A model generated the notes under the pieces. That model had not been told where the DNA came from and did no database searches. It worked only from the letters and a program-made list of their open reading frames with translations. 64,000 nucleotides of DNA, taken from assembly GCA_945867665.1 (NCBI GenBank), contig CAMBIR010000001.1, positions 156,168 to 220,167 on the forward strand, given 5' to 3'. This document shows positions 1 through 64,000 of this stretch, piece by piece. Both the position numbers and the translations under genes were made by a program. This stretch comes from an uncultured Bacillota bacterium (lineage in GTDB: Bacteria > Bacillota_I > Bacilli_A > RF39 > UBA660). Positions within the stretch are counted from its first letter, which is position 1. Each line of letters begins with the position of its first letter.

Positions 1-903
1 TTATTTTGCTATAGGGAAATGAATTTTACCATGATGTTTGTAGTTTAAGATTTTAACATCTTTACAATTTTTAGAATTATCATAAGCAAAAAAGTCTGTT
101 ATTTCTGGATTTAGCCATAATTCAGGTGCTTTAAAATCGCCTAAATTATCCATTCTTCGTATTTGCTCTTCGATTTTCGATATTTGATTGATATAAATAT
201 GAGCATCTTTAATGCTCCAGTCTAAAGTCCCTGGAGTAAGGTTACAGGTTTTTGCTAGCATATTTACTAAGGTCGCATACTGTGTTACATTGAATGGTAA
301 ACCAAGAGGCACATCACAACTTCTTTGATGAACCCACGCGTTTAATTTGCCATCAGTTACATCCCATTCACTTGACCAAACACAAGATGGTAATACCGCC
401 GTATCTAAAAATTCATCTTGCCATAAGCTTAAAACCATTCTTCTGTCTTCTGGATAATTTTTAATTTTATCGATTAATTTTTCTGTTAAATGATAATGAT
501 TAACAATCCAGCCATAGGCTGTTCCAATCGTGTGTGCCCACTCTTTCCCGTAGTTTTTGGTAATTTCTTTTTTTTCTAAAACTCCATCTTTAGTTTTAAT
601 ATTTTGCTCTGCTTTCCATAATCCATCTTCACCAATTTCCCATTCATCCCAAATGTGAATTCCTCTTTCTTGTAACCAACGCACATCATTACTTTGAGCC
701 TGATAAATCCAAAGCATTTCTAAAATAGCTTGTTTAAAAAATAATTGTTTTGTTGTTAAAACCGGATATTCTTCTTCAAGATTAAATTGAAAATGATAAG
801 AAGGAATCTTAATTGTATTGATTCCCGTTCTATTTTGAACTTCCCTTCCTTCTGTTAAAATTTTTTTACATAATTTTAAATATTCATAATCCCACTTTGA
901 CAT
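1..903 (-). CDS. thyA: Thymidylate synthase
   Basis: Methylates dUMP to dTMP with methylene-tetrahydrofolate in the cytosol. The 300-residue protein has the family hallmarks: N-terminal R-T-G (about residues 25-27), the W-D-E-W segment near 85-88, a cysteine in L-P-S-C at about 174 that aligns with the catalytic nucleophile, and QRSCDVPLGLPFN at about 193-205, which binds the dUMP phosphate. The usual PCH at the active site reads SCV here, a mild variation. The stop codon occupies bases 1-3, so the gene is complete. Length fits the longer ThyA forms. A pyrimidine-nucleoside phosphorylase lies 4 kb away but not in the same transcript. Confidence 0.97.
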   Translation of the reverse strand: MSKWDYEYLKLCKKILTEGREVQNRTGINTIKIPSYHFQFNLEEEYPVLTTKQLFFKQAILEMLWIYQAQSNDVRWLQERGIHIWDEWEIGEDGLWKAEQNIKTKDGVLEKKEITKNYGKEWAHTIGTAYGWIVNHYHLTEKLIDKIKNYPEDRRMVLSLWQDEFLDTAVLPSCVWSSEWDVTDGKLNAWVHQRSCDVPLGLPFNVTQYATLVNMLAKTCNLTPGTLDWSIKDAHIYINQISKIEEQIRRMDNLGDFKAPELWLNPEITDFFAYDNSKNCKDVKILNYKHHGKIHFPIAK

Positions 904-1002
904 TTTTTTTCTTTCCTTTCTTATTTTTTTATTCTCTTTCTTTCATTTTAACATAAAAAAATAAGGAATTTTTTAGAGTTTACTAATAAAGTACATTTCA
1001 AT

Positions 1003-1030
1003 AAAAAAAAGCCTTATCATTAAGACTTTT
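1003..1030 (-). terminator. Intrinsic terminator after tRNA-Thr
   Basis: Read on the minus strand, AGTCTTA and TAAGGCT pair across an ATGA loop with one U-G pair and are followed by a run of eight T. It sits just past the 3' end of the tRNA-Thr gene and ends that transcript before thyA. Confidence 0.75.
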
Positions 1031-1039
1031 GTATACACA

Positions 1040-1115
1040 TGGTGCTGAAAACAGGACTCGAACCTGCGACCTATTGATTACGAATCAATTGCTCTACCAT
1101 CTGAGCCATTTCAGC
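1040..1115 (-). tRNA. tRNA-Thr (anticodon CGT)
   Basis: The minus strand folds into a full cloverleaf: acceptor GCTGAAA/TTTCAGC, D stem GCTC/GAGC, anticodon stem ATTGA/TCAAT with loop TTCGTAA giving anticodon CGT, T stem GCAGG/CCTGT with loop TTCGAGT, discriminator A and an encoded CCA. It decodes ACG. It is a single tRNA, not part of an array, between thyA and the bacteriocin locus. Confidence 0.97.
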
Positions 1116-1163
1116 ATAATTAGATTATATCACTAGCCTATCAAAAAAATCAATCAAAAAGAA

Positions 1164-1196
1164 AGAGAAATCTGAATTTTTTATTCAAACTTCTCT
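1164..1196 (-). terminator. Terminator of the bacteriocin operon
   Basis: On the minus strand AGAGAAGTTTGAA pairs with TTCAGATTTCTCT, 13 pairs including two G-U, around a TAAAAAA loop, followed by a T-rich tail. It begins 5 bases after the last bacteriocin peptide stop, so the peptides are the end of the transcript. Confidence 0.8.
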
Positions 1197-1201
1197 TTTT
1201 T

Positions 1202-1357
1202 TTAACAATATCTGCCACTTACGGCTCTTCTAATGGCTGACCCAACAGCTTGTCCTACATTAAACATTACTGATACAGTACGCATCATAGCGTTTAATAA
1301 GGCACTGCTAAATCCTCCTTTTATTTGTAACATTTCTTCTTTTTTTAATTCTGTCAT
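1202..1357 (-). CDS. Double-glycine bacteriocin precursor, peptide A
   Basis: A 51-residue precursor. The 15-residue leader ends K-G-G and has the expected E at -8, M at -7 and I at -4 for export and cleavage by a C39-peptidase ABC transporter. The predicted mature part is 36 residues, starts F-S-S-A-L-L, carries a G-Q-A-V-G (GxxxG) helix-packing motif, a basic A-I-R-R pair, and ends S-G-R-Y-C with a single cysteine. A GAAAGGAG ribosome site lies upstream. It lies 24 bases downstream of peptide B and upstream of the operon terminator. GxxxG in both neighbours suggests a class IIb two-peptide bacteriocin that forms membrane pores. That assignment is inference; the leader type and exporter are seen directly. 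No close named relative recognised. Confidence 0.85.
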   Translation of the reverse strand: MTELKKEEMLQIKGGFSSALLNAMMRTVSVMFNVGQAVGSAIRRAVSGRYC

Positions 1358-1381
1358 ACCCTTTTTCTCCTTTCTTATGGT

Positions 1382-1525
1382 TTAGTTATTGCATTTTTTA
1401 GGATTCATCAGCCCATCAATGATGCCAATAATGAAGGATGCTGCGGCACCAATTCCGGCCATTAAGCCCCAGTTTACTGCGCCTCCTTTGACTTCCATTA
1501 ATTCTTTGTTTTCCATTTTTTGCAT
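1382..1525 (-). CDS. Double-glycine bacteriocin precursor, peptide B
   Basis: A 47-residue precursor with ribosome site GAAAGGAGC. The leader ends E-L-M-E-V-K-G-G, a textbook double-glycine pattern (E at -8, L at -7, V at -4). The predicted 32-residue mature peptide starts A-V-N-W-G, is mostly hydrophobic, holds two GxxxG motifs (G-L-M-A-G and G-I-I-D-G), and ends with a charged tail containing its only cysteine. An alternative start three codons later would not change the mature product. Its pairing with peptide A by adjacency, size and GxxxG content fits a two-component membrane-active bacteriocin. Both genes follow the export genes in the same direction. Confidence 0.87.
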   Translation of the reverse strand: MQKMENKELMEVKGGAVNWGLMAGIGAAASFIIGIIDGLMNPKKCNN

Positions 1526-1539
1526 ATTTATGCTCCTTT

Positions 1540-1962
1540 CTATTCTTTAAAATATTCCATTATTTTTTTCTTCTTTTGAGGAATTTTTATGAGCAAATGA
1601 TATCCTTCTTTTTGATAGTTTTTTTCTAAATTGATTATTTCCAAGTAACATTTTTGATAATTAATATTATTTAGGTAAGTAATTTTATTGTCTTGTTTGA
1701 TTACTTTGTATTGATACTCTTTTTTTTCAATGATTATTTTTTCATTTGTTGTTATGTTAGAAACCTCCTTTTCCGGAATGAGTACCTCAAGATAAAATAA
1801 GGAGTTTTTGATTATTATTTCGGAGTGAAGTTGAATATAATTTTGATAAGTATAGGTATTCATTCCATATATGATATACATTATTAAAATAATTACGTTT
1901 AAAATAAAGATATAAATGAAAAAATTACATTTTTTATTTAAGATATAATAAGTATCAATCAT
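1540..1962 (-). CDS. Bacteriocin export accessory membrane protein (short HlyD-like)
   Basis: 140 residues: a short cytoplasmic N terminus, one strongly hydrophobic membrane helix (about 14-33), then a beta-rich extracytoplasmic part with many lysines. This layout resembles a membrane-fusion accessory protein of double-glycine peptide exporters reduced to the anchor and barrel, without the long coiled coil of full HlyD/LcnD proteins. Its start overlaps the end of the C39 exporter gene by 8 bases, so the two are translationally coupled, and the bacteriocin peptides follow 14 bases later. It could instead be the immunity protein of the locus, since no other candidate is present. Function is inferred from position and topology only. 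Confidence 0.6.
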   Translation of the reverse strand: MIDTYYILNKKCNFFIYIFILNVIILIMYIIYGMNTYTYQNYIQLHSEIIIKNSLFYLEVLIPEKEVSNITTNEKIIIEKKEYQYKVIKQDNKITYLNNINYQKCYLEIINLEKNYQKEGYHLLIKIPQKKKKIMEYFKE

Positions 1963-4042
1963 ATAATCTCTCCTTCAATAGATGGTTTATTTTTTTTGTT
2001 TCAAAATGAATTACTTGGTGAAATAGATCTTGATTTTCCATTCTATGAGAAACAATAATAATTGTTTTATTTGGATATTTAGAAAAAATATTATTTAAGA
2101 TTTTTCTTTCTAGTTGAATATCAATTGCGTTTAATCCCTCATCAATTAACATGATTTCTTTTTCTTGCAAGAGTAATCTTGCTAAGAGAATACGTTGTCT
2201 CTGTCCTCCAGAGAGATTTAGACCGTTTTCTTCTAATTTTGTTTGGTAACCTAAAAATAATTCTTTTACAAATTCATCTACACAAGTTAGTTTGCATACT
2301 TCTTGATATTTTTTTTGGTCAACATGTTGGAATAACGTAATATTATTAAAAATGGTATCGTTATATAAAATATCATTTTGACTCATTAAGGAAATATAGT
2401 TTCTAACATTTGCGATAGAACAATTATTAATATCTACATCATTTAAATAAATGGTATTATAATTTACTTCATAGTATTTCATTAATAATTTTAGGATGGT
2501 ACTTTTACCACTGCCTGAGGAACCTAAAATCATGATTTTATTTCCTTTTTGAATTTGTAAGTTGAAATTAGAAAAAATCATTTTTTCTTGATTGTAACTA
2601 AAAGATAAATTTCGAATTTGAATGTTACCATTTAAATCAAAATTAGTATTGGTGCTTAAGTTTTCTTCTTCAATTTCAAATAAGTGATTTACTCTTTTAA
2701 TGGAATTGATTAAGTAATAGTATTCTTTATTTAATTCAATTAAATTGGTAATTGGTGTTAAAAAAGAATTGGCAAGAAAAATATAAGTCATAAAGTATCC
2801 TATGGATAAATTTTTACTCATTACCATGTAAAATCCTAACATTTCTAGTAAGAGAAGCCCAATCGTTGAAACTAAATCTTTTATTAATAATTCTAAATTT
2901 AGAATGTTTTGATATTCAAAAGTATTATTTAGAGATTTTACATAAATTTTTTCTAGTTTTTCATTCATAATAAATTCCGTATTCATATTTTTAATTGTCT
3001 CAATACCACTGATTAATTCTGTTAAATATGATTGAAGTGTGGCATTGTTTTGCTGGCTTATATTGGTATATTTTTTTAATGTCGGTCTAAAAATTAAAAG
3101 AATACCAATATGAAGAGCACTAATCATTATTATCATGAGAAATAATTGTTTATTTAAGAGAAATAAAAGAGAACCTGATCCAATTAATAAAATTCCATCT
3201 AGACATACAGTGAGGATTAATTGGTTGATGAAGTTTTTTACATAAATTAGATCATTTAAACGGCTTATGATTTCTCCTGTTGTTCTGTTATGGTAATAAT
3301 GATAAGGAAGTAAAAGTATTTTTTTGAAAGTAAATAAGAAGATAGAACAGTCTAGTTTTTGACTAAAGAGAATAAAGACTTGATTTCTAATGAAATTACT
3401 AATTATTTTTAGTAAAATAATTATGCTAAAGAAAAAGGAAATAATAAAAAGATTCGTTTTTGTACTTTCTATAACAAAATCTAGAATAAACTCAAAATAT
3501 AGACTCCCTAGGCAAGAGAAAATTGTATAAATGATAGAAAGAAGCAGGATAGTTAAAATAATGCTTTTATTTTTTTTAAGAACTTTCTTTATCATTTGAT
3601 TCATATAATTTTTCTCTTTGATTTCTAATAATTGTTTAAATGGTTCGAAAATTAAAATATAGCCTGTCCATAATTTTTCAAACGAAGAAAGTGATAAACA
3701 CTTTTCACCAATAGCAGGATCCATCATGATGATTTTATCTCTTTTTAATTCATAGACAACAACGAAATGTTCATAGGAATGGTCAATTAATTGGCAGATA
3801 AAAGGTCTTTTTAACCCTTTTAGAGAGGATAATTTTTCTACTTTATAGCCAATAGAATTTAATCCTATTTGTTCACTAGCTTGTTTTAGTTGATAAAAGT
3901 TTGTTCCTTCTTTGGTTGTATTGGTCATTTCTACTAGTTTAGCTAATGAAATATTTCCTTTGTAATAGCGAATGATAGATAATAAAGAGGCAGCACCACA
4001 TTCTTTATATCCATCTTGTAGGACAATTAAATTTTTTTTCAT
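1955..4042 (-). CDS. Bacteriocin-processing ABC exporter (C39 peptidase + TM + ATPase)
   Basis: A 695-residue peptidase-containing ATP-binding transporter that cuts double-glycine leaders and exports the peptides. The C39 peptidase is at the N terminus: Q9 (oxyanion), C15 in K-E-C-G-A-A, H92 in E-H-F-V-V-V-Y and D108 in M-M-D-P. A membrane domain with about six helices covers roughly 155-440. The ATPase has Walker A GSSGSGKST, signature LSGGQRQR, Walker B M-L-I-D-E and an H-loop in I-V-S-H-R, so all catalytic residues are kept. The ribosome site is AGAGGAGG. It heads the operon that ends with the two bacteriocin peptides, which are its likely substrates. Confidence 0.95.
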   Translation of the reverse strand: MKKNLIVLQDGYKECGAASLLSIIRYYKGNISLAKLVEMTNTTKEGTNFYQLKQASEQIGLNSIGYKVEKLSSLKGLKRPFICQLIDHSYEHFVVVYELKRDKIIMMDPAIGEKCLSLSSFEKLWTGYILIFEPFKQLLEIKEKNYMNQMIKKVLKKNKSIILTILLLSIIYTIFSCLGSLYFEFILDFVIESTKTNLFIISFFFSIIILLKIISNFIRNQVFILFSQKLDCSIFLFTFKKILLLPYHYYHNRTTGEIISRLNDLIYVKNFINQLILTVCLDGILLIGSGSLLFLLNKQLFLMIIMISALHIGILLIFRPTLKKYTNISQQNNATLQSYLTELISGIETIKNMNTEFIMNEKLEKIYVKSLNNTFEYQNILNLELLIKDLVSTIGLLLLEMLGFYMVMSKNLSIGYFMTYIFLANSFLTPITNLIELNKEYYYLINSIKRVNHLFEIEEENLSTNTNFDLNGNIQIRNLSFSYNQEKMIFSNFNLQIQKGNKIMILGSSGSGKSTILKLLMKYYEVNYNTIYLNDVDINNCSIANVRNYISLMSQNDILYNDTIFNNITLFQHVDQKKYQEVCKLTCVDEFVKELFLGYQTKLEENGLNLSGGQRQRILLARLLLQEKEIMLIDEGLNAIDIQLERKILNNIFSKYPNKTIIIVSHRMENQDLFHQVIHFETKKINHLLKERLYD

Positions 4043-4206
4043 CTTTTACCTCCTCTAATTATATTATTCGCTCTTTTTTTCTAAAATCCTTCTTATTTTG
4101 AAAATTTTTTTTAAATTAGAGTGCTGGTATTGATTTTTCTTAATAAAATAAAGCGTTTAGAATGCCTTTTTTAGGTAAAAAAGGTTCTTTGAAATTTGAA
4201 AGATAT

Positions 4207-4238
4207 AAAAAAACACCTCTAAAATTGAGATGTGTTTT
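4207..4238 (-). terminator. Terminator after trmB
   Basis: On the minus strand ACATCTC pairs with GAGGTGT across an AATTTTA loop and is followed by T7. It starts right at the trmB stop and ends the pdp-trmB transcript before the bacteriocin operon. Confidence 0.7.
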
Positions 4239-4239
4239 T

Positions 4240-4878
4240 TTAATCTTTATATTTTATGGCTTCTAAGCGATTAATTTTTACTCCTAATTTAACAAATTTC
4301 TTTTCGTATTCAGTTTGAATATTTTCTTTGATGTCTTCTTGATATAAATCTCTAGTGCTAGAAATGATTTGATAACCATTTTCTTTTAGAGACTCTAGTG
4401 AGTATTCAAATAAAGAGTTATTATCCGTCTTCATAATAATATGAGGATTATTTTTAAAAATAAAGTCATATTTTTGTAAAAAAATGGGGCTAGTTAATCT
4501 TCTTTTGGCGTGTCTATCTTTAGGCCAAGGATCAGAGAAATTTAGATAAATTAGAGAAATTTCTTTAGAAAATATTTTATCAATATTGTTTGCGTCCATG
4601 CGAATTAATTTTAGGTTCTTTAACTCTAGTTCATTTGATTTTTGAATTGCTCGAACTAAAACGCTGTCAAACTTTTCAATTCCGATAAAATTAATATTTG
4701 GGTACTTGATAGCGTTTTCTATGATAAAGTCTCCTTTTCCCATGCCAATTTCAATATAAATGGGATTGTTGTTGAGAAAAATTTTGTGCCAGGTGCCCTT
4801 ATATTCTTCTAATGGTTGTAGATAAAAGGTACCTTTTTCGATGATTTCTTTTGCTCCTTTTACGTGTTTTAAGCGCAT
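4240..4878 (-). CDS. trmB: tRNA (guanine-N7-)-methyltransferase
   Basis: Makes m7G46 in the variable loop of tRNAs using S-adenosylmethionine. 212 residues. The SAM site is I-E-I-G-M-G-K-G-D-F (about 48-57), and the family signature D-P-W-P-K-D-R-H-A-K-R-R-L lies near 116-128. The start at 4878 (M-R-L-K-H-V) is chosen because AGGAGG lies 7 bases before it; a start 8 codons upstream would run through that site. It follows pdp by 16 bases in the same direction and is probably cotranscribed with it. Confidence 0.95.
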   Translation of the reverse strand: MRLKHVKGAKEIIEKGTFYLQPLEEYKGTWHKIFLNNNPIYIEIGMGKGDFIIENAIKYPNINFIGIEKFDSVLVRAIQKSNELELKNLKLIRMDANNIDKIFSKEISLIYLNFSDPWPKDRHAKRRLTSPIFLQKYDFIFKNNPHIIMKTDNNSLFEYSLESLKENGYQIISSTRDLYQEDIKENIQTEYEKKFVKLGVKINRLEAIKYKD

Positions 4879-4894
4879 AATCTTTCCTCCTTTT

Positions 4895-6163
4895 TTATTC
4901 AATTACTTCATAGATTAGGGGTAGTGGTTTTGGTTTTACCCTTGTAATCACAAAGGCCGAAGTTTTTAGAAAGTCGTTATCCAAAACCTTATTTGTGTGA
5001 AGTATCATTATGGTATCTCCTACTTCTACCATATCCCCTACTTCTTTTTTTAAAGTGATTCCAGCACCATAGTCTAATTTTTCTGTTAAATTCATCCGTC
5101 CAGCACCAAGTTGCATGGATAATTCTCCTAAGGTTAGAGCATTGATATCGTTGATATAGCCTTTTTTCGTACTTTTTACCTCATAGTGATAAGTACTTTC
5201 TGGTAAGGCATTAATATCTCCTTGTTGGGCTTTTATAAATTCTAAAAATTTTTGATAAGCAGAGCCATTTTTTAAATTTTCTTGGACTAATTTTTTTGCA
5301 TCAGCAACGGAAATGTTTAGGCTAAGATGCACCATTTGAGTGGCAATTTCTATACATAAATCTGTTAAGTTTCCTTTTTTTCCTTGTAAAACTTCTTCTG
5401 CTTCTCTAACTTCTAGGGCATTACCAATATTATTTCCTAGAGGAATATCCATATTCGTTAATAAACAGACTACTTTTATTTGGTGGGATGAGCCGATTTT
5501 AATCATTAAATGTGCTAATTTTCTAGCGTCTTTTAAATTTTTGATTAAGGCTCCTCTACCTACTTTGACATCAATTACTAAGTTATTGGCCCCGCTAGCA
5601 ATTTTTTTACTCATGATTGAAGAGGCGATAAGAGGAATGGATTCAACGGTTCCTGTTACGTCTCTTAGGGCATAGATTTTTTTGTCGGCTGGGACTAAAT
5701 TGGCTGTTTGACTCACAATGGCTAGTCCTACTTTTTTTACTTGTTCTAGAAAGGTTTGTTCATCTAAATTCACTTTAAATCCTGGAATAGATTCTAATTT
5801 ATCTATTGTTCCACCGGTGTGGCCAAGGCCTTTTCCACTCATTTTGGCAACACGAGCCCCACAGGAAGCAACAATTGGTGAGACAATAAGGGTTGTCTTA
5901 TCCCCTACTCCACCAGTTGAGTGTTTGTCTACGACAGAACCTAAATTACTTAGATCTAATTTTTCTCCACTATTTAACATAATCTCAGTTAAAGTGATGA
6001 TTTCGTGGTCTGTTAGGCCTTTTAGAACAATCGCCATTAAAAGACTGCTCATTTGATAATCTTTTACTTCACCGCTTAAATATCCATTTACGGCATAGTT
6101 AATTTCTTCTTTTGTTAAAATTTTTCCTAATCTTTTTTTGTTAATAATTTCTATAATATTCAT
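4895..6163 (-). CDS. pdp: Pyrimidine-nucleoside phosphorylase
   Basis: Splits uridine, thymidine and deoxyuridine with phosphate to base plus (deoxy)ribose-1-phosphate, a salvage step. 422 residues, usual length. The family signature K-H-S-T-G-G-V-G-D-K-T-T lies at about 81-92, followed by K-M-S-G-K-G-L-G-H-T-G-G-T, which carries the phosphate and base pocket. The C-terminal A-G-I-T-L-K-K-E-V-G-D domain is present. Lysine in the K-H-S-T motif fits the broad-specificity Pdp group of Bacillota rather than strict DeoA, but the distinction is not certain. It lies between scpB and trmB on the same strand. Confidence 0.94.
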   Translation of the reverse strand: MNIIEIINKKRLGKILTKEEINYAVNGYLSGEVKDYQMSSLLMAIVLKGLTDHEIITLTEIMLNSGEKLDLSNLGSVVDKHSTGGVGDKTTLIVSPIVASCGARVAKMSGKGLGHTGGTIDKLESIPGFKVNLDEQTFLEQVKKVGLAIVSQTANLVPADKKIYALRDVTGTVESIPLIASSIMSKKIASGANNLVIDVKVGRGALIKNLKDARKLAHLMIKIGSSHQIKVVCLLTNMDIPLGNNIGNALEVREAEEVLQGKKGNLTDLCIEIATQMVHLSLNISVADAKKLVQENLKNGSAYQKFLEFIKAQQGDINALPESTYHYEVKSTKKGYINDINALTLGELSMQLGAGRMNLTEKLDYGAGITLKKEVGDMVEVGDTIMILHTNKVLDNDFLKTSAFVITRVKPKPLPLIYEVIE

Positions 6164-6177
6164 CTTTTTATCCCTCT

Positions 6178-6735
6178 TTATTCTTTTTCTTCATGATAGT
6201 TTGATTGAAATAAATCTTTTTCTTCACTATCATCTATGGTAATACTAATATCTGGTAAATCCTCCTTTGTGGACAAGCCAAAATAATCTAGGAAATCATC
6301 TGTTGTTTTGTAGAGAATGGGATGTCCTGGTAAATTGGAGCGACCAGACTCTTTAATTAACCCCTTTGCTAGTAACTTTCTTAAAACGAAAATGGAATCT
6401 ACCCCACGCATCTCATCAACTTGTCCCCTAGTAACGGGTTCATTATAAGCAATGATCGCTAGGACTTCTAGGGCTGCTTGTGACAAAGTATGAGTGGATG
6501 GATTTTCTAATAATTTTTCGTAATATTCTTTATGTTCTTGTTTGGTTGTTAATTTGAAAGTATTTCCTAAATAATTTAATCTAAGGCCTCGATCTTCTTC
6601 TTCATAGTTTCTTTTTAGACGATAAACTAATTTTTTGGCCTCTTCTTCGTTTAAAGATAGAATGGACATTACTTGTTTTAAGGTAAGACCATCATCCCCA
6701 GAGACATACAGTAATCCTTCTAATATTCCCTCCAT
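6178..6735 (-). CDS. scpB: Segregation and condensation protein B
   Basis: Kleisin-partner (kite) subunit of the Smc-ScpAB condensin, needed for chromosome compaction and segregation. 185 residues made of two winged-helix domains. Recognisable pieces include S-Q-A-A-L-E-V-L-A-I-I-A-Y-N-E-P-V-T-R near 85-103, the most conserved stretch of the family, then V-D-E-M-R-G-V-D and an acidic C-terminal tail. Its ATG overlaps the scpA stop by one base (TAATG), so the two subunits are translationally coupled. Confidence 0.95.
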   Translation of the reverse strand: MEGILEGLLYVSGDDGLTLKQVMSILSLNEEEAKKLVYRLKRNYEEEDRGLRLNYLGNTFKLTTKQEHKEYYEKLLENPSTHTLSQAALEVLAIIAYNEPVTRGQVDEMRGVDSIFVLRKLLAKGLIKESGRSNLPGHPILYKTTDDFLDYFGLSTKEDLPDISITIDDSEEKDLFQSNYHEEKE

Positions 6736-7460
6736 TAGTTCACCTTCAATTCTATATAAATTTTAGCAAAAGCATTTTCTTGAGTTAAATTTACTTTCTC
6801 TTCTTTGGCTAATTCTAAGATAGACATAAATGTTACCACAATATAACTTTTGTTATAAATATCAAATAGTTCTTCAAAAGAAGTTTTCTTTTTTGTTTTT
6901 AAGAGGGTAACAATATCATTTTTTCTTGCTCTTACACTATATTCTTTTGTAGTAATTCTAGTAGTTATTGGTTTTTCCATATTTTTTCTTTTTAAAAATT
7001 CCTCCCAAGCTTTAATTAGAGAATCCACTGTAATATTTGGGTCTTTTTCTAATTTTTTGTTGGTGATTTCGTTTAGTTTTGATGGAGATTTGGTGTATAT
7101 TTCTCTTCTAGTCGCTTCTAACTTTTTGAAATCTTTGGTAATTTCTTTGTATTTTTGATATTCAATTAGTTTTTCGATTAAATTTTCTCTTGTGGCTTCT
7201 TCGTCCTCTTCTTCTATTTCTTCTGTTTTTTGGCTAGGAAGTAAGGATTTTGATTTGATTTCCATTAAACTTGCGGCCATTACAAGATATTCGGAGGCGA
7301 CGTTGATGTTTAATTCTTCCATTTTATTGATGTAATCAAAATACTGATTTGTAATTTCATTGATGTTAATATCATAAATATCAATATTAGAGATTTTTAC
7401 TAAATGTAAGAGTAAATCTAATGGGCCTTCAAATTCGTTTATTTTTACTTTATAATCCAA
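6735..7460 (-). CDS. scpA: Segregation and condensation protein A
   Basis: Kleisin subunit bridging the Smc dimer heads. About 241 residues, typical size. The N-terminal F-E-G-P-L-D-L-L-L-H-L-V motif that contacts the Smc neck is present, with a winged-helix C terminus that binds the Smc cap. I place the start at a TTG (7460) because AAGGTGAT lies 4 bases before it; a TTG five codons earlier lacks a ribosome site. The gene is followed by scpB with a one-base overlap. Confidence 0.94.
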   Translation of the reverse strand: MDYKVKINEFEGPLDLLLHLVKISNIDIYDININEITNQYFDYINKMEELNINVASEYLVMAASLMEIKSKSLLPSQKTEEIEEEDEEATRENLIEKLIEYQKYKEITKDFKKLEATRREIYTKSPSKLNEITNKKLEKDPNITVDSLIKAWEEFLKRKNMEKPITTRITTKEYSVRARKNDIVTLLKTKKKTSFEELFDIYNKSYIVVTFMSILELAKEEKVNLTQENAFAKIYIELKVN

Positions 7461-7525
7461 GTTTATCACCTTCAACTACATTATAGATTATATCATGAAT
7501 TTATTTAAATTTAAAGTTATTTTAA

Positions 7526-7550
7526 AAACGATTCCAGTGGAATCGTTTTC
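7526..7550. terminator. Bidirectional hairpin terminator
   Basis: AAAACGATTCC and GGAATCGTTTT are perfectly complementary around a 3-base loop, giving a run of A on one side and T on the other. It ends the small gene at 7551-7724 on the minus strand, 1 base past its stop, and separates it from scpA. Confidence 0.85.
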
Positions 7551-7724
7551 TTACATCATATCTTCTAAATCATCATACATATTGCTCATATCATTCATTG
7601 TTTTTTTGGCAAATTTCTTTACTTCACCTACATACTTTTTGGCATTTCCATTTTTTACTTGTTGGTATAGTAGCGTTCCACCAACACCCATAGCAACGAA
7701 TGCCATACTTTTCTTTATATCCAT
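7551..7724 (-). CDS. Tiny single-pass membrane protein, YtxH-like
   Basis: A 57-residue protein with ribosome site AAGGAG about 9 bases before the ATG and its own terminator straight after the stop. Residues 7-21 form a glycine-containing membrane helix. The rest is an amphipathic, lysine-rich helix that turns acidic at the end (D-D-L-E-D-M-M). The plan, a short anchor followed by a charged helix, resembles YtxH-type envelope stress proteins of Bacillota, but the match is by shape only. No function assigned. It lies between recD2 and scpA and looks like a separately transcribed gene. Confidence 0.7.
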   Translation of the reverse strand: MDIKKSMAFVAMGVGGTLLYQQVKNGNAKKYVGEVKKFAKKTMNDMSNMYDDLEDMM

Positions 7725-7783
7725 ACTAATCCACTCCTTAGAATCTATGATAGATATCTATTGATATCCGTTATTAATATGGT

Positions 7784-9988
7784 CTAATCTTTAATATTTA
7801 TACTTTGATAAGTGTATTTTTCTAAAATAAATTCTTTTAAAGTCGTTTTTCTGTAATCAACAAAATCATTCATGATTCCATTCGTAAAACATTTAGGGTC
7901 TCCTACAATCATTAGGCATTTTTTGGCTCTCGTTACGCCTGTATAAATCAATTTATTGTAAAGCATTCTGTTAAAATTATTGACAATTGGCATAATGACT
8001 AATGGAAATTCACTGCCTTGAGCTTTGTGAATAGAGATAGCATATCCGTGTCTAAAATTTGAAAATTTATCTGCTGTATAAGTAACTTGATTGCCATCAT
8101 AATCAATAATAATTTCATTTTTTTTAGTAGCACTTACTTTGCTATCAATAATATTTATAATATATCCTAAATCTCCATTATAGACATTGGCCTCAGTATC
8201 ATTTACGAGTTGTAAAACTTTATCCCCAATGCGGTAAGTTACTTCTCCTATGATGAGGGATTTTTTTGTGTCTAGTGGTGGATTAAAGAGTTTTTGTAAA
8301 TGTTGATTGAGGCGATCAATTCCATTGATACTTTTATACATTGGTGCGAGTATTTGGATATCTTTATCGGTATATCCTTTCTTTAAGGCATTGCTGGTAA
8401 TATAGAGAATGGTAGGGATAACTTTATCATTATCACACATAATAAAGTTATAGTCATCTCTTTTTATTACAAAGTCATCATCAATATCTTTATCTTTAAT
8501 TTCATTTGCGAGGATAGGAATATAAGAATTTTCATTTTGACGATATAAGCAATTTAATTTCACGACATCGATTAGTTCGGTGTCCATTAAATCTTTTAAA
8601 ACTTGGCCTTGTGAAACACTAGGCAATTGAAAATAATCACCTACTAATACTAATTTAACATTTCTTTTAATTCCTTTTAATAATGAAGAAAAAAGAATCG
8701 TATCAATCATACTTACTTCATCGACGATGATATATTTTTCATTGTTTGGTGAATATTCGTCTACACAAAATTTATTTTTATCTTTATCGTATCCTAGATA
8801 TCTGTGAATGGTGCAGGCATATAGTTTGGTTGTTTCTGCCATCCTTTTTGCCGCTCTGCCGGTTGGGGCTAAAAGAGCAATTTCTGAATTCTTGGCCTGA
8901 AATACTTCTTGAAATAGAGAAACTATGGCTTTGATGATGGTGGTCTTTCCTGTCCCAGGTCCACCCGTTATAATAGTAATGTTATTGGTAATGGCTTTTT
9001 TTATCGCCTTTGTTTGAACTTTGTCATAGTGAATTTGATTTTTTCTTTCTAATGCTTCAATTTTCTCTTCTAATTTGGGAATTTTTGTTTTGGCCATATC
9101 ATTCATAAATGAGACCCTGTCAGCAATATATTTTTCTGCTTCATAAAATTCTTTTAAATAATATTTTTCACCAATGATTACTACTTTTCTTTTCTCATTT
9201 AATTTACAGATGTTATATTCTAATACTTCATCATTTATAGTTTGTAAATATTTTAGAATATTATGTTTTATTTCATCATATTCCATATAAGTATTTCCTG
9301 TTTCAAAGGTGCAAGAGGAGATAACGTAGATGATTAGGGCTTGAATTCGACGGTCATCATCTTCTTCAATTCCTGAATTTAACGCAATAGCATCAATCTC
9401 AGAGAAGTTAAAATCCATCTCTTCAATTAAGTTATAAATGTTTTCACTTATTTTATCCATGGCTTTATTCTTGTAACGATTTACAATGGACAAGGCATTT
9501 TTATTGGAAAAACCTAATGTAGTTAAGTCAATAACGATTTGACTGGAATATTCATATTCATTTAATACTTTATAAATTTTATCAATTCTAGATTGAGGAA
9601 TACGAGGAATTTCAGATAATCTATCTTTATCTTTTAGGATGATATTTAAAGTTTCTTCGCCAAAATGGTCAACAATTTTAGTCGCGGTTACTTCACCTAT
9701 AGGGAATAAATCACTGGATAAAAACTCGACGAGTTCTTCTTTTTTTGTGGGAAGAACTAATTCATAAGTTGTAACATGAAATTGATTTCCATACTTTGGG
9801 TGTTTTATATATTCCCCATTCATAAGATAAGTACTACGAAGTCTTAAATTGAAAAAATTTCCAGTAAAATATATGTTAGAAGTACTTATTTCTAAGTCAG
9901 TTTCTTTTAATTTTAAGACACCAACGATATAGCCATTTTCTTTATTTGAATAAATTTCTTTAATGAATGTTCCTTTTATATAACTCAT
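7784..9988 (-). CDS. recD2: SF1 DNA helicase RecD2
   Basis: 5'-3' ATP-dependent DNA helicase of the RecD2 type, found in bacteria without RecBC partners and involved in replication-fork and repair work. About 734 residues. The long N-terminal OB and helix-hairpin region precedes the motor domains. The motor carries Walker A G-G-P-G-T-G-K-T-T, Walker B V-D-E-V-S-M-I-D, the SH3-containing 2B part, motif V H-G-Y-A-I-S-I-H-K-A-Q-G-S-E-F and motif VI Y-T-G-V-T-R-A-K-K. Start at 9988 (M-S-Y-I-K-G) is preferred because GTAGGTG lies 6 bases before it. A TATAAT box at about 10015-10020 could serve it. Confidence 0.94.
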   Translation of the reverse strand: MSYIKGTFIKEIYSNKENGYIVGVLKLKETDLEISTSNIYFTGNFFNLRLRSTYLMNGEYIKHPKYGNQFHVTTYELVLPTKKEELVEFLSSDLFPIGEVTATKIVDHFGEETLNIILKDKDRLSEIPRIPQSRIDKIYKVLNEYEYSSQIVIDLTTLGFSNKNALSIVNRYKNKAMDKISENIYNLIEEMDFNFSEIDAIALNSGIEEDDDRRIQALIIYVISSCTFETGNTYMEYDEIKHNILKYLQTINDEVLEYNICKLNEKRKVVIIGEKYYLKEFYEAEKYIADRVSFMNDMAKTKIPKLEEKIEALERKNQIHYDKVQTKAIKKAITNNITIITGGPGTGKTTIIKAIVSLFQEVFQAKNSEIALLAPTGRAAKRMAETTKLYACTIHRYLGYDKDKNKFCVDEYSPNNEKYIIVDEVSMIDTILFSSLLKGIKRNVKLVLVGDYFQLPSVSQGQVLKDLMDTELIDVVKLNCLYRQNENSYIPILANEIKDKDIDDDFVIKRDDYNFIMCDNDKVIPTILYITSNALKKGYTDKDIQILAPMYKSINGIDRLNQHLQKLFNPPLDTKKSLIIGEVTYRIGDKVLQLVNDTEANVYNGDLGYIINIIDSKVSATKKNEIIIDYDGNQVTYTADKFSNFRHGYAISIHKAQGSEFPLVIMPIVNNFNRMLYNKLIYTGVTRAKKCLMIVGDPKCFTNGIMNDFVDYRKTTLKEFILEKYTYQSINIKD

Positions 9989-10029
9989 GCTAACACCTAC
10001 TTTTCGCATAAAAAATTATATCATATTCT

Positions 10030-10061
10030 AAAAAAAATAGAAACGAAATTGTTTCTATTTA
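10030..10061 (-). terminator. Terminator of the large surface-protein gene
   Basis: On the minus strand AAATAGAAAC pairs perfectly with GTTTCTATTT around a 6-base loop, followed by T5 and further T. It lies 10 bases after the stop of the 998-residue secreted protein. Confidence 0.85.
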
Positions 10062-10070
10062 TAAAATATT

Positions 10071-13067
10071 CTATTCTGCTGATATGATATATGGATCTTG
10101 GTAGGTTCCTGTTCCACCAGTTGCGACGGCGGAAGACTTAAGACGTAGGACTGGGCGCACGCCAATCGCGAAGTCCGAGTAGTTGTAATACACGAGCCGG
10201 TAATCCGGATACCAGAAGAATAAATACGTCGAGGAAGCGCTATTTGGAGTGGCAAACCAATAAAATCCTCCATTATTAATAATTGCGTAGTCATCGTAAT
10301 AACCTTCAGCTTTATTTGCAGCAGTACTAAGTGTGTCCCCAGTAATATTCTTAAAATCAGCATCATTCATATTCCAAGCACTACTACTATTACATACCCC
10401 ACCGTAAGCATAAGTTGAATTACAATAAGTTAGAGCCTTAGCATTTAAATTTGCAAGGTGTTTAGGAACACCTGATGTTGTTTCATAATCACTACAGCTA
10501 GTACTTGCATTTCCTGATGAATCTGTACACATACATTCAGGGGAACCTCCTGATGTAAGATAAGCAGTACCATCATTGATATAAGCAACACGCCAACCAT
10601 TAGAATTAAATTTATAAGAAGAGTTATAACAGTATCCCATATCTGTATTGCTTACATAGTTAGCATTTTGTCCTTCACATGATTTACCAGAACAGCCATT
10701 ATTTCCTGTATATTTGACGTATGACCCGACTGAAACACTAGATATTAATTTGGAAGAAGCGCCAATAGTTATTGTTTTTACATATTTGTACAGGTATCCA
10801 AAATCATCTTTTACAACGATAGTGATAGTTTGAACGCCTGGAGAGAGATTTTTGGTATCTGTTATTCTTACTACTTGGCAACCAGAGCCATTATTTTGAC
10901 AAGTAATATCATTTTTAGTTAGATTTTCTCCGGAATTAATGACTTTATCAGAAACTTTTATTGTTGGTACTACTGGTGTTACTTTTGCAACTCCATTTCC
11001 ACTATTTCCGGTTATGTTTGAAGTTCCAGCAAGGTTAGGCATACTTGCGTTTCCTGCTATCATTGTTGCGTTTATAAATCTTTTTCCTGAATAGTGGTAA
11101 GAACAAGTAATATCGGTTGTACCGTCTTGACAAACAGAATTATTGGATGCGCGATTGGTACCAGTTAAAATTATCCAACCGGAAGCATATACTTCAGATG
11201 CAGTTGCCCCATTATAGACATGGGCAGTTAAATTGGTTGTAGTTCCTGAGGTTGCTATTAAGATATTATCAGATCCTGATCCATTACCAAAATCCATTAC
11301 TCTAGACCAACTATTTAAAGCAGTCCAAACTGCTTCAAATTCAATGGTAAATCCACCAGCAAAGTCAATACTACTTGGTAAGGTTGGTACTTGTAAGTAA
11401 TCATCTGTTCCATCTAATACAAGAGCATATTCTTTTCCATCATTTTGTAAGCTTGCTCCATTTTTTAGTGTACCATTATAACCGTTTCCTGATTTGTCTG
11501 CTACGGTATTTTTAGTAAAATCATACCAAAGGACTGTTTTCTCGTTTGCTAAAGTGATTTTTAAACTATAAATTCTTCCTTGAAAGTATTTGTCATCCCA
11601 GTTTGATTTTCCAATATAATTTGATGTTCTATTGATGTTTTGAACTAAATTAGTTACTGAGGTACTATTGATTAGGTTATTATATCTATCATAAATATTT
11701 AGAGTTGTAGATGAGCCTTTAGTATAAACAATTTTAAATTTTTGCTTATATCCAGCTGAGATAGCGCCTTGGTAACCAGAAATGTAAGAAGATCCTCCAC
11801 CGGCGGCACCATGACCACCATTTCCACCACCATAATATCCGCCACCGCCTCCGGCTTGAGAAGTATTTCCGCCACTTTGAGTAGCAGTTCCAAAACTTCC
11901 AGTTAAAAATAATTCTTTTTGAACACCAGCCGTGGTATAAGTAATGTACTGTCCACCTCTAGTTTGCGTAGCTCCAGTTCCTACTCCGTGATGATTGTAA
12001 GTGGCAATGTTAGCTGTTGCGGCATAGTCAACTGAAGTACCATCGATTCCTATTAGAGCGCCTCCCGCTCCTCCATTGCCAGAACCATATTTATAACTAG
12101 AGTCTGCGGCATTTCTGTCATTAGCGCCTCCCCCACCAGCGGCAACCATAATTCTAGATGCTAAAGAAGTTGGGTTCATACATGTACCACTTATTATTCG
12201 AAAGTCTGTAGCACCGCCACCAGATGAACCATAAGCACTTTGCCCAGTTACTAAATCTCCACCACCGTTATATCCTCCTGTGTCACTTCTTGTTCCTTGT
12301 CCACCAACATAGACGTATAATTTATCATTTTTCTTTAAATTAATTGTCCCTTTTGTATATGCACCTTTACCACCTGTATAAGAATTGAAATCTCCTCCTT
12401 TGGCTCCCCAAGCTTCTAGTTTATAAGTTCCATCATGATCAGGTGTAAAGGTTTGGGATGAACCTGTATAAGAATATGTTATTGAATTCGTATTAAAAGT
12501 AATACTATTATCTTTAACTGATACATATCTTGAAGTGGTATCGTCATAGTAATAGTCAACTTCGTTAGTCGTTCCTGAAATTAATTTTTTTCCACCTAAG
12601 TATTCAATGCTATCCGTACTTTTCTCTGAAGAAGATACTCCTACATTTACTTTAATGGATGAGGAAGTATTGTTTTTGATAATAATGGTTGCTGTTTTAT
12701 TAGCAGATGAATCAATGCTATCAGTAGTTGGGGTATCATTTTCCATACTTCTAGCAATAATAATTTTATCATTTTTTTCTGATGGGATAACCATTTGATA
12801 CCAAACACCATAGTATGCATTATTACTGCTACTATTTTTAATATTTACATTAAATATTTTGTAGTCATTTGCTTCTACTACAACTTCTTCATATTCTTCA
12901 ATATTACTAATTCCAATATTGAAGGATAAGTTTAGACTTACGATATCTTTTCCTGTTGTTCCTCCAGCGGCAAATTTAGCATAGGTTCCTTTTATTCCTA
13001 TTCCTGCTAAACATATTACTAATAATAGTAATAAATACATTGCTTTTTTTCTCGGTATACTCTTCAT
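10071..13067 (-). CDS. Secreted modular protein with Gly-rich, LamG-like and C-terminal CLec-type variable domain
   Basis: 998 residues; start chosen at M-K-S-I-P-R-K-K because GAGGTG lies 6 bases upstream. An N-terminal signal helix (about 9-26) ends in G-T-Y-A, resembling SipW/TasA-type secreted proteins, followed by a beta domain (30-190). Next is a glycine-rich domain (about 195-435, resuming near 655-700), with a LamG/ConA-like segment (about 436-630) inside it. An Ig-like stretch covers 700-770, and a cysteine-containing C-terminal domain (775-998) ends with Y-W-F-A-T-P and G-V-R-P-V-L-R-L. That end resembles DUF6273/DUF1566-type C-type-lectin folds. There is no LPXTG motif or C-terminal anchor. 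It is probably exported and binds carbohydrate, protein or phage ligands; that is inference. The last part of the gene has very different base composition (separate entry). Confidence 0.85.
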   Translation of the reverse strand: MKSIPRKKAMYLLLLLVICLAGIGIKGTYAKFAAGGTTGKDIVSLNLSFNIGISNIEEYEEVVVEANDYKIFNVNIKNSSSNNAYYGVWYQMVIPSEKNDKIIIARSMENDTPTTDSIDSSANKTATIIIKNNTSSSIKVNVGVSSSEKSTDSIEYLGGKKLISGTTNEVDYYYDDTTSRYVSVKDNSITFNTNSITYSYTGSSQTFTPDHDGTYKLEAWGAKGGDFNSYTGGKGAYTKGTINLKKNDKLYVYVGGQGTRSDTGGYNGGGDLVTGQSAYGSSGGGATDFRIISGTCMNPTSLASRIMVAAGGGGANDRNAADSSYKYGSGNGGAGGALIGIDGTSVDYAATANIATYNHHGVGTGATQTRGGQYITYTTAGVQKELFLTGSFGTATQSGGNTSQAGGGGGYYGGGNGGHGAAGGGSSYISGYQGAISAGYKQKFKIVYTKGSSTTLNIYDRYNNLINSTSVTNLVQNINRTSNYIGKSNWDDKYFQGRIYSLKITLANEKTVLWYDFTKNTVADKSGNGYNGTLKNGASLQNDGKEYALVLDGTDDYLQVPTLPSSIDFAGGFTIEFEAVWTALNSWSRVMDFGNGSGSDNILIATSGTTTNLTAHVYNGATASEVYASGWIILTGTNRASNNSVCQDGTTDITCSYHYSGKRFINATMIAGNASMPNLAGTSNITGNSGNGVAKVTPVVPTIKVSDKVINSGENLTKNDITCQNNGSGCQVVRITDTKNLSPGVQTITIVVKDDFGYLYKYVKTITIGASSKLISSVSVGSYVKYTGNNGCSGKSCEGQNANYVSNTDMGYCYNSSYKFNSNGWRVAYINDGTAYLTSGGSPECMCTDSSGNASTSCSDYETTSGVPKHLANLNAKALTYCNSTYAYGGVCNSSSAWNMNDADFKNITGDTLSTAANKAEGYYDDYAIINNGGFYWFATPNSASSTYLFFWYPDYRLVYYNYSDFAIGVRPVLRLKSSAVATGGTGTYQDPYIISAE
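10128..10246 (-). other. Candidate diversity-generating variable region (VR)
   Basis: Within the 3' end of the secreted-protein gene, codons for about residues 942-980 become GC-rich and adenine-poor. I count 53 G+C in 10141-10240 against 33 in the next 100 bases (10261-10360), and only 15 adenines per 100 on the coding strand. Surrounding codons end in A or T; these end mostly in C or G (TCC, TCG, ACG, CCG, CGG, CTC, GTG, GAC, GCG, CGC). The encoded stretch is rich in Y, F, W, S, D and R and lies just before a conserved G-V-R-P, the typical place of variable residues in CLec-fold targets of diversity-generating retroelements. No reverse transcriptase or template copy is visible in this window. 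Confidence 0.55.
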
Positions 13068-13113
13068 CTTACTCACCTCTATTGTTACTTTAATGATAAC
13101 AAAAGAGAAGAAA

Positions 13114-13151
13114 AAAAGCAATGTTTTTTCTTGATAGTTAACATTACTTTT
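13114..13151 (-). terminator. Terminator after the metallo-hydrolase gene
   Basis: Minus-strand AAAAGTAATGTT pairs with AACATTGCTTTT (one U-G) followed by T-rich sequence. It starts 7 bases past the stop at 13159 and separates this gene from the secreted-protein gene. Confidence 0.75.
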
Positions 13152-13158
13152 TAGTAAA

Positions 13159-13689
13159 CTATAGACTTTTAAAGTAGGGATTATTTTGTATTTCAAAATC
13201 TAAGGTTGTTTTTTCTCCATGTCCAGGATAGAGTGTTATTTCCTTAGGGTATTGTTTTATTTTTTTAATACTAGATAGCATTTCTTGAAAGTTTCCCCCT
13301 TCTAAATCACATCTACCTATGGTTGTTTTAAAAACAAAATCCCCAACAAACATTACTTTTTCTTCTTTAAAATAGTAAGAGACTGAATCTTTGCTATGTC
13401 CTTTAGTAAAAAGTACTTCTAGGGAAAAGGGACCAATATTTAATCTACCTTCTTCTAGATTATCATACGAATAGACTGGATAATGGAATTTTTCTTCTAA
13501 TTTTTTTAAAGCACCAATATGGTCGAAGTGATGATGGGTGATGAGTATTCCTAAAATTTTATAATCTTTGATAAAATTTATAATTTTTTCATCCTCATCC
13601 CCGGGATCAATTAATAAACATTTGTTATCTTTTTCTAGTAAATAGCAATTACATTTTAACATTCCTACTTCTATTTTACTAATTTTCAT
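13159..13689 (-). CDS. Metallo-beta-lactamase-fold hydrolase (glyoxalase II-like)
   Basis: 176 residues with the complete metal-binding pattern: T-H-H-H-F-D-H (about 53-59), a later H in K-G-H-S-K-D-S (about 110), D in F-V-G-D-F-V-F and H in Y-P-G-H-G-E. This is the YqgX/GloB-like single-domain group, which hydrolyses thioesters such as S-lactoyl-thiols, though the substrate is not set by sequence. The start at 13689 follows AGGTGAT by 4 bases; a GTG three codons earlier overlaps that site. It is followed by its own terminator. Confidence 0.9.
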   Translation of the reverse strand: MKISKIEVGMLKCNCYLLEKDNKCLLIDPGDEDEKIINFIKDYKILGILITHHHFDHIGALKKLEEKFHYPVYSYDNLEEGRLNIGPFSLEVLFTKGHSKDSVSYYFKEEKVMFVGDFVFKTTIGRCDLEGGNFQEMLSSIKKIKQYPKEITLYPGHGEKTTLDFEIQNNPYFKSL

Positions 13690-13738
13690 TTTTATCACCT
13701 TTTTTAGTATAACACATAAAAAAAGAAATGGGCATGTT

Positions 13739-14632
13739 TTAATTCATACCAAACACTTCTTTTAAAAGTAAGTATTCTTCAACACTAATTTTATTTAAAA
13801 TACTAACGTTAGATAAGTCAATACTCCTTAAGTTATTTACTTGTAATTTTAGACAAATACTTTTTAGCATTTTATTTTCTTTTAAGGTATAACCATTCAT
13901 CATTTTGGCATGAATATCTTCTTCTAGAATTTGATAGTTTAGAAAGATATTTTCAGCATTACTATCTTCAAAGATGATATTACAATCTTCTCCATGAATA
14001 TAGAGTGTATCTCCTTTAAAGTTTAGAAGTTCTTCTTTCGTCATTAGGGGCTTTTTTGTTAATTTAGGAGTTTCTTTTTTTCTTTGCCTACTTTTTAGAT
14101 TTGGTACTTTTAATTTAAAACTTAATGGTTGTTGTTCTTTTAACTTATCTTTATTTTCAAATAAAAAGTACCCGATGTAAGTAAGATTGATACCAATTAA
14201 ATAAAGAAGAAATAACACCATACTTAAATCAATAAAGTTAACCGCATTACTAATTGACATTAAATACAGGCTATCATATTTATTTCCTAAAACAACTGCT
14301 ATAGTTGCTCCAAAGATAATCATCGTTAGAATGAAGAGAAAATAGTTTAGAAATTTATAAACTGGTTTTACTTTTTTATTCATTGTAAATAAAATAATGC
14401 TATTAATTATTGCTACTATAACAAGATAGGTTTTGACGGATAAGTATTTTAGAGCAAAAATATTTTTAATGATTCCATTTATATAATTATAAGTTAAAAT
14501 ACTTATTAAGAGATAAATGACAATAAAGGCTATTTGATATTTTTTTTCTATTTTATATTTTTTTAGGGTTAATATTAAAGTAAGTAGTGTCAAAATATTT
14601 AAAATAAGATAACTAGGATTTATACTAAGCAT
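13739..14632 (-). CDS. Polytopic membrane protein of unknown function (sortase neighbour)
   Basis: 297 residues. About six to seven hydrophobic helices fill residues 5-165. A lysine-rich linker follows (about 175-205), then a soluble domain to the end with no motif I recognise. The ribosome site is AAAGGAGG. It is the third gene of a row sortase - 388-residue membrane protein - this gene, with gaps of 11 and 13 bases, so cotranscription is likely. The neighbour has the same plan, helices then a soluble tail, without obvious sequence identity. A role with the sortase at the envelope is only a guess from position. Confidence 0.75.
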   Translation of the reverse strand: MLSINPSYLILNILTLLTLILTLKKYKIEKKYQIAFIVIYLLISILTYNYINGIIKNIFALKYLSVKTYLVIVAIINSIILFTMNKKVKPVYKFLNYFLFILTMIIFGATIAVVLGNKYDSLYLMSISNAVNFIDLSMVLFLLYLIGINLTYIGYFLFENKDKLKEQQPLSFKLKVPNLKSRQRKKETPKLTKKPLMTKEELLNFKGDTLYIHGEDCNIIFEDSNAENIFLNYQILEEDIHAKMMNGYTLKENKMLKSICLKLQVNNLRSIDLSNVSILNKISVEEYLLLKEVFGMN

Positions 14633-14645
14633 ATTTCTTCCTCCT

Positions 14646-15812
14646 TTAATTAGAGTAGTTTTTTAACATTCTTTTGAATAGATTGTAATTCTTGCTTGAA
14701 TATTTAGTAATAAGGCGATATTCTAAATCTTTATCAATATGAAGAGAATTACTTTGATTATGTTCTTTAATATCCTTTAGCATTTTATTAAAGATTCGAT
14801 AATCATTTAGGGTATAAGTATCTTTTTCACTGGTAACTTTTTTCTCTTCTTGAATATATGGTAGAGTATTATTGATTATTTGATCGAAAAAGCTATTATT
14901 GGTGTTTGGGGTAATAATTTGTTTTTCTGTCTCTTTAGGAATAAAAGAACTTAAATCAAAGGTAGAGGTTCTTTCAACATTAAAATTTGTTTGTATTGTT
15001 GGTTGTTTTTCTTGGAATGATGCGTTTGAAAAATTAATCATTGCCTCATCTTCTTGTGGAATTTTTCGTGGCATAGTTGGAATAAAGTGATATGCGTATA
15101 CTGGCTCTTCTTGGATTTTTTTGTTAGAAGAGACTGCTTTTTCTTGTTCTTGACTGTTATTTATTTCCTCTTTTCTAGGCGTATTTTCATACTCTAAAAT
15201 AGGTTTTTCGTTAGAAGATAGTTCCTTTTGTTCTTTTTTTAGAATAATCCTATCGCCTAAGGTATTACTTAAATAGATGATTGCTAAAGTTAAAAGCCAA
15301 AATACAAAAATAATAACACTAAGTTCTAGTAAGATGATTAAGTTTTTATTAGAAAATAAAGAAGTTTTTTTGAAGATATCTACTTTTGTGGTGGTAAGTA
15401 ATTCTAAAATAAGCGCAAAGATAAAGTTTTGAATCAAGAAGAATGTTCCATGAACAGTTTTATAAATGTGGGTGGTATGAATATTGATTAGGCTGCCAAT
15501 AATGGTAATATTCATCAATAAATAGATAAATAAGTAAAAGTAAGTAGAAGGAAAATAGATATTTTTAAATAAATCATCCATAAGACTATTTCCTAATTTG
15601 GTTAGAGAACTCATATTAAGATAGATAATGGAAAGAATTAGAATTGTATTTGCAATTATAGATAAAAGAAAGAATGTTTTTTTACTAATTTTATTTTTAT
15701 GGCATAAAATACTTAAAAATATAATTATTCCTAAGAAGGCTAAGTTTATCCAAGAAGTATTTGCAACAGAAATTAGACTTCCTATTTTTTCAAATATACT
15801 CGTATATTTCAT
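14646..15812 (-). CDS. Polytopic membrane protein with disordered cytoplasmic tail (sortase neighbour)
   Basis: 388 residues: six or so membrane helices in the first 190 residues, then a polar, low-complexity tail rich in E, K, N, P and T (about 195-320) and a short helical end (about 335-388). The ribosome site is AGGGGGAA. It lies between the sortase gene and another membrane protein of similar layout. I recognise no family. The long charged tail after a helical bundle suggests a scaffold or regulatory membrane protein. Confidence 0.75.
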   Translation of the reverse strand: MKYTSIFEKIGSLISVANTSWINLAFLGIIIFLSILCHKNKISKKTFFLLSIIANTILILSIIYLNMSSLTKLGNSLMDDLFKNIYFPSTYFYLFIYLLMNITIIGSLINIHTTHIYKTVHGTFFLIQNFIFALILELLTTTKVDIFKKTSLFSNKNLIILLELSVIIFVFWLLTLAIIYLSNTLGDRIILKKEQKELSSNEKPILEYENTPRKEEINNSQEQEKAVSSNKKIQEEPVYAYHFIPTMPRKIPQEDEAMINFSNASFQEKQPTIQTNFNVERTSTFDLSSFIPKETEKQIITPNTNNSFFDQIINNTLPYIQEEKKVTSEKDTYTLNDYRIFNKMLKDIKEHNQSNSLHIDKDLEYRLITKYSSKNYNLFKRMLKNYSN

Positions 15813-15823
15813 AATATTTCCCC

Positions 15824-16480
15824 CTATTCTACATTTTCTAGTTCTAAAATATAGATTGTTTGTTTGGTTTCATCATCTTTTGTACACGTAATTAAAGTTA
15901 AGCATGTTTTGCTCTCATCTCGGTAAATAGTTACGGTTCCATCTTTGGTATCATCATAAATATTCACAATTTTATAATGGTATTTTTTATTTTCGTAAGT
16001 GATTGTTGCTGTATCTCCTACTTCTAATTGATAAAGAAGAGCAAAATAACTGTTGCTGTAATTTCCAGAGTGACCGATGATAATTGTATTTCCTTTCTCT
16101 TCATTTGGATAATTAGAAGAGTCTAAAATTTTAATATTAAATTTAACGTTATTTAAACTAGATTCTTTTCGATAAAAACCTTTACTAAAGTTAATTTTTG
16201 GAATTTCTAAAATTCCTACGTAGGTTTCATAATCTGTTATTTGCGTTGTTGTTTTTTCTTCTTTTTTCTCCTCTTCTTTTTTTAATTCCTCTTGTTTTTT
16301 TGCTTCAATGGCTTTTGCTTTTTCTTCTTCTTCATTTAAGAGACGGGTTAATTCTAAATTGGTTTGACTAAATACTTTTTCTCTTTTTTCTACAACATAA
16401 TCATTTAATAGTAAGGAGATGCCTATTGTAATTAAGATTAAACTAAATAAAATTTTTTTCTTTAATTTTTTCTCATTCAT
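15824..16480 (-). CDS. Sortase-family transpeptidase
   Basis: 218 residues: membrane helix near 9-27, a lysine/glutamate-rich helical linker (about 50-75), then the beta-barrel sortase domain. The catalytic histidine is in I-I-G-H-S-G and the cysteine in L-T-L-I-T-C-T. After the cysteine, where sortases have a catalytic arginine, I read D-E-T-K-Q-T-I-Y-I-L, so the arginine is absent or replaced by lysine. Sortases cut a C-terminal sorting signal and link proteins to the wall or to each other. Neither giant secreted protein in this window has an LPXTG-like signal, so the substrate lies elsewhere. It heads a three-gene row with two membrane proteins. The exact class is unclear (D-like by N-terminal anchor and size). 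Confidence 0.88.
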   Translation of the reverse strand: MNEKKLKKKILFSLILITIGISLLLNDYVVEKREKVFSQTNLELTRLLNEEEEKAKAIEAKKQEELKKEEEKKEEKTTTQITDYETYVGILEIPKINFSKGFYRKESSLNNVKFNIKILDSSNYPNEEKGNTIIIGHSGNYSNSYFALLYQLEVGDTATITYENKKYHYKIVNIYDDTKDGTVTIYRDESKTCLTLITCTKDDETKQTIYILELENVE

Positions 16481-16627
16481 TTTATCACCTACCCTACATA
16501 ATTGTTATGTATTTTTTAACCCCTTGTTTCTTTTGTTTCTTTTTTTGTCTTTTTCTTTAATTGGTTAACTATTTTAACACTAATCTAAATAGATGTCAAG
16601 GGGATATTTTTAACTTTCGGCGAACTT

Positions 16628-16654
16628 TTAGCAATTAGCATTGACAATTGCTAA
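16628..16654 (+). promoter_or_regulatory. CIRCE operator (HrcA site) of clpB
   Basis: A perfect inverted repeat, TTAGCAATT - 9 bases - AATTGCTAA, close to the CIRCE consensus (TTAGCACTC-N9-GAGTGCTAA). It overlaps the -35 box of the clpB promoter, so bound HrcA would block RNA polymerase. The same half-sites occur upstream of hrcA in this window. Confidence 0.92.
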
Positions 16655-16668
16655 AAAAGTGCTATAAT
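16641..16668 (+). promoter_or_regulatory. Promoter of clpB
   Basis: TTGACA at 16641-16646, a 16-base spacer and TATAAT at 16663-16668. The -35 box lies inside the spacer and right arm of the CIRCE. Transcription would start about 25 bases before the clpB ATG. Confidence 0.9.
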
Positions 16669-16700
16669 AGGTTTATATTTTTAAGAAAGGTGGGATAATT

Positions 16701-18806
16701 ATGCAAAATGATTCTACGCTAGAAGAAGTAAAACCTCTTCAAAAATATGGACGAGATATCACTGAAATGGTTCGTGATGGAAAGATTGATCCTGTCATTG
16801 GAAGAGATGAAGAAATTAGAAGTATTACTAGAATTTTATCTAGGAAAACGAAGAATAATCCTGTATTAATTGGTGAGGCTGGTGTTGGAAAAACCGCTAT
16901 TGTTGAAGGACTTGCCAGTCGTATTATTAAAGGAGATGTTCCTAATAGTTTAAAAGGAAAGACTGTGTGGGAGCTTGATATGGGTTCTTTAATTGCTGGA
17001 GCAAAATATCGTGGTGAATTTGAAGAGCGGTTAAAAGCAGTCTTGAAAGAAGTAAAAAATAGTGATGGCAATATCATTATGTTTATTGATGAGATTCATA
17101 TGATTGTTGGTTCTGGTGGTGCCGATGGGGCAATGGATGCTGGAAATATGTTAAAACCAATGCTTGCTAGAGGTGAAATTCATTGTATTGGTGCTACAAC
17201 CTTAAATGAATATCGTAAGTATATTGAAAAAGATGGTGCCTTGGAGAGGAGATTCCAAAAAGTACAAGTGAATGAGCCTAGCGTTATTGATACTATTACT
17301 ATTTTAAGGGGCTTGAAGCCTAGATTTGAAGTTTATCATGGCGTAAATATTAAAGACCGGGCATTGGTAGCGGCGGCTACTTTATCAGATCGTTATATTA
17401 CAAGTCGTTTTTTACCAGATAAAGCAATTGATTTGGTCGATGAGGCATGTGCTACAATTAAAGTGCAAATGGAATCTGTCCCTACTGAGTTAGATGCACT
17501 TACGAGAAAGATTATGCGCCTGCAAATTGAAATGGAAGCCTTAAAAAAAGAAAAAGACGATATCTCTAAAGCCAGAAAATTAGAGATTGAAAAAAGTTTA
17601 AGTACTTTACGTGCTAAAGAAAAAGAAATTAGTGCGGCTTGGGAAGATGAGAAAAGGGTTAATAGTGCTATTAGTAAAAAGAAAGAGGAAATTGAAAAAG
17701 CAAATTACAAGTTGGAGATTGCTGAGGCAAATTATGATTTAGAAGCAGCGGCTCGCCTACGTCATGGAGTCATTCCTAAACTAGAAAGTGAACTTTTGGA
17801 ATTGAACAAACAAAATAAAAATGATATTTTGTCTGATACAGTCGATGAAGAAAATATTGCCGCGATTATTTCAAAATGGACGGGAATTCCTGTACAAAAG
17901 CTAGTTGGTAGTGAACGAGATAAATTGTTGAATCTGGAAGCAAATATGAATAAGCGTGTAATTGGTCAAGAAAATGCAATCCATTTGGTTAGCGAGGCAA
18001 TTATTCGAGCAAGAGCTGGAATTAAAGATCCTAAACGTCCGATTGGTTCGTTTATCTTTCTAGGCCCTACTGGTGTTGGAAAAACGGAAGTTGCTAGAAC
18101 ACTTGCCTATGAACTTTTTGATGATGAGAGACATATGATTCGTATTGATATGAGTGAATATATGGAACCTCATTCTGTTGCTCGTTTGATTGGCTCTCCT
18201 CCAGGATATGTTGGCTATGATGATGGTGGACAATTGACGGAGGCAGTTCGAAGAAATCCTTATTCCATTATATTGTTTGATGAAATTGAAAAAGCCCATA
18301 AAGATGTTTTCAATATTCTTCTACAAATTTTGGATGATGGAAGAATTACGGATGGTCAAGGAAGAACGGTTGATTTTAAGAATACCATTATTATTATGAC
18401 TTCTAATTTGGGAAGTGAATATATCTTGGGTGATAAAGAGAACGCTAATGAGCTGGTTATGCAAGAATTACATCGTACTTTTAAACCTGAGTTTATTAAT
18501 CGAATTGATGAAATTATTATTTTCCATTCTCTATCTCGTGATGTCGTTACTAGAATTTTGGATAAGATTGTCTTAGAAATTGAGGATAGACTTCAAGATA
18601 AAAGGATTAAGATTACTCTTACCAATAAGGCTAAGAGCGAGATTATTGATGCTTCTTATGATGAGAACTATGGTGCAAGGCCAATTAAAAGATTTGTTCA
18701 AAGAAATATTGAGTCATTAATTGCTAACTTGATTTTAAATGATAAAATCAAATATAATTCTTCTATTTCTATTGATTATCAGGATGGTAAATTTGTTGTT
18801 ATGTAA
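16701..18806 (+). CDS. clpB: ClpB-type disaggregase without N-domain
   Basis: HSP100 ATPase that works with DnaK/DnaJ/GrpE to pull proteins out of aggregates. 701 residues, shorter than the usual 850-870 because the N-terminal substrate domain is missing; residue 1 lies close to the first ATPase domain. Walker A1 is G-E-A-G-V-G-K-T-A; a charged coiled-coil M domain follows at about 265-390; Walker A2 is G-P-T-G-V-G-K-T-E; sensor and arginine-finger segments and the C-terminal D2 small domain are intact. The [10 protein letters not shown] pore loop is present. No ClpP-binding I/L-G-F loop was noticed, favouring ClpB over ClpC. A CIRCE overlaps its promoter, so HrcA control is very likely. Confidence 0.92.
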
Positions 18807-18831
18807 AAATACTTCTAGAGATAATAGTTAA

Positions 18832-18865
18832 AAAATATAGAGCCTAACGAGGGGTTCTATATTTT
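18832..18865 (+). terminator. Terminator of clpB
   Basis: AAAATATAGA pairs with TCTATATTTT around a small GC-paired top, followed by T. It lies 26 bases after the clpB stop and runs into the end of the convergent cse60 gene. Confidence 0.8.
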
Positions 18866-19035
18866 TATTTGTACAATATCAAAGCTGAGAAACAATAAAT
18901 TTGTTCTTCTCCATAGATGGCATTAGAAACACTAAACTTGATATCTATAATATCGGGTTCTTTTTCTTTGATAAAGTTATTGATATCTTCTTCTAAATCT
19001 TTTTCGTGCGATTCATCAAATAGTTTTACTTTCAA
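18865..19035 (-). CDS. Sporulation protein Cse60 family
   Basis: 56 residues beginning K-V-K-L-F-D-E-S-H-E-K-D-L-E and ending E-Q-I-Y-C-F-S-A-L-I-L-Y. These ends match the pattern I know for Cse60, a small protein made under sigma-E in the Bacillus mother cell; its function is unknown. Start set at TTG 19035, 4-5 bases after GTGGTGA; two upstream GTG codons overlap that site. The minus strand upstream carries CATATAAAAT, which could be a sporulation-type -10. It is convergent with clpB. Confidence 0.8.
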   Translation of the reverse strand: MKVKLFDESHEKDLEEDINNFIKEKEPDIIDIKFSVSNAIYGEEQIYCFSALILYK

Positions 19036-19120
19036 AATAATCACCACTTTTATTTTATATGAAAACTTCTGAATTTTTTGTCATTTTTTTGTTCTTTTAA
19101 TAAATATTTGCTATAGAAAA

Positions 19121-19141
19121 ACCACTTTATTACAAAGTGGT
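19121..19141 (-). terminator. Terminator of the lipoprotein gene
   Basis: Minus-strand ACCACTTT pairs perfectly with AAAGTGGT around a 5-base loop, then TTTTTC. It starts at the stop of the lipoprotein gene and ends before cse60. Confidence 0.85.
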
Positions 19142-19600
19142 CTATACTTGATAGTATATTTCTTTTTTCTCTCCTGCATCAGTTTGGTATTCTATCCATA
19201 CTTTTAAGTTTAATTTTAAGTCACTTATATTTTTTGTTGTTTCAATTGTTCCTGATAATTCTAATTTATTTTTTTCTTGACTATTTATTAATAGTTCTTC
19301 TACTTCGTCAAAAAGGCCGATTGTTGGAAAAATATTTTCATTGCTATAATTATTTACAACCATAGCCTTAATCTCATGCATATTTTCTTTTGGATTTTGG
19401 AAAAGTACTTGATAATCTACGGTCTGATTATCTTTTCTTTCTAGATTTACAATAATATCTAATGGAATAGATTTGGTATAATGATCTATTTCAAGTAAAT
19501 TATTTTTATAGGCAATATAATTATTTTTTGACTGTTCTTCTTTATTTTCACAACCTGATAGAATAATAACTATTAGAATTAAATAACTAATTTTTTTCAT
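19142..19600 (-). CDS. Predicted lipoprotein of unknown function
   Basis: 152 residues. The N terminus K-K-I-S-Y-L-I-L-I-V-I-I-L-S-G-C is a type II signal peptide with lipobox L-S-G-C, so the mature protein is anchored by a lipid-modified cysteine at about residue 17 on the outer face of the membrane. The rest (about 135 residues) looks beta-rich, with no motif I recognise. Start 19600 follows AGGTGAG. It is downstream of alaS on the same strand with a 69-base gap and has its own terminator. Confidence 0.8.
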   Translation of the reverse strand: MKKISYLILIVIILSGCENKEEQSKNNYIAYKNNLLEIDHYTKSIPLDIIVNLERKDNQTVDYQVLFQNPKENMHEIKAMVVNNYSNENIFPTIGLFDEVEELLINSQEKNKLELSGTIETTKNISDLKLNLKVWIEYQTDAGEKKEIYYQV

Positions 19601-19669
19601 CACTCACCTGCTTGATATCAGTATACTATAAAATTAATTACTTGTTAAGGGTTTTGCTTTGATTTGACA

Positions 19670-22363
19670 CTAATTATTTTTTAATGTGGTTTTTATTTCA
19701 TTTAAGTATTCTGCTAGTTGCGTTGCTTCACTTCCGCCTCCTTGAGCGAAAACTTTACTTCCACCACCATTACCTTTGCATTTTACTGATAATTCTTTTA
19801 CAATAGCCCCACAATTTACTTTATCAGTATTTGCTTTAGCAATAATATTGACATGATTTTCTTTGATATTTGCTAATAGGACGAAACAGTTATCATATTT
19901 ATTGATGATGGCATCAGCAATACTTTTCATGCTATCAATATCATAATCTTCTAGAATTACAATACTTGTTTTCATTCCATCAATAATTTCCATATTGGTT
20001 GTAAATGCTGTGATATCCGTAATGGAATTTTGCATTTTTAGCGTTTTGTAATCTTTTTCTAATTTTTTAATGGATTCTTTTAGTTCTTTTAACTTTTCTT
20101 TATATGAAACAATGCTTTGGTAACTTATCAATTCTTCATCTTCAAACTGATAATCAAAATCTAGGACGATATTTTTTTCTTTGGCTTCTAATAAAATGTT
20201 TTTGGCTTTAGTTAATAGTTTTTTAATTTCTTCTTGATAAGGGTCAATGGCGACTTGGAGCAATTCTTGGATGTGATTTTTTGTTGTTCCTTCCATTCTA
20301 AAGGTATCTGCTCCTTTATTTTCTACAGAAATAATCGCAATTCTTTCGATTTCTTTGGTATTTTTAACGTGAGTACCGGCACATAATTCGATGGAGTCTC
20401 CAATTGTTACAACGCGAACAACATCGCCATATTTGTCGTCAAAAAGAGCCATAGCGCCTTTTTTCTTGGCTTCTTCTAGAGATAAATATTCTATTTTGGT
20501 ATCCACGTTTGCATTTACTCTTTCGTTTACTCTTTCTTCAATTTTCATAATTAAATCATCACTTAGTCTTCCGTGATAAGTAAAGTCAAACCGAAAACTA
20601 TTTTCATCTACTCTACTTCCAGCTTGGTGAACATTACTTCCTAAAAATTCTTGCAATGTTTTTTGAAGTAAATGCGTCGAACTATGATTTTTCATAATTT
20701 CTTCCCGGCGTTCTTGCATAACGTGAGTTAAAATAGTGCTTCCTTTTTTTAAGGTTCCTTCTAAGATATTGACATGCAATAAATGTTGTTTATTAGGAGC
20801 TTTGATGACTTCGTCAACTTCTGCTTTAACAGAGTCATTTTTCAAGTATCCCGTATCATAGATTTGACCACCTGATTCTGCATAAAAGGGATTTTCTTCT
20901 AAAAAGACGTATCCGGAATCGGTTAATTCGTCAACAAATTCATTATCTTTCATGATATCTAGAACAATTGTTTGATTTCCTAATTTTTCATAGCCAATAA
21001 ATTTACTTTCTTTTTTATAGTTCATTAGCAGTTCATTTTGAAGATTCATGCTACTAACTACTTTTCGATTTTGTCTGGCCATTACTTTTTGCATTTCCAT
21101 ATGTTTATAGAATTCTTCTTTATCTACATTAAATCCTAGTTCAGCGGCATATTCCATTGTTAATTCTATAGGAAAACCATACGTATCATATAACTTGAAA
21201 GCATCAGTGCCAGAGATAGATTTTGACTGATTATTAGAACATAATTCTTGTAGTCTTTTTTCACCAGAAATTAGGGTTTTATGGAATAAATCTTCTTCTT
21301 TTGTGATTTCTTTTTTGATTAATTCTTTGTTTGGTAAAAGGTCGGGGTAAATATTTCCATATTTTTCCATTACAATATCAACTAGTTCTGCTAAGAAGGT
21401 ACGATTAATATTTAACTTTCTACTCATCATGACTGAACGACGTAGTAATCTTCTTAAAACATATCCTCTTCCATAATTTTCAAAAGTCGCCCCATCCGAT
21501 AAGGCAAATGTTAGGGTTCTAATATGGTCGGCGATTATTTTGAATTCTTTTTGACCCTCGTATGGAATACCACTTAATTCGGCAATTTTATCTAGAATTG
21601 GTAAGAAAAGGTCGGTTTCATAGTTGGTAAGAGCATCTTGCATGATACAAGCCATTCTCTCTACTCCCATACCGGTATCAATATTTTTACTTGGAAGTTC
21701 TTTATATTCTTCACGAGGAATTCCTTGAATAGCATTATACTGACTAAAAACATTATTCCATATTTCAATATATCTATCATTTTCAATATCTTCTTCTAAA
21801 AGACGAATACCCAAGTTATCTTTATCAAATTTTTCCCCACGGTCATAAAAGATTTCGCTATCAGGTCCACTTGGTCCTTCCCCAATTTCCCAGTAATTTC
21901 CTTCTAATTTGATAATATGGGTTGGGTCAACACCAAGACTTATCCATAGATTGTAAGCTTCACTGTCTTTAGGATAGACGGTCATATACAATTTATTCTT
22001 ATCAAAGCCAAAGTATTTTTCGCTAGTTAAAAGTTCAAAGGCCCAAGTTAGTGCTTCCTTTTTAAAATAGTCACCAACCGAGAAATTTCCTAACATTTGA
22101 AAGAAAGTATGATGTCTTGCCGTTACCCCAACATTCTCGATATCGTTAGTACGAATACATTTCTGGCAACTTGTCAACCTTCTGTTTTTTGGAACAACAC
22201 TACCATCAAAATATTTTTTTAGTGGGGTTACACCTGCGTTTATCCATAAAACACTAGGGTCATCTTTAGGGATTAGAGAAGCACTTGGTACTTCTAGATG
22301 TCCATGACTTACGAAAAAGTCAATATATGTTCTTATAATTTGTTCACTTGTCATTTTTTTCAT
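19670..22363 (-). CDS. alaS: Alanyl-tRNA synthetase
   Basis: Charges tRNA-Ala. About 897 residues, full length. The class II core opens with T-S-E-Q-I-I-R-T-Y-I-D-F-F and has motif 2 R-H-H-T-F-F-Q-M-L-G-N-F-S-V-G-D-Y-F-K. The editing domain has H-S-S-T-H-L-L and the later C-A-G-T-H zinc site. The C-terminal oligomerisation domain ends with the glycine-rich G-G-G-S-K-V-F-A-Q-G-G-G. Start taken as ATG 22363; GTG 22372 and a later ATG are also possible because the ribosome site is weak. No T-box leader is visible: the kinase gene lies directly upstream. Confidence 0.97.
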   Translation of the reverse strand: MKKMTSEQIIRTYIDFFVSHGHLEVPSASLIPKDDPSVLWINAGVTPLKKYFDGSVVPKNRRLTSCQKCIRTNDIENVGVTARHHTFFQMLGNFSVGDYFKKEALTWAFELLTSEKYFGFDKNKLYMTVYPKDSEAYNLWISLGVDPTHIIKLEGNYWEIGEGPSGPDSEIFYDRGEKFDKDNLGIRLLEEDIENDRYIEIWNNVFSQYNAIQGIPREEYKELPSKNIDTGMGVERMACIMQDALTNYETDLFLPILDKIAELSGIPYEGQKEFKIIADHIRTLTFALSDGATFENYGRGYVLRRLLRRSVMMSRKLNINRTFLAELVDIVMEKYGNIYPDLLPNKELIKKEITKEEDLFHKTLISGEKRLQELCSNNQSKSISGTDAFKLYDTYGFPIELTMEYAAELGFNVDKEEFYKHMEMQKVMARQNRKVVSSMNLQNELLMNYKKESKFIGYEKLGNQTIVLDIMKDNEFVDELTDSGYVFLEENPFYAESGGQIYDTGYLKNDSVKAEVDEVIKAPNKQHLLHVNILEGTLKKGSTILTHVMQERREEIMKNHSSTHLLQKTLQEFLGSNVHQAGSRVDENSFRFDFTYHGRLSDDLIMKIEERVNERVNANVDTKIEYLSLEEAKKKGAMALFDDKYGDVVRVVTIGDSIELCAGTHVKNTKEIERIAIISVENKGADTFRMEGTTKNHIQELLQVAIDPYQEEIKKLLTKAKNILLEAKEKNIVLDFDYQFEDEELISYQSIVSYKEKLKELKESIKKLEKDYKTLKMQNSITDITAFTTNMEIIDGMKTSIVILEDYDIDSMKSIADAIINKYDNCFVLLANIKENHVNIIAKANTDKVNCGAIVKELSVKCKGNGGGSKVFAQGGGSEATQLAEYLNEIKTTLKNN

Positions 22364-22379
22364 TGTTATCACTACTCCA

Positions 22380-22922
22380 TTATATTTCTTTTAATATTTC
22401 TTCTAATCTTTTTTGATATTCTTCTAAAGTTCCATTATTGAATAAAAAATAGTCTGCATAAGCAATTGGGGGTGCTTTGGCAATATTCTCAATTTCAGCT
22501 AAATCTCTATTTTGCGCTTCTTTTTTTGTTAATGGTCTTACCTCTCTTGAGGAAAGTCTTTTGTATCTAATTTTTTTATCACAGATGATAGCAATTGTTT
22601 TCATTTGTTTGCCTAATTCGTCATCTAAAATTTTATATTCATCCCAAGAATATAAGCCATCTAAAACGACATTACCCTGGGAGGATAATTCTTTAATTTG
22701 CGGCAACAAAATTTTAGCAAAAGCTCCCATCCCTAGGTCTTCTCTTAATTTTTCACGCATTATTTTCTCGTTTTCTGGAGTAACTTCTAGTCCTTTTTCT
22801 TTTAATTTTGTTAAAGTTACACCTCCAAAATATACTTTTTGATACCCTTTTTCTACTAATAAATCGGAAGCAACACTTTTTCCACTTCCACACATTCCAA
22901 CAATGGCTATAATCTTATTCAT
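22380..22922 (-). CDS. P-loop nucleotide kinase-like protein (UPF0200/CoaE-like)
   Basis: 180 residues. Walker A G-M-C-G-S-G-K-S at about 9-16 opens a small kinase fold. F-G-G-V-T-L and the K-L-R-E-D-L-G-M-G-A-F-A segment resemble the archaeal UPF0200 group and dephospho-CoA kinase-like enzymes. A lid-like R-Y-K-R-L-S-S-R-E-V-R-P-L-T segment carries several arginines. Substrate unknown; a nucleoside or nucleotide is likely. Its ATG overlaps the stop of the preceding kinase gene by 4 bases (ATGA), so the two are coupled, and alaS follows. Confidence 0.75.
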   Translation of the reverse strand: MNKIIAIVGMCGSGKSVASDLLVEKGYQKVYFGGVTLTKLKEKGLEVTPENEKIMREKLREDLGMGAFAKILLPQIKELSSQGNVVLDGLYSWDEYKILDDELGKQMKTIAIICDKKIRYKRLSSREVRPLTKKEAQNRDLAEIENIAKAPPIAYADYFLFNNGTLEEYQKRLEEILKEI

Positions 22923-23488
22923 ATTCTTTCCTCTTTTCTTAAATTTTTTATTATTTTTAATACTTCTCTATAAAGACTTTCTAAGGAAGTATTTTCTAGT
23001 AAATAATCATAGTCTTTGTAATTATCTAGGGCTGTTTCGGTAATATCTTCTTGTTGTTCTTTGGTTAAAATACTTAAATAGTTTTTTCTTTCGACGCCAA
23101 TGGCTAGGACATTAGAGAACTTTTTTCTTATTTCTTCAATTTCTTCTTTAAATCTAACATCAGGAACTAGAACAGCATCCATAAAATAAGAATAAAATGA
23201 TAAATCTTCTATTTGTCTGTTGATAAAGAAGTTTTGGTTATTTAATTCTTTCTTAATTAGTTCACTGCTTAATTTTTGAAGTAAATCTCTGGGTTTATTA
23301 TCATCGTCACGATACTCTCCAGTTATTTCGTAAATATATCTTTTTAAATACTTTGTATAAGGAGAGACAACTACCTTCTTCCCTTCTTTTTTTAATTCTT
23401 CTTCAAAAATTTTCGCGACTTCGCCTTTTCCACTTCTAGCTTTACCTGCAATTAAAATCATTAAAGTATTTTTCTTTTCAAAATTCAT
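22919..23488 (-). CDS. P-loop kinase resembling deoxynucleoside monophosphate kinase
   Basis: About 189 residues. Walker A reads G-K-A-R-S-G-K-G-E near 15-23, unusual in having A-R before S-G-K. The next segment (S-P-Y-T-K-Y-L-K-R-Y-I-Y) and V-P-D-V-R-F-K-E-E-I resemble phage-type dNMP kinases, where the latter holds the substrate arginine. The start is uncertain between two adjacent ATGs; the second (23488) is better spaced from AAGGTGG. It is coupled by ATGA overlap to a second P-loop kinase. Assignment rests on motif pattern only. Confidence 0.65.
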   Translation of the reverse strand: MNFEKKNTLMILIAGKARSGKGEVAKIFEEELKKEGKKVVVSPYTKYLKRYIYEITGEYRDDDNKPRDLLQKLSSELIKKELNNQNFFINRQIEDLSFYSYFMDAVLVPDVRFKEEIEEIRKKFSNVLAIGVERKNYLSILTKEQQEDITETALDNYKDYDYLLENTSLESLYREVLKIIKNLRKEERI

Positions 23489-23546
23489 CATCCACCTTAA
23501 CTTTCTTTTTTATTATAGCACAAGTGCTATTTAAATGTAAATTTTT

Positions 23547-24056
23547 CTATTTTACTTCACGAAGAGAAAATTTATGATAAAGTGAGTCTACAACAAAATA
23601 GGATAATGTTGTATAAATTATGGTCATTGGCACGCTATGAAGTAATATTTCTAATAGCATTTTAAAACTATAATGATCATATCCTATAGCTAGTAAAAAT
23701 AGAAAACTAAGAATATGATAAATGAAAATGGCAATTAGTGTACTGATATTTATAGTTAAATAATTGTAGGGAAAATAAAAATGAAAAAATTTGCTAAAGT
23801 AATAAGCAATTAAAAATAGACAGGTATTTAAAAGTGCTGCATTGGTGTAAGAAATCCCACTGACAAAACCGGTTATTCCTAGAATCATAAGATATTTTTT
23901 ATCATTTTCAAAATAAGGTCTAATGACTAGAAGCGAAATTATGGTATAAAGTGTTGTAAGCCATGACAAACTTTGATAGGTATAACCAATATAGTTGGAA
24001 AAAATGGTTTGAAAAAGATAAGAGAAAATAATTAAAATAATGCTAAGAACCATCAT
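23547..24056 (-). CDS. mreD: Rod shape-determining membrane protein MreD
   Basis: 169 residues, nearly all hydrophobic with about five to six membrane helices, the size and character of MreD, which belongs to the elongasome that guides lateral wall synthesis. Sequence motifs in MreD are weak; the call rests on topology and the position directly after mreC, whose stop overlaps its ATG by 4 bases. mreB is not in this window. Confidence 0.85.
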   Translation of the reverse strand: MMVLSIILIIFSYLFQTIFSNYIGYTYQSLSWLTTLYTIISLLVIRPYFENDKKYLMILGITGFVSGISYTNAALLNTCLFLIAYYFSKFFHFYFPYNYLTINISTLIAIFIYHILSFLFLLAIGYDHYSFKMLLEILLHSVPMTIIYTTLSYFVVDSLYHKFSLREVK

Positions 24057-24901
24057 GAGGCATCATTCCTTTTTAAAATGGTTACAAAGTTAATATCATC
24101 AAATTTGGCGGATGGTTTTACATTGATAATTTTTGATAAATCATAAACATCTGTCGTAATATTTTCGACTTTACCAATTAAAATTCCACTTGGGAATACA
24201 CCTCCTAATCCTGAGGTATAGACATAGTCTCCATTACTAACGGTTGCCGTATTACTAATTCCTTCGACGGTAAGTAGGCCTTTTTCATAGTCATAGCCAT
24301 TAATAATGCCAGTTAGTTTGGTATCTCCATTCGTAACCGTTACCGATATTTTATTATTGGTATCATTTGTCGTAATTAACTTTACATCAGAAGAAAAGGT
24401 AGAAACATTCGTAATTTTTCCAATTAATCCCGTAGAATTAATTACTACCATTCCTTCTTTAATTCCGTTATGGCTTCCTTTGTCAATGGTTAACATATTA
24501 TACCAATAGAACGAATTTCTACTAATAACGGTTGCATTTAAATAATCATAATCTGTTAAGACGTGTTCAATATTTAATTCTTCTTTTAATCTTTCAATTT
24601 CTTGTTTTAGTTCGATATTTTCTGCTTCTGTTGATTCCATTTTTTCTACGTTTGATTTTAGAATTTGATTTTCTTTTTTGACATTTTCGAGTGAAGTAAA
24701 TTCTTCTATCATATTATTAAATCCATTGATTGGTTTATAGATAATTTTTTCTATTTCAACGATAGTATCTTTAATGAGTGACTCAAACGTATTTAGATTT
24801 CTATCTTTTTTTACGGTATAGAAAAGTACTGCTAATACAATAATTACAATTAAAAGAATTAAAAAGAGACGTCTATTTTTTGAATTTTTCCTTTTTTTCA
24901 T
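24053..24901 (-). CDS. mreC: Rod shape-determining protein MreC
   Basis: 282 residues: short basic N terminus, one membrane helix (about 11-27), a coiled coil (about 72-110) with E/K/L heptads, then the two beta-barrel domains typical of MreC (A-T-V-I-S-R-N-S-F-Y-W-Y and G-M-V-V-I-N-S-T-G-L-I-G-K-I). It links the wall synthases to MreB-directed growth on the outside of the membrane. Ribosome site AAGGTGA. It overlaps mreD and precedes two kinase genes on the same strand. Confidence 0.94.
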   Translation of the reverse strand: MKKRKNSKNRRLFLILLIVIIVLAVLFYTVKKDRNLNTFESLIKDTIVEIEKIIYKPINGFNNMIEEFTSLENVKKENQILKSNVEKMESTEAENIELKQEIERLKEELNIEHVLTDYDYLNATVISRNSFYWYNMLTIDKGSHNGIKEGMVVINSTGLIGKITNVSTFSSDVKLITTNDTNNKISVTVTNGDTKLTGIINGYDYEKGLLTVEGISNTATVSNGDYVYTSGLGGVFPSGILIGKVENITTDVYDLSKIINVKPSAKFDDINFVTILKRNDAS

Positions 24902-25039
24902 TTTATCACCTTGCTTACTTCATTATATAATAATTTTAGTAAAAATAAAAGAAAAGAGACAAATTTATTTAAAATATTTTTTAATTACTATTTTAACAAA
25001 AACGCTTTAGTTCTCATACACTACTATAGGTGAAAATTT

Positions 25040-25243
25040 ATGAGAAATAATTTAAATCGTTTTTTTAGAAATTGTATTGGTTTTAAGTTTTATGTTGCGA
25101 TTATTTGTGTTATTATTTTACCTATTGTTACGATTTATCAGTTAATTTTAACACTTTTTATTCCTTGTTTTTATAATGTATTAATTCTTTTAGTTCAATA
25201 TTTACTCTTACTTTCTTTATGGTTTTGGACGTTATTTTTATAA
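25040..25243 (+). CDS. Small hydrophobic membrane protein
   Basis: 67 residues with ribosome site AGGTGA 6 bases before the ATG. After a basic N terminus (R-N-N-L-N-R-F-F-R-N) come two long hydrophobic helices separated by a few residues. It stands alone on the plus strand between minus-strand genes. No family recognised. The good ribosome site and clean topology support a real gene; the lack of other evidence leaves it tentative. Confidence 0.45.
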   Translation: MRNNLNRFFRNCIGFKFYVAIICVIILPIVTIYQLILTLFIPCFYNVLILLVQYLLLLSLWFWTLFL

Positions 25244-25282
25244 AATACTTCTTATTATTTTTCTAAAGTAAAAAAAGAAGAA

Positions 25283-25594
25283 CTATTTTTTCTTCTTTAC
25301 CCAGTATTTAATCAAATAAATTAAAAAATAAATATATAGTAGGAATAATATCCATATTAGAATTGTATTTAGTATTCCTGTTGAATAATGATTGATTACT
25401 GACTCTAATGAGGAAGGAATATACTTGGTAACAAATTCTGTTAAGGCAGATATTTTTATTAATTCTATTAATTTATGAAATAATCTAAAAGTAATATCAA
25501 TAATTCCTAAAAAATAAACTACACTTTTAAAATCTTTAAAAAATAGTCCTACTATGATAATGGCTACTACTAGTAATATTAATACAACATCCAT
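25283..25594 (-). CDS. Small membrane protein, unknown
   Basis: 103 residues: a hydrophobic helix at 3-19, a second weakly hydrophobic segment, an amphipathic middle, a strong helix near 73-95 and a K-K-K-K tail. GAAAGGGAG precedes the ATG. It lies 38 bases after the zinc-ribbon protein gene on the same strand and is probably cotranscribed with it. Not recognised. Confidence 0.6.
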   Translation of the reverse strand: MDVVLILLVVAIIIVGLFFKDFKSVVYFLGIIDITFRLFHKLIELIKISALTEFVTKYIPSSLESVINHYSTGILNTILIWILFLLYIYFLIYLIKYWVKKKK

Positions 25595-25632
25595 TTTACT
25601 ACTCCCTTTCTAATGAAATTAAATAAAAATCA

Positions 25633-25929
25633 TCAATTAAAAGCTCCCATAAACATCTTGATTAAAATACCAAAGATAATTATAAATGCTAGTACAAATA
25701 TTATATCAAAAAGTATTGTAAAAGGATTAAAAAACATGAATTTTAAAATTGTTTTCATTTGTTTTTCTTGCTTTTCGCTAATACTCGTTTTTTTTAATTC
25801 ACTGTTGTGATTATCACATTCATTAATTGAAAATGAGGTATTACAATACTTACAAGTTGCTAAAGTATCTTTTTCGTTAATTTCTATTTTGGCACCGCAA
25901 TTTTTACATTTTAACTCTTTTAACTCCAT
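25633..25929 (-). CDS. Zinc-ribbon protein with C-terminal membrane helix
   Basis: 98 residues. The N terminus has two C-x-x-C knuckles, C-K-N-C (about 9-12) and C-K-Y-C (about 27-30), a typical zinc ribbon. A polar linker follows, then one long hydrophobic helix near 73-93. Ribosome site AAAGGAG. Such zinc-ribbon plus membrane-helix proteins are common and mostly uncharacterised in Bacillota. It lies upstream of another small membrane protein. Confidence 0.75.
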   Translation of the reverse strand: MELKELKCKNCGAKIEINEKDTLATCKYCNTSFSINECDNHNSELKKTSISEKQEKQMKTILKFMFFNPFTILFDIIFVLAFIIIFGILIKMFMGAFN

Positions 25930-26016
25930 AAAATAACTCCTTTGCTTCTATTTAAGTATAACATAAAATTCTTATAAATTAGATAGATAATAAAATAAAT
26001 AAAGTGATTTTACACT

Positions 26017-27156
26017 TTATTTATTTAAAAATTTATAGTATTTTTTGAATTCTTGGGAAGTATCTAATGAAGTATTATTTAAAGATTCTATTAACTTCTT
26101 TTGATCTCTTGTTAGTTTTTCAGGAACAATTACTTTGGTGATAACATACATATCCCCTTTTCTTTTAATGGAACTAGTAACGCTAGTGACACCTTTTCCT
26201 TTTAATCTTAATTTTGTTCCTGATTGTGTCCCGGCTGGAATGGATAAGTTGACATTTCCATAAAGGGTTGGTACTTCTTTTTTACACCCTAGTATAGCCT
26301 CAGTTATCGTAAGAGGAAGTTCAATATAAATATCATCTTCATCTCTTTGATAAAACTCATGATCTCTAACTGTAAATTCTACGTATAAATCTCCTGGCTT
26401 TCCTCCATTTAATCCGGCTTCACCTTTTCCTGCAACGCGAAGGCGGTTATCGGTATCAATTCCTTCTGGAATAGTAATCGTAATTTCTTTTGATTTTTTG
26501 ATGGTTCCATTGCCATGACAGGTTGAACATTTTTTTTCAAATGTTGTTCCTGACCCTTTACAATTTGGACAAGTCGTTTTTGTTAAGAAACTACCAAACA
26601 TTGTTCTTTGCTCAGAAGTTACTGTTCCAGATCCTCTACAGGTTGAACAAGTATTTGGATTAAAGCCACCTTTTCCATCACAGTCTGGGCAAGTATCCAC
26701 TACATCTAATTTTAAATCTTTTTTGCAACCATGAACGGCTTCTTCAAAGTCAATGGTCATTCGATATAAGACATCGTTTCCTTTTCTTGGACCATTAGAA
26801 CTTCTTCTTGAGCCTGATTGCGTAAATCCGGAAAATCCGCCGAAACCTCCCATTCCTCCAAATAAATCTTCGAAAATATCTGACATATCGCCGAAATCAA
26901 AATTACTAAATCCACCAGTACCACCTGCTCCTTGACTAAAGGCTGCATGACCAAATTGATCGTACTGACGTCTTTTATCTGGGTCAGATAGTACGGCATA
27001 GGCTTCTTGACATTCTTTAAATTTTTCAGCAGCATTTTCTTCTGTTGATACATCGGGGTGATATTTTTTTGCTAGTTTTCGAAAGGCAGACTTTATTTCC
27101 GCATCCGATGCGTCTTTGGAGACCCCTAGGACTTCATAATAATCTTTTTTATCCAT
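26017..27156 (-). CDS. dnaJ: Chaperone protein DnaJ
   Basis: Hsp40 co-chaperone that delivers clients to DnaK and stimulates its ATPase. 379 residues with all type I parts: J domain with H-P-D (about 33-35), a G/F-rich stretch (about 75-115), four C-x-x-C-x-G-x-G zinc repeats (C-P-D-C, C-S-T-C, C-P-N-C, C-S-T-C, about 150-215) and the C-terminal substrate domains. It follows dnaK but is separated by a hairpin terminator and 160 bases, so it may rely on read-through or its own promoter. No CIRCE is seen in that gap. Confidence 0.97.
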
Positions 27157-27287
27157 CTTTATTCCTACTTTCTAATCTTCTCATCTTTATTTAAAGATAA
27201 AGAAATTGAGATTGCTTTTAATCCAATATTTTGACCATTTTATTCAAATACGGATTTTTGGCACCACTTTTTGATTTTTAAAAGAAG

Positions 27288-27309
27288 AAGTTCTAGTTAC
27301 CTAGAACTT
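27288..27309 (-). terminator. Hairpin between dnaK and dnaJ
   Basis: AAGTTCTAG and CTAGAACTT are perfectly complementary around a 4-base loop, 8 bases after the dnaK stop. The T run behind it on the minus strand is broken (CTTCTTTT), so it may be a leaky terminator or mRNA-stabilising hairpin that lowers dnaJ relative to dnaK. Confidence 0.7.
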
Positions 27310-27316
27310 GTTTCTA

Positions 27317-29155
<1,839 letters not shown>

Positions 29156-29167
29156 TCACCTTTCCTT

Positions 29168-29395
29168 TTATTTATTATCATGACTTTTTTCATCAATAAT
29201 GACAATTTTTTTCTTTTTCTTCTTCCTATTTTCCTCTTTATTGCTACTGCTTGACTTTAATTTTTCATAAATGAAATAAGCAAGCAAGGCTACTAGAATA
29301 AATGGTAGTGCCCATAGCATAAAGCGAATAGCAAGGTAAGATAGTAATACTGCTACTACAATATAAATGATATTTTTTATCTTTTCTTTATCCAT
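29168..29395 (-). CDS. Small membrane protein inside the hrcA-grpE-dnaK operon
   Basis: 75 residues. A basic/acidic N terminus is followed by two hydrophobic stretches (about 8-23 and 27-43), then a serine-rich and lysine-rich tail (six K in a row) ending in D-E-K-S-H-D-N-K. AAGGAGA precedes the ATG. It starts 10 bases after the grpE stop and ends 18 bases before dnaK, so it is transcribed with the heat-shock genes. I know no standard gene in this slot and recognise no family. A membrane link for the chaperone system or an unrelated passenger are both possible. Confidence 0.7.
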   Translation of the reverse strand: MDKEKIKNIIYIVVAVLLSYLAIRFMLWALPFILVALLAYFIYEKLKSSSSNKEENRKKKKKKIVIIDEKSHDNK

Positions 29396-29405
29396 TTATA
29401 TCTCC

Positions 29406-30017
29406 TTATTCATTTACTTTTACCATAGCAGGTCTTACTACTCTATCTTTGTAGGTATAACCTTTTTGCAGTACTTCTAAGATAACACCCGCGGGTTTTG
29501 TCTCATCATGGTCAGTTAGGACGGCGTGATGAAATTCAGGGTCAAATTCTAGACCTTCCGCAGCGATTTCTTTTACTTCAAATTTGTTTAATATTCCTAC
29601 TGTTGTGGTATAAATTAACTTAAATCCTGCTAAAAACTTAGATACTTCATCAGATAAATCATCATCATCCATCTTGATTGCTCGCTCAAAGTTATCTACA
29701 ACCGTTAATAATTCTTTAATTAAATCTTCATTTTTATATTTTAATACTTTCTCGCTTTCTTCTTCTTTTCTTCTTTTATAATTTTGAAGTTCCGCTTGAT
29801 TTCTTAAAAGGGCTTCTTGCAAGGAACCAACCCGTTGATTTAATTCCTCTATCTGTTTTGATTTTTCTTCTAAGTCTTTTTCTAGTTGTTCTCTTTTTTC
29901 TTTACTGCACTTACATTCTTTTTCTTCGGTTACTTCTTCTTTAGTATTTTCTTTATTTAATTCTTCTTTTTCATTATTCATCACTTCTTTTTCATGATGA
30001 TTTTTATGTTTACTCAT
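29406..30017 (-). CDS. grpE: Nucleotide exchange factor GrpE
   Basis: Opens the DnaK nucleotide pocket to release ADP. 203 residues: a charged N-terminal extension rich in K and E, a long coiled coil (about 45-100), then the family region L-L-T-V-V-D-N-F-E-R-A-I and the C-terminal beta wing with F-D-P-E-F-H-H-A-V and V-L-Q-K-G-Y-T-Y-K-D-R-V-V-R-P-A-M-V-K-V. The coding region overlaps hrcA by 8 bases, with the GGAGG ribosome site inside the end of hrcA. Confidence 0.96.
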   Translation of the reverse strand: MSKHKNHHEKEVMNNEKEELNKENTKEEVTEEKECKCSKEKREQLEKDLEEKSKQIEELNQRVGSLQEALLRNQAELQNYKRRKEEESEKVLKYKNEDLIKELLTVVDNFERAIKMDDDDLSDEVSKFLAGFKLIYTTTVGILNKFEVKEIAAEGLEFDPEFHHAVLTDHDETKPAGVILEVLQKGYTYKDRVVRPAMVKVNE

Positions 30018-31005
30018 TTCCGCCTCCTAAATGATTTTTAATATAATCTAGTAGACTAACTACTTTATCATATTCCATTCTTTTGGGTCCCACAATTGCA
30101 ATTGTTCCTTCTTCTCCGTTGACATTATATTTTGTCTTTACAACAGAAGTATCATCTGTAATTTCTGATTCACTACCAACATAGATATGAATGCCATTAT
30201 TTTCTTCTTCTTTGATTGAACTTACATCCTCAAATTTAGAAAGAATTTCTTTTACTTTTTCAATATTAGTAAATTCTGGTTGCTTCAAGAAATTATTCTT
30301 TCCAACAAAATGAACATCATTGCTACTGCTAGTGAATTCAGAGAAGGCATCATAAAAGGCATTGTATAATACTTCGTGCTGTTTGACATACTTCCCAATA
30401 ATTGGTTTTACTTCGTACTCTAGTTTTTCAGAGATTTCATTAATCGGTGTTCCTACAACTAGTTTATTAATGAGTTCTACTGTTTTTCTTACATCATCTG
30501 TCGATATTGTACTGGGTAAGTATAAATTCTTATGTTCAACAATTCCTTTATCTGTAATAACAATTGTTAGGATTTTGTTTTCTTCTAAAGGGACAATTTC
30601 TACTTGCTTTAGGCGATTTGCCTTAGCATTTGTTCCTAATACTATGGAGGTGTAATTGGTAATTTCAGAGACAATTTCAATACTTTTTTTAATTGTATCC
30701 GATAAATCAAGGGATTGGTTTTTAAAAATTGTTTGTAATTTTAGCATATCTTCCCCGGTCATGTTCTTTGGTTGCATTAAGTTATCCACATAATATTTGT
30801 ATCCCTTTTCACTAGGAATTCTTCCCGAGGCAAAGTGGTTTTTCTCCAAATATCCCAAATCTTCTAAGTAAACCATTTCGTTACGAACGGTAGCACTAGA
30901 ACATTTGATATTCTTGCAAATATGGGAGGAACTTACTGGCTTTGCAGTTTTGATATACTCTTCTACAATGATTCTTAAAATTTGATTTTCTCTTTCCGAT
31001 ATCAT
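30010..31005 (-). CDS. hrcA: Heat-inducible transcription repressor HrcA
   Basis: Represses heat-shock genes by binding CIRCE; its folding depends on GroEL, so stress releases repression. 331 residues. The N-terminal winged helix has S-S-H-I-C-K-N-I-K-C-S-S-A-T-V-R-N-E-M near 23-41, and the family C-terminal domain includes I-A-I-V-G-P-K-R-M-E-Y near 300-310. AAGGAGGTG precedes the ATG. It is first in its operon under a promoter overlapped by a CIRCE, so it controls itself, grpE, the small membrane gene and dnaK, and very likely clpB. Confidence 0.97.
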   Translation of the reverse strand: MISERENQILRIIVEEYIKTAKPVSSSHICKNIKCSSATVRNEMVYLEDLGYLEKNHFASGRIPSEKGYKYYVDNLMQPKNMTGEDMLKLQTIFKNQSLDLSDTIKKSIEIVSEITNYTSIVLGTNAKANRLKQVEIVPLEENKILTIVITDKGIVEHKNLYLPSTISTDDVRKTVELINKLVVGTPINEISEKLEYEVKPIIGKYVKQHEVLYNAFYDAFSEFTSSSNDVHFVGKNNFLKQPEFTNIEKVKEILSKFEDVSSIKEEENNGIHIYVGSESEITDDTSVVKTKYNVNGEEGTIAIVGPKRMEYDKVVSLLDYIKNHLGGGNE

Positions 31006-31049
31006 TTTTACACCTCCTTTAGCAGTTCTCTTTCTTGAATGCTAGATTC

Positions 31050-31078
31050 ATTATAGTATATTATATTAGCAATGTCAA
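31050..31078 (-). promoter_or_regulatory. Promoter of the hrcA operon
   Basis: On the minus strand TTGACA (31078-31073), a 17-base spacer, and TATAAT (31055-31050). The -35 box lies within the CIRCE spacer and left arm, matching the arrangement at clpB. Confidence 0.92.
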
Positions 31079-31092
31079 GAAATAATTGCTAA
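31066..31092 (-). promoter_or_regulatory. CIRCE operator (HrcA site) of hrcA
   Basis: On the plus strand TTAGCAATG - 9 bases - AATTGCTAA, eight of nine positions symmetric. It covers the -35 box of the hrcA promoter, giving autoregulation. Confidence 0.92.
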
Positions 31093-31160
31093 TTTTTAAA
31101 AAAAAGAAAAATACTGATTAAAAAGATACATTTTAGTAAAGATAATCCTAAAAAGTATTA

Positions 31161-32102
31161 CTATTTTCTTTTTATTTTTTTACGAGGAATATTTAGTTGA
31201 TAAGTTGTTTCAGATATTTTATAAGTATTATCATTATAGAGAATATATTGTTTGCATGTTGCATGATGTATTTTATTATAATCTTTTGAAATATGATACT
31301 CTATATCTAAAAAACTTGGAATGATTCCTGAAGATAATCTCTCCTCGCTAGAACTTGGTACGGTTACGACAAAATTACTTCCTAAATTATTGGCTTTAAA
31401 TTCATGGCTATGTCCTTTATAAAGAATAGCGTTTGTAATTTGTGGATATTCTACAGACTGACTTGTAATAGGATGTTTTAGATAAAAGAAAAAGTCATTA
31501 ATTGTAGTCTGCCCTACTCCATAGCCTAATGGGGCGATGTCATGTCTTCTTTCTTTTATGATGTAAGAAATATCGATTCCTGAATTCTTCCAGATGCTAA
31601 AGTCATGATTTCCCAAAACAAGGAAATTGAGAATATTTTTATCATAGGGGAAATCGTGTAAAATATTGTAAATGGTCTTTTCAATACTAGAGTACTTTCG
31701 TGTTTTTTCTCTTTCTTGGTAAATACCATCAAAGAAATCACCTGTATTAAAGATAAGATGAATTCCTTCTTTGGTGGCATATTCTCTCATTATATGAGCA
31801 TTTTTCATGTTATCATAAGTACTTCCATAGTGGGCATCTGATGTTACTAACATTCGAATGGAAGAAATGTTCGTGTCTGCATTAATTTTGGTGATATTTT
31901 CTTCTTTTTTTAGTGGTGAAGATGACTGATAATAAATATCTCCTTTAATGTTATAAATTTTTTCAAAAAGATAGCCACTATTTTTTAACATGGATAATTT
32001 TAAAAACAATTGTTTTTGACTTAACTTGGTGATCTCACAAATTTGATTCAATGATTTTCCTTCTTTTATTAATTGGATTAACTCTAGCATCGATTCTTGC
32101 AC
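31161..32102 (-). CDS. Calcineurin-like phosphoesterase with N-terminal helix-turn-helix
   Basis: 313 residues. The start is a GTG preceded by GGGGGA at 5 bases. Residues 1-75 look like a winged-helix domain (S-L-N-Q-I-C-E-I-T-K-L-S-Q-K-Q-L-F-L-K-L). From about 83 the metallophosphoesterase motifs appear in order: S-D-A-H-Y-G, N-T-G-D-F-F-D-G, L-G-N-H-D-F and K-G-H-S-H-E, all metal ligands kept. It may hydrolyse a nucleotide or nucleic acid, but nothing in the sequence names the substrate. It lies upstream of the hrcA operon promoter, same strand, and divergent from gerQ. Confidence 0.85.
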   Translation of the reverse strand: MQESMLELIQLIKEGKSLNQICEITKLSQKQLFLKLSMLKNSGYLFEKIYNIKGDIYYQSSSPLKKEENITKINADTNISSIRMLVTSDAHYGSTYDNMKNAHIMREYATKEGIHLIFNTGDFFDGIYQEREKTRKYSSIEKTIYNILHDFPYDKNILNFLVLGNHDFSIWKNSGIDISYIIKERRHDIAPLGYGVGQTTINDFFFYLKHPITSQSVEYPQITNAILYKGHSHEFKANNLGSNFVVTVPSSSEERLSSGIIPSFLDIEYHISKDYNKIHHATCKQYILYNDNTYKISETTYQLNIPRKKIKRK

Positions 32103-32171
32103 AATAATCCCCCTTTGATTAATTTGTTGTTATTATAAAGTATTTTATTTTAGAAGTAAAGAAAAAGAGAA

Positions 32172-32200
32172 GTATTTTTCATGATGAATACTCATATATT
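32172..32200 (+). promoter_or_regulatory. Sigma-E-like promoter of gerQ
   Basis: GTATTTT at 32172-32178, a 14-base spacer and CATATATT at 32193-32200 fit the sporulation sigma-E pattern (KMATATT, ~14, CATACANT). The gerQ start codon lies 27 bases downstream. No sigma-A pair is evident. Confidence 0.5.
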
Positions 32201-32227
32201 TTTATTGTGAAAGAAAGGAGCAAATTC

Positions 32228-32617
32228 ATGAATAATAGTGCTTATTACCCTAACCCTAATTATCAGCCGGGAAAAAATAGTCAGATGCCTGCGACAAATG
32301 TGCCTACTTATGATGCTACTCAGTTACCTAACGCGATGTATCAAGCAACTTCAATTCCTGATGAACAATCTTATGTTGAAAATATTTTAAGATTAAATCG
32401 TGGAAAGAAAGCAAGATTCCATGTTACAGTGCCTGGTTCTATTGAATGGCAAGACCGTGTATTTGAGGGAATTATTGAACAGTCTGGAAAAGACCATTTA
32501 ATTGTATCAAATCCTAATACGGGAGAGTGGTATTTAATTTTAATGATTTATTTAGACTTTGTAACATTTGAAGAACCAATTAATTATAAAAAAGAATTTT
32601 ATTTACCAAATCATTAA
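32228..32617 (+). CDS. gerQ: Spore coat protein GerQ family
   Basis: 129 residues; start at M-N-N-S, 6 bases after GAAAGGAGC. The N terminus is proline-, asparagine- and tyrosine-rich and low in complexity. The rest is the GerQ core: S-Y-V-E-N-I-L-R-L-N-R-G-K (about 48-60), F-E-G-I-I-E-Q-S-G-K-D-H and the ending Y-L-I-L-M-I-Y-L-D-F-V-T-F-E-E. GerQ is cross-linked into the Bacillus spore coat by transglutaminase and is needed for normal cortex-lytic enzyme CwlJ function. It stands alone with a sigma-E-like promoter, which supports sporulation in this organism. Confidence 0.9.
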   Translation: MNNSAYYPNPNYQPGKNSQMPATNVPTYDATQLPNAMYQATSIPDEQSYVENILRLNRGKKARFHVTVPGSIEWQDRVFEGIIEQSGKDHLIVSNPNTGEWYLILMIYLDFVTFEEPINYKKEFYLPNH

Positions 32618-32660
32618 TTTCTTTTGGTTTTAAGAAAAATGTAAAGTAGGAGGATAAATA

Positions 32661-32690
32661 TTTACAATAGCAAATATTTTTTGCTATAAT
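32661..32690 (+). promoter_or_regulatory. Promoter of the LemA-like gene
   Basis: TTTACA at 32661-32666, an 18-base spacer and TATAAT at 32685-32690. The predicted RNA start is only about 5-15 bases before the possible start codons, so the leader is extremely short. Confidence 0.6.
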
Positions 32691-32701
32691 GTTATTGGGA
32701 A

Positions 32702-33271
32702 GTGATAATATTGGACTCTTTGATGCTAATCTTACTGGGAATGATTTTGGTCATTTGTATTTTCTTTTTTATCTATACGACGCTTTATAATAAATTGCAA
32801 GATTATATTATTCGTATTAATGAAGTAGAAGCCATGATCGATAATCATTTAAGAAATAAATATGATGCGATTAATAAGTGTGTTTCTTTGATTAAGGGAA
32901 ATGATAAAATTACTGAAGAAAAAGATAAGAAACTTTTTGAAGAAATTGTAAGATTAAGAACAAAGAAAATATCTAATTTTGATTTGGATAGAAAATTAAT
33001 TGAAGCTGAAAACAATCTTATTACTTTAAAAGAAAAATATCCAGATTTAAGAGAGAATAAAGATATAATTGCACTTAGTAAAAAAATAGAAGAAGTTAAT
33101 GAGAATTTAATTGTAGGAAGGGAATATTATAATAAAAATATTTTAGAATATAATAAGTTAGTTAAGTTATTTCCAACAAATATTGTAGCGATGATTTGTA
33201 AATATGAAGAAAAGATGTTCTTTGATCGAAAAGATATGTCTGATGATGATTATGATGACTTTAAATTATAA
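32702..33271 (+). CDS. LemA-like membrane-anchored helical protein
   Basis: About 186-189 residues. One N-terminal membrane helix (about 6-27) is followed by long charged helices; I-R-I-N-E-V-E-A-M-I-D-N-H-L-R-N-K-Y-D near 38-57 is the LemA-type signature, and the end F-P-T-N-I-V-A near 162 fits too. The tail is acidic. LemA proteins are widespread with no settled function. The start could be GTG 32702 or TTG 32711; the latter is better spaced from the promoter. It precedes murE on the same strand by 81 bases. Confidence 0.75.
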   Translation: MIILDSLMLILLGMILVICIFFFIYTTLYNKLQDYIIRINEVEAMIDNHLRNKYDAINKCVSLIKGNDKITEEKDKKLFEEIVRLRTKKISNFDLDRKLIEAENNLITLKEKYPDLRENKDIIALSKKIEEVNENLIVGREYYNKNILEYNKLVKLFPTNIVAMICKYEEKMFFDRKDMSDDDYDDFKL

Positions 33272-33352
33272 AGAGTACTTTACCTACTCTTTTTCCTTAT
33301 TTTAAAATAAGTTAATTTTAAGTATTTTTACAATAGAAAGAGGTGCATTTTA

Positions 33353-34849
33353 ATGCAATTAAAAGAATTATTAAAAGATATTCCTTATCAGTTAGTAAGG
33401 GGAAATTTAGAGGTAGAAATTAAAGACATTTGCTATGACTCCAGAGATTATCAAAAAAAGGATGTTTTTGTTTGCTTAGTAGGAATTGATACGGATGGAC
33501 ATCAATATATTGAAGATGTTATCAAGAAAGGCTGTCAAGTCATTATTACTTCTAAGGAAGTTGATGTTAATGATAATGATATTACGATAATTAGAGTTGA
33601 TGATACTAGAAGAAAATTACCCTATTTAAGTGCAAATTTGTTTCATCATCCAGCGGATAAATTAATTAAGATTGCAATTACAGGAACCAAAGGAAAAACA
33701 TCTACTTCTTGGATGATAAAAAATATTTTAGAAGCCGCACAAGAAAAGGTTGGTGTTATTGGAACGATTGGTACTATTATTGATGGAAAAATTACAAGTC
33801 ATAAAAATACAACGCCTGAATCTTATCTGGTCCAAAAATATATGCGAAAGATGGTTAATGCAGGGGTAAAATACTTAATTATGGAAGCATCTAGTCAAGC
33901 ATTATGGGTAGGGAGAATTCAAAATATTGTTTTTGATTATGGAATATTTACAAACTTATCGATTGACCACGTTGGTCCTAGGGAACATGCTTCTTATGAC
34001 GATTATGCAAATTCTAAAGCACTACTTTTTAAGCAATGTAAGGTAGGTATTTTTAATCAAGATGATATGGAATTTACCCGAATGACTAAAGAGGCTACTT
34101 GTGAGATACTTACTTATGGGAAAAAGAAGGAAAGCAACTTAATGATAAAAGAAGTCTCTCCTATTCATGAAAATGACTTTTTAGGAACAAAGTTACAAAC
34201 AGAAGGGGTTATCCAAGATGATTTTCTAATTTCTTCACCAGGGGATTTTTCAGCCTATAATGCAGCCGCGGCAATTTTACTTGCGAATACGCTTAAAATT
34301 AATATCCGCTATATTAAAGAAGGACTTCAAACTTTTCAAGTTCCAGGACGATTACAAATTTTTAATATCGATAATCGTTTTAAAGTTGTGATTGATTTTG
34401 CTCACAATAAGCTTAGTATGGAAAGCGTTATTCAAACCATGCGAAAGTATAGAGTTAACCGGATTATTACACTTTTTGGATGTGGGGGCGGAAGAAGTTA
34501 TGACAGAAGAGTTGAATTAGGGTGCATTTCTGGAAAATTAGCGGATTTATCCATTATCACAACGGACAATCCTAGGTGGGATGATGTTCATTTAATTAAT
34601 GCTGATATCAAAAAAGGAATAGAATCAGTAGGAGGAAAATATTTGATTATTGAAGATAGAAAAGAAGCAATTTTATATGCCCTAAATCATGCAAAAGAAA
34701 GAGATGTCATTCTCCTTCTTGGAAAAGGACATGAGAATTTTCAAGAAATTAAGGGGATAAAATATGATTTTAATGAAACAGAAATTATAAAGACGTATTT
34801 AAAGGGGGAAAACGCAAATGATGAATCAATTAAATTATCTAAATTATAA
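33353..34849 (+). CDS. murE: UDP-MurNAc-dipeptide: amino-acid ligase MurE (meso-DAP type)
   Basis: Adds the third residue to the peptidoglycan stem peptide. 498 residues. The N-terminal UDP-MurNAc domain contains D-S-R near 29, the ATP site is G-T-K-G-K-T-S-T near 114-121, and the central domain has N-T-T-P-E-S-Y. The specificity loop is T-T-D-N-P-R-W-D-D near 399-407; D-N-P-R is the meso-diaminopimelate type, whereas lysine enzymes have a different fourth residue. The gene overlaps the following M14 peptidase gene by 32 bases, so they are cotranscribed. Confidence 0.95.
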   Translation: MQLKELLKDIPYQLVRGNLEVEIKDICYDSRDYQKKDVFVCLVGIDTDGHQYIEDVIKKGCQVIITSKEVDVNDNDITIIRVDDTRRKLPYLSANLFHHPADKLIKIAITGTKGKTSTSWMIKNILEAAQEKVGVIGTIGTIIDGKITSHKNTTPESYLVQKYMRKMVNAGVKYLIMEASSQALWVGRIQNIVFDYGIFTNLSIDHVGPREHASYDDYANSKALLFKQCKVGIFNQDDMEFTRMTKEATCEILTYGKKKESNLMIKEVSPIHENDFLGTKLQTEGVIQDDFLISSPGDFSAYNAAAAILLANTLKINIRYIKEGLQTFQVPGRLQIFNIDNRFKVVIDFAHNKLSMESVIQTMRKYRVNRIITLFGCGGGRSYDRRVELGCISGKLADLSIITTDNPRWDDVHLINADIKKGIESVGGKYLIIEDRKEAILYALNHAKERDVILLLGKGHENFQEIKGIKYDFNETEIIKTYLKGENANDESIKLSKL

Positions 34850-36296
34850 AGAAAGATTAGAATCTTTATTAGAAAATCCTTTATTAAAGGAGTATGGAAT
34901 AAAAAAATATACCATTGGAAAAACTAATTATGCTTATGATTTTGACTATCTTACTGTTGGCTATGGAGAAAAGGATATCTTCTTAGTTGGGGGAACTCAT
35001 GGTAGTGAAGTAATTAGTACTGATTTTATTTTACAACTTTTATCATCCTTACCTACTCTAGAACATTTTGACCCTAATGTTTTTACTTTAAAGATTATTC
35101 CTTTACAAAATCCGGAAGGGTATGATATTTCAACAGCAACTTTTTCATCGATTGATTTTTTAAATTTTGAAGATAAAGCTTATGAATACTATTTAAGATA
35201 TCGGGCTGATAATATTATTTATACCGCTATTCAAGAATTGGTTCGGGTTACTTTTGAAGTTCCTAATGATATTATGGAAGATGTCTTACAAAGACTTAAA
35301 AACTTTACTTTGCATAATGAAAAATGGCTAAGATTAAAACAAAATAGAGTTTTTCCTAAGATTGATGAATTTAACCATGCTATTCAAGAAATTGAAGATA
35401 TTTCTAGTAAGGAAGAATTATGTGGAGAACTCATTATGCATCTAAAACAAATAGAAAATAGACTTAACCTCTCTTCTGTTCAAGATAAAATGTACTTTTT
35501 CTTTTTAAATGCGTTAGAGGAAGTTTTTATTCAAATGCTAATGGAAAGAAAGAGAAAAATTGTTTTTCCTAAGTTATATCAAGATATGTTTAAAGAACAT
35601 GGATTTCATGGATTACAAAGTAAAGAGTTAGAGAAGGATATCGAAAGTATTTATAAAATTTATCATCATCCTTTAGGAAGTCAAATTAATTTTGATGCGA
35701 ATGGTAGTGGAGTTAATTTAAATGCCAATCATTTGCATAGTATTGGAATGGAAGCTTATCAAAAACATGAAGTGTTTTATGGGCTATCTCCTAAAGATAA
35801 TATTCAAAAATATGTTCCTGGACCAATTGGAACTTCTTGTTTAAATTATCATAATTTTACTTATGCGGTTGAAAATATTTTTCTAGAAAATTTAATTAAA
35901 GAATCTTTTTATCAAGGAAGATACGAGATGACTTTTCTCTACCACTCTTCTGGCGGAATGATTTATTATAAGCCATATCAAGATTTAATGAAGAAAGAGG
36001 CTTATTTTGATTTTTATCAGTATAATCAAACACTTGCTGAAATTTACGAGAGAAGTACAAATTATCAAATATTAGAAGAAAGTAGTACTACTGGATATGG
36101 AGATTATTTAAGAAGAACATACCCTGGGGTATTATTGATAGAACTTTCAAAAATGGGAGGAAATCCCCTAGGTCCATATGGTGATAAGAGCAATACAATA
36201 AGAGTATTTGAAGAAAATAATGCAGCGATAAATGAGGTATTTCATTATTTAAAAAAGAAAAAGAGAAAAATAAAGAGAAAGGATAATAATGCCTAG
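34818..36296 (+). CDS. M14-family zinc carboxypeptidase-like protein
   Basis: 492 residues. Zinc ligands are in G-G-T-H-G-S-E near 58-64 and a later H in F-L-Y-H-S-S-G; the catalytic glutamate is probably in V-L-L-I-E-L-S-K. N-A-N-H-L-H near 300 and N-P-E-G-Y near 100 also fit. A helical insertion (about 110-270) between the first zinc site and the rest is much larger than in ordinary M14 enzymes. No signal peptide is visible, so it acts in the cytosol, perhaps trimming wall peptides since it overlaps murE by 32 bases. Substrate unproven. It overlaps the next gene by 8 bases. Confidence 0.8.
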   Translation: MMNQLNYLNYKERLESLLENPLLKEYGIKKYTIGKTNYAYDFDYLTVGYGEKDIFLVGGTHGSEVISTDFILQLLSSLPTLEHFDPNVFTLKIIPLQNPEGYDISTATFSSIDFLNFEDKAYEYYLRYRADNIIYTAIQELVRVTFEVPNDIMEDVLQRLKNFTLHNEKWLRLKQNRVFPKIDEFNHAIQEIEDISSKEELCGELIMHLKQIENRLNLSSVQDKMYFFFLNALEEVFIQMLMERKRKIVFPKLYQDMFKEHGFHGLQSKELEKDIESIYKIYHHPLGSQINFDANGSGVNLNANHLHSIGMEAYQKHEVFYGLSPKDNIQKYVPGPIGTSCLNYHNFTYAVENIFLENLIKESFYQGRYEMTFLYHSSGGMIYYKPYQDLMKKEAYFDFYQYNQTLAEIYERSTNYQILEESSTTGYGDYLRRTYPGVLLIELSKMGGNPLGPYGDKSNTIRVFEENNAAINEVFHYLKKKKRKIKRKDNNA

Positions 36297-37278
36297 TTCT
36301 ATTACTCATGCTTATTTTGCTCGTGAAGTTTATACCTCTCTTCCAGTAAAATATAAAAATAAAATCAATTCTAATACAGGGGAACTTGAATTATTTGCTC
36401 AAGGGTCTGATCCTTTTATGTTTTACCAATTTTTTATTGGTTGGAATGCAGAAATAGGAAAAAAATTGCAACATCAAATGCATACTTCTAAGACTAGAGA
36501 TTTTTTTCTTCAAGTCATCAAAAAAATTCATGACAAGAATTTAAAAAATAACAAAAGTGCAATGGCGTTTTTATATGGATATATTTGTCATTATTATTTA
36601 GATCTAATGACTCATCCCTTTATTGGCTACCAGGCTGGTAACTTTAGGCGTGATGATAAGAGGACTTATCCTTATAATACCCTTCATCAAAAAATTGAAT
36701 ACCGAATAGATAGTTATATTATTTTAGAGAAATTAAAAAAGAATCCTAAAACTTTCAAGGGATATCAATATCTTTTTAAAAGTTGTAAACTAAATAATGT
36801 AGTTAAAAAGATGATGGATGAGGTGTTAAGAGAAGTTTATTCTTTTGACCAAGCATCTTTTTATTATCAAAAAGCAATTTACCAAATGCGATTATTTTGG
36901 AAATATATCAATTATGATTTTACGGGAATAAAACATCTTATTTATACTGGAGTGGATAAAGTTACCCCAAAGTATATGGTTAGGTTGGAAGAATTATCTT
37001 TTCACACGAAATCATCAGGAGAAGAATACTTAAATTTAGGCCATGAAAAGTGGTGTTTTCCATGGGATAATAGTACTTATCAAGAGACTTCCTTTTTTGA
37101 TTTATTTGAAATAGCTAAAGAAAAGGCAATAAATACAATTATGGAAGTTACAGATATGATTGATGAGGAAAAAATTGATGTAAAAAGACTAAAGGAGCTA
37201 TTTCCTAATTTATCCTATGCAACAGGACTAGATTGTAAAAAAGAAGTAAAATATCAGTATTTTAAGGAAGTGAATTAA
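36289..37278 (+). CDS. Zinc-dependent phospholipase C-like protein
   Basis: 329 residues starting P-S-S-I-T-H-A-Y-F-A. The histidine/aspartate pattern of the zinc-dependent phospholipase C/S1-P1 fold is present: H near 7, G-S-D-P-F near 40, H-Q-M-H near 62-65 and H-Y-Y-L-D-L-M-T-H near 103-111. Unlike secreted phospholipases it has no signal peptide, so it is likely a cytoplasmic relative of the kind common in gut Bacillota, function unknown. It overlaps the M14 gene by 8 bases and abuts the next gene directly. Confidence 0.78.
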   Translation: MPSSITHAYFAREVYTSLPVKYKNKINSNTGELELFAQGSDPFMFYQFFIGWNAEIGKKLQHQMHTSKTRDFFLQVIKKIHDKNLKNNKSAMAFLYGYICHYYLDLMTHPFIGYQAGNFRRDDKRTYPYNTLHQKIEYRIDSYIILEKLKKNPKTFKGYQYLFKSCKLNNVVKKMMDEVLREVYSFDQASFYYQKAIYQMRLFWKYINYDFTGIKHLIYTGVDKVTPKYMVRLEELSFHTKSSGEEYLNLGHEKWCFPWDNSTYQETSFFDLFEIAKEKAINTIMEVTDMIDEEKIDVKRLKELFPNLSYATGLDCKKEVKYQYFKEVN

Positions 37279-37680
37279 ATGAATGTTCATCTATTAGAAG
37301 AAAAAGATTTAGAAAAAGCTTATCAAATTTATGGAGAATGTTTTGAAAAAATGAGTTTTAATCATTCTTATACTATGAGAGAAAATGTACTTGGTTTATA
37401 CCTTGATAATAAGTTAATTGGATTGTGTCAAATTAATTTTATTGATAATATTTTTGAAGGAAAAAGAATTGCTTATCTCAATAGCTTTTGTATCGAAAAA
37501 TCATGTCAACATAAAGGCTATGGGGACTATTTTTTTAAAAAAGTGATTCAATATTGTAAAGAAAAAGGGGCAAATAAAATAAATTTAACCTCAAATAAAA
37601 ATAGAATATATGCCCATAAACTTTATCAAAAGAATGATTTTAATGTAATTGATACTATTTTTCTCAATAAAGATATTTAA
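37279..37680 (+). CDS. GNAT-family N-acetyltransferase
   Basis: 133 residues. The acetyl-CoA loop reads K-S-C-Q-H-K-G-Y-G-D-Y near 75-85 (a Q/R-x-x-G-x-G/A variant), followed by the helix of motif A and the C-terminal N-R-I-Y-A-H-K-L-Y-Q-K-N-D-F motif that ends GNAT domains. The start codon follows the stop of the preceding gene with no gap. Acceptor unknown. It is the last gene of the murE-led row and is followed by a hairpin terminator. Confidence 0.88.
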   Translation: MNVHLLEEKDLEKAYQIYGECFEKMSFNHSYTMRENVLGLYLDNKLIGLCQINFIDNIFEGKRIAYLNSFCIEKSCQHKGYGDYFFKKVIQYCKEKGANKINLTSNKNRIYAHKLYQKNDFNVIDTIFLNKDI

Positions 37681-37717
37681 AAAGGAACTTACTGTAACTT
37701 AAAGTAAATTCCTTTTT
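37681..37717. terminator. Bidirectional terminator between GNAT and DUF2628-like genes
   Basis: AAAGGAACTTACT and AGTAAATTCCTTT pair around a 9-base loop, with T7 on the plus side. There is one mismatch on the plus strand that becomes U-G on the minus strand. It overlaps the last codons of the convergent gene. Confidence 0.75.
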
Positions 37718-38051
37718 TTATTAGTTTTTCTGAAGAATTATAATCCATAGGATAGTAACCTTCTTTTAGTAATCTTTCAATTACTAATAAATTATAATTA
37801 CATGCGAATAATAGATTAATCATAAATATCATTATAATACAAAGAAGGAGCAATAGTACCATTGGAATTGGAGCTAAAATGATGAGTAAAATACATATTG
37901 CTAATTGTAAGGAAAACATAATTCCAAAAAAACGCATGTCCCCTTTTTTAAAAGGGTACATAAACCCCATATATAATATTTCTTTAGTAAACCCATAATC
38001 ACACTCTACACATGGTCTTACATCATCATATTTTAAATATACTTTTTCCAT
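37689..38051 (-). CDS. Small membrane protein, DUF2628-like
   Basis: 120 residues, start chosen after AGGTGA. A short soluble N terminus is followed by Y-P-F-K-K-G-D-M-R-F-F, two or three hydrophobic helices (about 47-95), and a C-terminal N-Y-N-L-L-V-I-E-R-L-L-K-E-G-Y-Y-P. The last motif, with a G-Y/W-P after helices, is common in DUF2628-type membrane proteins. Function unknown. It is transcribed together with, or just after, the thioredoxin-like gene. Confidence 0.6.
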   Translation of the reverse strand: MEKVYLKYDDVRPCVECDYGFTKEILYMGFMYPFKKGDMRFFGIMFSLQLAICILLIILAPIPMVLLLLLCIIMIFMINLLFACNYNLLVIERLLKEGYYPMDYNSSEKLIKKGIYFKLQ

Positions 38052-38078
38052 TTTCTTCACCTTTTCCACTTTCTTGCC

Positions 38079-38909
38079 CTAAGAAACGATTTTATTCTTA
38101 GTTAAAAATTTCTTTATTTTCGCCTCTTCTCTGCTTGATGTATAATCAATAACTTTACCATTATTCATAATATACATCATAGGAATAGGATTTTCATCAA
38201 AGATATCTTTGTTAATTAATTTTAATATTTTTTCATAATCTGCATTATAATTTCCTCTACCATAGAAAGATAAAAGATATGAGAAATCATATTTTTTTGC
38301 GAGTTCTCTCACTTTTTTCCTTAAGTCATAGCTTTGGGTAGAATAATTATAAATAATGACCAATTTATTTTTTTCTTCATTAATATAATCATCTAGAGTA
38401 TTATTCTCTAATTTTTCAGAAGAAATCTTATTAATCATTTTTTCATGATTATCCTCTTCAATAAATTGATTGTTGATTAAAAACTCTTTTAAATATTCTT
38501 CATAGGTTAGTCGATTTAATGCGGCTACTGCTTTACCATCTTTAATAAAAATAATAGCAGGAGTTTGATAATAATCTTTTCTATCATCAACATACTTTAT
38601 CACATTATAATAATACTCACTAGACATTTTTAACTCATCAATCGTATAAATATCCAAATCATATATTTCCTTATAATACTGAATCATAACATCCACATCA
38701 CTACATAAAAAACATTCTTCCCCACTATTATTTAAATAAAGTAAAAAAGTATCCTTATTCTCTATTTTATCAACAAACTTATTATATATATTTTGATTAA
38801 ATTTTAACTCTTTTTTTTGTTCATTTTTAATCAATAAAACAATTCCACCTATCAATAACATTATAAAAACTGTAATTAAAATTATCGTTATTCTAATTCT
38901 TTTATTCAT
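38079..38909 (-). CDS. Membrane-anchored protein with two thioredoxin-like domains
   Basis: 276 residues: membrane helix (about 6-27), then two domains of similar length. The first has a C-F-L-C pair near 67-70 at the site of a thioredoxin active centre, and T-P-A-I-I-F-I-K-D-G-K near 117-127 matches the cis-proline strand. The second (from about 165) repeats the fold pattern with P-I-P-M-M-Y-I-M-N-N-G-K but has lost the cysteines. It is 13 bases after the 1298-residue secreted protein gene, so it may form or check disulphides in that cysteine-containing protein outside the membrane. That link is inference. Confidence 0.65.
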   Translation of the reverse strand: MNKRIRITIILITVFIMLLIGGIVLLIKNEQKKELKFNQNIYNKFVDKIENKDTFLLYLNNSGEECFLCSDVDVMIQYYKEIYDLDIYTIDELKMSSEYYYNVIKYVDDRKDYYQTPAIIFIKDGKAVAALNRLTYEEYLKEFLINNQFIEEDNHEKMINKISSEKLENNTLDDYINEEKNKLVIIYNYSTQSYDLRKKVRELAKKYDFSYLLSFYGRGNYNADYEKILKLINKDIFDENPIPMMYIMNNGKVIDYTSSREEAKIKKFLTKNKIVS

Positions 38910-38922
38910 TTCTAAATCCTTT

Positions 38923-41900
38923 CTATATTTTTACTTTAATATGAAGACGGTAATATACCGCCCTACTACTATCAGTAATAGAATAGATACTATAAGTAAG
39001 ACAACTTCCACCTGTAGAAAAATTTGCATTAAAGGTACCAGTTTTATTTGAAAAGCTAACAGTTCCTGCATACCAATACGTTCTTTTACTATCACTATAG
39101 GATCTAGCGTTGTCAGTAGTTCCAGAAAAATGGTGCACATACTTGTATGCAGTTGAACTCTTAGCCGTAAAAGTTACCGTATTTTTCCCGTGATAGTCTC
39201 CACCACATGCATATAAATTTACAATCTTAGCTTGATAATTATTATACGATCCATCATTTTGTCTTACTTTATATTTAAATAATGCGGAAGTTCCACTTCC
39301 TTGTGACTTGAAAACGGTACGATTATCTGAAGCGATTAATGTTTTTGTAACCGTATAACTGCCACTTGGGATAGGGAAAGTGGATTGATCATTTCCTAGT
39401 GAAAGAGCGTTTGGTCCATAATAACTAGTTGTATTTACTGCAATATTTTTAGCCTCATATGGTAAATTTGAACCTAAAACTCCTTCTCTATTACTTGAAC
39501 GTTCCCCCCATGATAAATTTGTCGAAGAATAACCATATTGTGGATCAGCAAACGGTGTATATACCCAACCACTAGCATACCAAAAAGCATTTCCACCATC
39601 AAAACCATTTAAACCACCATTAGAATCAATCGTAGTTATTAATCCAGCATTTTTTTCTGTTAATAAAGTTCCAGAGCCAAAATAATCACCAACAAGTTTG
39701 TTATAAGCCTCATTATAAGTACCAGAAGAAGGAGAAGTAGTTCTTAAAGTCAAATCACAAGTACTTCCATCATTTGAATTAGTATACCAATTATATCCTG
39801 CATAACTAGTGGTTTGACCAGCACTTGCACAACTAAAGTTTCTAGACCAATGTGCATAAAAAGTAAAATTACCTGCCGTCCAAGTCCAATTTCCAGAAAA
39901 TTTACTTCCTCCACTTGCTGCCGAATACCATCCATCAAATTTATATCCCGTTCTAGTGGGAACATAACTATCCAAATTATAAGTATTTCCATATATTGCT
40001 GTCCAAGTCGAAGGTGTATTTCCATATTCTGTACCACCATTTAAATTCATCGTCGCTGTATATGAACTTGCAATCCAACCAGCATAAAAAGTAGTATCTT
40101 CATTTAAATTAACAGAATCTGCAGTTGTGTAACTGGCTACTCTTCTTCCTTCTCCCATTCCATATTTTATCCAGTGGTCATACAATTTTCTTTGATCTGT
40201 TCCAAAAGCATTTTTTAAATCAGGATATTTATCAGAGTAATAATTTAATGGATAACTCTTATAAGTATTGTCATACCATCCAACAAAAGTATAGCCCAAT
40301 CTTGTTGGATTATCGACGAAAGTATTATAGGTAGATCCATTTGTATATGATTTTGTTTGAACTTTCGTGATATTCACTTTGACTTTATAATTGTTGAAAA
40401 CATTCGAATTGGCAGCATTTCCCACCCATAACCAAACTTGAAGTACTGATCCTTCTGAGGCCGCAGTAGAAGATACAGTTAATGTATTACTTCTGTTTCC
40501 TGAATCAGGGTATCCAACATCAGCATTATTTCTTGTTGATAAATCTGCCGGCCCAGTTTTTTTTATATCAGTAGCAATACATCCACCATTACTAGATGTA
40601 TGTGTTCCTGAAATATAATCTAGAGTAATTTTGTATTGCTCACCACTACTAAAGCTTTGACCGCCAAAATTCATTAATATAATACTTGCTGACTGTGTAC
40701 CGTTTAAAGTTAGATAAGAAGTATTAGCATCATAAGTAATTGTTAGGCCACCTTCAGTTCTATTATAAGTTGAAAATTTATTTCCGTTAAAGGTTACATT
40801 TACTGCGGTTTCTGTCCAGTGAGCATAATAAGTAGTATCTGCTGATGGTACGTTAGTTGAAGAAGATATTTGAGTTCCGTTAGAAGATGATGTATACCAT
40901 CCATCAAGGGTATAATTTGGTCTACTTGTCGATAGTAAATCGCCAATTGCTTCACCATAAGTTTTGGAAACAGCACTAGATATTCTTATATTTCCCAATT
41001 TTAGTGTTGTAGTAACACCATCTGCTGCCATTCCAAAATTAAAGGCAAAATATACTGTACTACCGGTACCGCTAAAGGTAAGGTTTTTTGTTACCTTACT
41101 AGTTGTTGCTGAAGTTTGAATATTACCACTTGCAATTGCATTAGCGGAATTATCAGTATCATTAATGCTTCTTAATATTTGATATCCTACTCCATTATAT
41201 CCAGATAATGCAGTATAAGCACTAGGTACTTCATAATCAAAACTTAATTGATATTCTCTTCCATTTATTGTACCAATCGGCAAATATAATATTTCCCAAC
41301 CACTAGCTCCTGCAACTGCTACTGTATTCATATTTGAAGAACTATCATAAGTAATAGAAAATCTAGGTTGATATTGAAAATTCCAATTACGCATATCATC
41401 TTTTTGATAATTTTCGTTAAATGTAAGTTTGTAAGTATTTGGTGTCCAGTGAGCATAGATTGTCGTATCAGAACTTGCTATTGTACTAGAAGTTATTTTT
41501 GTACCTCCGTTAAGTGATGTATACCATCCTTCAAATTTGTACCCTGTTTTAGTTGGTTCACAAAGTGATCCATAAGTAGAACCATTTGCTACTGTTTTAG
41601 GACTACAACTACTTCCTCCATTACTATCATAAGTTATTGTATAATTTAATTTTTTCCATTTGGCATATACCGTAGTGTCATTGTAAATTTGATAAGTATC
41701 TCCAGGATTACCAATTTTATTTTTAAAATTTTTATCACTATACCATCCTAAGAACTCACTTCCCTCTTTAGTTGTTGATGGTAAAGTGACTTTGGCATCT
41801 TCCCATTTTGCGTATAAATTGACATTTTCATTTGTTTTAACAATGGTAGTAGCATCTACTTTGGTTGTATATTTTTTTTCTAAATACCAACCTAAAAAAT

Positions 41901-42819
41901 TATAGTTTATTGTCTTTTTATTGGAGGTATCAGCTAATAATTTGATTTTATTTTTTGATGTTGAACTATCATTTTTGATATTAGTAATATTATTTCCACC
42001 ATCAGTATCAAATGTTACAGTGCTTGTTTTAGTAGGTGTTGGCAATTCTCCAAAAGCCGAACCAGATATTACATATTTTTTTTCTGAAGTAGAAACCGTA
42101 CCACCATTTAGGTTATAATTTACGGCATATCTGTTACTACAACCTGAACTAGCAGCAGAAGAGGAGGGATTTCTCGTTAGTTCTTTTTTGCTTTCAGTAT
42201 ATAGTTCTACTTCTATCTTTCCATCTAGAGTTTTTTTCATTAAATTAGATTGATCTGTAACATTAGTACAATTACTGATATCACTATCTTGACAACTGTC
42301 ACTTATCCACATATAGAAATTATAATTATCGTATCCTGTTTCGTTTTCATCATATTTTGGAAGATCTTGTTGAATTGTCGTTAATAAAAATCTTCCATTA
42401 TCGTCAATTGTATCAAATTTATAATCTAGGGAACCTTCAGATAACTTTGTTCCGTTTTTTACTAATTTCCATTTCACATAAGGACTAAGTAAATCACAGT
42501 TCACCTCTAAATCCTTTAGGGCAATATCATAAATAATATTATCATTATTATTAGTACTTGCTCCTCCTACAGTAAAATCTATCTTAATCACATTCTCTTC
42601 ATTTTTTTCTACTTCACTATCTAAAATAGGAACTAAATCTAAGTTACTAGCATCAAATTCAGTATTCCCATAGGCTTTTTCGTCAATCCGAACAATGCCT
42701 GTTGTAAGACCTAGTGAAATATTAGCACTTGATATAGCATAAGTAAAACCAAGTCCAATTAAAATAATTACAATGATATATATCATTAATATTCTTTTAT
42801 CTTGAAAAATAGTTTTCAT
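38923..42819 (-). CDS. Giant secreted repeat protein (Listeria-Bacteroides repeats with inserted domains)
   Basis: 1298 residues with ribosome site AGGAGG. A signal helix (about 9-30) precedes a beta domain like that at the start of the 998-residue protein. Six G-W-Y motifs (about 310, 358, 431, 640, 846 and 962), each followed some 20-60 residues on by Y-A-K/H/G-W, are Listeria-Bacteroides (InlB B-type) repeats. Two beta-rich blocks (about 475-615 and 680-815) sit inside repeat units, and Y-P-D-L-K-N-A-F-G...Y-G-M-G-E-G-R (about 857-890) sits inside the fifth. A unique C-terminal domain with few cysteines follows. No LPXTG or anchor helix. Probably an extracellular adhesin or binding scaffold; unproven. 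Confidence 0.85.
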   Translation of the reverse strand: MKTIFQDKRILMIYIIVIILIGLGFTYAISSANISLGLTTGIVRIDEKAYGNTEFDASNLDLVPILDSEVEKNEENVIKIDFTVGGASTNNNDNIIYDIALKDLEVNCDLLSPYVKWKLVKNGTKLSEGSLDYKFDTIDDNGRFLLTTIQQDLPKYDENETGYDNYNFYMWISDSCQDSDISNCTNVTDQSNLMKKTLDGKIEVELYTESKKELTRNPSSSAASSGCSNRYAVNYNLNGGTVSTSEKKYVISGSAFGELPTPTKTSTVTFDTDGGNNITNIKNDSSTSKNKIKLLADTSNKKTINYNFLGWYLEKKYTTKVDATTIVKTNENVNLYAKWEDAKVTLPSTTKEGSEFLGWYSDKNFKNKIGNPGDTYQIYNDTTVYAKWKKLNYTITYDSNGGSSCSPKTVANGSTYGSLCEPTKTGYKFEGWYTSLNGGTKITSSTIASSDTTIYAHWTPNTYKLTFNENYQKDDMRNWNFQYQPRFSITYDSSSNMNTVAVAGASGWEILYLPIGTINGREYQLSFDYEVPSAYTALSGYNGVGYQILRSINDTDNSANAIASGNIQTSATTSKVTKNLTFSGTGSTVYFAFNFGMAADGVTTTLKLGNIRISSAVSKTYGEAIGDLLSTSRPNYTLDGWYTSSSNGTQISSSTNVPSADTTYYAHWTETAVNVTFNGNKFSTYNRTEGGLTITYDANTSYLTLNGTQSASIILMNFGGQSFSSGEQYKITLDYISGTHTSSNGGCIATDIKKTGPADLSTRNNADVGYPDSGNRSNTLTVSSTAASEGSVLQVWLWVGNAANSNVFNNYKVKVNITKVQTKSYTNGSTYNTFVDNPTRLGYTFVGWYDNTYKSYPLNYYSDKYPDLKNAFGTDQRKLYDHWIKYGMGEGRRVASYTTADSVNLNEDTTFYAGWIASSYTATMNLNGGTEYGNTPSTWTAIYGNTYNLDSYVPTRTGYKFDGWYSAASGGSKFSGNWTWTAGNFTFYAHWSRNFSCASAGQTTSYAGYNWYTNSNDGSTCDLTLRTTSPSSGTYNEAYNKLVGDYFGSGTLLTEKNAGLITTIDSNGGLNGFDGGNAFWYASGWVYTPFADPQYGYSSTNLSWGERSSNREGVLGSNLPYEAKNIAVNTTSYYGPNALSLGNDQSTFPIPSGSYTVTKTLIASDNRTVFKSQGSGTSALFKYKVRQNDGSYNNYQAKIVNLYACGGDYHGKNTVTFTAKSSTAYKYVHHFSGTTDNARSYSDSKRTYWYAGTVSFSNKTGTFNANFSTGGSCLTYSIYSITDSSRAVYYRLHIKVKI

Positions 42820-42925
42820 AATTACCTCCTATTTTATTATTTATTCATTAAAATTATATCAAAATTTTGAAGAAATGTCATTAGATTTTTTCTTCTTTTT
42901 CTTAACTTTTAGAAAAAGGGAAATT

Positions 42926-42953
42926 GATAATAAAAGCAATAAAAACATATAAT
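42926..42953 (+). promoter_or_regulatory. Possible sigma-E-like promoter of cwlD
   Basis: GATAATA at 42926-42932, a 13-base spacer and CATATAAT at 42946-42953 resemble a sigma-E promoter; the TATAAT within could equally be read as a sigma-A -10. In Bacillus cwlD is expressed under sigma-E. Confidence 0.4.
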
Positions 42954-42969
42954 AAAATAGGTGAGGGAA

Positions 42970-43626
42970 ATGAAGCAATACAAAACTTTAATGATGGCTC
43001 TATTTCTTTTTAGTATTTTGTGTTTTTCAAGAGTAAATGCAATGACTCATGATTATACTCTTTTAGGAAAAACAATCTACATTGACCCAGGACATGGTGG
43101 TCCCGATTCAGGAGCTATTTCTAAAAATTTTTATGAAAAAGAGATGAATTTAGTTCTTTCTAAAAAGTTAGGAAAATACTTATCTGAAAAAGGGGCTTTG
43201 GTTTATTACACAAGAGATGGAGACTATGATTTGGCAAAAAGTAAAAATAACAGAAAGCGAAATGATTTATATGCAAGAGTGAAATTAATTAACAATTCTA
43301 AGTGTGATTTATACATATCAATGCATTTAAATGCCAGTCCTAGTCGAAAATGGAATGGAATTCAAATTTTTTACAGTAATGTTTTAAAGGAAAATAAAAA
43401 AGTTGCTGAAGTTATTACAAATACCATGAAAGAAAACATGAAAAATGTAAGGGAGTATAAAAAAGAAAATGGCTACTACATGTACTCTAAGTTAAATGTA
43501 CCTGGAGTATTAGTAGAAGCCGGTTTTGTTAGTAATCCTAATGACAATTATAAAATTAGACAAGAGGAATACCAAGATATTTTAGTTAAAAATATTGCCA
43601 AAGGAGTTGAAGTATATTTTAGTTAA
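42970..43626 (+). CDS. cwlD: N-acetylmuramoyl-L-alanine amidase, CwlD-like
   Basis: 218 residues with a signal peptide (about 5-24, ending R-V-N-A). The Amidase_3 zinc site is complete: I-D-P-G-H-G-G near 40-46, E in Y-E-K-E-M-N-L, and H in I-S-M-H-L-N-A; the catalytic glutamate is in V-E-A-G-F-V-S-N. CwlD helps make muramic-delta-lactam in the spore cortex. A vegetative wall amidase is the alternative, since the catalytic domain is the same. Start 42970 follows GTGAGGG. Divergent from the giant repeat-protein gene. Confidence 0.88.
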   Translation: MKQYKTLMMALFLFSILCFSRVNAMTHDYTLLGKTIYIDPGHGGPDSGAISKNFYEKEMNLVLSKKLGKYLSEKGALVYYTRDGDYDLAKSKNNRKRNDLYARVKLINNSKCDLYISMHLNASPSRKWNGIQIFYSNVLKENKKVAEVITNTMKENMKNVREYKKENGYYMYSKLNVPGVLVEAGFVSNPNDNYKIRQEEYQDILVKNIAKGVEVYFS

Positions 43627-43628
43627 AC

Positions 43629-45170
43629 TTAATATCCTCGATGGATATGATCAATTATCATTTTTATAACAAGCCATATGGAAAGAAGAATAATAAAATA
43701 TAATATTACACTTCTAATTTGATTATTTTCTTGAAGACTATAGGCTAAAATTAGACTGGCATCAATTAGGCCAATAATGAATTCATGAAGCAAATTTTCT
43801 AGTTTATCTACTTGATTGGTAGAAGCAGACATTTCGACTTTGACTTTTCCCTCACCTTGATTAAAATATTTTAAAAATTGACTTGCCTCATTGGGAAGAT
43901 TAAGCATACTTTTAGTACTTTTCGTAACTTGTTTTACTCCCTCTATTACTTTAGATGCGTCTACTACTATTTCTTCTTTTAAAACATAATTCATCATAAC
44001 TTCAATTAAATTGAGATTTGGGTTTAAAATTTCTAAAGTAGCTTCAATTACACATATTCCGCGAATTAACATGGTAATTGAGGAATGTAATTTTAAAAAG
44101 TTAGCATTTAGCATTTTAAACATACTAGAAATAAATTTAGCGGTGTTAATTTCTTTTAAATCTTGATTAGCATATTCGGTTAAGATAGTGGAAACATCTT
44201 TGGTTAATTTTGTCATATCTACTTCTTTGGTTGGCGTAGATAAAATAACTAGAATTCTACTTACTTCATAATAGTCCTCATCCACAATACTTCTGATGCA
44301 TTTTTTTAATAGATTTCTTTCGTTTTTTGATAAAACGCCAACCATACCTAAATCAATATAAGTAATTTTATTTTCTCGAATTAAAATATTATCTGGGTGT
44401 GGATCAGCATGGAAGAAGCCATCAATTAAGGCTTGTTTCATATAATTATTACTTAGGGCTGTAGCAATTTCTTCTAAATGATATCCCTTCTCTTTTAGAA
44501 GAGTGATATTATTAATTTTAATTCCTTCAATATATTCCATCACTAGAACTTGTTTGGTACAATATTCTTGATAAACTAATGGGACATCAATTGCAGGATT
44601 ATCTAAATTAAGACTTCTAAATTTTAATAGGTGTTCACATTCTACTAAGAGATTACTTTCTTCTTTAGCAACAATTAACATTTCATCTAATACGGCATTT
44701 AAGTCCATCACTTTGATTAGATGATTAAGATGGAAAAATTGAATTAATTTTTTTGATAATTGGACATCCATTTCCATTTGTTCATAAACATGAGGTCTAC
44801 AGACTTTAATAATTACTTTTTTCCCATTTTTTAAGGTGGCTAAGTGAACTTGGGCAATGGAGGCTGAGCCAATACAGGCATCAATTGAAGTAAAAACATC
44901 ATCAATATTATCATAATTTTGTTTTAAAATACTTATGATTTCTTCTTTTTCTAAGTTAGATGTGTTCGCTCTTAATTTGGATAATTCTAGACAATAATCA
45001 TTTGGAATTAAATCAATTCTAGTAGATAAAATTTGTCCTAATTTAATGAAAGTTGGACCTAATTCTTCTAGAATAGATTTTGCTTTAATGGGAGTAAGAC
45101 CTTTCTTTAGGTCATATTTAAGTAAAATTTTTTTCATTTCTTCTAAGCGCTTTAATTCATTTTTATTCAT
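43629..45170 (-). CDS. ABC1/UbiB-family atypical kinase
   Basis: 513 residues. Signature segments: G-P-T-F-I-K-L-G-Q-I-L-S-T-R near 34-47, G-S-A-S-I-A-Q-V-H near 106-114 (the A-rich loop of the family), lysine in K-V-I-I-K-V-C-R-P, and F-H-A-D-P-H-P-D-N-I-L-I...D-L-G-M near 260-280. Two C-terminal helices (about 460-508) anchor it to the membrane. In quinone makers UbiB assists ubiquinone synthesis; in Bacillota the role is open. Minus strand, downstream of tiny membrane ORFs. Confidence 0.92.
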   Translation of the reverse strand: MNKNELKRLEEMKKILLKYDLKKGLTPIKAKSILEELGPTFIKLGQILSTRIDLIPNDYCLELSKLRANTSNLEKEEIISILKQNYDNIDDVFTSIDACIGSASIAQVHLATLKNGKKVIIKVCRPHVYEQMEMDVQLSKKLIQFFHLNHLIKVMDLNAVLDEMLIVAKEESNLLVECEHLLKFRSLNLDNPAIDVPLVYQEYCTKQVLVMEYIEGIKINNITLLKEKGYHLEEIATALSNNYMKQALIDGFFHADPHPDNILIRENKITYIDLGMVGVLSKNERNLLKKCIRSIVDEDYYEVSRILVILSTPTKEVDMTKLTKDVSTILTEYANQDLKEINTAKFISSMFKMLNANFLKLHSSITMLIRGICVIEATLEILNPNLNLIEVMMNYVLKEEIVVDASKVIEGVKQVTKSTKSMLNLPNEASQFLKYFNQGEGKVKVEMSASTNQVDKLENLLHEFIIGLIDASLILAYSLQENNQIRSVILYFIILLSIWLVIKMIIDHIHRGY

Positions 45171-45238
45171 TACTTTTCCTCACCTACTTTATATTAGCAT
45201 CATAGCATTTTCAGTATTTTTTGTCAATGGAACTGACG

Positions 45239-45478
45239 CTACTTCCGGGATGTGCTTTTGGTCTTTTTCAAAGCTGGTTTCAGTCTATTAACACCTCTTA
45301 TTAAATCTGTGATAATCCCTAAAGTGAAAAAAAGTAATCCAGCTAGTAATGGCATTAGTTCTATTAATATTGAAAACTCAAAATTAATAATTGACTTACT
45401 AACAAAAAAATAGTAATAAAATAAGAATATACTTCTAATGATAATTAAAATAACTGTTATTTTTTTCTCGATTTTCAA
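45239..45478 (-). CDS. Tiny membrane protein, uncertain
   Basis: 79 residues from a TTG start with no clear ribosome site. Two or three hydrophobic stretches are followed by a basic tail (K-K-T-K-S-T-S-R-K). It overlaps the next upstream small ORF by 44 bases, so it could be translated by coupling. Either a real small gene or the remnant of a larger one. Confidence 0.35.
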   Translation of the reverse strand: MKIEKKITVILIIIRSIFLFYYYFFVSKSIINFEFSILIELMPLLAGLLFFTLGIITDLIRGVNRLKPALKKTKSTSRK

Positions 45479-45647
45479 AAGAAATCTTTTTTGCTAAAGG
45501 CCAAAAGATGAATGCTATGATACAAAAAGATGTCAGTGTTAATTTTATTATTTCTATAGGAATAAATATAAATAACGCCAAAAAAGCAATCATTACCATT
45601 AATATTTTTAATTTTTTTCTTAAATGTAAGTCTCTTTGGTACGACAA
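45435..45647 (-). CDS. Tiny membrane protein, uncertain
   Basis: 70 residues from a TTG; a stop lies three codons before it, and no ribosome site is evident. A basic N terminus precedes two hydrophobic helices and a polar tail. It overlaps a 31-codon reading frame at 45620-45715 that does have a GAGGGG ribosome site. The chain of overlapping frames could also be a frameshifted single gene. Confidence 0.35.
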   Translation of the reverse strand: MSYQRDLHLRKKLKILMVMIAFLALFIFIPIEIIKLTLTSFCIIAFIFWPLAKKISFENREKNNSYFNYH

Positions 45648-45715
45648 ATCTGCTTATGAATTGCTAGTATTTTTTTAGAAAGCCACTCTGCTATTGAATT
45701 AAGTATTTTATTCAA
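45620..45715 (-). CDS. Possible 31-residue leader ORF of the small-protein chain
   Basis: TTG start 6 bases after GAGGGG. The peptide is lysine- and isoleucine-rich with W-L-S-K-K-I near its middle and could be an amphipathic helix. It overlaps the following small ORF by 28 bases. Very short; kept because it is the only frame in the group with a good ribosome site. Confidence 0.25.
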   Translation of the reverse strand: MNKILNSIAEWLSKKILAIHKQICRTKETYI

Positions 45716-45861
45716 GTTAAACCCCTCACTACTCTTTCTATTCTTACTCAAGTAAGTATAACATATGTCTTTTAAAATATATACTCTTTTTCTAAAATTA
45801 GGTATCCACCATAGTAACTTTTGATTATCATTAATATACTATTACTAGGTAGGTGATAGAA

Positions 45862-45990
45862 ATGTACGGATATGGATATGGTGGTGGCAATTGGTTTTGG
45901 ATTATTATTATTGTTTTAATTATTTTCTTTATTTTATTCTGGGGTAATGGTTATAATAACAGAGGACAGGGACCAAACTGCTGTCATTAA
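45862..45990 (+). CDS. YjcZ-like tiny glycine/tyrosine membrane protein
   Basis: 42 residues. The N terminus alternates Y-G-Y-G-Y-G-G-G, then a single hydrophobic helix (about 11-27), then G-N-G-Y-N-N-R and a C-C-H end. This plan matches the YjcZ/tiny-TM group found mostly in sporulating Bacillota. Ribosome site AGGTGAT 4-5 bases before the ATG. Its role is unknown; relatives are linked to sporulation. It stands alone on the plus strand and is followed by a hairpin. Confidence 0.75.
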   Translation: MYGYGYGGGNWFWIIIIVLIIFFILFWGNGYNNRGQGPNCCH

Positions 45991-45992
45991 AA

Positions 45993-46025
45993 GAAGAGAC
46001 ACTTGATAAAAAAGTGCCTCTTTTC
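45993..46025. terminator. Bidirectional terminator between YjcZ-like and glycosyltransferase genes
   Basis: GAGACACTT and AAGTGCCTC pair around a 7-base loop, with A/T runs on both sides. On the minus strand the mismatch becomes G-U, so it works best for the glycosyltransferase transcript ending at 46027. Confidence 0.75.
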
Positions 46026-46026
46026 T

Positions 46027-47856
46027 TTAGAAATTATGCTTGCTAAAATATTTGTCTCGATCTAGGGTATGTCCCCATTTCTTTTTCATATATTCTTGTT
46101 CTTTTTTGAATCTCTCTTGTTTATCTTTGCTTGCTTCATATCCCCGACTTTTACTTTCATAATGCATTACTTCTACATTTGACAGGCATACATTATAGTA
46201 TCCTTGGTTTAATATTTTTAAATTTAAATCAACATCGTTTAAAGCGACTTTTAAGTCTTCGTCAAAACCTTTAACTTGTAAAAATTTTTCTTTTTTTATC
46301 ATGAGACATGCAGCAGTTACAGCGGTATAGTTATAAGGCATAACTAATCTTCCAAATAATCCGTTGTCCTGATAACTATTTGCAACATAAATATGTCCTG
46401 CAACGCCACCAAAGCCTAAAACAACGCCGGCATGTTGAACTAGTTTATCTGGATATAATAATTTGACTCCAACGCAACCAACATGTTCTTGAGCCGCATA
46501 CCCTACCATCCACTCTAGTGTATCTTCTTGAATGATTTTGGTATCATTGTTTAAAAAAAGTAAATATTCTCCCTTAGCGTGTTTAACGCCTTCATTATTT
46601 AGGGCTGAATAATTAAATTCCTTACTATCACGAATTACTTTAAAATTTTTCTTTTTTTGATATTCTAAAAATAAATCCTTAGTTTCTTTTTCGCAGCTAC
46701 CATTATCAATTACAATTATTTCAAAGTTTGAATAAGTATTTTTTTGATATAAAGATTCGAAGCACCTTCTACTTATTTTTGCCTGGTCCCTCATGGGGAT
46801 GATAATACTTATTAATGGTTTATTTGTCCAGTATTTTACTAAATAAGTACTTACTCTTTTATTATCGATAACTTCTCCTTTGATTTCTCTTCTCTTTAAA
46901 CTATCTTCTAAGGCTTTTTTTCCAGCAAGATAAGCATAACTTTTATTTCCTAAATATCCTGCTGTTGAGGTAGCTGTTTGACGCCAGTGGTATAAAACTT
47001 TTTCAATATGATAAATTTCTTTTGTTTTTTCCGTTATCCGAAGGAAAAGGTCGTAGTCTTGACTGCCATCATAAGCCTTTCTAAAGCCACCTATTTTTCT
47101 GACTAAGCTTGTTCTTAGGACACATAGATGACAGATATAATTCACTCCCATTAGGGTATCTGGAGAGTAATCTGGTTTGAAGTGAGGTTCCATATAATTT
47201 CCCTTAAAGTCGATTTTGTCTTCATCACTATAAATCATATCCAGTTTTTTATTTTGGTTTAGAGCCTCTACAACGTAATATAAACTATCTTTTTCAATAG
47301 TATCATCGTTATCAATTAAGGCGATAAATTCTCCTTTAGCAAGAGAAATTGCGGTATTAGAAGCCTCACTGATGTGCCCATTTTTTTTGCGATAAGTAAC
47401 ATGAATTTGGTCGTATTTTTGTTCATATTCTTTTAATACTTCGATAGTCTCTTCTAGGGTAGAATGGTCATCACTAATACATATCTCAAAGTTATCGTAA
47501 CTTTGGTTTAGTAGGCTATCTAAGCATTCTTTTAATAGGGGCTTTGAAACGTTATAAGTTGGAACAATAAAACTAATTAAGGGGCGATATTTTAATTCTT
47601 TTCTTTCTATATTTTTTCTTTGTTCTTCTAAATATTTTAAATATGAAGATTGATTTAAAAATAAATTAGAAACTCCCCCTCCTCTTTTTAGGGCAACAAA
47701 AAATGATTTTAAATATTGCTTCATAATCCGAGGTGGGATTAAAAAGTGATGACGATACCAAGCAAAATAGATGGCTTTTTTACTTAAATATAAAAATTTT
47801 TCTATTTTTGAAAAAAATTTTCTTTGTAAAAAACTTTGTTTCTTTTTTTCTTCCAT
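46027..47856 (-). CDS. Tandem family-2 glycosyltransferase
   Basis: 609 residues with two GT2 domains. The first begins I-S-F-I-V-P-T-Y-N-V near 93 with D-N-D-D near 177; the second begins I-S-I-I-I-P-M-R-D near 351 with L-F-L-N-N-D-T near 434. Both keep the D-x-D-type nucleotide-sugar residues. Such two-domain enzymes build rhamnose-rich or other surface polysaccharides from the cytosolic face. It follows a DUF1972 glycosyltransferase on the same strand (11-base gap) and is probably in one pathway with it. Confidence 0.88.
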   Translation of the reverse strand: MEEKKKQSFLQRKFFSKIEKFLYLSKKAIYFAWYRHHFLIPPRIMKQYLKSFFVALKRGGGVSNLFLNQSSYLKYLEEQRKNIERKELKYRPLISFIVPTYNVSKPLLKECLDSLLNQSYDNFEICISDDHSTLEETIEVLKEYEQKYDQIHVTYRKKNGHISEASNTAISLAKGEFIALIDNDDTIEKDSLYYVVEALNQNKKLDMIYSDEDKIDFKGNYMEPHFKPDYSPDTLMGVNYICHLCVLRTSLVRKIGGFRKAYDGSQDYDLFLRITEKTKEIYHIEKVLYHWRQTATSTAGYLGNKSYAYLAGKKALEDSLKRREIKGEVIDNKRVSTYLVKYWTNKPLISIIIPMRDQAKISRRCFESLYQKNTYSNFEIIVIDNGSCEKETKDLFLEYQKKKNFKVIRDSKEFNYSALNNEGVKHAKGEYLLFLNNDTKIIQEDTLEWMVGYAAQEHVGCVGVKLLYPDKLVQHAGVVLGFGGVAGHIYVANSYQDNGLFGRLVMPYNYTAVTAACLMIKKEKFLQVKGFDEDLKVALNDVDLNLKILNQGYYNVCLSNVEVMHYESKSRGYEASKDKQERFKKEQEYMKKKWGHTLDRDKYFSKHNF

Positions 47857-47867
47857 AACAATCCCTC

Positions 47868-49010
47868 TTATTTCATTATTTTTTGATAACTTTCTACAAT
47901 TTTATCCCAAGTAAAGTTTTCCTTAATATGTTTTTTTGCTTTAGGAGAAAGTTCTTTTTTCTTATCATTTAGTAATTTTGTATCATTTAATATTTTGGTT
48001 AGACTATTTTTTTCTTTAAAGTAAAGGGCATTATCCTCTCCGATATCATGGTTAAAGCAAACATCATATAAAATATTTAAATCAGTTAAGGATAGGGCCT
48101 CTATTAAGCTAGGATTCGTTCCGCCTACGGAATGTCCATGGATATAGAGATATGCATTTTTTCGAATGGTTGCCAGTTTAATTTGGTCATATACTCCATC
48201 AATAAAAATAATTCTTTCATCACGCGCACATCCTGTTATTTTTAATAGCTCAGCGTAATAATTACTACTACTTAGATTGGTAATAATCACCAATTTTTTC
48301 TTGATTTTACTCTTCATAAATTCTTCTATTACCAACTCATAATTATTCTCAGGAACGCATCTTCCTACCATTAAAAGATAGTCATCTTTTTTTAAGTGAT
48401 ATTCTTTTAAAATTTTTTCTTCATCAATTTTGGTAAAATCATAAAAATTGGTTCCATAGGCAATGTATGTTGTTTTTGTATTTTTATACTTTTTTTGAAT
48501 ATATGCCTCAATGCCTAGGCCATCACAGATAACTAAATCGGCATTTCTTATCATCGACCACTCGGATAGCAAAAAGCACCACTGAATGATTTTGTTCCAC
48601 TTACTTCTTAAGTGTTCTAAGCCATCAGGATTGATATAAATTTTGATTTGGTATTTTTTTCTTAGGCTATGATTAAACGCTAGTAAGGGTCCTAATTTTA
48701 GACCTAGAATATAAATATATGCATTCATTATTTTATTTTTTTTAATATAACTAAGCGTACTTAAATAGGACTTTATGGTATAAAAAAACATTTTAGCACT
48801 ACTATTTGTCTTGGTATAAAAATAATAAATAAATAAATGATTATTTATTTTTTTTAAAGTTTTATCTTTTTTCTTATCGCAAGTTAGCTCTCCTACATAA
48901 ATTGTGGTATCCTCATCGTGATAGTGGTCAACTAGATTGGTAACGAAAGTTTCCCAACCTCCATATTTGGCTTGGTAGCCTCTTGAACCTAAAATAAAGA
49001 TATTCTTCAT
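47868..49010 (-). CDS. DUF1972 glycosyltransferase (rhamnosyltransferase-like)
   Basis: 380 residues starting F-I-L-G-S-R-G-Y-Q-A-K-Y-G-G-W-E-T-F, the distinctive DUF1972 opening shared by Cps2T-type rhamnosyltransferases that begin capsule or wall polysaccharide repeats. The GT4 donor region includes V-G-R-C-V-P-E-N-N near 218-226 and H-S-V-G-G-T-N-P-S-L-I-E-A near 293-305. Precedes the tandem GT2 gene. The sugar is not proved by sequence. Confidence 0.85.
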   Translation of the reverse strand: MKNIFILGSRGYQAKYGGWETFVTNLVDHYHDEDTTIYVGELTCDKKKDKTLKKINNHLFIYYFYTKTNSSAKMFFYTIKSYLSTLSYIKKNKIMNAYIYILGLKLGPLLAFNHSLRKKYQIKIYINPDGLEHLRSKWNKIIQWCFLLSEWSMIRNADLVICDGLGIEAYIQKKYKNTKTTYIAYGTNFYDFTKIDEEKILKEYHLKKDDYLLMVGRCVPENNYELVIEEFMKSKIKKKLVIITNLSSSNYYAELLKITGCARDERIIFIDGVYDQIKLATIRKNAYLYIHGHSVGGTNPSLIEALSLTDLNILYDVCFNHDIGEDNALYFKEKNSLTKILNDTKLLNDKKKELSPKAKKHIKENFTWDKIVESYQKIMK

Positions 49011-49130
49011 GTTTTTCCTTCTTTCTAGATAATACTTAAGTTAATTATATCAAAAAAAAAGAGAATCTTCTATACTATTTTTCTCGTATTATTCTTTTTT
49101 TATGTTTTTTAAATAAAAAAGAAAGAAACA

Positions 49131-51281
49131 TTATTTTGAATCTTTCTTGCTATTTTTTAAAAGTACTTCTTTTCTAGATAAATTTAGTTTTCCCTTTTTG
49201 TCATATCCGGTTGCGATAGCGATGACTTCGTCCCCTACTTTTAAGATGTCGCTTACTTTATCAATTCGTTTGGTATCTAGTTGGGAGATATGAATTAAGC
49301 CTTCACAACCCGGCCATAACTCAACAAAGGCGCCAAATTCTTGAATAGATACCACTTTGCAAGTATATGTTTTGCCAATTTCTACTTCTTTTACAATATC
49401 TTCAATCATGGCTATGGTCTTTTTAATAATTTCTTGATTATTATGGTAGACGATTACTCTACCATCATCTTCTAAATCTACTTTAACCGCATCTTTATCT
49501 TGAACAGTTTTAACATTAGAAGCTTCTAGGATTATCTTGGTTATCATTTCACCACCACGACCAATAACATCTTTAATCTTTTCGGGATTGATTTGAATGG
49601 TTTCTATTTTAGGGGCATATTTAGATAATTCTTTTCTTGGAGTTGGAATAACACTTTCCATTAAGTCTAAAATTTGCATTCTTGCCTTTTTTGCTTGCGA
49701 CAAAGCTTCACTTAAAATTTCTCGGCTAACGCCTTTTATCTTAATATCCATTTGCATCGCACAAATTCCATTTCTCGTTCCTGCTACTTTAAAGTCCATG
49801 TCTCCCATATGGTCTTCTAATCCTTGGATATCCGTTAAGATTGTATATTTGTCACCTTTTGTGATTAGTCCCATTGCGATTCCAGCTACTGGGGCTTTAA
49901 TTGGAACGCCTGCTGCCATTAGTGATAAGCAACCAGCACAAATGGATGCTTGAGAGGAAGAACCATTACTTTCTAAGACTTCACTAACGACACGAATGGT
50001 ATAAGGGAATTCTTCTTCGCTGGGAATGACTTGTGATAATGCTCTTTCTCCTAGAGCACCGTGGCCAATTTCCCTTCGACCAGGGGCACCATATCTTCCT
50101 GTTTCTCCGACAGAAAATGAAGGAAAATTGTAGTGATGCATAAACCGTTTTTCTTCTTCTATTCCTAGTCCATCTAAGATTTGATGTTCCCCTAGGGCAC
50201 CTAGAGTTGTTGTAGATAAAACTTGGGTTTGACCTCTGGTGAATAGTCCTGAGCCATGCGTTCTTGGTAAGATATCAATTCTAGCAGATAATGGTCTTAT
50301 CTCATCCATTTTTCTTCCGTCAGGGCGAATATGTTCTTCTGTAATCAGTCTTCTTACTTCTTCTGCTTCAATATTATCTACGATTTTTTTGACGTCGCTA
50401 GTAATTTTTTCTTTGTTTTCTTCATCTTGATATTTTTCTTTAAAGAAAGTGATGGTCTCTTCTTTTACAGAATCAATAGCGGCGTATTTTTCTAGTTTAT
50501 CTTTAATTTGAATAGCAGCACACATTTTTTCTTTGGCATACTCTTCTACTTCTTGAACCAATTCTTTATTTAACTCGGCCAAAACGACTTCTATTTTTTC
50601 CTTGCCAACACACTCAATAATTTCTTCTTGGAAAGCTACTAATTTTTTGATGGCTTCATGTCCTGCCATAATGGCTTCTATCATTAATTCTTCGGATACT
50701 TCATGAGAGCCAGACTCTACCATATTAATTGCATCTTTCGTTCCTGCTACTGATAGGTTGATATCACTTTTTTCTAGTTCAGTAACGCTAGGGTTGATGA
50801 TAAACTTGCCATCAACATGCCCAACTACTACTCCAGCAACTGGTCCATCAAAAGGAATATTACTAATAGATAAACATAATGATGAACCAAAAAGGGCTGT
50901 CATTTCTGGTGTACAATCTTGGTCTACAGATAAAACGGTATTAATGACTTGAACTTCATTTCTAAATCCTTCTTTAAATAAAGGACGAATGGGACGGTCA
51001 ATTAATCTAGCAGCCAAAATGGCTTGTTCTGTCGGCCTTCCTTCTCTTTTAATAAATCCTCCAGGAATTTTTCCTACTGAATAGAATTTTTCTTGATAAT
51101 TAATCGTTAAAGGAAAGAAATCTGCAGTTGTGGCATTATTACTCATGACACAGGCTGAGAGAATTACTGTGTCGTCATAACGAACTAGACAGGCTGCATT
51201 TGCTTGTTTGGCTAGTTCCCCTATTTCAACGGTAATTTTTCTTGTTCCTAAAACGAATTCAAATACTTTTTTTTCTTCCAT
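49131..51281 (-). CDS. pnp: Polyribonucleotide nucleotidyltransferase
   Basis: 3'-5' phosphorolytic exoribonuclease of mRNA decay. 716 residues with the full plan: two RNase PH domains (F-T-R-G-Q-T-Q in the second), the linking helical domain, a KH domain with V-I-G-R-G-G-E-M-I near 571-579, and an S1 domain with F-G-A-F-V-E-L near 644-650. AGGAAGG precedes the ATG. It follows rpsO by 53 bases with a hairpin between them, the classic rpsO-pnp order. Confidence 0.98.
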
Positions 51282-51304
51282 AACTAAATCCTTCCTAAAA
51301 TAAA

Positions 51305-51326
51305 GACACTCTTTTTCTGGAGTGCC
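51305..51326 (-). terminator. Hairpin between rpsO and pnp
   Basis: GGCACTC pairs with GAGTGTC (one G-U) on the minus strand, followed by TTTATTTT. It lies 8 bases after the rpsO stop and likely limits read-through into pnp. Confidence 0.7.
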
Positions 51327-51334
51327 TACATTTT

Positions 51335-51604
51335 TTACTTTCTTAAGCCTAATTTGCTAACAACAGCACGATATCTTTTAACGTCAGTTTTTACAAGATA
51401 GTCAAGTAAACTTCTTCTTTTTCCAACTTTCATTAAAAGTCCTCTTTTAGAGTGTTTATCTTGCTTATTGTTTTTTAAGTGTTCTGTTAAAGCTTCAATT
51501 TCCTTTGTTAAAATAGCAATTTGAACTTCTGGAGAACCAGTATCTTTTTCATCTCTTGCAAATTCTTTAATAATATTTTGCTTTACTTCTTTTGTTAATG
51601 CCAT
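51335..51604 (-). CDS. rpsO: 30S ribosomal protein S15
   Basis: 89 residues, exact family length. The S15 signature [16 protein letters not shown] near 38-53 contacts the three-way junction of 16S rRNA, and R-R-S-L-L-D-Y-L near 64-71 follows. AAGGAGG precedes the ATG. Its leader folds into a hairpin that could serve S15 feedback control. Confidence 0.98.
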
Positions 51605-51634
51605 GTCTTTTCCTCCTTATATTAGATTACACCG

Positions 51635-51675
51635 ATTACTTAGAAAGTGTTTAGAGGTACAGATTTCCAAGTAAT
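51635..51675 (-). promoter_or_regulatory. Leader hairpin of rpsO (possible S15 autoregulatory element)
   Basis: On the minus strand ATTACTTGGAAA pairs with TTTCTAAGTAAT (12 pairs, one G-U) around a 17-base loop. It lies between the promoter and the ribosome site of rpsO. S15 represses its own translation through leader structures in several phyla; sequences vary, so this assignment rests on position and fold. Confidence 0.55.
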
Positions 51676-51686
51676 GGAACAATTTA

Positions 51687-51715
51687 ATTGTAATATAAAT
51701 TGAAAAATATTGCAA
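51687..51715 (-). promoter_or_regulatory. Promoter of rpsO-pnp
   Basis: On the minus strand TTGCAA (51715-51710), a 17-base spacer and TACAAT (51692-51687). It gives a leader of about 75 bases holding the hairpin above. Confidence 0.75.
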
Positions 51716-51801
51716 GGTATTTTGTAAAAAATACTTCTAATTCTGGATTCTTTGGGTAAAATTTTATCCTAGAGTAATTTTTTAATTAATTTTTATCTCT
51801 T

Positions 51802-52821
51802 CTATTGTTCTTGAATTTTTCCCTCTAATAAGTTTTTATAGAGTTTTACTAACTTCTCTCCTACTATTTTGCTATCTTTTTGAATGGCTTTTTGGTAGCC
51901 TACTTCTTGTAAACTAGGTAATTCTCCTTGAAGTATTTTTCGTATCTTAACTTCAAATTCATCAAGTGTTTTGGCTTTATAGACTTCTTTATCGGTAATA
52001 AACTCTTCAAAGACAGGAATATCTCTTACTAAAGTTTTGGTTTTAGCGGCTAATGCTTCTAGAATAGGAATACCTTCGGTTTCTTCTAGGGTTGGAAAAA
52101 GGTAAAGGTCAGCTCCACTGTAGGCTTTTCTTAAGAATTCTTGTTCGACGTATCCGGCAAAGATCAAATTATCTAACTTGGTGGTTACAGCTTTTTTGAT
52201 TTCTTTAGGAACTAATTTTAAATCGAGGTAGCCAAACCATATAAACTTATACTCTGGCATTCTTTTGGCTAATTCGACAAAGTCTAAGATACCTTTTCTT
52301 TTTAAATATAGTCCTACTCCCATGATGACTTTATCATTTTCTTGATAATGATATTTGTTTCGAAATTCTTCACGATATTTATCGCTATGCTTAAAAAAGT
52401 CAGCGTGAATTCCATTTGAAATAACATAGATTGGTTTATTTAAATGATAATTTGTTAAAAGTCGCTTGGAATATTCGGTTGGTGTAATAATAATATCTCC
52501 TAGGCGATAGCATTTGCATATCCACCACTTAAAAATTGGGGCGATTTGGTTGGAAAAAAGAAAGGAATTTCTAAAATCTTCTTCGGTTGAATGGGCATGG
52601 TAAACTATCTTTTTTCCCATTTTTTTGGCTTTTTTCGCTAAAGCATAACTTTTTAATAGATACCAGTTAATGTGAACGATATCAACGCTTTCTAATTCTT
52701 TAGAGTCGCAAGTATATTCAATGTGATTTTTTTCTAGGGCATTTATTTGATGCTCAACGGCTTTTCCTAGGCCAGATTTACCAACAGTTTTTAGGCCTTC
52801 GGTGTATAATAATATTTTCAT
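51802..52821 (-). CDS. Family-4 glycosyltransferase
   Basis: 339 residues. The N-terminal domain starts K-I-L-L-Y-T-E-G with G-K-S-G-L-G near 14-19, the acceptor side. The donor domain has G-V-G-L-Y-L-K-R-K-G near 168-177 and the E-x7-E motif E-E-T-E-G-I-P-I-L-E-A-L near 244-255. The retaining GT4 fold and absence of a signal peptide suit glycolipid or polysaccharide synthesis at the inner membrane face. I do not recognise the exact acceptor. AAGGAGAG precedes the ATG. It lies upstream of the rpsO promoter. Confidence 0.85.
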   Translation of the reverse strand: MKILLYTEGLKTVGKSGLGKAVEHQINALEKNHIEYTCDSKELESVDIVHINWYLLKSYALAKKAKKMGKKIVYHAHSTEEDFRNSFLFSNQIAPIFKWWICKCYRLGDIIITPTEYSKRLLTNYHLNKPIYVISNGIHADFFKHSDKYREEFRNKYHYQENDKVIMGVGLYLKRKGILDFVELAKRMPEYKFIWFGYLDLKLVPKEIKKAVTTKLDNLIFAGYVEQEFLRKAYSGADLYLFPTLEETEGIPILEALAAKTKTLVRDIPVFEEFITDKEVYKAKTLDEFEVKIRKILQGELPSLQEVGYQKAIQKDSKIVGEKLVKLYKNLLEGKIQEQ

Positions 52822-52916
52822 AGTCTCTCCTTTTTTTTGATTTTTTTACTTTAGATGGTTTAATTCATGACTTAATTAAATGTTATCATAAATAATCTAG
52901 AAAGCCAATAAAAATA

Positions 52917-52947
52917 CATAATATTTTCTAGATATTGTGTATTTTAT
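52917..52947. repeat. Direct repeat R1, left copy (hairpin-like)
   Basis: A 31-base stretch matching 54197-54227 at 26 positions. Each copy holds an imperfect or perfect inverted repeat around a T-rich loop and ends TTTTAT. The two copies lie on either side of the decayed Fic gene. Confidence 0.5.
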
Positions 52948-52996
52948 CTTTTTTATCATTTTTGCACAGTAACGGTAGAGCTACATTTATATCAAT

Positions 52997-53020
52997 GTTC
53001 GAATAATTCTTTAATAGTGC
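52997..53020. repeat. Direct repeat R2, left copy
   Basis: 24 bases matching 54296-54319 at 21 positions (GTTC-A/G-AAT-A/T-ATTCTTTAAT-A/G-GTGC). The right copy overlaps the 3' end of tRNA-Arg, as an attachment-site duplication would. Confidence 0.5.
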
Positions 53021-53078
53021 AGTGCCATAGGGAACTACATCTTTTTTAGCGGATATATTATACAACCTCTAAATCTGA

Positions 53079-54153
53079 TTATAACACGTCTTTCCCAACA
53101 AATATATTATAAATTTCGTTATATTTATAAGCTAATTTAGCATAACTTGAATCTGGAACTAATATTTGTAAATCAACTAATTGGTCAATTAAATTTGAAA
53201 CTGTATTTCTTGAAACTCCAGATTCATCTTCTATTTCTTTTTTTTGTAAAAACAATTTGATGTAATATTGCTGGCATAATTCTAAATATGGCATTACTAT
53301 TTAAACTTTTTACTTTTTCTAAATCTTTAGTGTATATTTTCTTTATTCTATTTATCTTTGCAATATAATTATTGCATTGTTCTATAATACATTATAGAAA
53401 AAATTTAATGAAACCTATCATATTACCATTTCTGTTCTCATTTAAAAATTTATGATAACTTGGTTTATATGATTCAATAACCTCTGATAAAAACAAGATT
53501 GGTTCATCATTTGTTAAATATGCTAATTGTATAGGTATTAATGCTCTTCCAAGTCTACCATTACCATCTCTATATGCATGAATTGTTTCAAATTGAGAAT
53601 GTGAAATAGCTAAATTAATAAACAAGGGATCAATATATTTATCATTCATATAATTAAATAAATTGTCTAGCAATAATGGTACTTCTTCTGGAAGAGGTGG
53701 AATGAATATTGCTTCTTCAATTGAACATCTCTTTGGACCAATCCAATTTTGAATTGTGCGAATTTTTCCTGGTTCTTTTTTATTGCCCCTAACACTATTT
53801 AATAATATTTTATGAATATCGTAGTAAACATTAAATTGAGATTATTATTTTTTATATACTCTTTAGGGTATGATATAACTTCTTTTAGGTTTTCAATTTC
53901 ACTTTTATCATCATTATTAGCCATATATTTTAAAAAGTACATTTATTTATGTTCCTTCTATTTGCGTAGATTTTAAACTTTCACTAAGTATTATTGAATC
54001 TAAAAAGTATTTAGAATTAAATTCAATATTTTTTATAAGCGATTTATATTCCCCATACTTCTCGTTTGATTCAGCAAGTAATCTTAATAATTCTTTATCA
54101 GAATTATACTCTATAGGAAGTTTTTTCACTTTTATTGGTTCCATTCTCATCAC
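53079..54153 (-). pseudogene. Decayed Fic-domain protein gene
   Basis: Fragments of one Fic protein lie in order on the minus strand in different frames. The N terminus with the inhibitory S-T-Q-I-E-G-T motif ends at a stop near 53947. A second frame continues with M-Y-F-L-K-Y-M-A-N-N-D-D to about 53840. A third frame runs from there to a TAA at 53392 and carries H-A-Y-R-D-G-N-G-R-L-G-R, the Fic catalytic loop. The winged-helix C terminus (S-G-V-S-R-N-T-V-S-N-L-I-D-Q-L) lies in a fourth frame, 53294-53079. At least three frameshifts and one in-frame stop mean it is dead. Intact Fic proteins of this type add AMP to target proteins and are held inactive by the S-x-x-I-E-G helix. Confidence 0.92.
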
Positions 54154-54196
54154 CTAATATTATTATATATTTTTTTATATTTTTACAGCAAAAATG

Positions 54197-54227
54197 CACA
54201 ATATTTTTTAATTATTGTGCATTTTAT
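54197..54227. repeat. Direct repeat R1, right copy (perfect hairpin)
   Basis: Matches 52917-52947 at 26 of 31 positions. With its flanking bases it forms the inverted repeat ATGCACAATA / TATTGTGCAT around a 9-base T-rich loop. A third partial copy (TATTGTGCATTTTTA) lies at about 54260-54274. It could be an operator or terminator of the former Fic gene. Confidence 0.5.
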
Positions 54228-54295
54228 ATGATTTTTGATATCATTATACCCATTTATTTTATTGTGCATTTTTATAAGAAAGAACTTTAAAAAAA

Positions 54296-54319
54296 GTTCA
54301 AATTATTCTTTAATGGTGC
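54296..54319. repeat. Direct repeat R2, right copy at tRNA-Arg 3' end
   Basis: Matches 52997-53020 at 21 of 24 positions. The last six bases are the 3' CCA end of tRNA-Arg read on the plus strand. Confidence 0.5.
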
Positions 54320-54391
54320 CCATAATGAGATTCAAACTCATGACCTTTTCCTTCGGAGGGAAACGCTCTATTCAGCTGAGCTATATGGGCA
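54314..54391 (-). tRNA. tRNA-Arg (anticodon CCG)
   Basis: Cloverleaf on the minus strand: acceptor TGCCCAT/ATGGGCA, D stem GCTC/GAGC, anticodon stem TTTCC/GGAAA with loop CTCCGAA giving CCG, T stem ATGAG/CTCAT with loop TTTGAAT, encoded CCA. It reads CGG codons. The 3' end coincides with one copy of a direct repeat that recurs beyond the Fic pseudogene. Confidence 0.95.
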
Positions 54392-54398
54392 TAAAAAG

Positions 54399-54421
54399 TA
54401 GTTCTAGAATAGAACTATTTT
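54399..54421 (-). terminator. Terminator before tRNA-Arg
   Basis: AGTTCTA and TAGAACT pair around a 3-base loop with T5 behind on the minus strand. It overlaps the stop of the DUF7666-like gene and separates it from tRNA-Arg. Confidence 0.75.
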
Positions 54422-54936
54422 ATAAGAGGCCTTAAATAAAGTTTATTTCTCCTAAAATTATTCCTATTACCTGTTTGCCAAACACTTACCATATCTAATA
54501 ATTTATCATCATTACTGAAAGTTATTAGATGATGCTTTAAAATTACCAATTCCTCCTTATTAAACGGATAGAGATTAATATATTTAATTAATTCACTTTC
54601 ATTAGAACTTAAAACTTTCTCTAATATATCTTTTCTCGTTAATACCTTTTTTATTACCATCTCTTCGCTAACTAGCATAGGTGATGCTTGATAATTTGCA
54701 TCTTCTACCATTACGATTCGTCCACTTTCCTCTACTTCACAATAAATATTATTAAGAGATGGATTAAAATAACGAAAAGTATCAGCAAGACTGGTTGCCA
54801 TATGAAACCCATGCCCATTATTTTCACCAAAATTTAGACTTTCCTTATCTTTTTGATACAATTTCCCAACTTCAAATTGAGTCCCATATTTATTAGTAAG
54901 ATTTTCTTTAAATCCCTTATATGCAGTAACACTCAT
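54415..54936 (-). CDS. Hypothetical protein with DUF7666-like N terminus
   Basis: 173 residues with a strong AGAGGGGG ribosome site. The first ~95 residues read Y-K-G-F-K-E-N-L-T, F-E-V-G-K-L-Y, G-F-H-M-A-T-S-L-A-D-T-F-R-Y-F and Y-C-E-V-E, the pattern I associate with DUF7666, a small domain often seen in phage and mobile-element proteins. The remainder (about 110-160) is helical and polar with no motif recognised. It sits directly upstream of tRNA-Arg, next to the decayed Fic gene, so it may be a passenger of an old integration. Function unknown. Confidence 0.55.
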   Translation of the reverse strand: MSVTAYKGFKENLTNKYGTQFEVGKLYQKDKESLNFGENNGHGFHMATSLADTFRYFNPSLNNIYCEVEESGRIVMVEDANYQASPMLVSEEMVIKKVLTRKDILEKVLSSNESELIKYINLYPFNKEELVILKHHLITFSNDDKLLDMVSVWQTGNRNNFRRNKLYLRPLIK

Positions 54937-55010
54937 TCGATTCCCCCTCTTTTATTAATACAATATTATAACATATTTTAAAAAATTATCAAGAGAGTAA
55001 CGTGATTTTT

Positions 55011-55808
55011 TTACTTCTCCGTTAAGTTTGTTGCATTAATAGCGATTCCCATAACAAAAACATAACTAATTATATATATCCACATCATTAAGATAATGAT
55101 ACTCGATAAGTTTCCATAGATTACATTATAGTTGGCAAAATATTTTAAGTAATAACTAAATATAGCCGTTGCAATAGTCCAAATTACTGTTGTGAATATA
55201 GAACCGTAAGTGGTACTTTTACTTGGAATTTTTTTATCGGGAGCAATTGTATATAGTAGTTTTAAATTTGCATAAATTAAGAAAAAAGTTGTTGGCCACT
55301 TTAGTAGCTTATAGAGTGATTTTATTTCTTTTATGAAATGGCTAGTTCCTAAGAGTGATAGAATCTTTTCTCCAAACATGGGAACTAATAATAAGAAAAT
55401 GATTAATAGTAATAAGATAAATAGTAAAAGAACCGACTTTACTCTATTTTTTAAGTTATCACTATTCTCTACTTGATATAAGGTGTTGGCGGCATTAATA
55501 ATAGCATAAGTTCCATTGGAGGCTGCAAATAAAGCAATAATACTAAAAGCACCAACACTTCTATCAAATCCTTTTCCGGAAATGGCATCAATAATGACTT
55601 TTCCTGCTTCCTTTGGAAGAAGATTATTAATAAAATCAATAACAACATCTATGGAAATAGAAAAATAAGAAGAGATTGCTACTAAAATGGTAATAATTGG
55701 AAATAGTGCTAAGACAAAAAAGAAGGCAACATTTCCTGGAAGAACACGCATTTCCATTCGATTAAAAAGAGAAAATGCTTTTTTGGCATAATACTTAAAA
55801 TTTTCCAT
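55011..55808 (-). CDS. YihY/BrkB-family inner membrane protein
   Basis: 265 residues with about six membrane helices. The YihY signature appears as A-F-F-F-V-L-A-L-F-P near 28-37 and A-A-S-N-G-T-Y-A-I-I-N-A-A-N-T-L-Y near 94-110. The former name ribonuclease BN is wrong for this family; the function is unknown, perhaps transport. AAAGGAGGA precedes the ATG. It is 10 bases downstream of the GGDEF gene, same strand. Confidence 0.88.
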   Translation of the reverse strand: MENFKYYAKKAFSLFNRMEMRVLPGNVAFFFVLALFPIITILVAISSYFSISIDVVIDFINNLLPKEAGKVIIDAISGKGFDRSVGAFSIIALFAASNGTYAIINAANTLYQVENSDNLKNRVKSVLLLFILLLLIIFLLLVPMFGEKILSLLGTSHFIKEIKSLYKLLKWPTTFFLIYANLKLLYTIAPDKKIPSKSTTYGSIFTTVIWTIATAIFSYYLKYFANYNVIYGNLSSIIILMMWIYIISYVFVMGIAINATNLTEK

Positions 55809-55818
55809 TTGTCCTCCT

Positions 55819-57831
55819 TTATTTTCTTTTTTCTTTATTTTTCATCATCATTAAAATTGCTTCATTAATAGCGTCATCAACTGTTTTTACTTCGTCTGTA
55901 ATCATGCTATATCCGATTTCTACTCCTAAAGAGTTAGGAATATCTTTCATTAATTTGACAAGACGTTTGGTATAGTCTGATACCTTCTTTTCTTCATATC
56001 CAACCATATAGATTAAAAATTCATCTCCACCGCTACGAATAATATCTGTATTTTCTAATTGATTATTAATTAGGATGCTAGCAGTTTTTTTGATGATTTC
56101 ATCACCGGCTTCTCTTCCTAATTTATCATTTACTTCTTTTATGTGATTTAAGTCTAAAACGACTACACTTTGTGGGAAGATGACATTCTCATCCCAAGAA
56201 TAGATGTTTAAATTTAGATAACTTCTATTTTTTAAAGATGTCATTGGGTCAATATATTTTAAGATATCTTCTTTACTCATTAATTTATTGGTAAGATTTT
56301 TTTTGTTTAAAAAGAAAAGAGAGAGTGCAAGAGCAAGAAGAAGGATAAGAAGAAAGATAAATACTTTGATTGTTGTATAGTCTTTATCAATAGTAATTGA
56401 AGTTTTATATAAGTATTTTATTTGTTCATAATTCATGTTATTAACATAATAGTCAAATAGTTGATTAAAGGTTTTGTTTGCATTGTTCATGATAAATTTA
56501 TAACCGTTTAAAATGGTAGATTCATAATTTATTTTGTAAGTTTTTAACTTGGTGTCTTTATAATAAATATAGGTTTGTTTATCGAGAAGGATAATGCTAT
56601 TATCATCGATGTTTCTTAATAATTCGTCCGTGTTTGTAAAGGCGTTGGTATCTACTTCATTTTCTTTGCATAATTCGTCTAAAAGGCTTCCACTTACAGT
56701 CATTACGTGGTAATTTTTTAGTCCTTTGATGGAATTCATTACATAATTTTGTTTGCTTAAGATGACATAGTCTAGATTTTTAATTGGGGCAGTTAAATAC
56801 TTATTCATATTTAATTTTTCGTTGGAGAAATTAGCTAAGGCAAAATCTATTTCATTACTAATTAAAGCACTTTTTAAGTCATCAATACTGTTATATCTTA
56901 CTACTTCAATATCGGTATTAGCGACTTTATCAAAATCTTCTAAGTAATTGGAAATGGTACCAACGAATTCATTGCTATTATTATTTTCGTAAGGCATATT
57001 GACAACATAGCCATATTTGTAGGATTTGGCATTATAATTTTTTTGTTCTACCGAAGAAGTAGATGTACTTGTAAAGTAAGTTTTTAAGTAATTGTTGTGG
57101 TAAGAATCATTGTATTCATTTTTTAAATATTCTAAGTAAGTTTTCTTTAAAATATTATAAATGGTTTCATCTTTTACTCTTAGGGCATAATTTAATTTTA
57201 AGTCCGTTAAATGGTAGTTGATGAACCAATTATTTTTTAAAATACTATCCATATATTTATTGGTTGGTAGGACAATGCTATCTATTTCATTATTTTTTAA
57301 GGCATTAGATAACTGTTCAATACTAGAATAGGCTGTTAATTCTACTGGTTTGGTAAAATAAGGGATAAGTATTTTTTCATCTTCTTCTAAATAACCTAGA
57401 CGGATGTTTTTCGTGAAATCAATTGTTTTTTCTTTTTCTAAAGAAAGACAGGCGTAATAATCTTCATATAAGATAATGTCTTGTTTTTCTATTTTTTCAC
57501 TATTATTTAATACAACGAAAGAGATATCTCCTAAATTTTTTTTGGATGTGGTATAATACGAAATTTTGTTAAAGTTTATGTTTGCTTCTTTTGTTGTATA
57601 GTTTAGAAAGTCAAAGATCATTCCTTCACCATTATAACCAAAAACAGGGATATCATTATAAACATCAACGTCTATCATTTTGTTGATATTGTCTGTAATC
57701 CATTTCTTTTCTAAAACAGTTAAAGAAGTATCATCCTTACTATAATTCAAGGTGAATATAATTCCTGCTGTTAGAAAGATTAAGATAACTAAGATTATGG
57801 TAATTATGGTATTTCTTTTTTTATTCGTCAT
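55819..57831 (-). CDS. Diguanylate cyclase with extracellular solute-binding-like sensor
   Basis: About 670 residues. A membrane helix (about 9-28) leads into a large outside region with two solute-binding-protein-like halves (about 30-250 and 265-480), then a second helix (about 492-512) and a GGDEF domain. The active site reads R-S-G-G-D-E-F near 607-613, preceded by V-V-L-D-L-N-H-I-K-E-V-N-D, so c-di-GMP synthesis is expected. The R-x-x-D inhibitory site five residues before GGDEF is absent. Start 57831 lies after AGGTGA. The gene follows a small membrane-protein gene and precedes yihY, probably one operon. Confidence 0.9.
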   Translation of the reverse strand: MTNKKRNTIITIILVILIFLTAGIIFTLNYSKDDTSLTVLEKKWITDNINKMIDVDVYNDIPVFGYNGEGMIFDFLNYTTKEANINFNKISYYTTSKKNLGDISFVVLNNSEKIEKQDIILYEDYYACLSLEKEKTIDFTKNIRLGYLEEDEKILIPYFTKPVELTAYSSIEQLSNALKNNEIDSIVLPTNKYMDSILKNNWFINYHLTDLKLNYALRVKDETIYNILKKTYLEYLKNEYNDSYHNNYLKTYFTSTSTSSVEQKNYNAKSYKYGYVVNMPYENNNSNEFVGTISNYLEDFDKVANTDIEVVRYNSIDDLKSALISNEIDFALANFSNEKLNMNKYLTAPIKNLDYVILSKQNYVMNSIKGLKNYHVMTVSGSLLDELCKENEVDTNAFTNTDELLRNIDDNSIILLDKQTYIYYKDTKLKTYKINYESTILNGYKFIMNNANKTFNQLFDYYVNNMNYEQIKYLYKTSITIDKDYTTIKVFIFLLILLLALALSLFFLNKKNLTNKLMSKEDILKYIDPMTSLKNRSYLNLNIYSWDENVIFPQSVVVLDLNHIKEVNDKLGREAGDEIIKKTASILINNQLENTDIIRSGGDEFLIYMVGYEEKKVSDYTKRLVKLMKDIPNSLGVEIGYSMITDEVKTVDDAINEAILMMMKNKEKRK

Positions 57832-57840
57832 AAAAATCAC

Positions 57841-58323
57841 CTAACTTTTAATCCAGCTAATACCATCTTTTTCATTGCTTTTACTTCCTGTTACAACAAA
57901 GCCTTTATCCTCTTTATTCTCTGTTTCTTTTTGGGTTAAATAGTAGCCAATGTCATAGTATTTTTTGTTTGCATCAGTTATTTTTGTTAAAGACTCTGCT
58001 GCAATTTCTTTGGCTTTATCTAGGGAAACATCACGGTTATAGACGATATGAATATAAATAATTTTGCCTTGAATCCGTACGCTAGCCTCATCAACTTCGG
58101 CTTTTTCTTTTAGATAAGATGTTAGATCATTTTGTTCACTTTTACTAACAACGTGGCTTTCTATTCCTTTTAGTCTGTCTCCATATTTGTTACTAGAACC
58201 AATAAATAAATTAAAGAAAACATACATCATGATTACTAGAACAACAAGGGTTAAAAATACAATTGCAGATAATAGTTTGTGTCTTGTAATTAAATTTTTT
58301 AAATTTTTGAAAAAGTTTTTCAT
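57841..58323 (-). CDS. Membrane-anchored protein upstream of the diguanylate cyclase
   Basis: About 160 residues: basic N terminus, one membrane helix (about 19-41) and an outside domain with alternating strands and helices (E-A-S-V-R-I-Q-G-K-I-I-Y-I-H-I-V-Y near 80-96). The domain resembles small alpha/beta accessory folds but I do not recognise a family. ATG 58323 is taken because GGAGGT lies 5 bases before it. Its stop is directly followed by the diguanylate-cyclase gene, so the two are coupled and may work together. Confidence 0.7.
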   Translation of the reverse strand: MKNFFKNLKNLITRHKLLSAIVFLTLVVLVIMMYVFFNLFIGSSNKYGDRLKGIESHVVSKSEQNDLTSYLKEKAEVDEASVRIQGKIIYIHIVYNRDVSLDKAKEIAAESLTKITDANKKYYDIGYYLTQKETENKEDKGFVVTGSKSNEKDGISWIKS

Positions 58324-58409
58324 CATATACCTCCATATTCTTACTTTATTATACTATAAAATAAAATGATTAGCAATTTATTTTATAGTTTAAACAATAC
58401 TTAAGTAGT

Positions 58410-59552
<1,143 letters not shown>

Positions 59553-59612
59553 TCATTTTTTTTATTTTCTGTAAAATACTTCAATTGTTCTTTCTTTTTA
59601 GCGTATGGACTT

Positions 59613-59647
59613 AAAAAAATACCTATAATCTCTTATAAGTATTTTTT
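59613..59647 (-). terminator. Terminator of the rsmH-ftsL-ftsI transcript
   Basis: AAAAAATAC-TTATAA pairs with TTATAG-GTATTTTTT around a 4-base loop on the minus strand. It lies about 80 bases after the transpeptidase stop. Confidence 0.8.
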
Positions 59648-59724
59648 AACACAATTATTTTAATTTTTTGTATTCATTGATAATAAGGTATCCCCAATAG
59701 TGCAAACTCATAATTTTTTGATAT

Positions 59725-61887
59725 CTATTCTGGTAGTCCGCCACTTAGGACTAGATTTACAGTGGCATCATTTCCAACAATAATTCCTTCAGGGATACTT
59801 TGGGAGACGACATATCCTTTTCCTTCTAGATTATATTTTACTCCCATTAATTTTAGAATATTCATTGCGTCTTTATAGGATAGGCCAATTAAGGATGGCA
59901 TCGCTTTATCGTAATTATTTGTTAGTAGGGCAACAGTACTTCCTTTATAAAGTTTGATGGATTTTTTTGGGTATTGGGAGATTATTTTATCGCCTGTTCC
60001 TAGGATATATAATTTGGTGTTGGACTCTAATTCACTTTTTATGGTACTTGTTGTTTTGTTAATATAGTTTCCTAGGGTATAAGTTGTTGTTTTGTTATTA
60101 TCGGATACAATATTTAAGTATTTGCTTGTATTTACGATGATGTCTTTTACGGCTGGCGCTACATAGTTTGTTGTATCTTTTGGTTTTTTTAGACCTGCAT
60201 AAACAATAATTTCTGGGTTATCTGTTGGATAAATTCCAGCAAAAGAATAAATGTAGTCTGATTTTCCAGTCATGTATGTTCCGGTTTTTTCATCATAAAT
60301 TTGAGCAGTTCCTGTTTTTCCCATGATGGGATATCCTTCCATATAGTAAGAACTTCCTGTACATTTGCTTGAATCGTTACATACAACGCTTTTCATTAGT
60401 TCCTTAATTTTAGCAATATTTTTACTGTCACTTACTACATCAATGACTTCCGTCATTTCTTCTTGTTTTACTTTTTTGGTATCAGCATCTTCTATTTTAG
60501 AGATAATATATGGTCTTAGCAGTTTTCCATCGTTGCTAATTGCTGTTAGAGCTTGGATCATTTGTATTGGAGTAATCGTGATAGCCTGACCAAAGGTAGC
60601 TGAGGCAGCATCAACGTCATAGTTAAATTTTACTTTACCACTAACTTCTCTTTTTAGGGTAAAACCTGTTTTTTTGCCAAATCCATAGTTATTATAACAA
60701 CTTCTTAGTGTTTTTTTATCTATCATATTGCTTCTTAGAAGTCCGGCAGCGCCAACATTAGAACTCATAGAAAAGCCATAATCGTAAGTAATGACTCCCC
60801 AACCTACTTTATTCCAATCATGAACAACGGTTTTACTTCCATCATTTGCTACATACTCAATTTCACCAGACTGATAAGTACTTGTACCGTCATAAGAACC
60901 TTTATCCATTGCACAAAGATAGGAAAATATTTTCATTGTACTCCCCGGTTCATAAGAAAGTCCTGTCATCAAATCAATATAACTGGTCATATTTTTTTTG
61001 TTTGGGTCAAAGGAAGGAGACGCGGTGTAGGCTAAGATGGCTCCTGTTTTTGCATCAGCAACAATCATGAAGCCCCACTCTGCTTTGCTATCAGTCATCA
61101 TTTTTTTGACGGCATTTTCACTAAAAAGTTGAATATTATTATCTATTGTTAGATAGATGTTATCCCCATCACTGGCTTCCTCAACATACTCACGACCGTT
61201 TGCTATTTTGTAACCTTGTCTATCTTTTTCATAGGTTTTGTAACCACTTCGTCCAGTAAGAGCTTCATTATAGTACTCTTCTACTCCAAGTTGTCCTACT
61301 TTCCAAGTATTATTATCTGTATCTTTTTCATTAACGGTATAACCAATCGCATAGGAAGCAAAATCACCGTTTGGATAATATCTTTTGGTACTTGCGATAA
61401 AGTCGATTCCTGGTAAATTTAAGTTTTTAATTTCTTCCATTTGGATTTGACTTAAATTTCTTCCTCCAGGGCCTAATTCTACTTGATAGGCATCTTTTTT
61501 TAATAATATTTTTAATACTTCTACGTCCATATTTAAATAAGGAGCAAGTTTTTCTGCCGTGATATCTGGATCTACAACATGAAGTGGAGTTTCACTTCCT
61601 TCACTTCTTCTTTTATCTAAGTAAGCAATAACGGTATAACTTGCGACATCTTCGGCTAAAACATTGCCATTTTTATCTAAAATACTTCCTCTTTTGGGAA
61701 GAAGAATTTCTTCTTTGGTGTTTCTTTTTTTTATAAAAGCGGTAATATTTTCATCGCCTACCATATAATCTGTTGTACAAAGATAAACGATTCTTAAAGC
61801 AAAGATGAAAAAAAGAAAGATGGTTAAGGGAAACATAATATAATTAGGCTTAATCTTGTTGATATTGATTTTTTTTCTTTTTGCCAT
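59725..61887 (-). CDS. Division transpeptidase with PASTA domains (FtsI/PBP2B/SpoVD type)
   Basis: Class B penicillin-binding protein that cross-links septal or spore peptidoglycan. 720 residues: N-terminal membrane helix (about 16-35), dimerisation region, then the transpeptidase with S-T-M-K near 301-304 (active serine), S-S-N near 368-370 and K-T-G-T near 534-537. Two PASTA domains fill about 600-720, the end lying in the second (V-N-L-V-L-S-G-G). PASTA domains are shared by PBP2X, PBP2B and SpoVD, so which one it is cannot be said. It closes the rsmH-ftsL gene row. Confidence 0.94.
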   Translation of the reverse strand: MAKRKKININKIKPNYIMFPLTIFLFFIFALRIVYLCTTDYMVGDENITAFIKKRNTKEEILLPKRGSILDKNGNVLAEDVASYTVIAYLDKRRSEGSETPLHVVDPDITAEKLAPYLNMDVEVLKILLKKDAYQVELGPGGRNLSQIQMEEIKNLNLPGIDFIASTKRYYPNGDFASYAIGYTVNEKDTDNNTWKVGQLGVEEYYNEALTGRSGYKTYEKDRQGYKIANGREYVEEASDGDNIYLTIDNNIQLFSENAVKKMMTDSKAEWGFMIVADAKTGAILAYTASPSFDPNKKNMTSYIDLMTGLSYEPGSTMKIFSYLCAMDKGSYDGTSTYQSGEIEYVANDGSKTVVHDWNKVGWGVITYDYGFSMSSNVGAAGLLRSNMIDKKTLRSCYNNYGFGKKTGFTLKREVSGKVKFNYDVDAASATFGQAITITPIQMIQALTAISNDGKLLRPYIISKIEDADTKKVKQEEMTEVIDVVSDSKNIAKIKELMKSVVCNDSSKCTGSSYYMEGYPIMGKTGTAQIYDEKTGTYMTGKSDYIYSFAGIYPTDNPEIIVYAGLKKPKDTTNYVAPAVKDIIVNTSKYLNIVSDNNKTTTYTLGNYINKTTSTIKSELESNTKLYILGTGDKIISQYPKKSIKLYKGSTVALLTNNYDKAMPSLIGLSYKDAMNILKLMGVKYNLEGKGYVVSQSIPEGIIVGNDATVNLVLSGGLPE

Positions 61888-61913
61888 GGACGTTCCTTCT
61901 TTCTTTTTCTTTT

Positions 61914-62204
61914 TTAATCGATGGTTTTAATATTTTCACTATGGTAATCTAGGCCGTAGCGTTCACTGATTTCTTTTAAATTATCTAAAGCGGTCATTTC
62001 ATCAATCTTCATATTTAAACTTTCGATACGCTTTCTTTGTTTTTCAACCTCACTATCTAGTTTTTGGATATCTAAATTCATTCTTGCTAAGGTTGTTTCA
62101 TTACAAACAATTCCTACGATTAAAAGGACAATTGTTACGATAAAAAATTGATATAAAAATCTTTCTAATTTACTGAAAAATCTTTTTTTCTTACTTTTCT
62201 TCAT
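61914..62204 (-). CDS. ftsL: FtsL-like cell-division protein
   Basis: 96 residues: lysine-rich cytoplasmic start, one membrane helix (about 16-35) and a coiled coil (about 45-75) ending L-G/S-E-R-Y-G-L-D-Y. Size, topology and position between rsmH and the transpeptidase match FtsL, the small subunit that with FtsB/DivIC activates the septal synthase. Sequence similarity within FtsL is low, so the call leans on context. Confidence 0.85.
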   Translation of the reverse strand: MKKSKKKRFFSKLERFLYQFFIVTIVLLIVGIVCNETTLARMNLDIQKLDSEVEKQRKRIESLNMKIDEMTALDNLKEISERYGLDYHSENIKTID

Positions 62205-62205
62205 T

Positions 62206-63129
62206 TTATTTTATCCTTTCGATTACTCTAAGTCTTGCACTGTGGGAGCGGTAATTTTCTTCTAACTCTGCTTGGCTAGCGGTGATACCACTGGTTATTA
62301 TTTTATATTTGGGTTGATATTCTTCTGGAAGGTAAGGTAAATTTTTCATCTTATCAGGGATGCTACTATGTTCTTTAAAGATATTTTTTACCATTTTATC
62401 TTCTAGGGAATGAAAACTAATCACACAACATCTTCCTCCAGGGGCTAATAAATCTAGGGCTTGTTCTAAGCCAATTTTTAATACTTCTAGTTCATGATTT
62501 ACTTCAATGCGAATGGCTTGGAATGTTTTTCTAGCTGGGTGAGAATCACGCATCGCTTTATAAGGCATACTCTTCTTTACTATTTCTACTAACTGGAAAG
62601 TTGTTTCAATGGGGTGATTTGTTCTTTCTTTTTCAATATTTCGAGCAATACTAGTAGCATATTTTTCTTCACCATAATTTTTTAAGATACGAACTAAATC
62701 TTGATAGGAATAGTTATTGACAACTTCGTAGGCACTAAGAGGGCTTTTGGTATCCATTCGCATATCTAATCTAGCATCCTTATGGAAACTAAAGCCACGG
62801 TCTTTTTCATCAATTTGAACAGAGGATACTCCTAAATCAAAGAGAATACCATCAATTTTATCTACATGATAATCATTTAAGCGTTCTTTTAAATTAGAAA
62901 AATTGCTTCTAATAATCGTATAGTTTGGAGAAATTGTTTTTAGTTTTTCATCACTTTTTAAAATGGCAAAGTCGTCTTGGTCAAAGCCATACAAATGGCC
63001 ATTTTTTAATCTAGATAAGATTTCGCTACTATGTCCGGCATATCCTAATGTTGCATCGACATAAATTCCATTTTCCTTAATCTGCATATTTTCAATGACT
63101 TCTTTTAATAAAACACTTTTATGATACAC
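62206..63129 (-). CDS. rsmH: 16S rRNA m4C1402 methyltransferase
   Basis: Methylates C1402 of 16S rRNA together with RsmI. 307 residues. The SAM-binding start is Y-V-D-A-T-L-G-Y-A-G-H-S near 23-34; G-I-L-F-D-L-G-V-S-S near 93-102, K-D-A-R-L-D-M-R-M and the C-terminal I-S-F-H-S-L-E-D-K with H-S-A-R-L-R-V are family signatures. The start is GTG 63129, 5 bases after GGGGTGAT. It opens the division gene row; mraZ, usually next to it, is missing here. Confidence 0.97.
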   Translation of the reverse strand: MYHKSVLLKEVIENMQIKENGIYVDATLGYAGHSSEILSRLKNGHLYGFDQDDFAILKSDEKLKTISPNYTIIRSNFSNLKERLNDYHVDKIDGILFDLGVSSVQIDEKDRGFSFHKDARLDMRMDTKSPLSAYEVVNNYSYQDLVRILKNYGEEKYATSIARNIEKERTNHPIETTFQLVEIVKKSMPYKAMRDSHPARKTFQAIRIEVNHELEVLKIGLEQALDLLAPGGRCCVISFHSLEDKMVKNIFKEHSSIPDKMKNLPYLPEEYQPKYKIITSGITASQAELEENYRSHSARLRVIERIK

Positions 63130-63226
63130 TTATCATCACCCCTTATTTCTTTTTATTATATCATGTTTTTTCTAAATGTAATGGGAAAAGCATACACTTT
63201 ACATTAAAGTTAACACTTCTTTTTTC

Positions 63227-63255
63227 TTGTTGATGCTAAAAAATATTGCTATAAT
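63227..63255 (+). promoter_or_regulatory. Promoter of the right-end unknown gene
   Basis: TTGTTG at 63227-63232, 17 bases, TATAAT at 63250-63255. AAGGAGG and the ATG follow at about 10 and 20 bases. Confidence 0.75.
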
Positions 63256-63275
63256 GTTTAAAAGGAGGCACTAGA

Positions 63276-64000
63276 ATGGAAGAAGTAAAAACAAGGGATT
63301 TAATGAATCAAATTTATCAAAGATATGATGAAGAGAACATCTATTTTTTTAATATTCGTTTAGAGGTGTTAAAGATTTATCTTGGGCTAAGAAAACTTTA
63401 TGGAAAGAATAGTGATTGTATTTTAGAACTAAATCTTGTTTATTTAGAAAAAAAGAAAAAACACATGGAATATAATAAAATTTTAAGGTTTATTCTTAAA
63501 AATATTGACCAAATTCAATCTAGGGTAATTGAAGAGGTTTTATCAGAAATGGATGTAATAGTAAAAAACGAAAAAGAATATGGTAAACAATTATTTAAGC
63601 AAACTAGAGAAAAAATTACTGTTGATTTTGAAAAGAAAAAGCAGGGTTATTCTGGAACATTTAATTCTTATTTTAAAAACGAAAGAAAAGATTACGTTTC
63701 GTTTTTAGATAATTTAAATTTAAAGCAAAAGTTAATTTGGGCCAGTTTAACTTTTGAAGATATTAAAAATTATTTGGATTATCCAGAAGAATTTTTTTTA
63801 GAAATCAAAAAGAGAACTTCTATTATTCCCTACAAGGAAGAAAATTCTAAATTATATGGAGTAAATTTAGAGTGTAATCATCATCGAATTATTGATTATC
63901 ATCTTGTTATTCCAGCAATTGATAATTTAGATACGGCTTTGATTACTGTTTCTGTTCTTAAAGAGGCTTATGATATCTATAGTCTTAAACCTTCTCTTAG
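63276..64000 (+). CDS. Unknown protein, cut off by the window end
   Basis: The reading frame is open from ATG 63276 to the last base, at least 241 codons, preceded by AAGGAGG and a good promoter. The visible part is lysine- and glutamate-rich and mainly helical, with no membrane segment or signal peptide. About 190 residues in, it gains a more ordinary domain (L-E-C-N-H-H-R-I-I-D-Y-H-L-V-I-P). I recognise no family. It is divergent from rsmH. Confidence 0.85.
   Translation, partial: MEEVKTRDLMNQIYQRYDEENIYFFNIRLEVLKIYLGLRKLYGKNSDCILELNLVYLEKKKKHMEYNKILRFILKNIDQIQSRVIEEVLSEMDVIVKNEKEYGKQLFKQTREKITVDFEKKKQGYSGTFNSYFKNERKDYVSFLDNLNLKQKLIWASLTFEDIKNYLDYPEEFFLEIKKRTSIIPYKEENSKLYGVNLECNHHRIIDYHLVIPAIDNLDTALITVSVLKEAYDIYSLKPSL

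What the first reader, a model, noticed from the sequence alone, without database searches (positions are those of the whole stretch)
1202..4042. Compact two-peptide class II bacteriocin locus
Two tiny precursors with clear double-glycine leaders lie directly after a C39-peptidase exporter with intact catalytic C, H and D. Both mature peptides carry GxxxG helix-packing motifs, the mark of class IIb two-component bacteriocins. The mature sequences do not match a bacteriocin I can name, so this could be a new pair.
Basis: partly seen in the sequence, partly recalled or inferred. Interest (0 to 1): 0.75.

Follow-up and report, generated by a model that had tools for sequence, protein, structure and literature searches.

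The report
Order-wide two-peptide bacteriocin-like operon
The window holds a real operon for two small exported peptides built like a two-part bacterial toxin, and almost every member of this order of tiny-genome gut bacteria carries it and keeps it nearly unchanged, which is odd for a weapon gene and suggests a basic role in how they live.

Summary
The class IIb (two-peptide) reading is well supported by anatomy; activity is untested. pepA passes NCBIfam TIGR03949 (lactobin A/cerein 7B); pepB matches no named family above cut-off. Gene order is fixed; GxxxG occurs in 121/121 pepA and 119/119 pepB; each peptide has a near-invariant C-terminal Cys; mature peptides are under purifying selection and co-vary beyond phylogeny. 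The 140-aa protein is predicted to be a stripped-down membrane-fusion protein (TM helix plus beta-barrel). Nearly half the relatives, not the window, also encode a ~50-aa membrane protein overlapping pepB whose C-terminal half resembles pepB: a candidate mimicry immunity protein. Most likely: a secreted two-peptide membrane-active pair, possibly disulfide-linked. Why it is core is open. New variant of a known kind.

The parts
1955..4042 (-). C39-peptidase ABC exporter, 695 aa; C15/H92/D108 and Q9 intact; Walker A GSSGSGKS and signature LSGGQ present
1540..1962 (-). acc: 140-aa protein, N-terminal TM helix plus beta-barrel predicted to match the beta-barrel domain of membrane fusion proteins; putative minimal export accessory protein
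1382..1525 (-). pepA precursor, 47 aa; 15-aa GG leader (1525-1481), 32-aa mature hydrophobic peptide (1480-1385) with G19xxxG23, P27 and C30
1202..1357 (-). pepB precursor, 51 aa; 15-aa GG leader (1357-1313), 36-aa mature cationic peptide (1312-1205) with G20xxxG24, R28R29 and C36
1162..1198 (-). intrinsic-terminator-like hairpin with T tract just after pepB; end of operon
   Evidence: 3 such sites found, 0.9 expected
4058..4085 (-). promoter-like TTTAGA-16-TATAAT upstream of the exporter; position plausible but the scan is hardly above chance
   Evidence: 30 found, 23 expected

Best explanation
It is a four-gene operon that makes a secreted two-peptide, membrane-active agent of class IIb type. 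Both precursors are exported by the C39 ABC transporter, which cuts after the double glycine (inferred from conserved catalytic residues). acc, a single-pass protein with only the beta-barrel part of a membrane fusion protein, probably docks on the exporter and helps release (inferred). Outside the cell pepA (a hydrophobic membrane-spanning helix) and pepB (an amphipathic cationic helix) pair through the invariant GxxxG motifs (inferred) and permeabilise the membrane of susceptible neighbours (inferred from class IIb bacteriocins). The single C-terminal Cys of each window peptide cannot make an internal bond, so a disulfide between the two C-termini of a parallel pair is the simplest use (inferred). 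In relatives, a membrane protein overlapping pepB that carries a pepB-like GxxxG segment probably protects the producer by pairing with pepA in place of pepB (inferred); the window's genus lacks this gene and its protection is unexplained. The operon is nearly universal in its order (shown), so the agent probably serves something these bacteria all need.
For: Paired GG precursors plus C39 exporter with intact catalytic residues. pepA 28.3 bits vs cut-off 21.5 for TIGR03949, and 17 of 21 relatives match that model at E <= 0.01. GxxxG in 121/121 pepA and 119/119 pepB against 46% and 25% in shuffles; C-terminal Cys in 120/121 and 118/119. Net charge +1 (pepA) and +4 (pepB), amphipathic pepB. pepA and pepB occur together or not at all: 109 of 117 genomes have pepA, none of them lacks pepB, and six lack both. 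pepA and pepB distances correlate beyond rpoB and exporter trees (partial Mantel r 0.49, 0 of 5000 permutations as high). acc model pLDDT 91 with the 22 best VIA-align rows all membrane fusion proteins (BesA Z 9.7, MacA 9.2, Spr0693 9.0). Candidate immunity gene overlapping pepB in 59 of 140 relatives' loci, profile match to pepB prob 94%, E 9e-8; known short immunity proteins CbnZ (42 aa), BrcI (53), AbpIM (55) are of like size, CbnZ at a like position (PMC6957408).
Against: No activity data. No immunity gene found in the window or its genus, and 22 relatives' loci show neither acc nor pepC in the profile scan. Bacteriocins are normally accessory genes, whereas this is nearly core. Mature peptides show purifying, not diversifying, selection (synonymous sites near saturation, so ratios are rough). 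pepB is below the cut-off of every NCBIfam and Pfam model.
Confidence: 0.7

Rival explanations
1. A core life-style function rather than a weapon: the pair makes leaks in neighbouring bacterial (or host) membranes so that these auxotrophs can take up fatty acids, nucleotides and amino acids. It works like a class IIb pore but is kept for feeding. (This overlaps with the best explanation in mechanism and differs in purpose.)
For: Nearly universal and mostly single-copy in the order (172 of 180 good genomes); purifying selection on the mature peptides about as strong as on the exporter; FabF-type ketoacyl synthase missing in 96 of 98 genomes, and RF39, the likely order, was reported to lack fatty acid synthesis (PMC6784871).
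Against: No direct evidence for release or uptake of nutrients; correlation across one clade only; the few genomes without the pair presumably share the same reduced life style.
Confidence: 0.25
2. The two peptides are signals (pheromones) sensed by kin.
For: GG-leader peptides and C39 exporters also serve quorum signals; the exporter aligns to the competence-factor exporter ComA at 304 bits.
Against: No histidine kinase or regulator is in the operon; two different peptides always made together with invariant GxxxG; long hydrophobic membrane helix in pepA; matches to ComC or induction-factor models are single weak ones.
Confidence: 0.07
3. The peptides are retained in the producer's own envelope as a structural or channel complex, with pepC where present.
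For: pepC carries the same GxxxG-x-x-R segment as pepB without a leader and is made from an overlapping gene; no universal immunity gene.
Against: pepC is missing in about half the loci including the window, while both peptides always keep an export leader.
Confidence: 0.08

Closest known systems
Class IIb two-peptide bacteriocins (lactococcin G, plantaricin S, carnobacteriocin XY)
   Same: Two adjacent GG-leader peptides, exporter, accessory protein, GxxxG in both peptides; cluster described as two precursors, immunity, transporter and accessory protein (PMC6957408, PMC6382864)
   Different: Nearly universal in a whole order; purifying selection; one Cys per window peptide; accessory protein only 140 aa; no immunity gene identified in the window
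NCBIfam TIGR03949 (lactobin A/cerein 7B family)
   Same: pepA scores 28.3 against a cut-off of 21.5; 17 of 21 relatives match at E <= 0.01
   Different: pepB does not match above cut-off; the matching region of pepA includes the leader, so the score says little about function
Gallocin A (two-peptide bacteriocin with disulfides, PMC10100652, title and abstract only)
   Same: Cysteine-containing two-peptide bacteriocin of a gut bacterium
   Different: Its disulfides are intramolecular; here a single Cys per peptide excludes that
Short two-peptide immunity proteins CbnZ, BrcI, AbpIM (PMC6957408)
   Same: 42-55 aa; [quoted passage not shown] resembles pepC of relatives
   Different: pepC shares the GxxxG-x-x-R segment of its own pepB; a search for mimicry in the paper library brought none to light from titles and abstracts; absent from the window
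Membrane fusion proteins (BesA, MacA, Spr0693; LcnD-type accessory proteins)
   Same: acc predicted to have the same beta-barrel domain behind a TM helix, next to an exporter
   Different: No lipoyl domain and no coiled-coil hairpin; about a third of the usual length (usual length from memory)

Membership tests
Class IIb two-peptide bacteriocin | Two adjacent precursors with double-glycine leaders | tested here: met
Class IIb two-peptide bacteriocin | Dedicated C39 ABC exporter with intact catalytic residues | tested here: met
Class IIb two-peptide bacteriocin | GxxxG or GxxxG-like motif in both mature peptides | tested here: met
   121/121 and 119/119 against 46% and 25% in shuffles
Class IIb two-peptide bacteriocin | Accessory export protein | tested here: met
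   acc, by predicted fold only; short; missing in some relatives
Class IIb two-peptide bacteriocin | Dedicated immunity protein in the cluster | tested here: inconclusive
   None recognisable in the window or its genus; candidate pepC in 59 of 140 loci, plus shorter forms. Immunity proteins of this class show very little similarity to each other (PMC6957408)
Class IIb two-peptide bacteriocin | Both peptides needed for full antimicrobial activity | not testable with these tools
   Needs synthetic peptides; only co-occurrence and co-variation were tested
Class IIb two-peptide bacteriocin | Unmodified peptides (no modification enzyme in operon) | tested here: met
   Operon has only exporter, acc, pepA, pepB
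TIGR03949 lactobin A/cerein 7B (pepA) | Score above curated cut-off | tested here: met
   pepA 28.3 vs 21.5 bits
TIGR03949 lactobin A/cerein 7B (pepB) | Score above curated cut-off | tested here: not met
   no match listed for pepB at E <= 10
Membrane fusion protein (acc) | Beta-barrel domain of the family | tested here: met
   VIA-align Z up to 9.7 with 22 membrane fusion proteins ranked first; Foldseek E only 0.018 at best
Membrane fusion protein (acc) | Lipoyl domain and coiled-coil hairpin | tested here: not met
   140 aa; model has only the TM helix and one beta-barrel. So it is like, not a full member of, the family

The most novel reading that the evidence does not exclude
A two-peptide pore is an ancestral, near-essential trait of a whole order of auxotrophic gut bacteria, used to leak nutrients or lipids from neighbours, with a disulfide-joined heterodimer, a minimal fusion-protein adaptor, and (in about half the members) immunity by a membrane-anchored mimic of one toxin peptide.
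Probability: 0.2. Interest if true: 0.88.

Novelty: new variant of a known kind. Interest (0 to 1): 0.62.

Why it matters
Bacteriocins are thought of as patchy, fast-changing accessory weapons. An order-wide, conserved pair in bacteria that have discarded most of their biosynthesis would mean that a secreted membrane-active peptide pair is part of their basic life style. It could help explain how these uncultured gut bacteria survive and suggest what they need in culture. The pepB-like small membrane protein makes a question described as a mystery (how immunity to two-peptide bacteriocins works, PMC6957408) directly testable: does a decoy of one peptide neutralise the pair?

Tried and rejected
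Searched for a pepC-like immunity gene in the window genome and genus: only pepB itself or chance hits; no short membrane ORF follows pepB in the window. Rfam found only the two tRNAs. Solved-structure search with the pepB profile found nothing real. The 0.79 correlation of pepA and pepB distances was inflated by one genome with placeholder sequences; recomputed without it, r = 0.64. Pheromone reading rejected as unlikely (no regulator, weak single hits). Four matches to the pepB profile outside the family are leader-only and were discounted. Exporter and rpoB trees agree only in part (15 of 22 well-supported exporter clades recovered, 7 contradicted), so strict vertical descent is not claimed. 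Paper searches for bacteriocins in RF39/Tenericutes found no description of this system, and none of a disulfide-linked two-peptide bacteriocin; the library lacks most subscription papers.

Full report
What is there. The minus strand of window 4042-1202 is one operon: a 695-aa C39-peptidase ABC exporter, a 140-aa protein (acc) whose start overlaps the exporter's stop, pepA (47 aa) and pepB (51 aa), closed by a terminator-like hairpin at 1198-1162 and followed by a tRNA-Thr gene. Pfam confirms Peptidase_C39, ABC_membrane and ABC_tran; C15, H92, D108 and Q9 are invariant among 12 relatives, and the protein aligns over residues 2-669 with the solved peptidase exporter PCAT1. Both precursors have 15-aa leaders ending in GG.

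Relatives. A profile of pepB (21 sequences) finds it in 267 of 291 genomes of the window's GTDB family, 196 of 206 good ones, 144 of 150 genera, and in an order-level sample in 172 of 180 good genomes; all genomes of that order sample belong to the same family. rpoB, as a yardstick for missing pieces in draft genomes, was found in 58 of 61. In a class-level sample of 395 genomes, about 340 lie in other families and gave only four weak hits that cover the leader part alone. pepA is found in 109 of 117 genomes; of the eight without it, six lack pepB too and two have weak pepB matches (in one, G013, a divergent pepA sits beside it); no genome in that sample has pepA without pepB. So the pair is nearly core, mostly at a single locus, and obligately paired.

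Operon anatomy. In 60 loci taken around pepB and 80 loci found independently by the exporter's C39 domain in a public genome collection, the order exporter-(acc)-pepA-pepB is fixed; by profile, 51 loci have exporter-acc-A-B-C, 49 exporter-acc-A-B, 22 exporter-A-B and 7 exporter-A-B-C; the two samples overlap in part. Genes overlap or nearly touch. The public records are metagenome genomes, many from the gut or rumen, named Bacilli, Tenericutes or Erysipelotrichaceae bacterium; a FabF-type ketoacyl synthase domain is absent in 96 of 98 genomes although present in 10 of 14 control genomes. This fits the uncultured order RF39, reported to have lost fatty acid synthesis (PMC6784871; RF39/UBA660 also in PMC13155120), but the name is an inference.

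The peptides. Across 121 distinct pepA and 119 distinct pepB mature sequences, GxxxG is present in every one (shuffles: 46% and 25%); a Cys is present in 120 of 121 and 118 of 119, near the C-terminus, and in 130 of 131 loci both peptides have it; 109 pepA and 114 pepB have exactly one; pepB also keeps RR (or HR) behind the motif in 109. pepA is a hydrophobic helix, pepB cationic and amphipathic. Between genomes of one genus dN/dS is about 0.15-0.20 for mature pepA and 0.16-0.18 for mature pepB, against 0.21-0.22 for the exporter, 0.38-0.40 for acc, 0.32 for pepC and 0.07 for rpoB (synonymous sites are near saturation, so the ranking matters more than the values). This is purifying selection, not the diversification expected of an arms race. 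Distances of pepA and pepB correlate (r 0.64), still so after removing rpoB and exporter distances (partial r 0.49, none of 5000 permutations as high).

Naming. pepA passes the NCBIfam model TIGR03949 (class IIb, lactobin A/cerein 7B), pepB passes none. Class IIb clusters are described as two precursors, immunity, transporter and accessory protein, with GxxxG or GxxxG-like motifs (PMC6957408, PMC6382864).

acc. No Pfam or NCBIfam match. With 42 sequences AlphaFold2 gives pLDDT 91: one long N-terminal helix and a small beta-barrel. Foldseek matches are weak (best E 0.018) but lead with membrane fusion proteins; in the VIA-align second look the first 22 rows are all membrane fusion or adaptor proteins, Z 7.5-9.7, with unrelated barrels below. 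I read acc as a membrane fusion protein reduced to its beta-barrel. It is lost in several loci and a truncated relic in one congener (G001), so it helps but is not indispensable, and it is unlikely to be the only immunity factor.

pepC. The pepB profile itself picked up a second small ORF just downstream of pepB in many relatives. It has no leader, an N-terminal hydrophobic segment, and a C-terminal [FY]xxGxxxG[TS]xxR segment like that of pepB; G, G and R are invariant in 23 sequences, and profile comparison with pepB gives prob 94%, E 9e-8. Still shorter forms exist. By size and position it resembles known short immunity proteins (CbnZ, BrcI, AbpIM; PMC6957408). Immunity by mimicking one peptide is my inference. 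The window's genus has no pepC, so how the window's organism protects itself is unknown.

Mechanism, step by step. Shown: genes, order, conservation, pairing, catalytic residues. Predicted: acc fold. Inferred: cleavage after GG, export, helix pairing through GxxxG, a disulfide between the C-termini, membrane permeabilisation, pepC immunity. The reason for order-wide retention is open; a nutrient-leak role is attractive for auxotrophs but untested.

Verdict. A sound class IIb-type locus (new variant of a known kind) whose surprise lies in its being part of the near-core genome of a whole uncultured order.

Noticed in passing
L189:9467-9640: pepA is interrupted near its 3' end, apparently by an inserted element (a replication-protein-like ORF follows), and no pepB follows: a natural disruption of the operon.
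   Followed up: partly
L145:3878-4451 (genome G051): Tandem duplication of the pair (A-B-A-B); the downstream copy lacks the Cys residues.
   Followed up: no
L013:3595-3720 (genome G001, same genus): acc survives only as a relic of its N-terminal TM segment in a congener that keeps exporter and both peptides.
   Followed up: partly
G013 and G088 (genomes of the same family): The only two of 98 genomes with a FabF-type ketoacyl synthase; G013 also has a very diverged pepA/pepB, so it may be an early branch of the order.
   Followed up: no
L095, L150, L155: about 105-111 bases after pepB: A roughly 196-198-aa hydrophobic protein follows pepB on the same strand in a few loci that lack pepC; possible alternative immunity gene.
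   Followed up: no

Follow-up and report, generated by a model that had tools for sequence, protein, structure and literature searches.

A very probable remote (trans) target of a chromosomal diversity-generating retroelement in an uncultured Bacilli genome

Results

A GC-rich, adenine-poor patch near the end of a gene in the 64 kb stretch of DNA analysed here (the window) is very probably the variable region (VR) of a trans target of a chromosomal diversity-generating retroelement (DGR). The VR, 89 bp in length (10153..10241, minus strand), is homologous to a template repeat (TR) located on another contig of the same genome, C7 (L011:5754-5842), where it precedes a reverse transcriptase (RT) gene by 205 bp. 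The genome searched is a MAG of 1.31 Mb in 28 contigs. Differences between the VR and the TR are concentrated at template adenines, and the VRs of this genome and of a congener each follow the TR of their own species at positions where adenine plays no part.

Target gene and composition of its 3' end

The target gene is located at 10071..13067 on the minus strand. Its mechanical ORF begins at the TTG at 13196 (1041 aa), while the ATG at 13067, chosen by inspection, gives a protein of 998 aa, the length stated in the initial annotation. A signal-like sequence of the secreted type is present at the N-terminal end, followed by a glycine-rich domain (PF12810, E=8.7e-39; about 11715-12434, minus strand) and a C-terminal variable domain (about 10071-10790, minus strand) which the other targets encoded in the genome also carry. 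No relative of this domain was found by a PDB sequence search, matches to DUF6273 were weak, below the cut-off and confined to relatives, and an AlphaFold2 model based on three input sequences has a pLDDT of 38, too low for use. The CLec-like (C-type lectin) fold suggested in the initial annotation is thus not confirmed by these data.

The GC-rich, A-poor patch at the end of the gene is real. The coding strand of 10128-10246 has 51.3% GC and 17.6% A and the exact VR has 52.8% GC and 15.7% A, as compared to a GC content of 37% in the 100 bases preceding the VR, 35.6% in the whole target gene and 29.8% in the window. A GC content of 53% over 119 bases is reached at only two places in the 64 kb, namely the VR patch and a second peak near 11742-11902, which lies within the same target gene. 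The composition flip reported in the initial annotation (53% against 33% GC, with 15% A) is therefore borne out by the measured values, and its coordinates, 10128-10246, enclose the VR and the putative IMH almost exactly.

Template repeat and adenine bias

Search of the genome with the window VR, a check proposed together with the annotation, identified two near-copies on C1 and three on C7. Of the latter, one spans just 96 bp and adjoins the RT gene; this is the TR, which lies outside every listed ORF and is abundant in AAY codons. Search of the own genome with the TR matched the window VR at E=8e-14, and within the window gene the TR matches best at C1:166313-166408, on a contig of 237 kb. 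The genome holds five VR copies which are 76-83% identical to the TR.

Mismatches between the window VR and the TR occur at 16 of the 29 template adenines and at 6 of the 60 other bases (Fisher p=9.2e-6). The same bias is present in 5/5 VRs of the genome: the two VRs on C7 differ from the TR at 16/29 and 15/29 adenines and at 2/60 and 1/60 other bases, and the two further VRs on C1, identical to each other, differ at 18/29 adenines and 1/60 others. The GC-rich, A-poor composition of the patch is accounted for by a GC-rich template, the adenines of which have been replaced in the copy. One C7 VR contains an extra codon within the (AAC)4 tract of the TR, for which template slippage would account.

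The initial annotation had placed the writer of this VR outside the window, with neither RT nor template inside it and the gene as a remote target. Both points agree with the location of TR and RT on C7. The window VR is about 71 kb from the nearer end of C1, and the TR is located 5.7 kb into C7; provided that both contigs are parts of a single chromosome, at least about 75 kb separate the VR from the TR. Since the RT and the VR reside on different contigs of a MAG, one of these contigs might conceivably be a contaminant, but C1 itself bears two further VRs of the C7 TR, which speaks against it.

DGR cassette on C7

The gene content of C7 shows a complete DGR with two cis targets, a MutS-domain-I (MSL) gene, an Avd-like gene, the TR and the RT. 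All genes are on one strand, in the order target gene (L011:2579-4297), small ORF (L011:4330-4764), MSL gene (L011:4742-5155; PF01624 MutS_I, E=7.5e-7, above the Pfam cut-off), Avd-like gene (L011:5145-5495; NF033474, E=5e-8, below the cut-off, and phrog_3206 'Avd protein of DGR', E=2e-7), an 89-aa ORF (L011:5476-5745), and, beyond the TR, the RT gene (L011:6048-6989; RVT_1, E=2.7e-18, and phrog_1423, E=1e-71), after which the second target gene follows (L011:6986-8950). The RT carries the motifs GFMTSQ and YQDD, and its best PDB match is 8ub7 (E=3e-20), an entry for a BPP-1 DGR RT. Features by which a DGR is recognised are found here: a DGR-type RT, a TR beside it, adenine-focused TR-VR differences, an accessory gene and a putative IMH differing from its TR counterpart. 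MSL is a known DGR accessory (PMC10053308). Rfam search around the TR gave no match. Matches of the RTs in PADLOC as a defence system were dismissed as generic RT similarity. Relatives of the C7 RT (E<=1e-20) are present in 90/193 genomes of the family, counted on the RT match alone.

Directly after the window VR, with one base between, lies the 12-base sequence GTCCTACGTCTT (10140..10151, minus strand). It follows VRs in this genome and in the congener G005, and in its place ATTCCTAAATGATT is present after the TRs of both species, and GTCCTACGTCTT is therefore regarded as the core of a putative IMH. No inverted repeat suitable for a stem-loop of the BPP-1 type was found after the IMH at the four VRs checked. 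Such a stem-loop has been described as helpful though not strictly required (PMC12875486), and it is not a defining feature of all DGRs.

Comparison with a congener

One genome per species was compared. The congener G005 has the same cassette, with an RT 88% identical to that of C7. The public contig JAQXQC010000031.1 (L015, Bacilli bacterium SUG1421) carries this cassette at the same identity, and we infer that L015 comes from the G005 genome. The TR of the congener differs from that of the own genome at nine columns, A being present in neither TR at any of them. VRs of the own genome agree with their own TR at 9, 9, 8 and, for the window VR, 7 of these nine diagnostic columns, and the congener VRs agree with the congener TR at 9, 9, 9 and 5. 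The VRs thus track the TR of their own species, a pattern that marks the overwriting of VRs from the TR; such species-specific agreement would not result from shared ancestry of the targets alone. Along with the excess of adenine mismatches, this upholds the adenine-directed mutagenesis proposed earlier. The non-coding spacer between TR and RT is conserved at 92.5% between the two genomes as compared to 88% for the RT gene, as expected if the spacer belongs to the DGR RNA.

The most lagging VRs are the window VR and C41 of G005, both distant from the cassette. Remoteness alone does not explain the lag, because C38 of G005, also distant, agrees at 9/9. The window VR is the most drifted in the genome, with 6/60 non-A mismatches against 1-2/60 in the others, and two of its six non-A differences equal the TR of the congener; it has therefore probably been overwritten by the present TR less recently than the other VRs.

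At the corresponding locus of G005, about 100 bp lie between the helicase gene (window 7784-10009) and its neighbour (window 13159-13698). Window positions 10068 and 13148 have their counterparts at L079 3026 and 3047, the entire target gene being absent there. A gain here and a loss in G005 fit this comparison equally well. The C11 paralogue of the own genome is AT-rich in the stretch equivalent to the VR and has no similarity to the TR, and its counterpart in G005 (C38) bears a true VR.

Second DGR and other VR-bearing loci

A second complete cassette is present on C3. It is encoded on the minus strand and consists of a target (L013:5696-6661), a MutS_I gene (L013:5191-5640), an Avd gene (L013:4857-5201), TR2 (L013:4828-4698), an RT (L013:3594-4562) and another target (L013:2672-3616). 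Mismatches in this DGR fall on 19/45 adenines and 5/86 other bases. It was considered as the writer of the window VR and rejected, since the three VRs matched by TR2 are all located on C3 and do not include the window VR. Both targets flanking the C3 cassette (L013:2649-6661) share an identical 641-bp block which includes the VR, and the third TR2 match is located about 8 kb from the cassette (G000:C3:22226-22363, minus strand; L090).

One target encoded on C1 (L012:7432-9378; G000:C1:103431-105377) carries the variable domain twice in tandem. An identical block of about 310 bp covers both of its VRs while the flanks clearly differ, which looks like gene conversion or an assembly effect. In Candidatus Faecimonas and in a related MAG (L016:268-4943 and L019:1450-6125), signal-peptidase-like and secreted-looking genes form a series that ends with a protein whose C-terminus is weakly similar, and this protein is encoded upstream of MSL-like and RT genes. 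Another genome of the genus, G004, in which no RT match was found, has two VR-like, GC-rich ends accompanied by the IMH-like GTCCTACGTCTA (G004:C204, L051); they are either orphan targets or targets whose cassette is missing from an incomplete MAG.

Discussion

The arrangement suggests a mechanism in line with the established DGR pathway, in which the VR gives way, as far as the IMH, to an error-prone cDNA of the TR RNA (PMC12875486, PMC8144416). The RT/Avd complex would copy the TR RNA and err opposite adenines, and the cDNA would then take the place of the VR as far as the IMH. Rewriting would fall mainly on the roughly 12 AAY (Asn) codons that the template supplies for the C-terminus of the target. 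The target is probably secreted and ligand-binding, and the ligand bound by the window protein may be a variable extracellular one.

Other origins of the patch have to be weighed against this. Its composition, sharply unlike that of the gene and the window, would suit a piece of GC-rich foreign DNA acquired at the end of the gene with no tie to a DGR. Such plain horizontal transfer fails because the GC-rich patch is also found in the non-coding template next to the DGR-type RT and in four further VRs, with differences mainly at adenines, and we give it practically no credence. Hardly better placed, and very improbable, is the reading of the copies as ordinary paralogous domains shaped by diversifying selection or gene conversion with no retroelement involved: the C-terminal domain does form a paralogous family with identical blocks among its copies, but the coding copies track a template outside any listed ORF at non-A bases while adenines vary, they do so separately in each species, and C11, the paralogue that lacks a VR, is AT-rich across the same stretch. 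A phage-borne origin was also rejected, as no relative of the target domain was found in IMG/VR and the phage RTs are all <60% identical.

A more serious candidate, which we nevertheless regard as unlikely, is that the window gene is a retired target, its VR having been written by an older TR or copied in with the domain from another target, after which rewriting ended. The non-A mismatches, of which two out of six coincide with the TR of the congener, agree with this, as do the gene-conversion-like identical blocks among other targets; the gene is missing at the congener locus and may have arrived with its VR, and a leftover remote target written by another TR type is known in Treponema denticola (PMC4891356). 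Against retirement, the gene has kept an intact reading frame and an unaltered putative IMH core, and 7/9 diagnostic columns agree with the current TR.

Tentatively, and as only one possibility, a single TR may feed a shifting set of secreted targets which are gained or lost locus by locus, with domains spread by gene conversion. This picture draws on the absence of the window gene in the congener and on the C11 counterpart, which has a VR only in the congener. The unequal lag of the targets behind the template would then reflect unequal rates of rewriting.

DGRs with several VRs (PMC6642488), remote targets (PMC4891356) and genomes that combine several DGRs with trans targets (PMC10907252) have all been described. 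The system is thus of a known type, of which the window case is a new, well-supported example with several targets. Like the BPP-1 DGR (Mtd, Avd, TR, bRT), the C7 DGR has a TR-RT core with an Avd-like gene, adenine-directed differences, a target gene that has its VR at the 3' end and distinct sequences after the TR (IMH*) and the VR (IMH). Unlike that of the Bordetella phage, it is chromosomal, has several targets including trans ones and a MutS-domain-I accessory, and has no stem-loop found after the IMH. The Treponema denticola DGR (PMC4891356) is alike in its core cassette with distant targets, some of them lagging or matching another TR version; here, the host is an unrelated uncultured Bacilli, the target domain is another and the genome has two separate DGRs. 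Thiohalocapsa PB-PSB1 (PMC10907252) likewise has more than one DGR in its genome together with candidate trans targets, with modular targets, some having more than one VR, and duplicated target regions, but its targets are putative intracellular conflict proteins whereas those described here are secreted-looking and belong to a 1.3-Mb AT-rich genome.

A flip in composition alone can therefore expose a remote DGR target with no cassette in view. The analysis adds a 1.3-Mb genome of an uncultured Bacilli with two complete DGRs and eight VRs. The congener pair provides a natural test of template-to-target overwriting, in which nine non-A marker positions reveal the targets that have been rewritten after the templates diverged.
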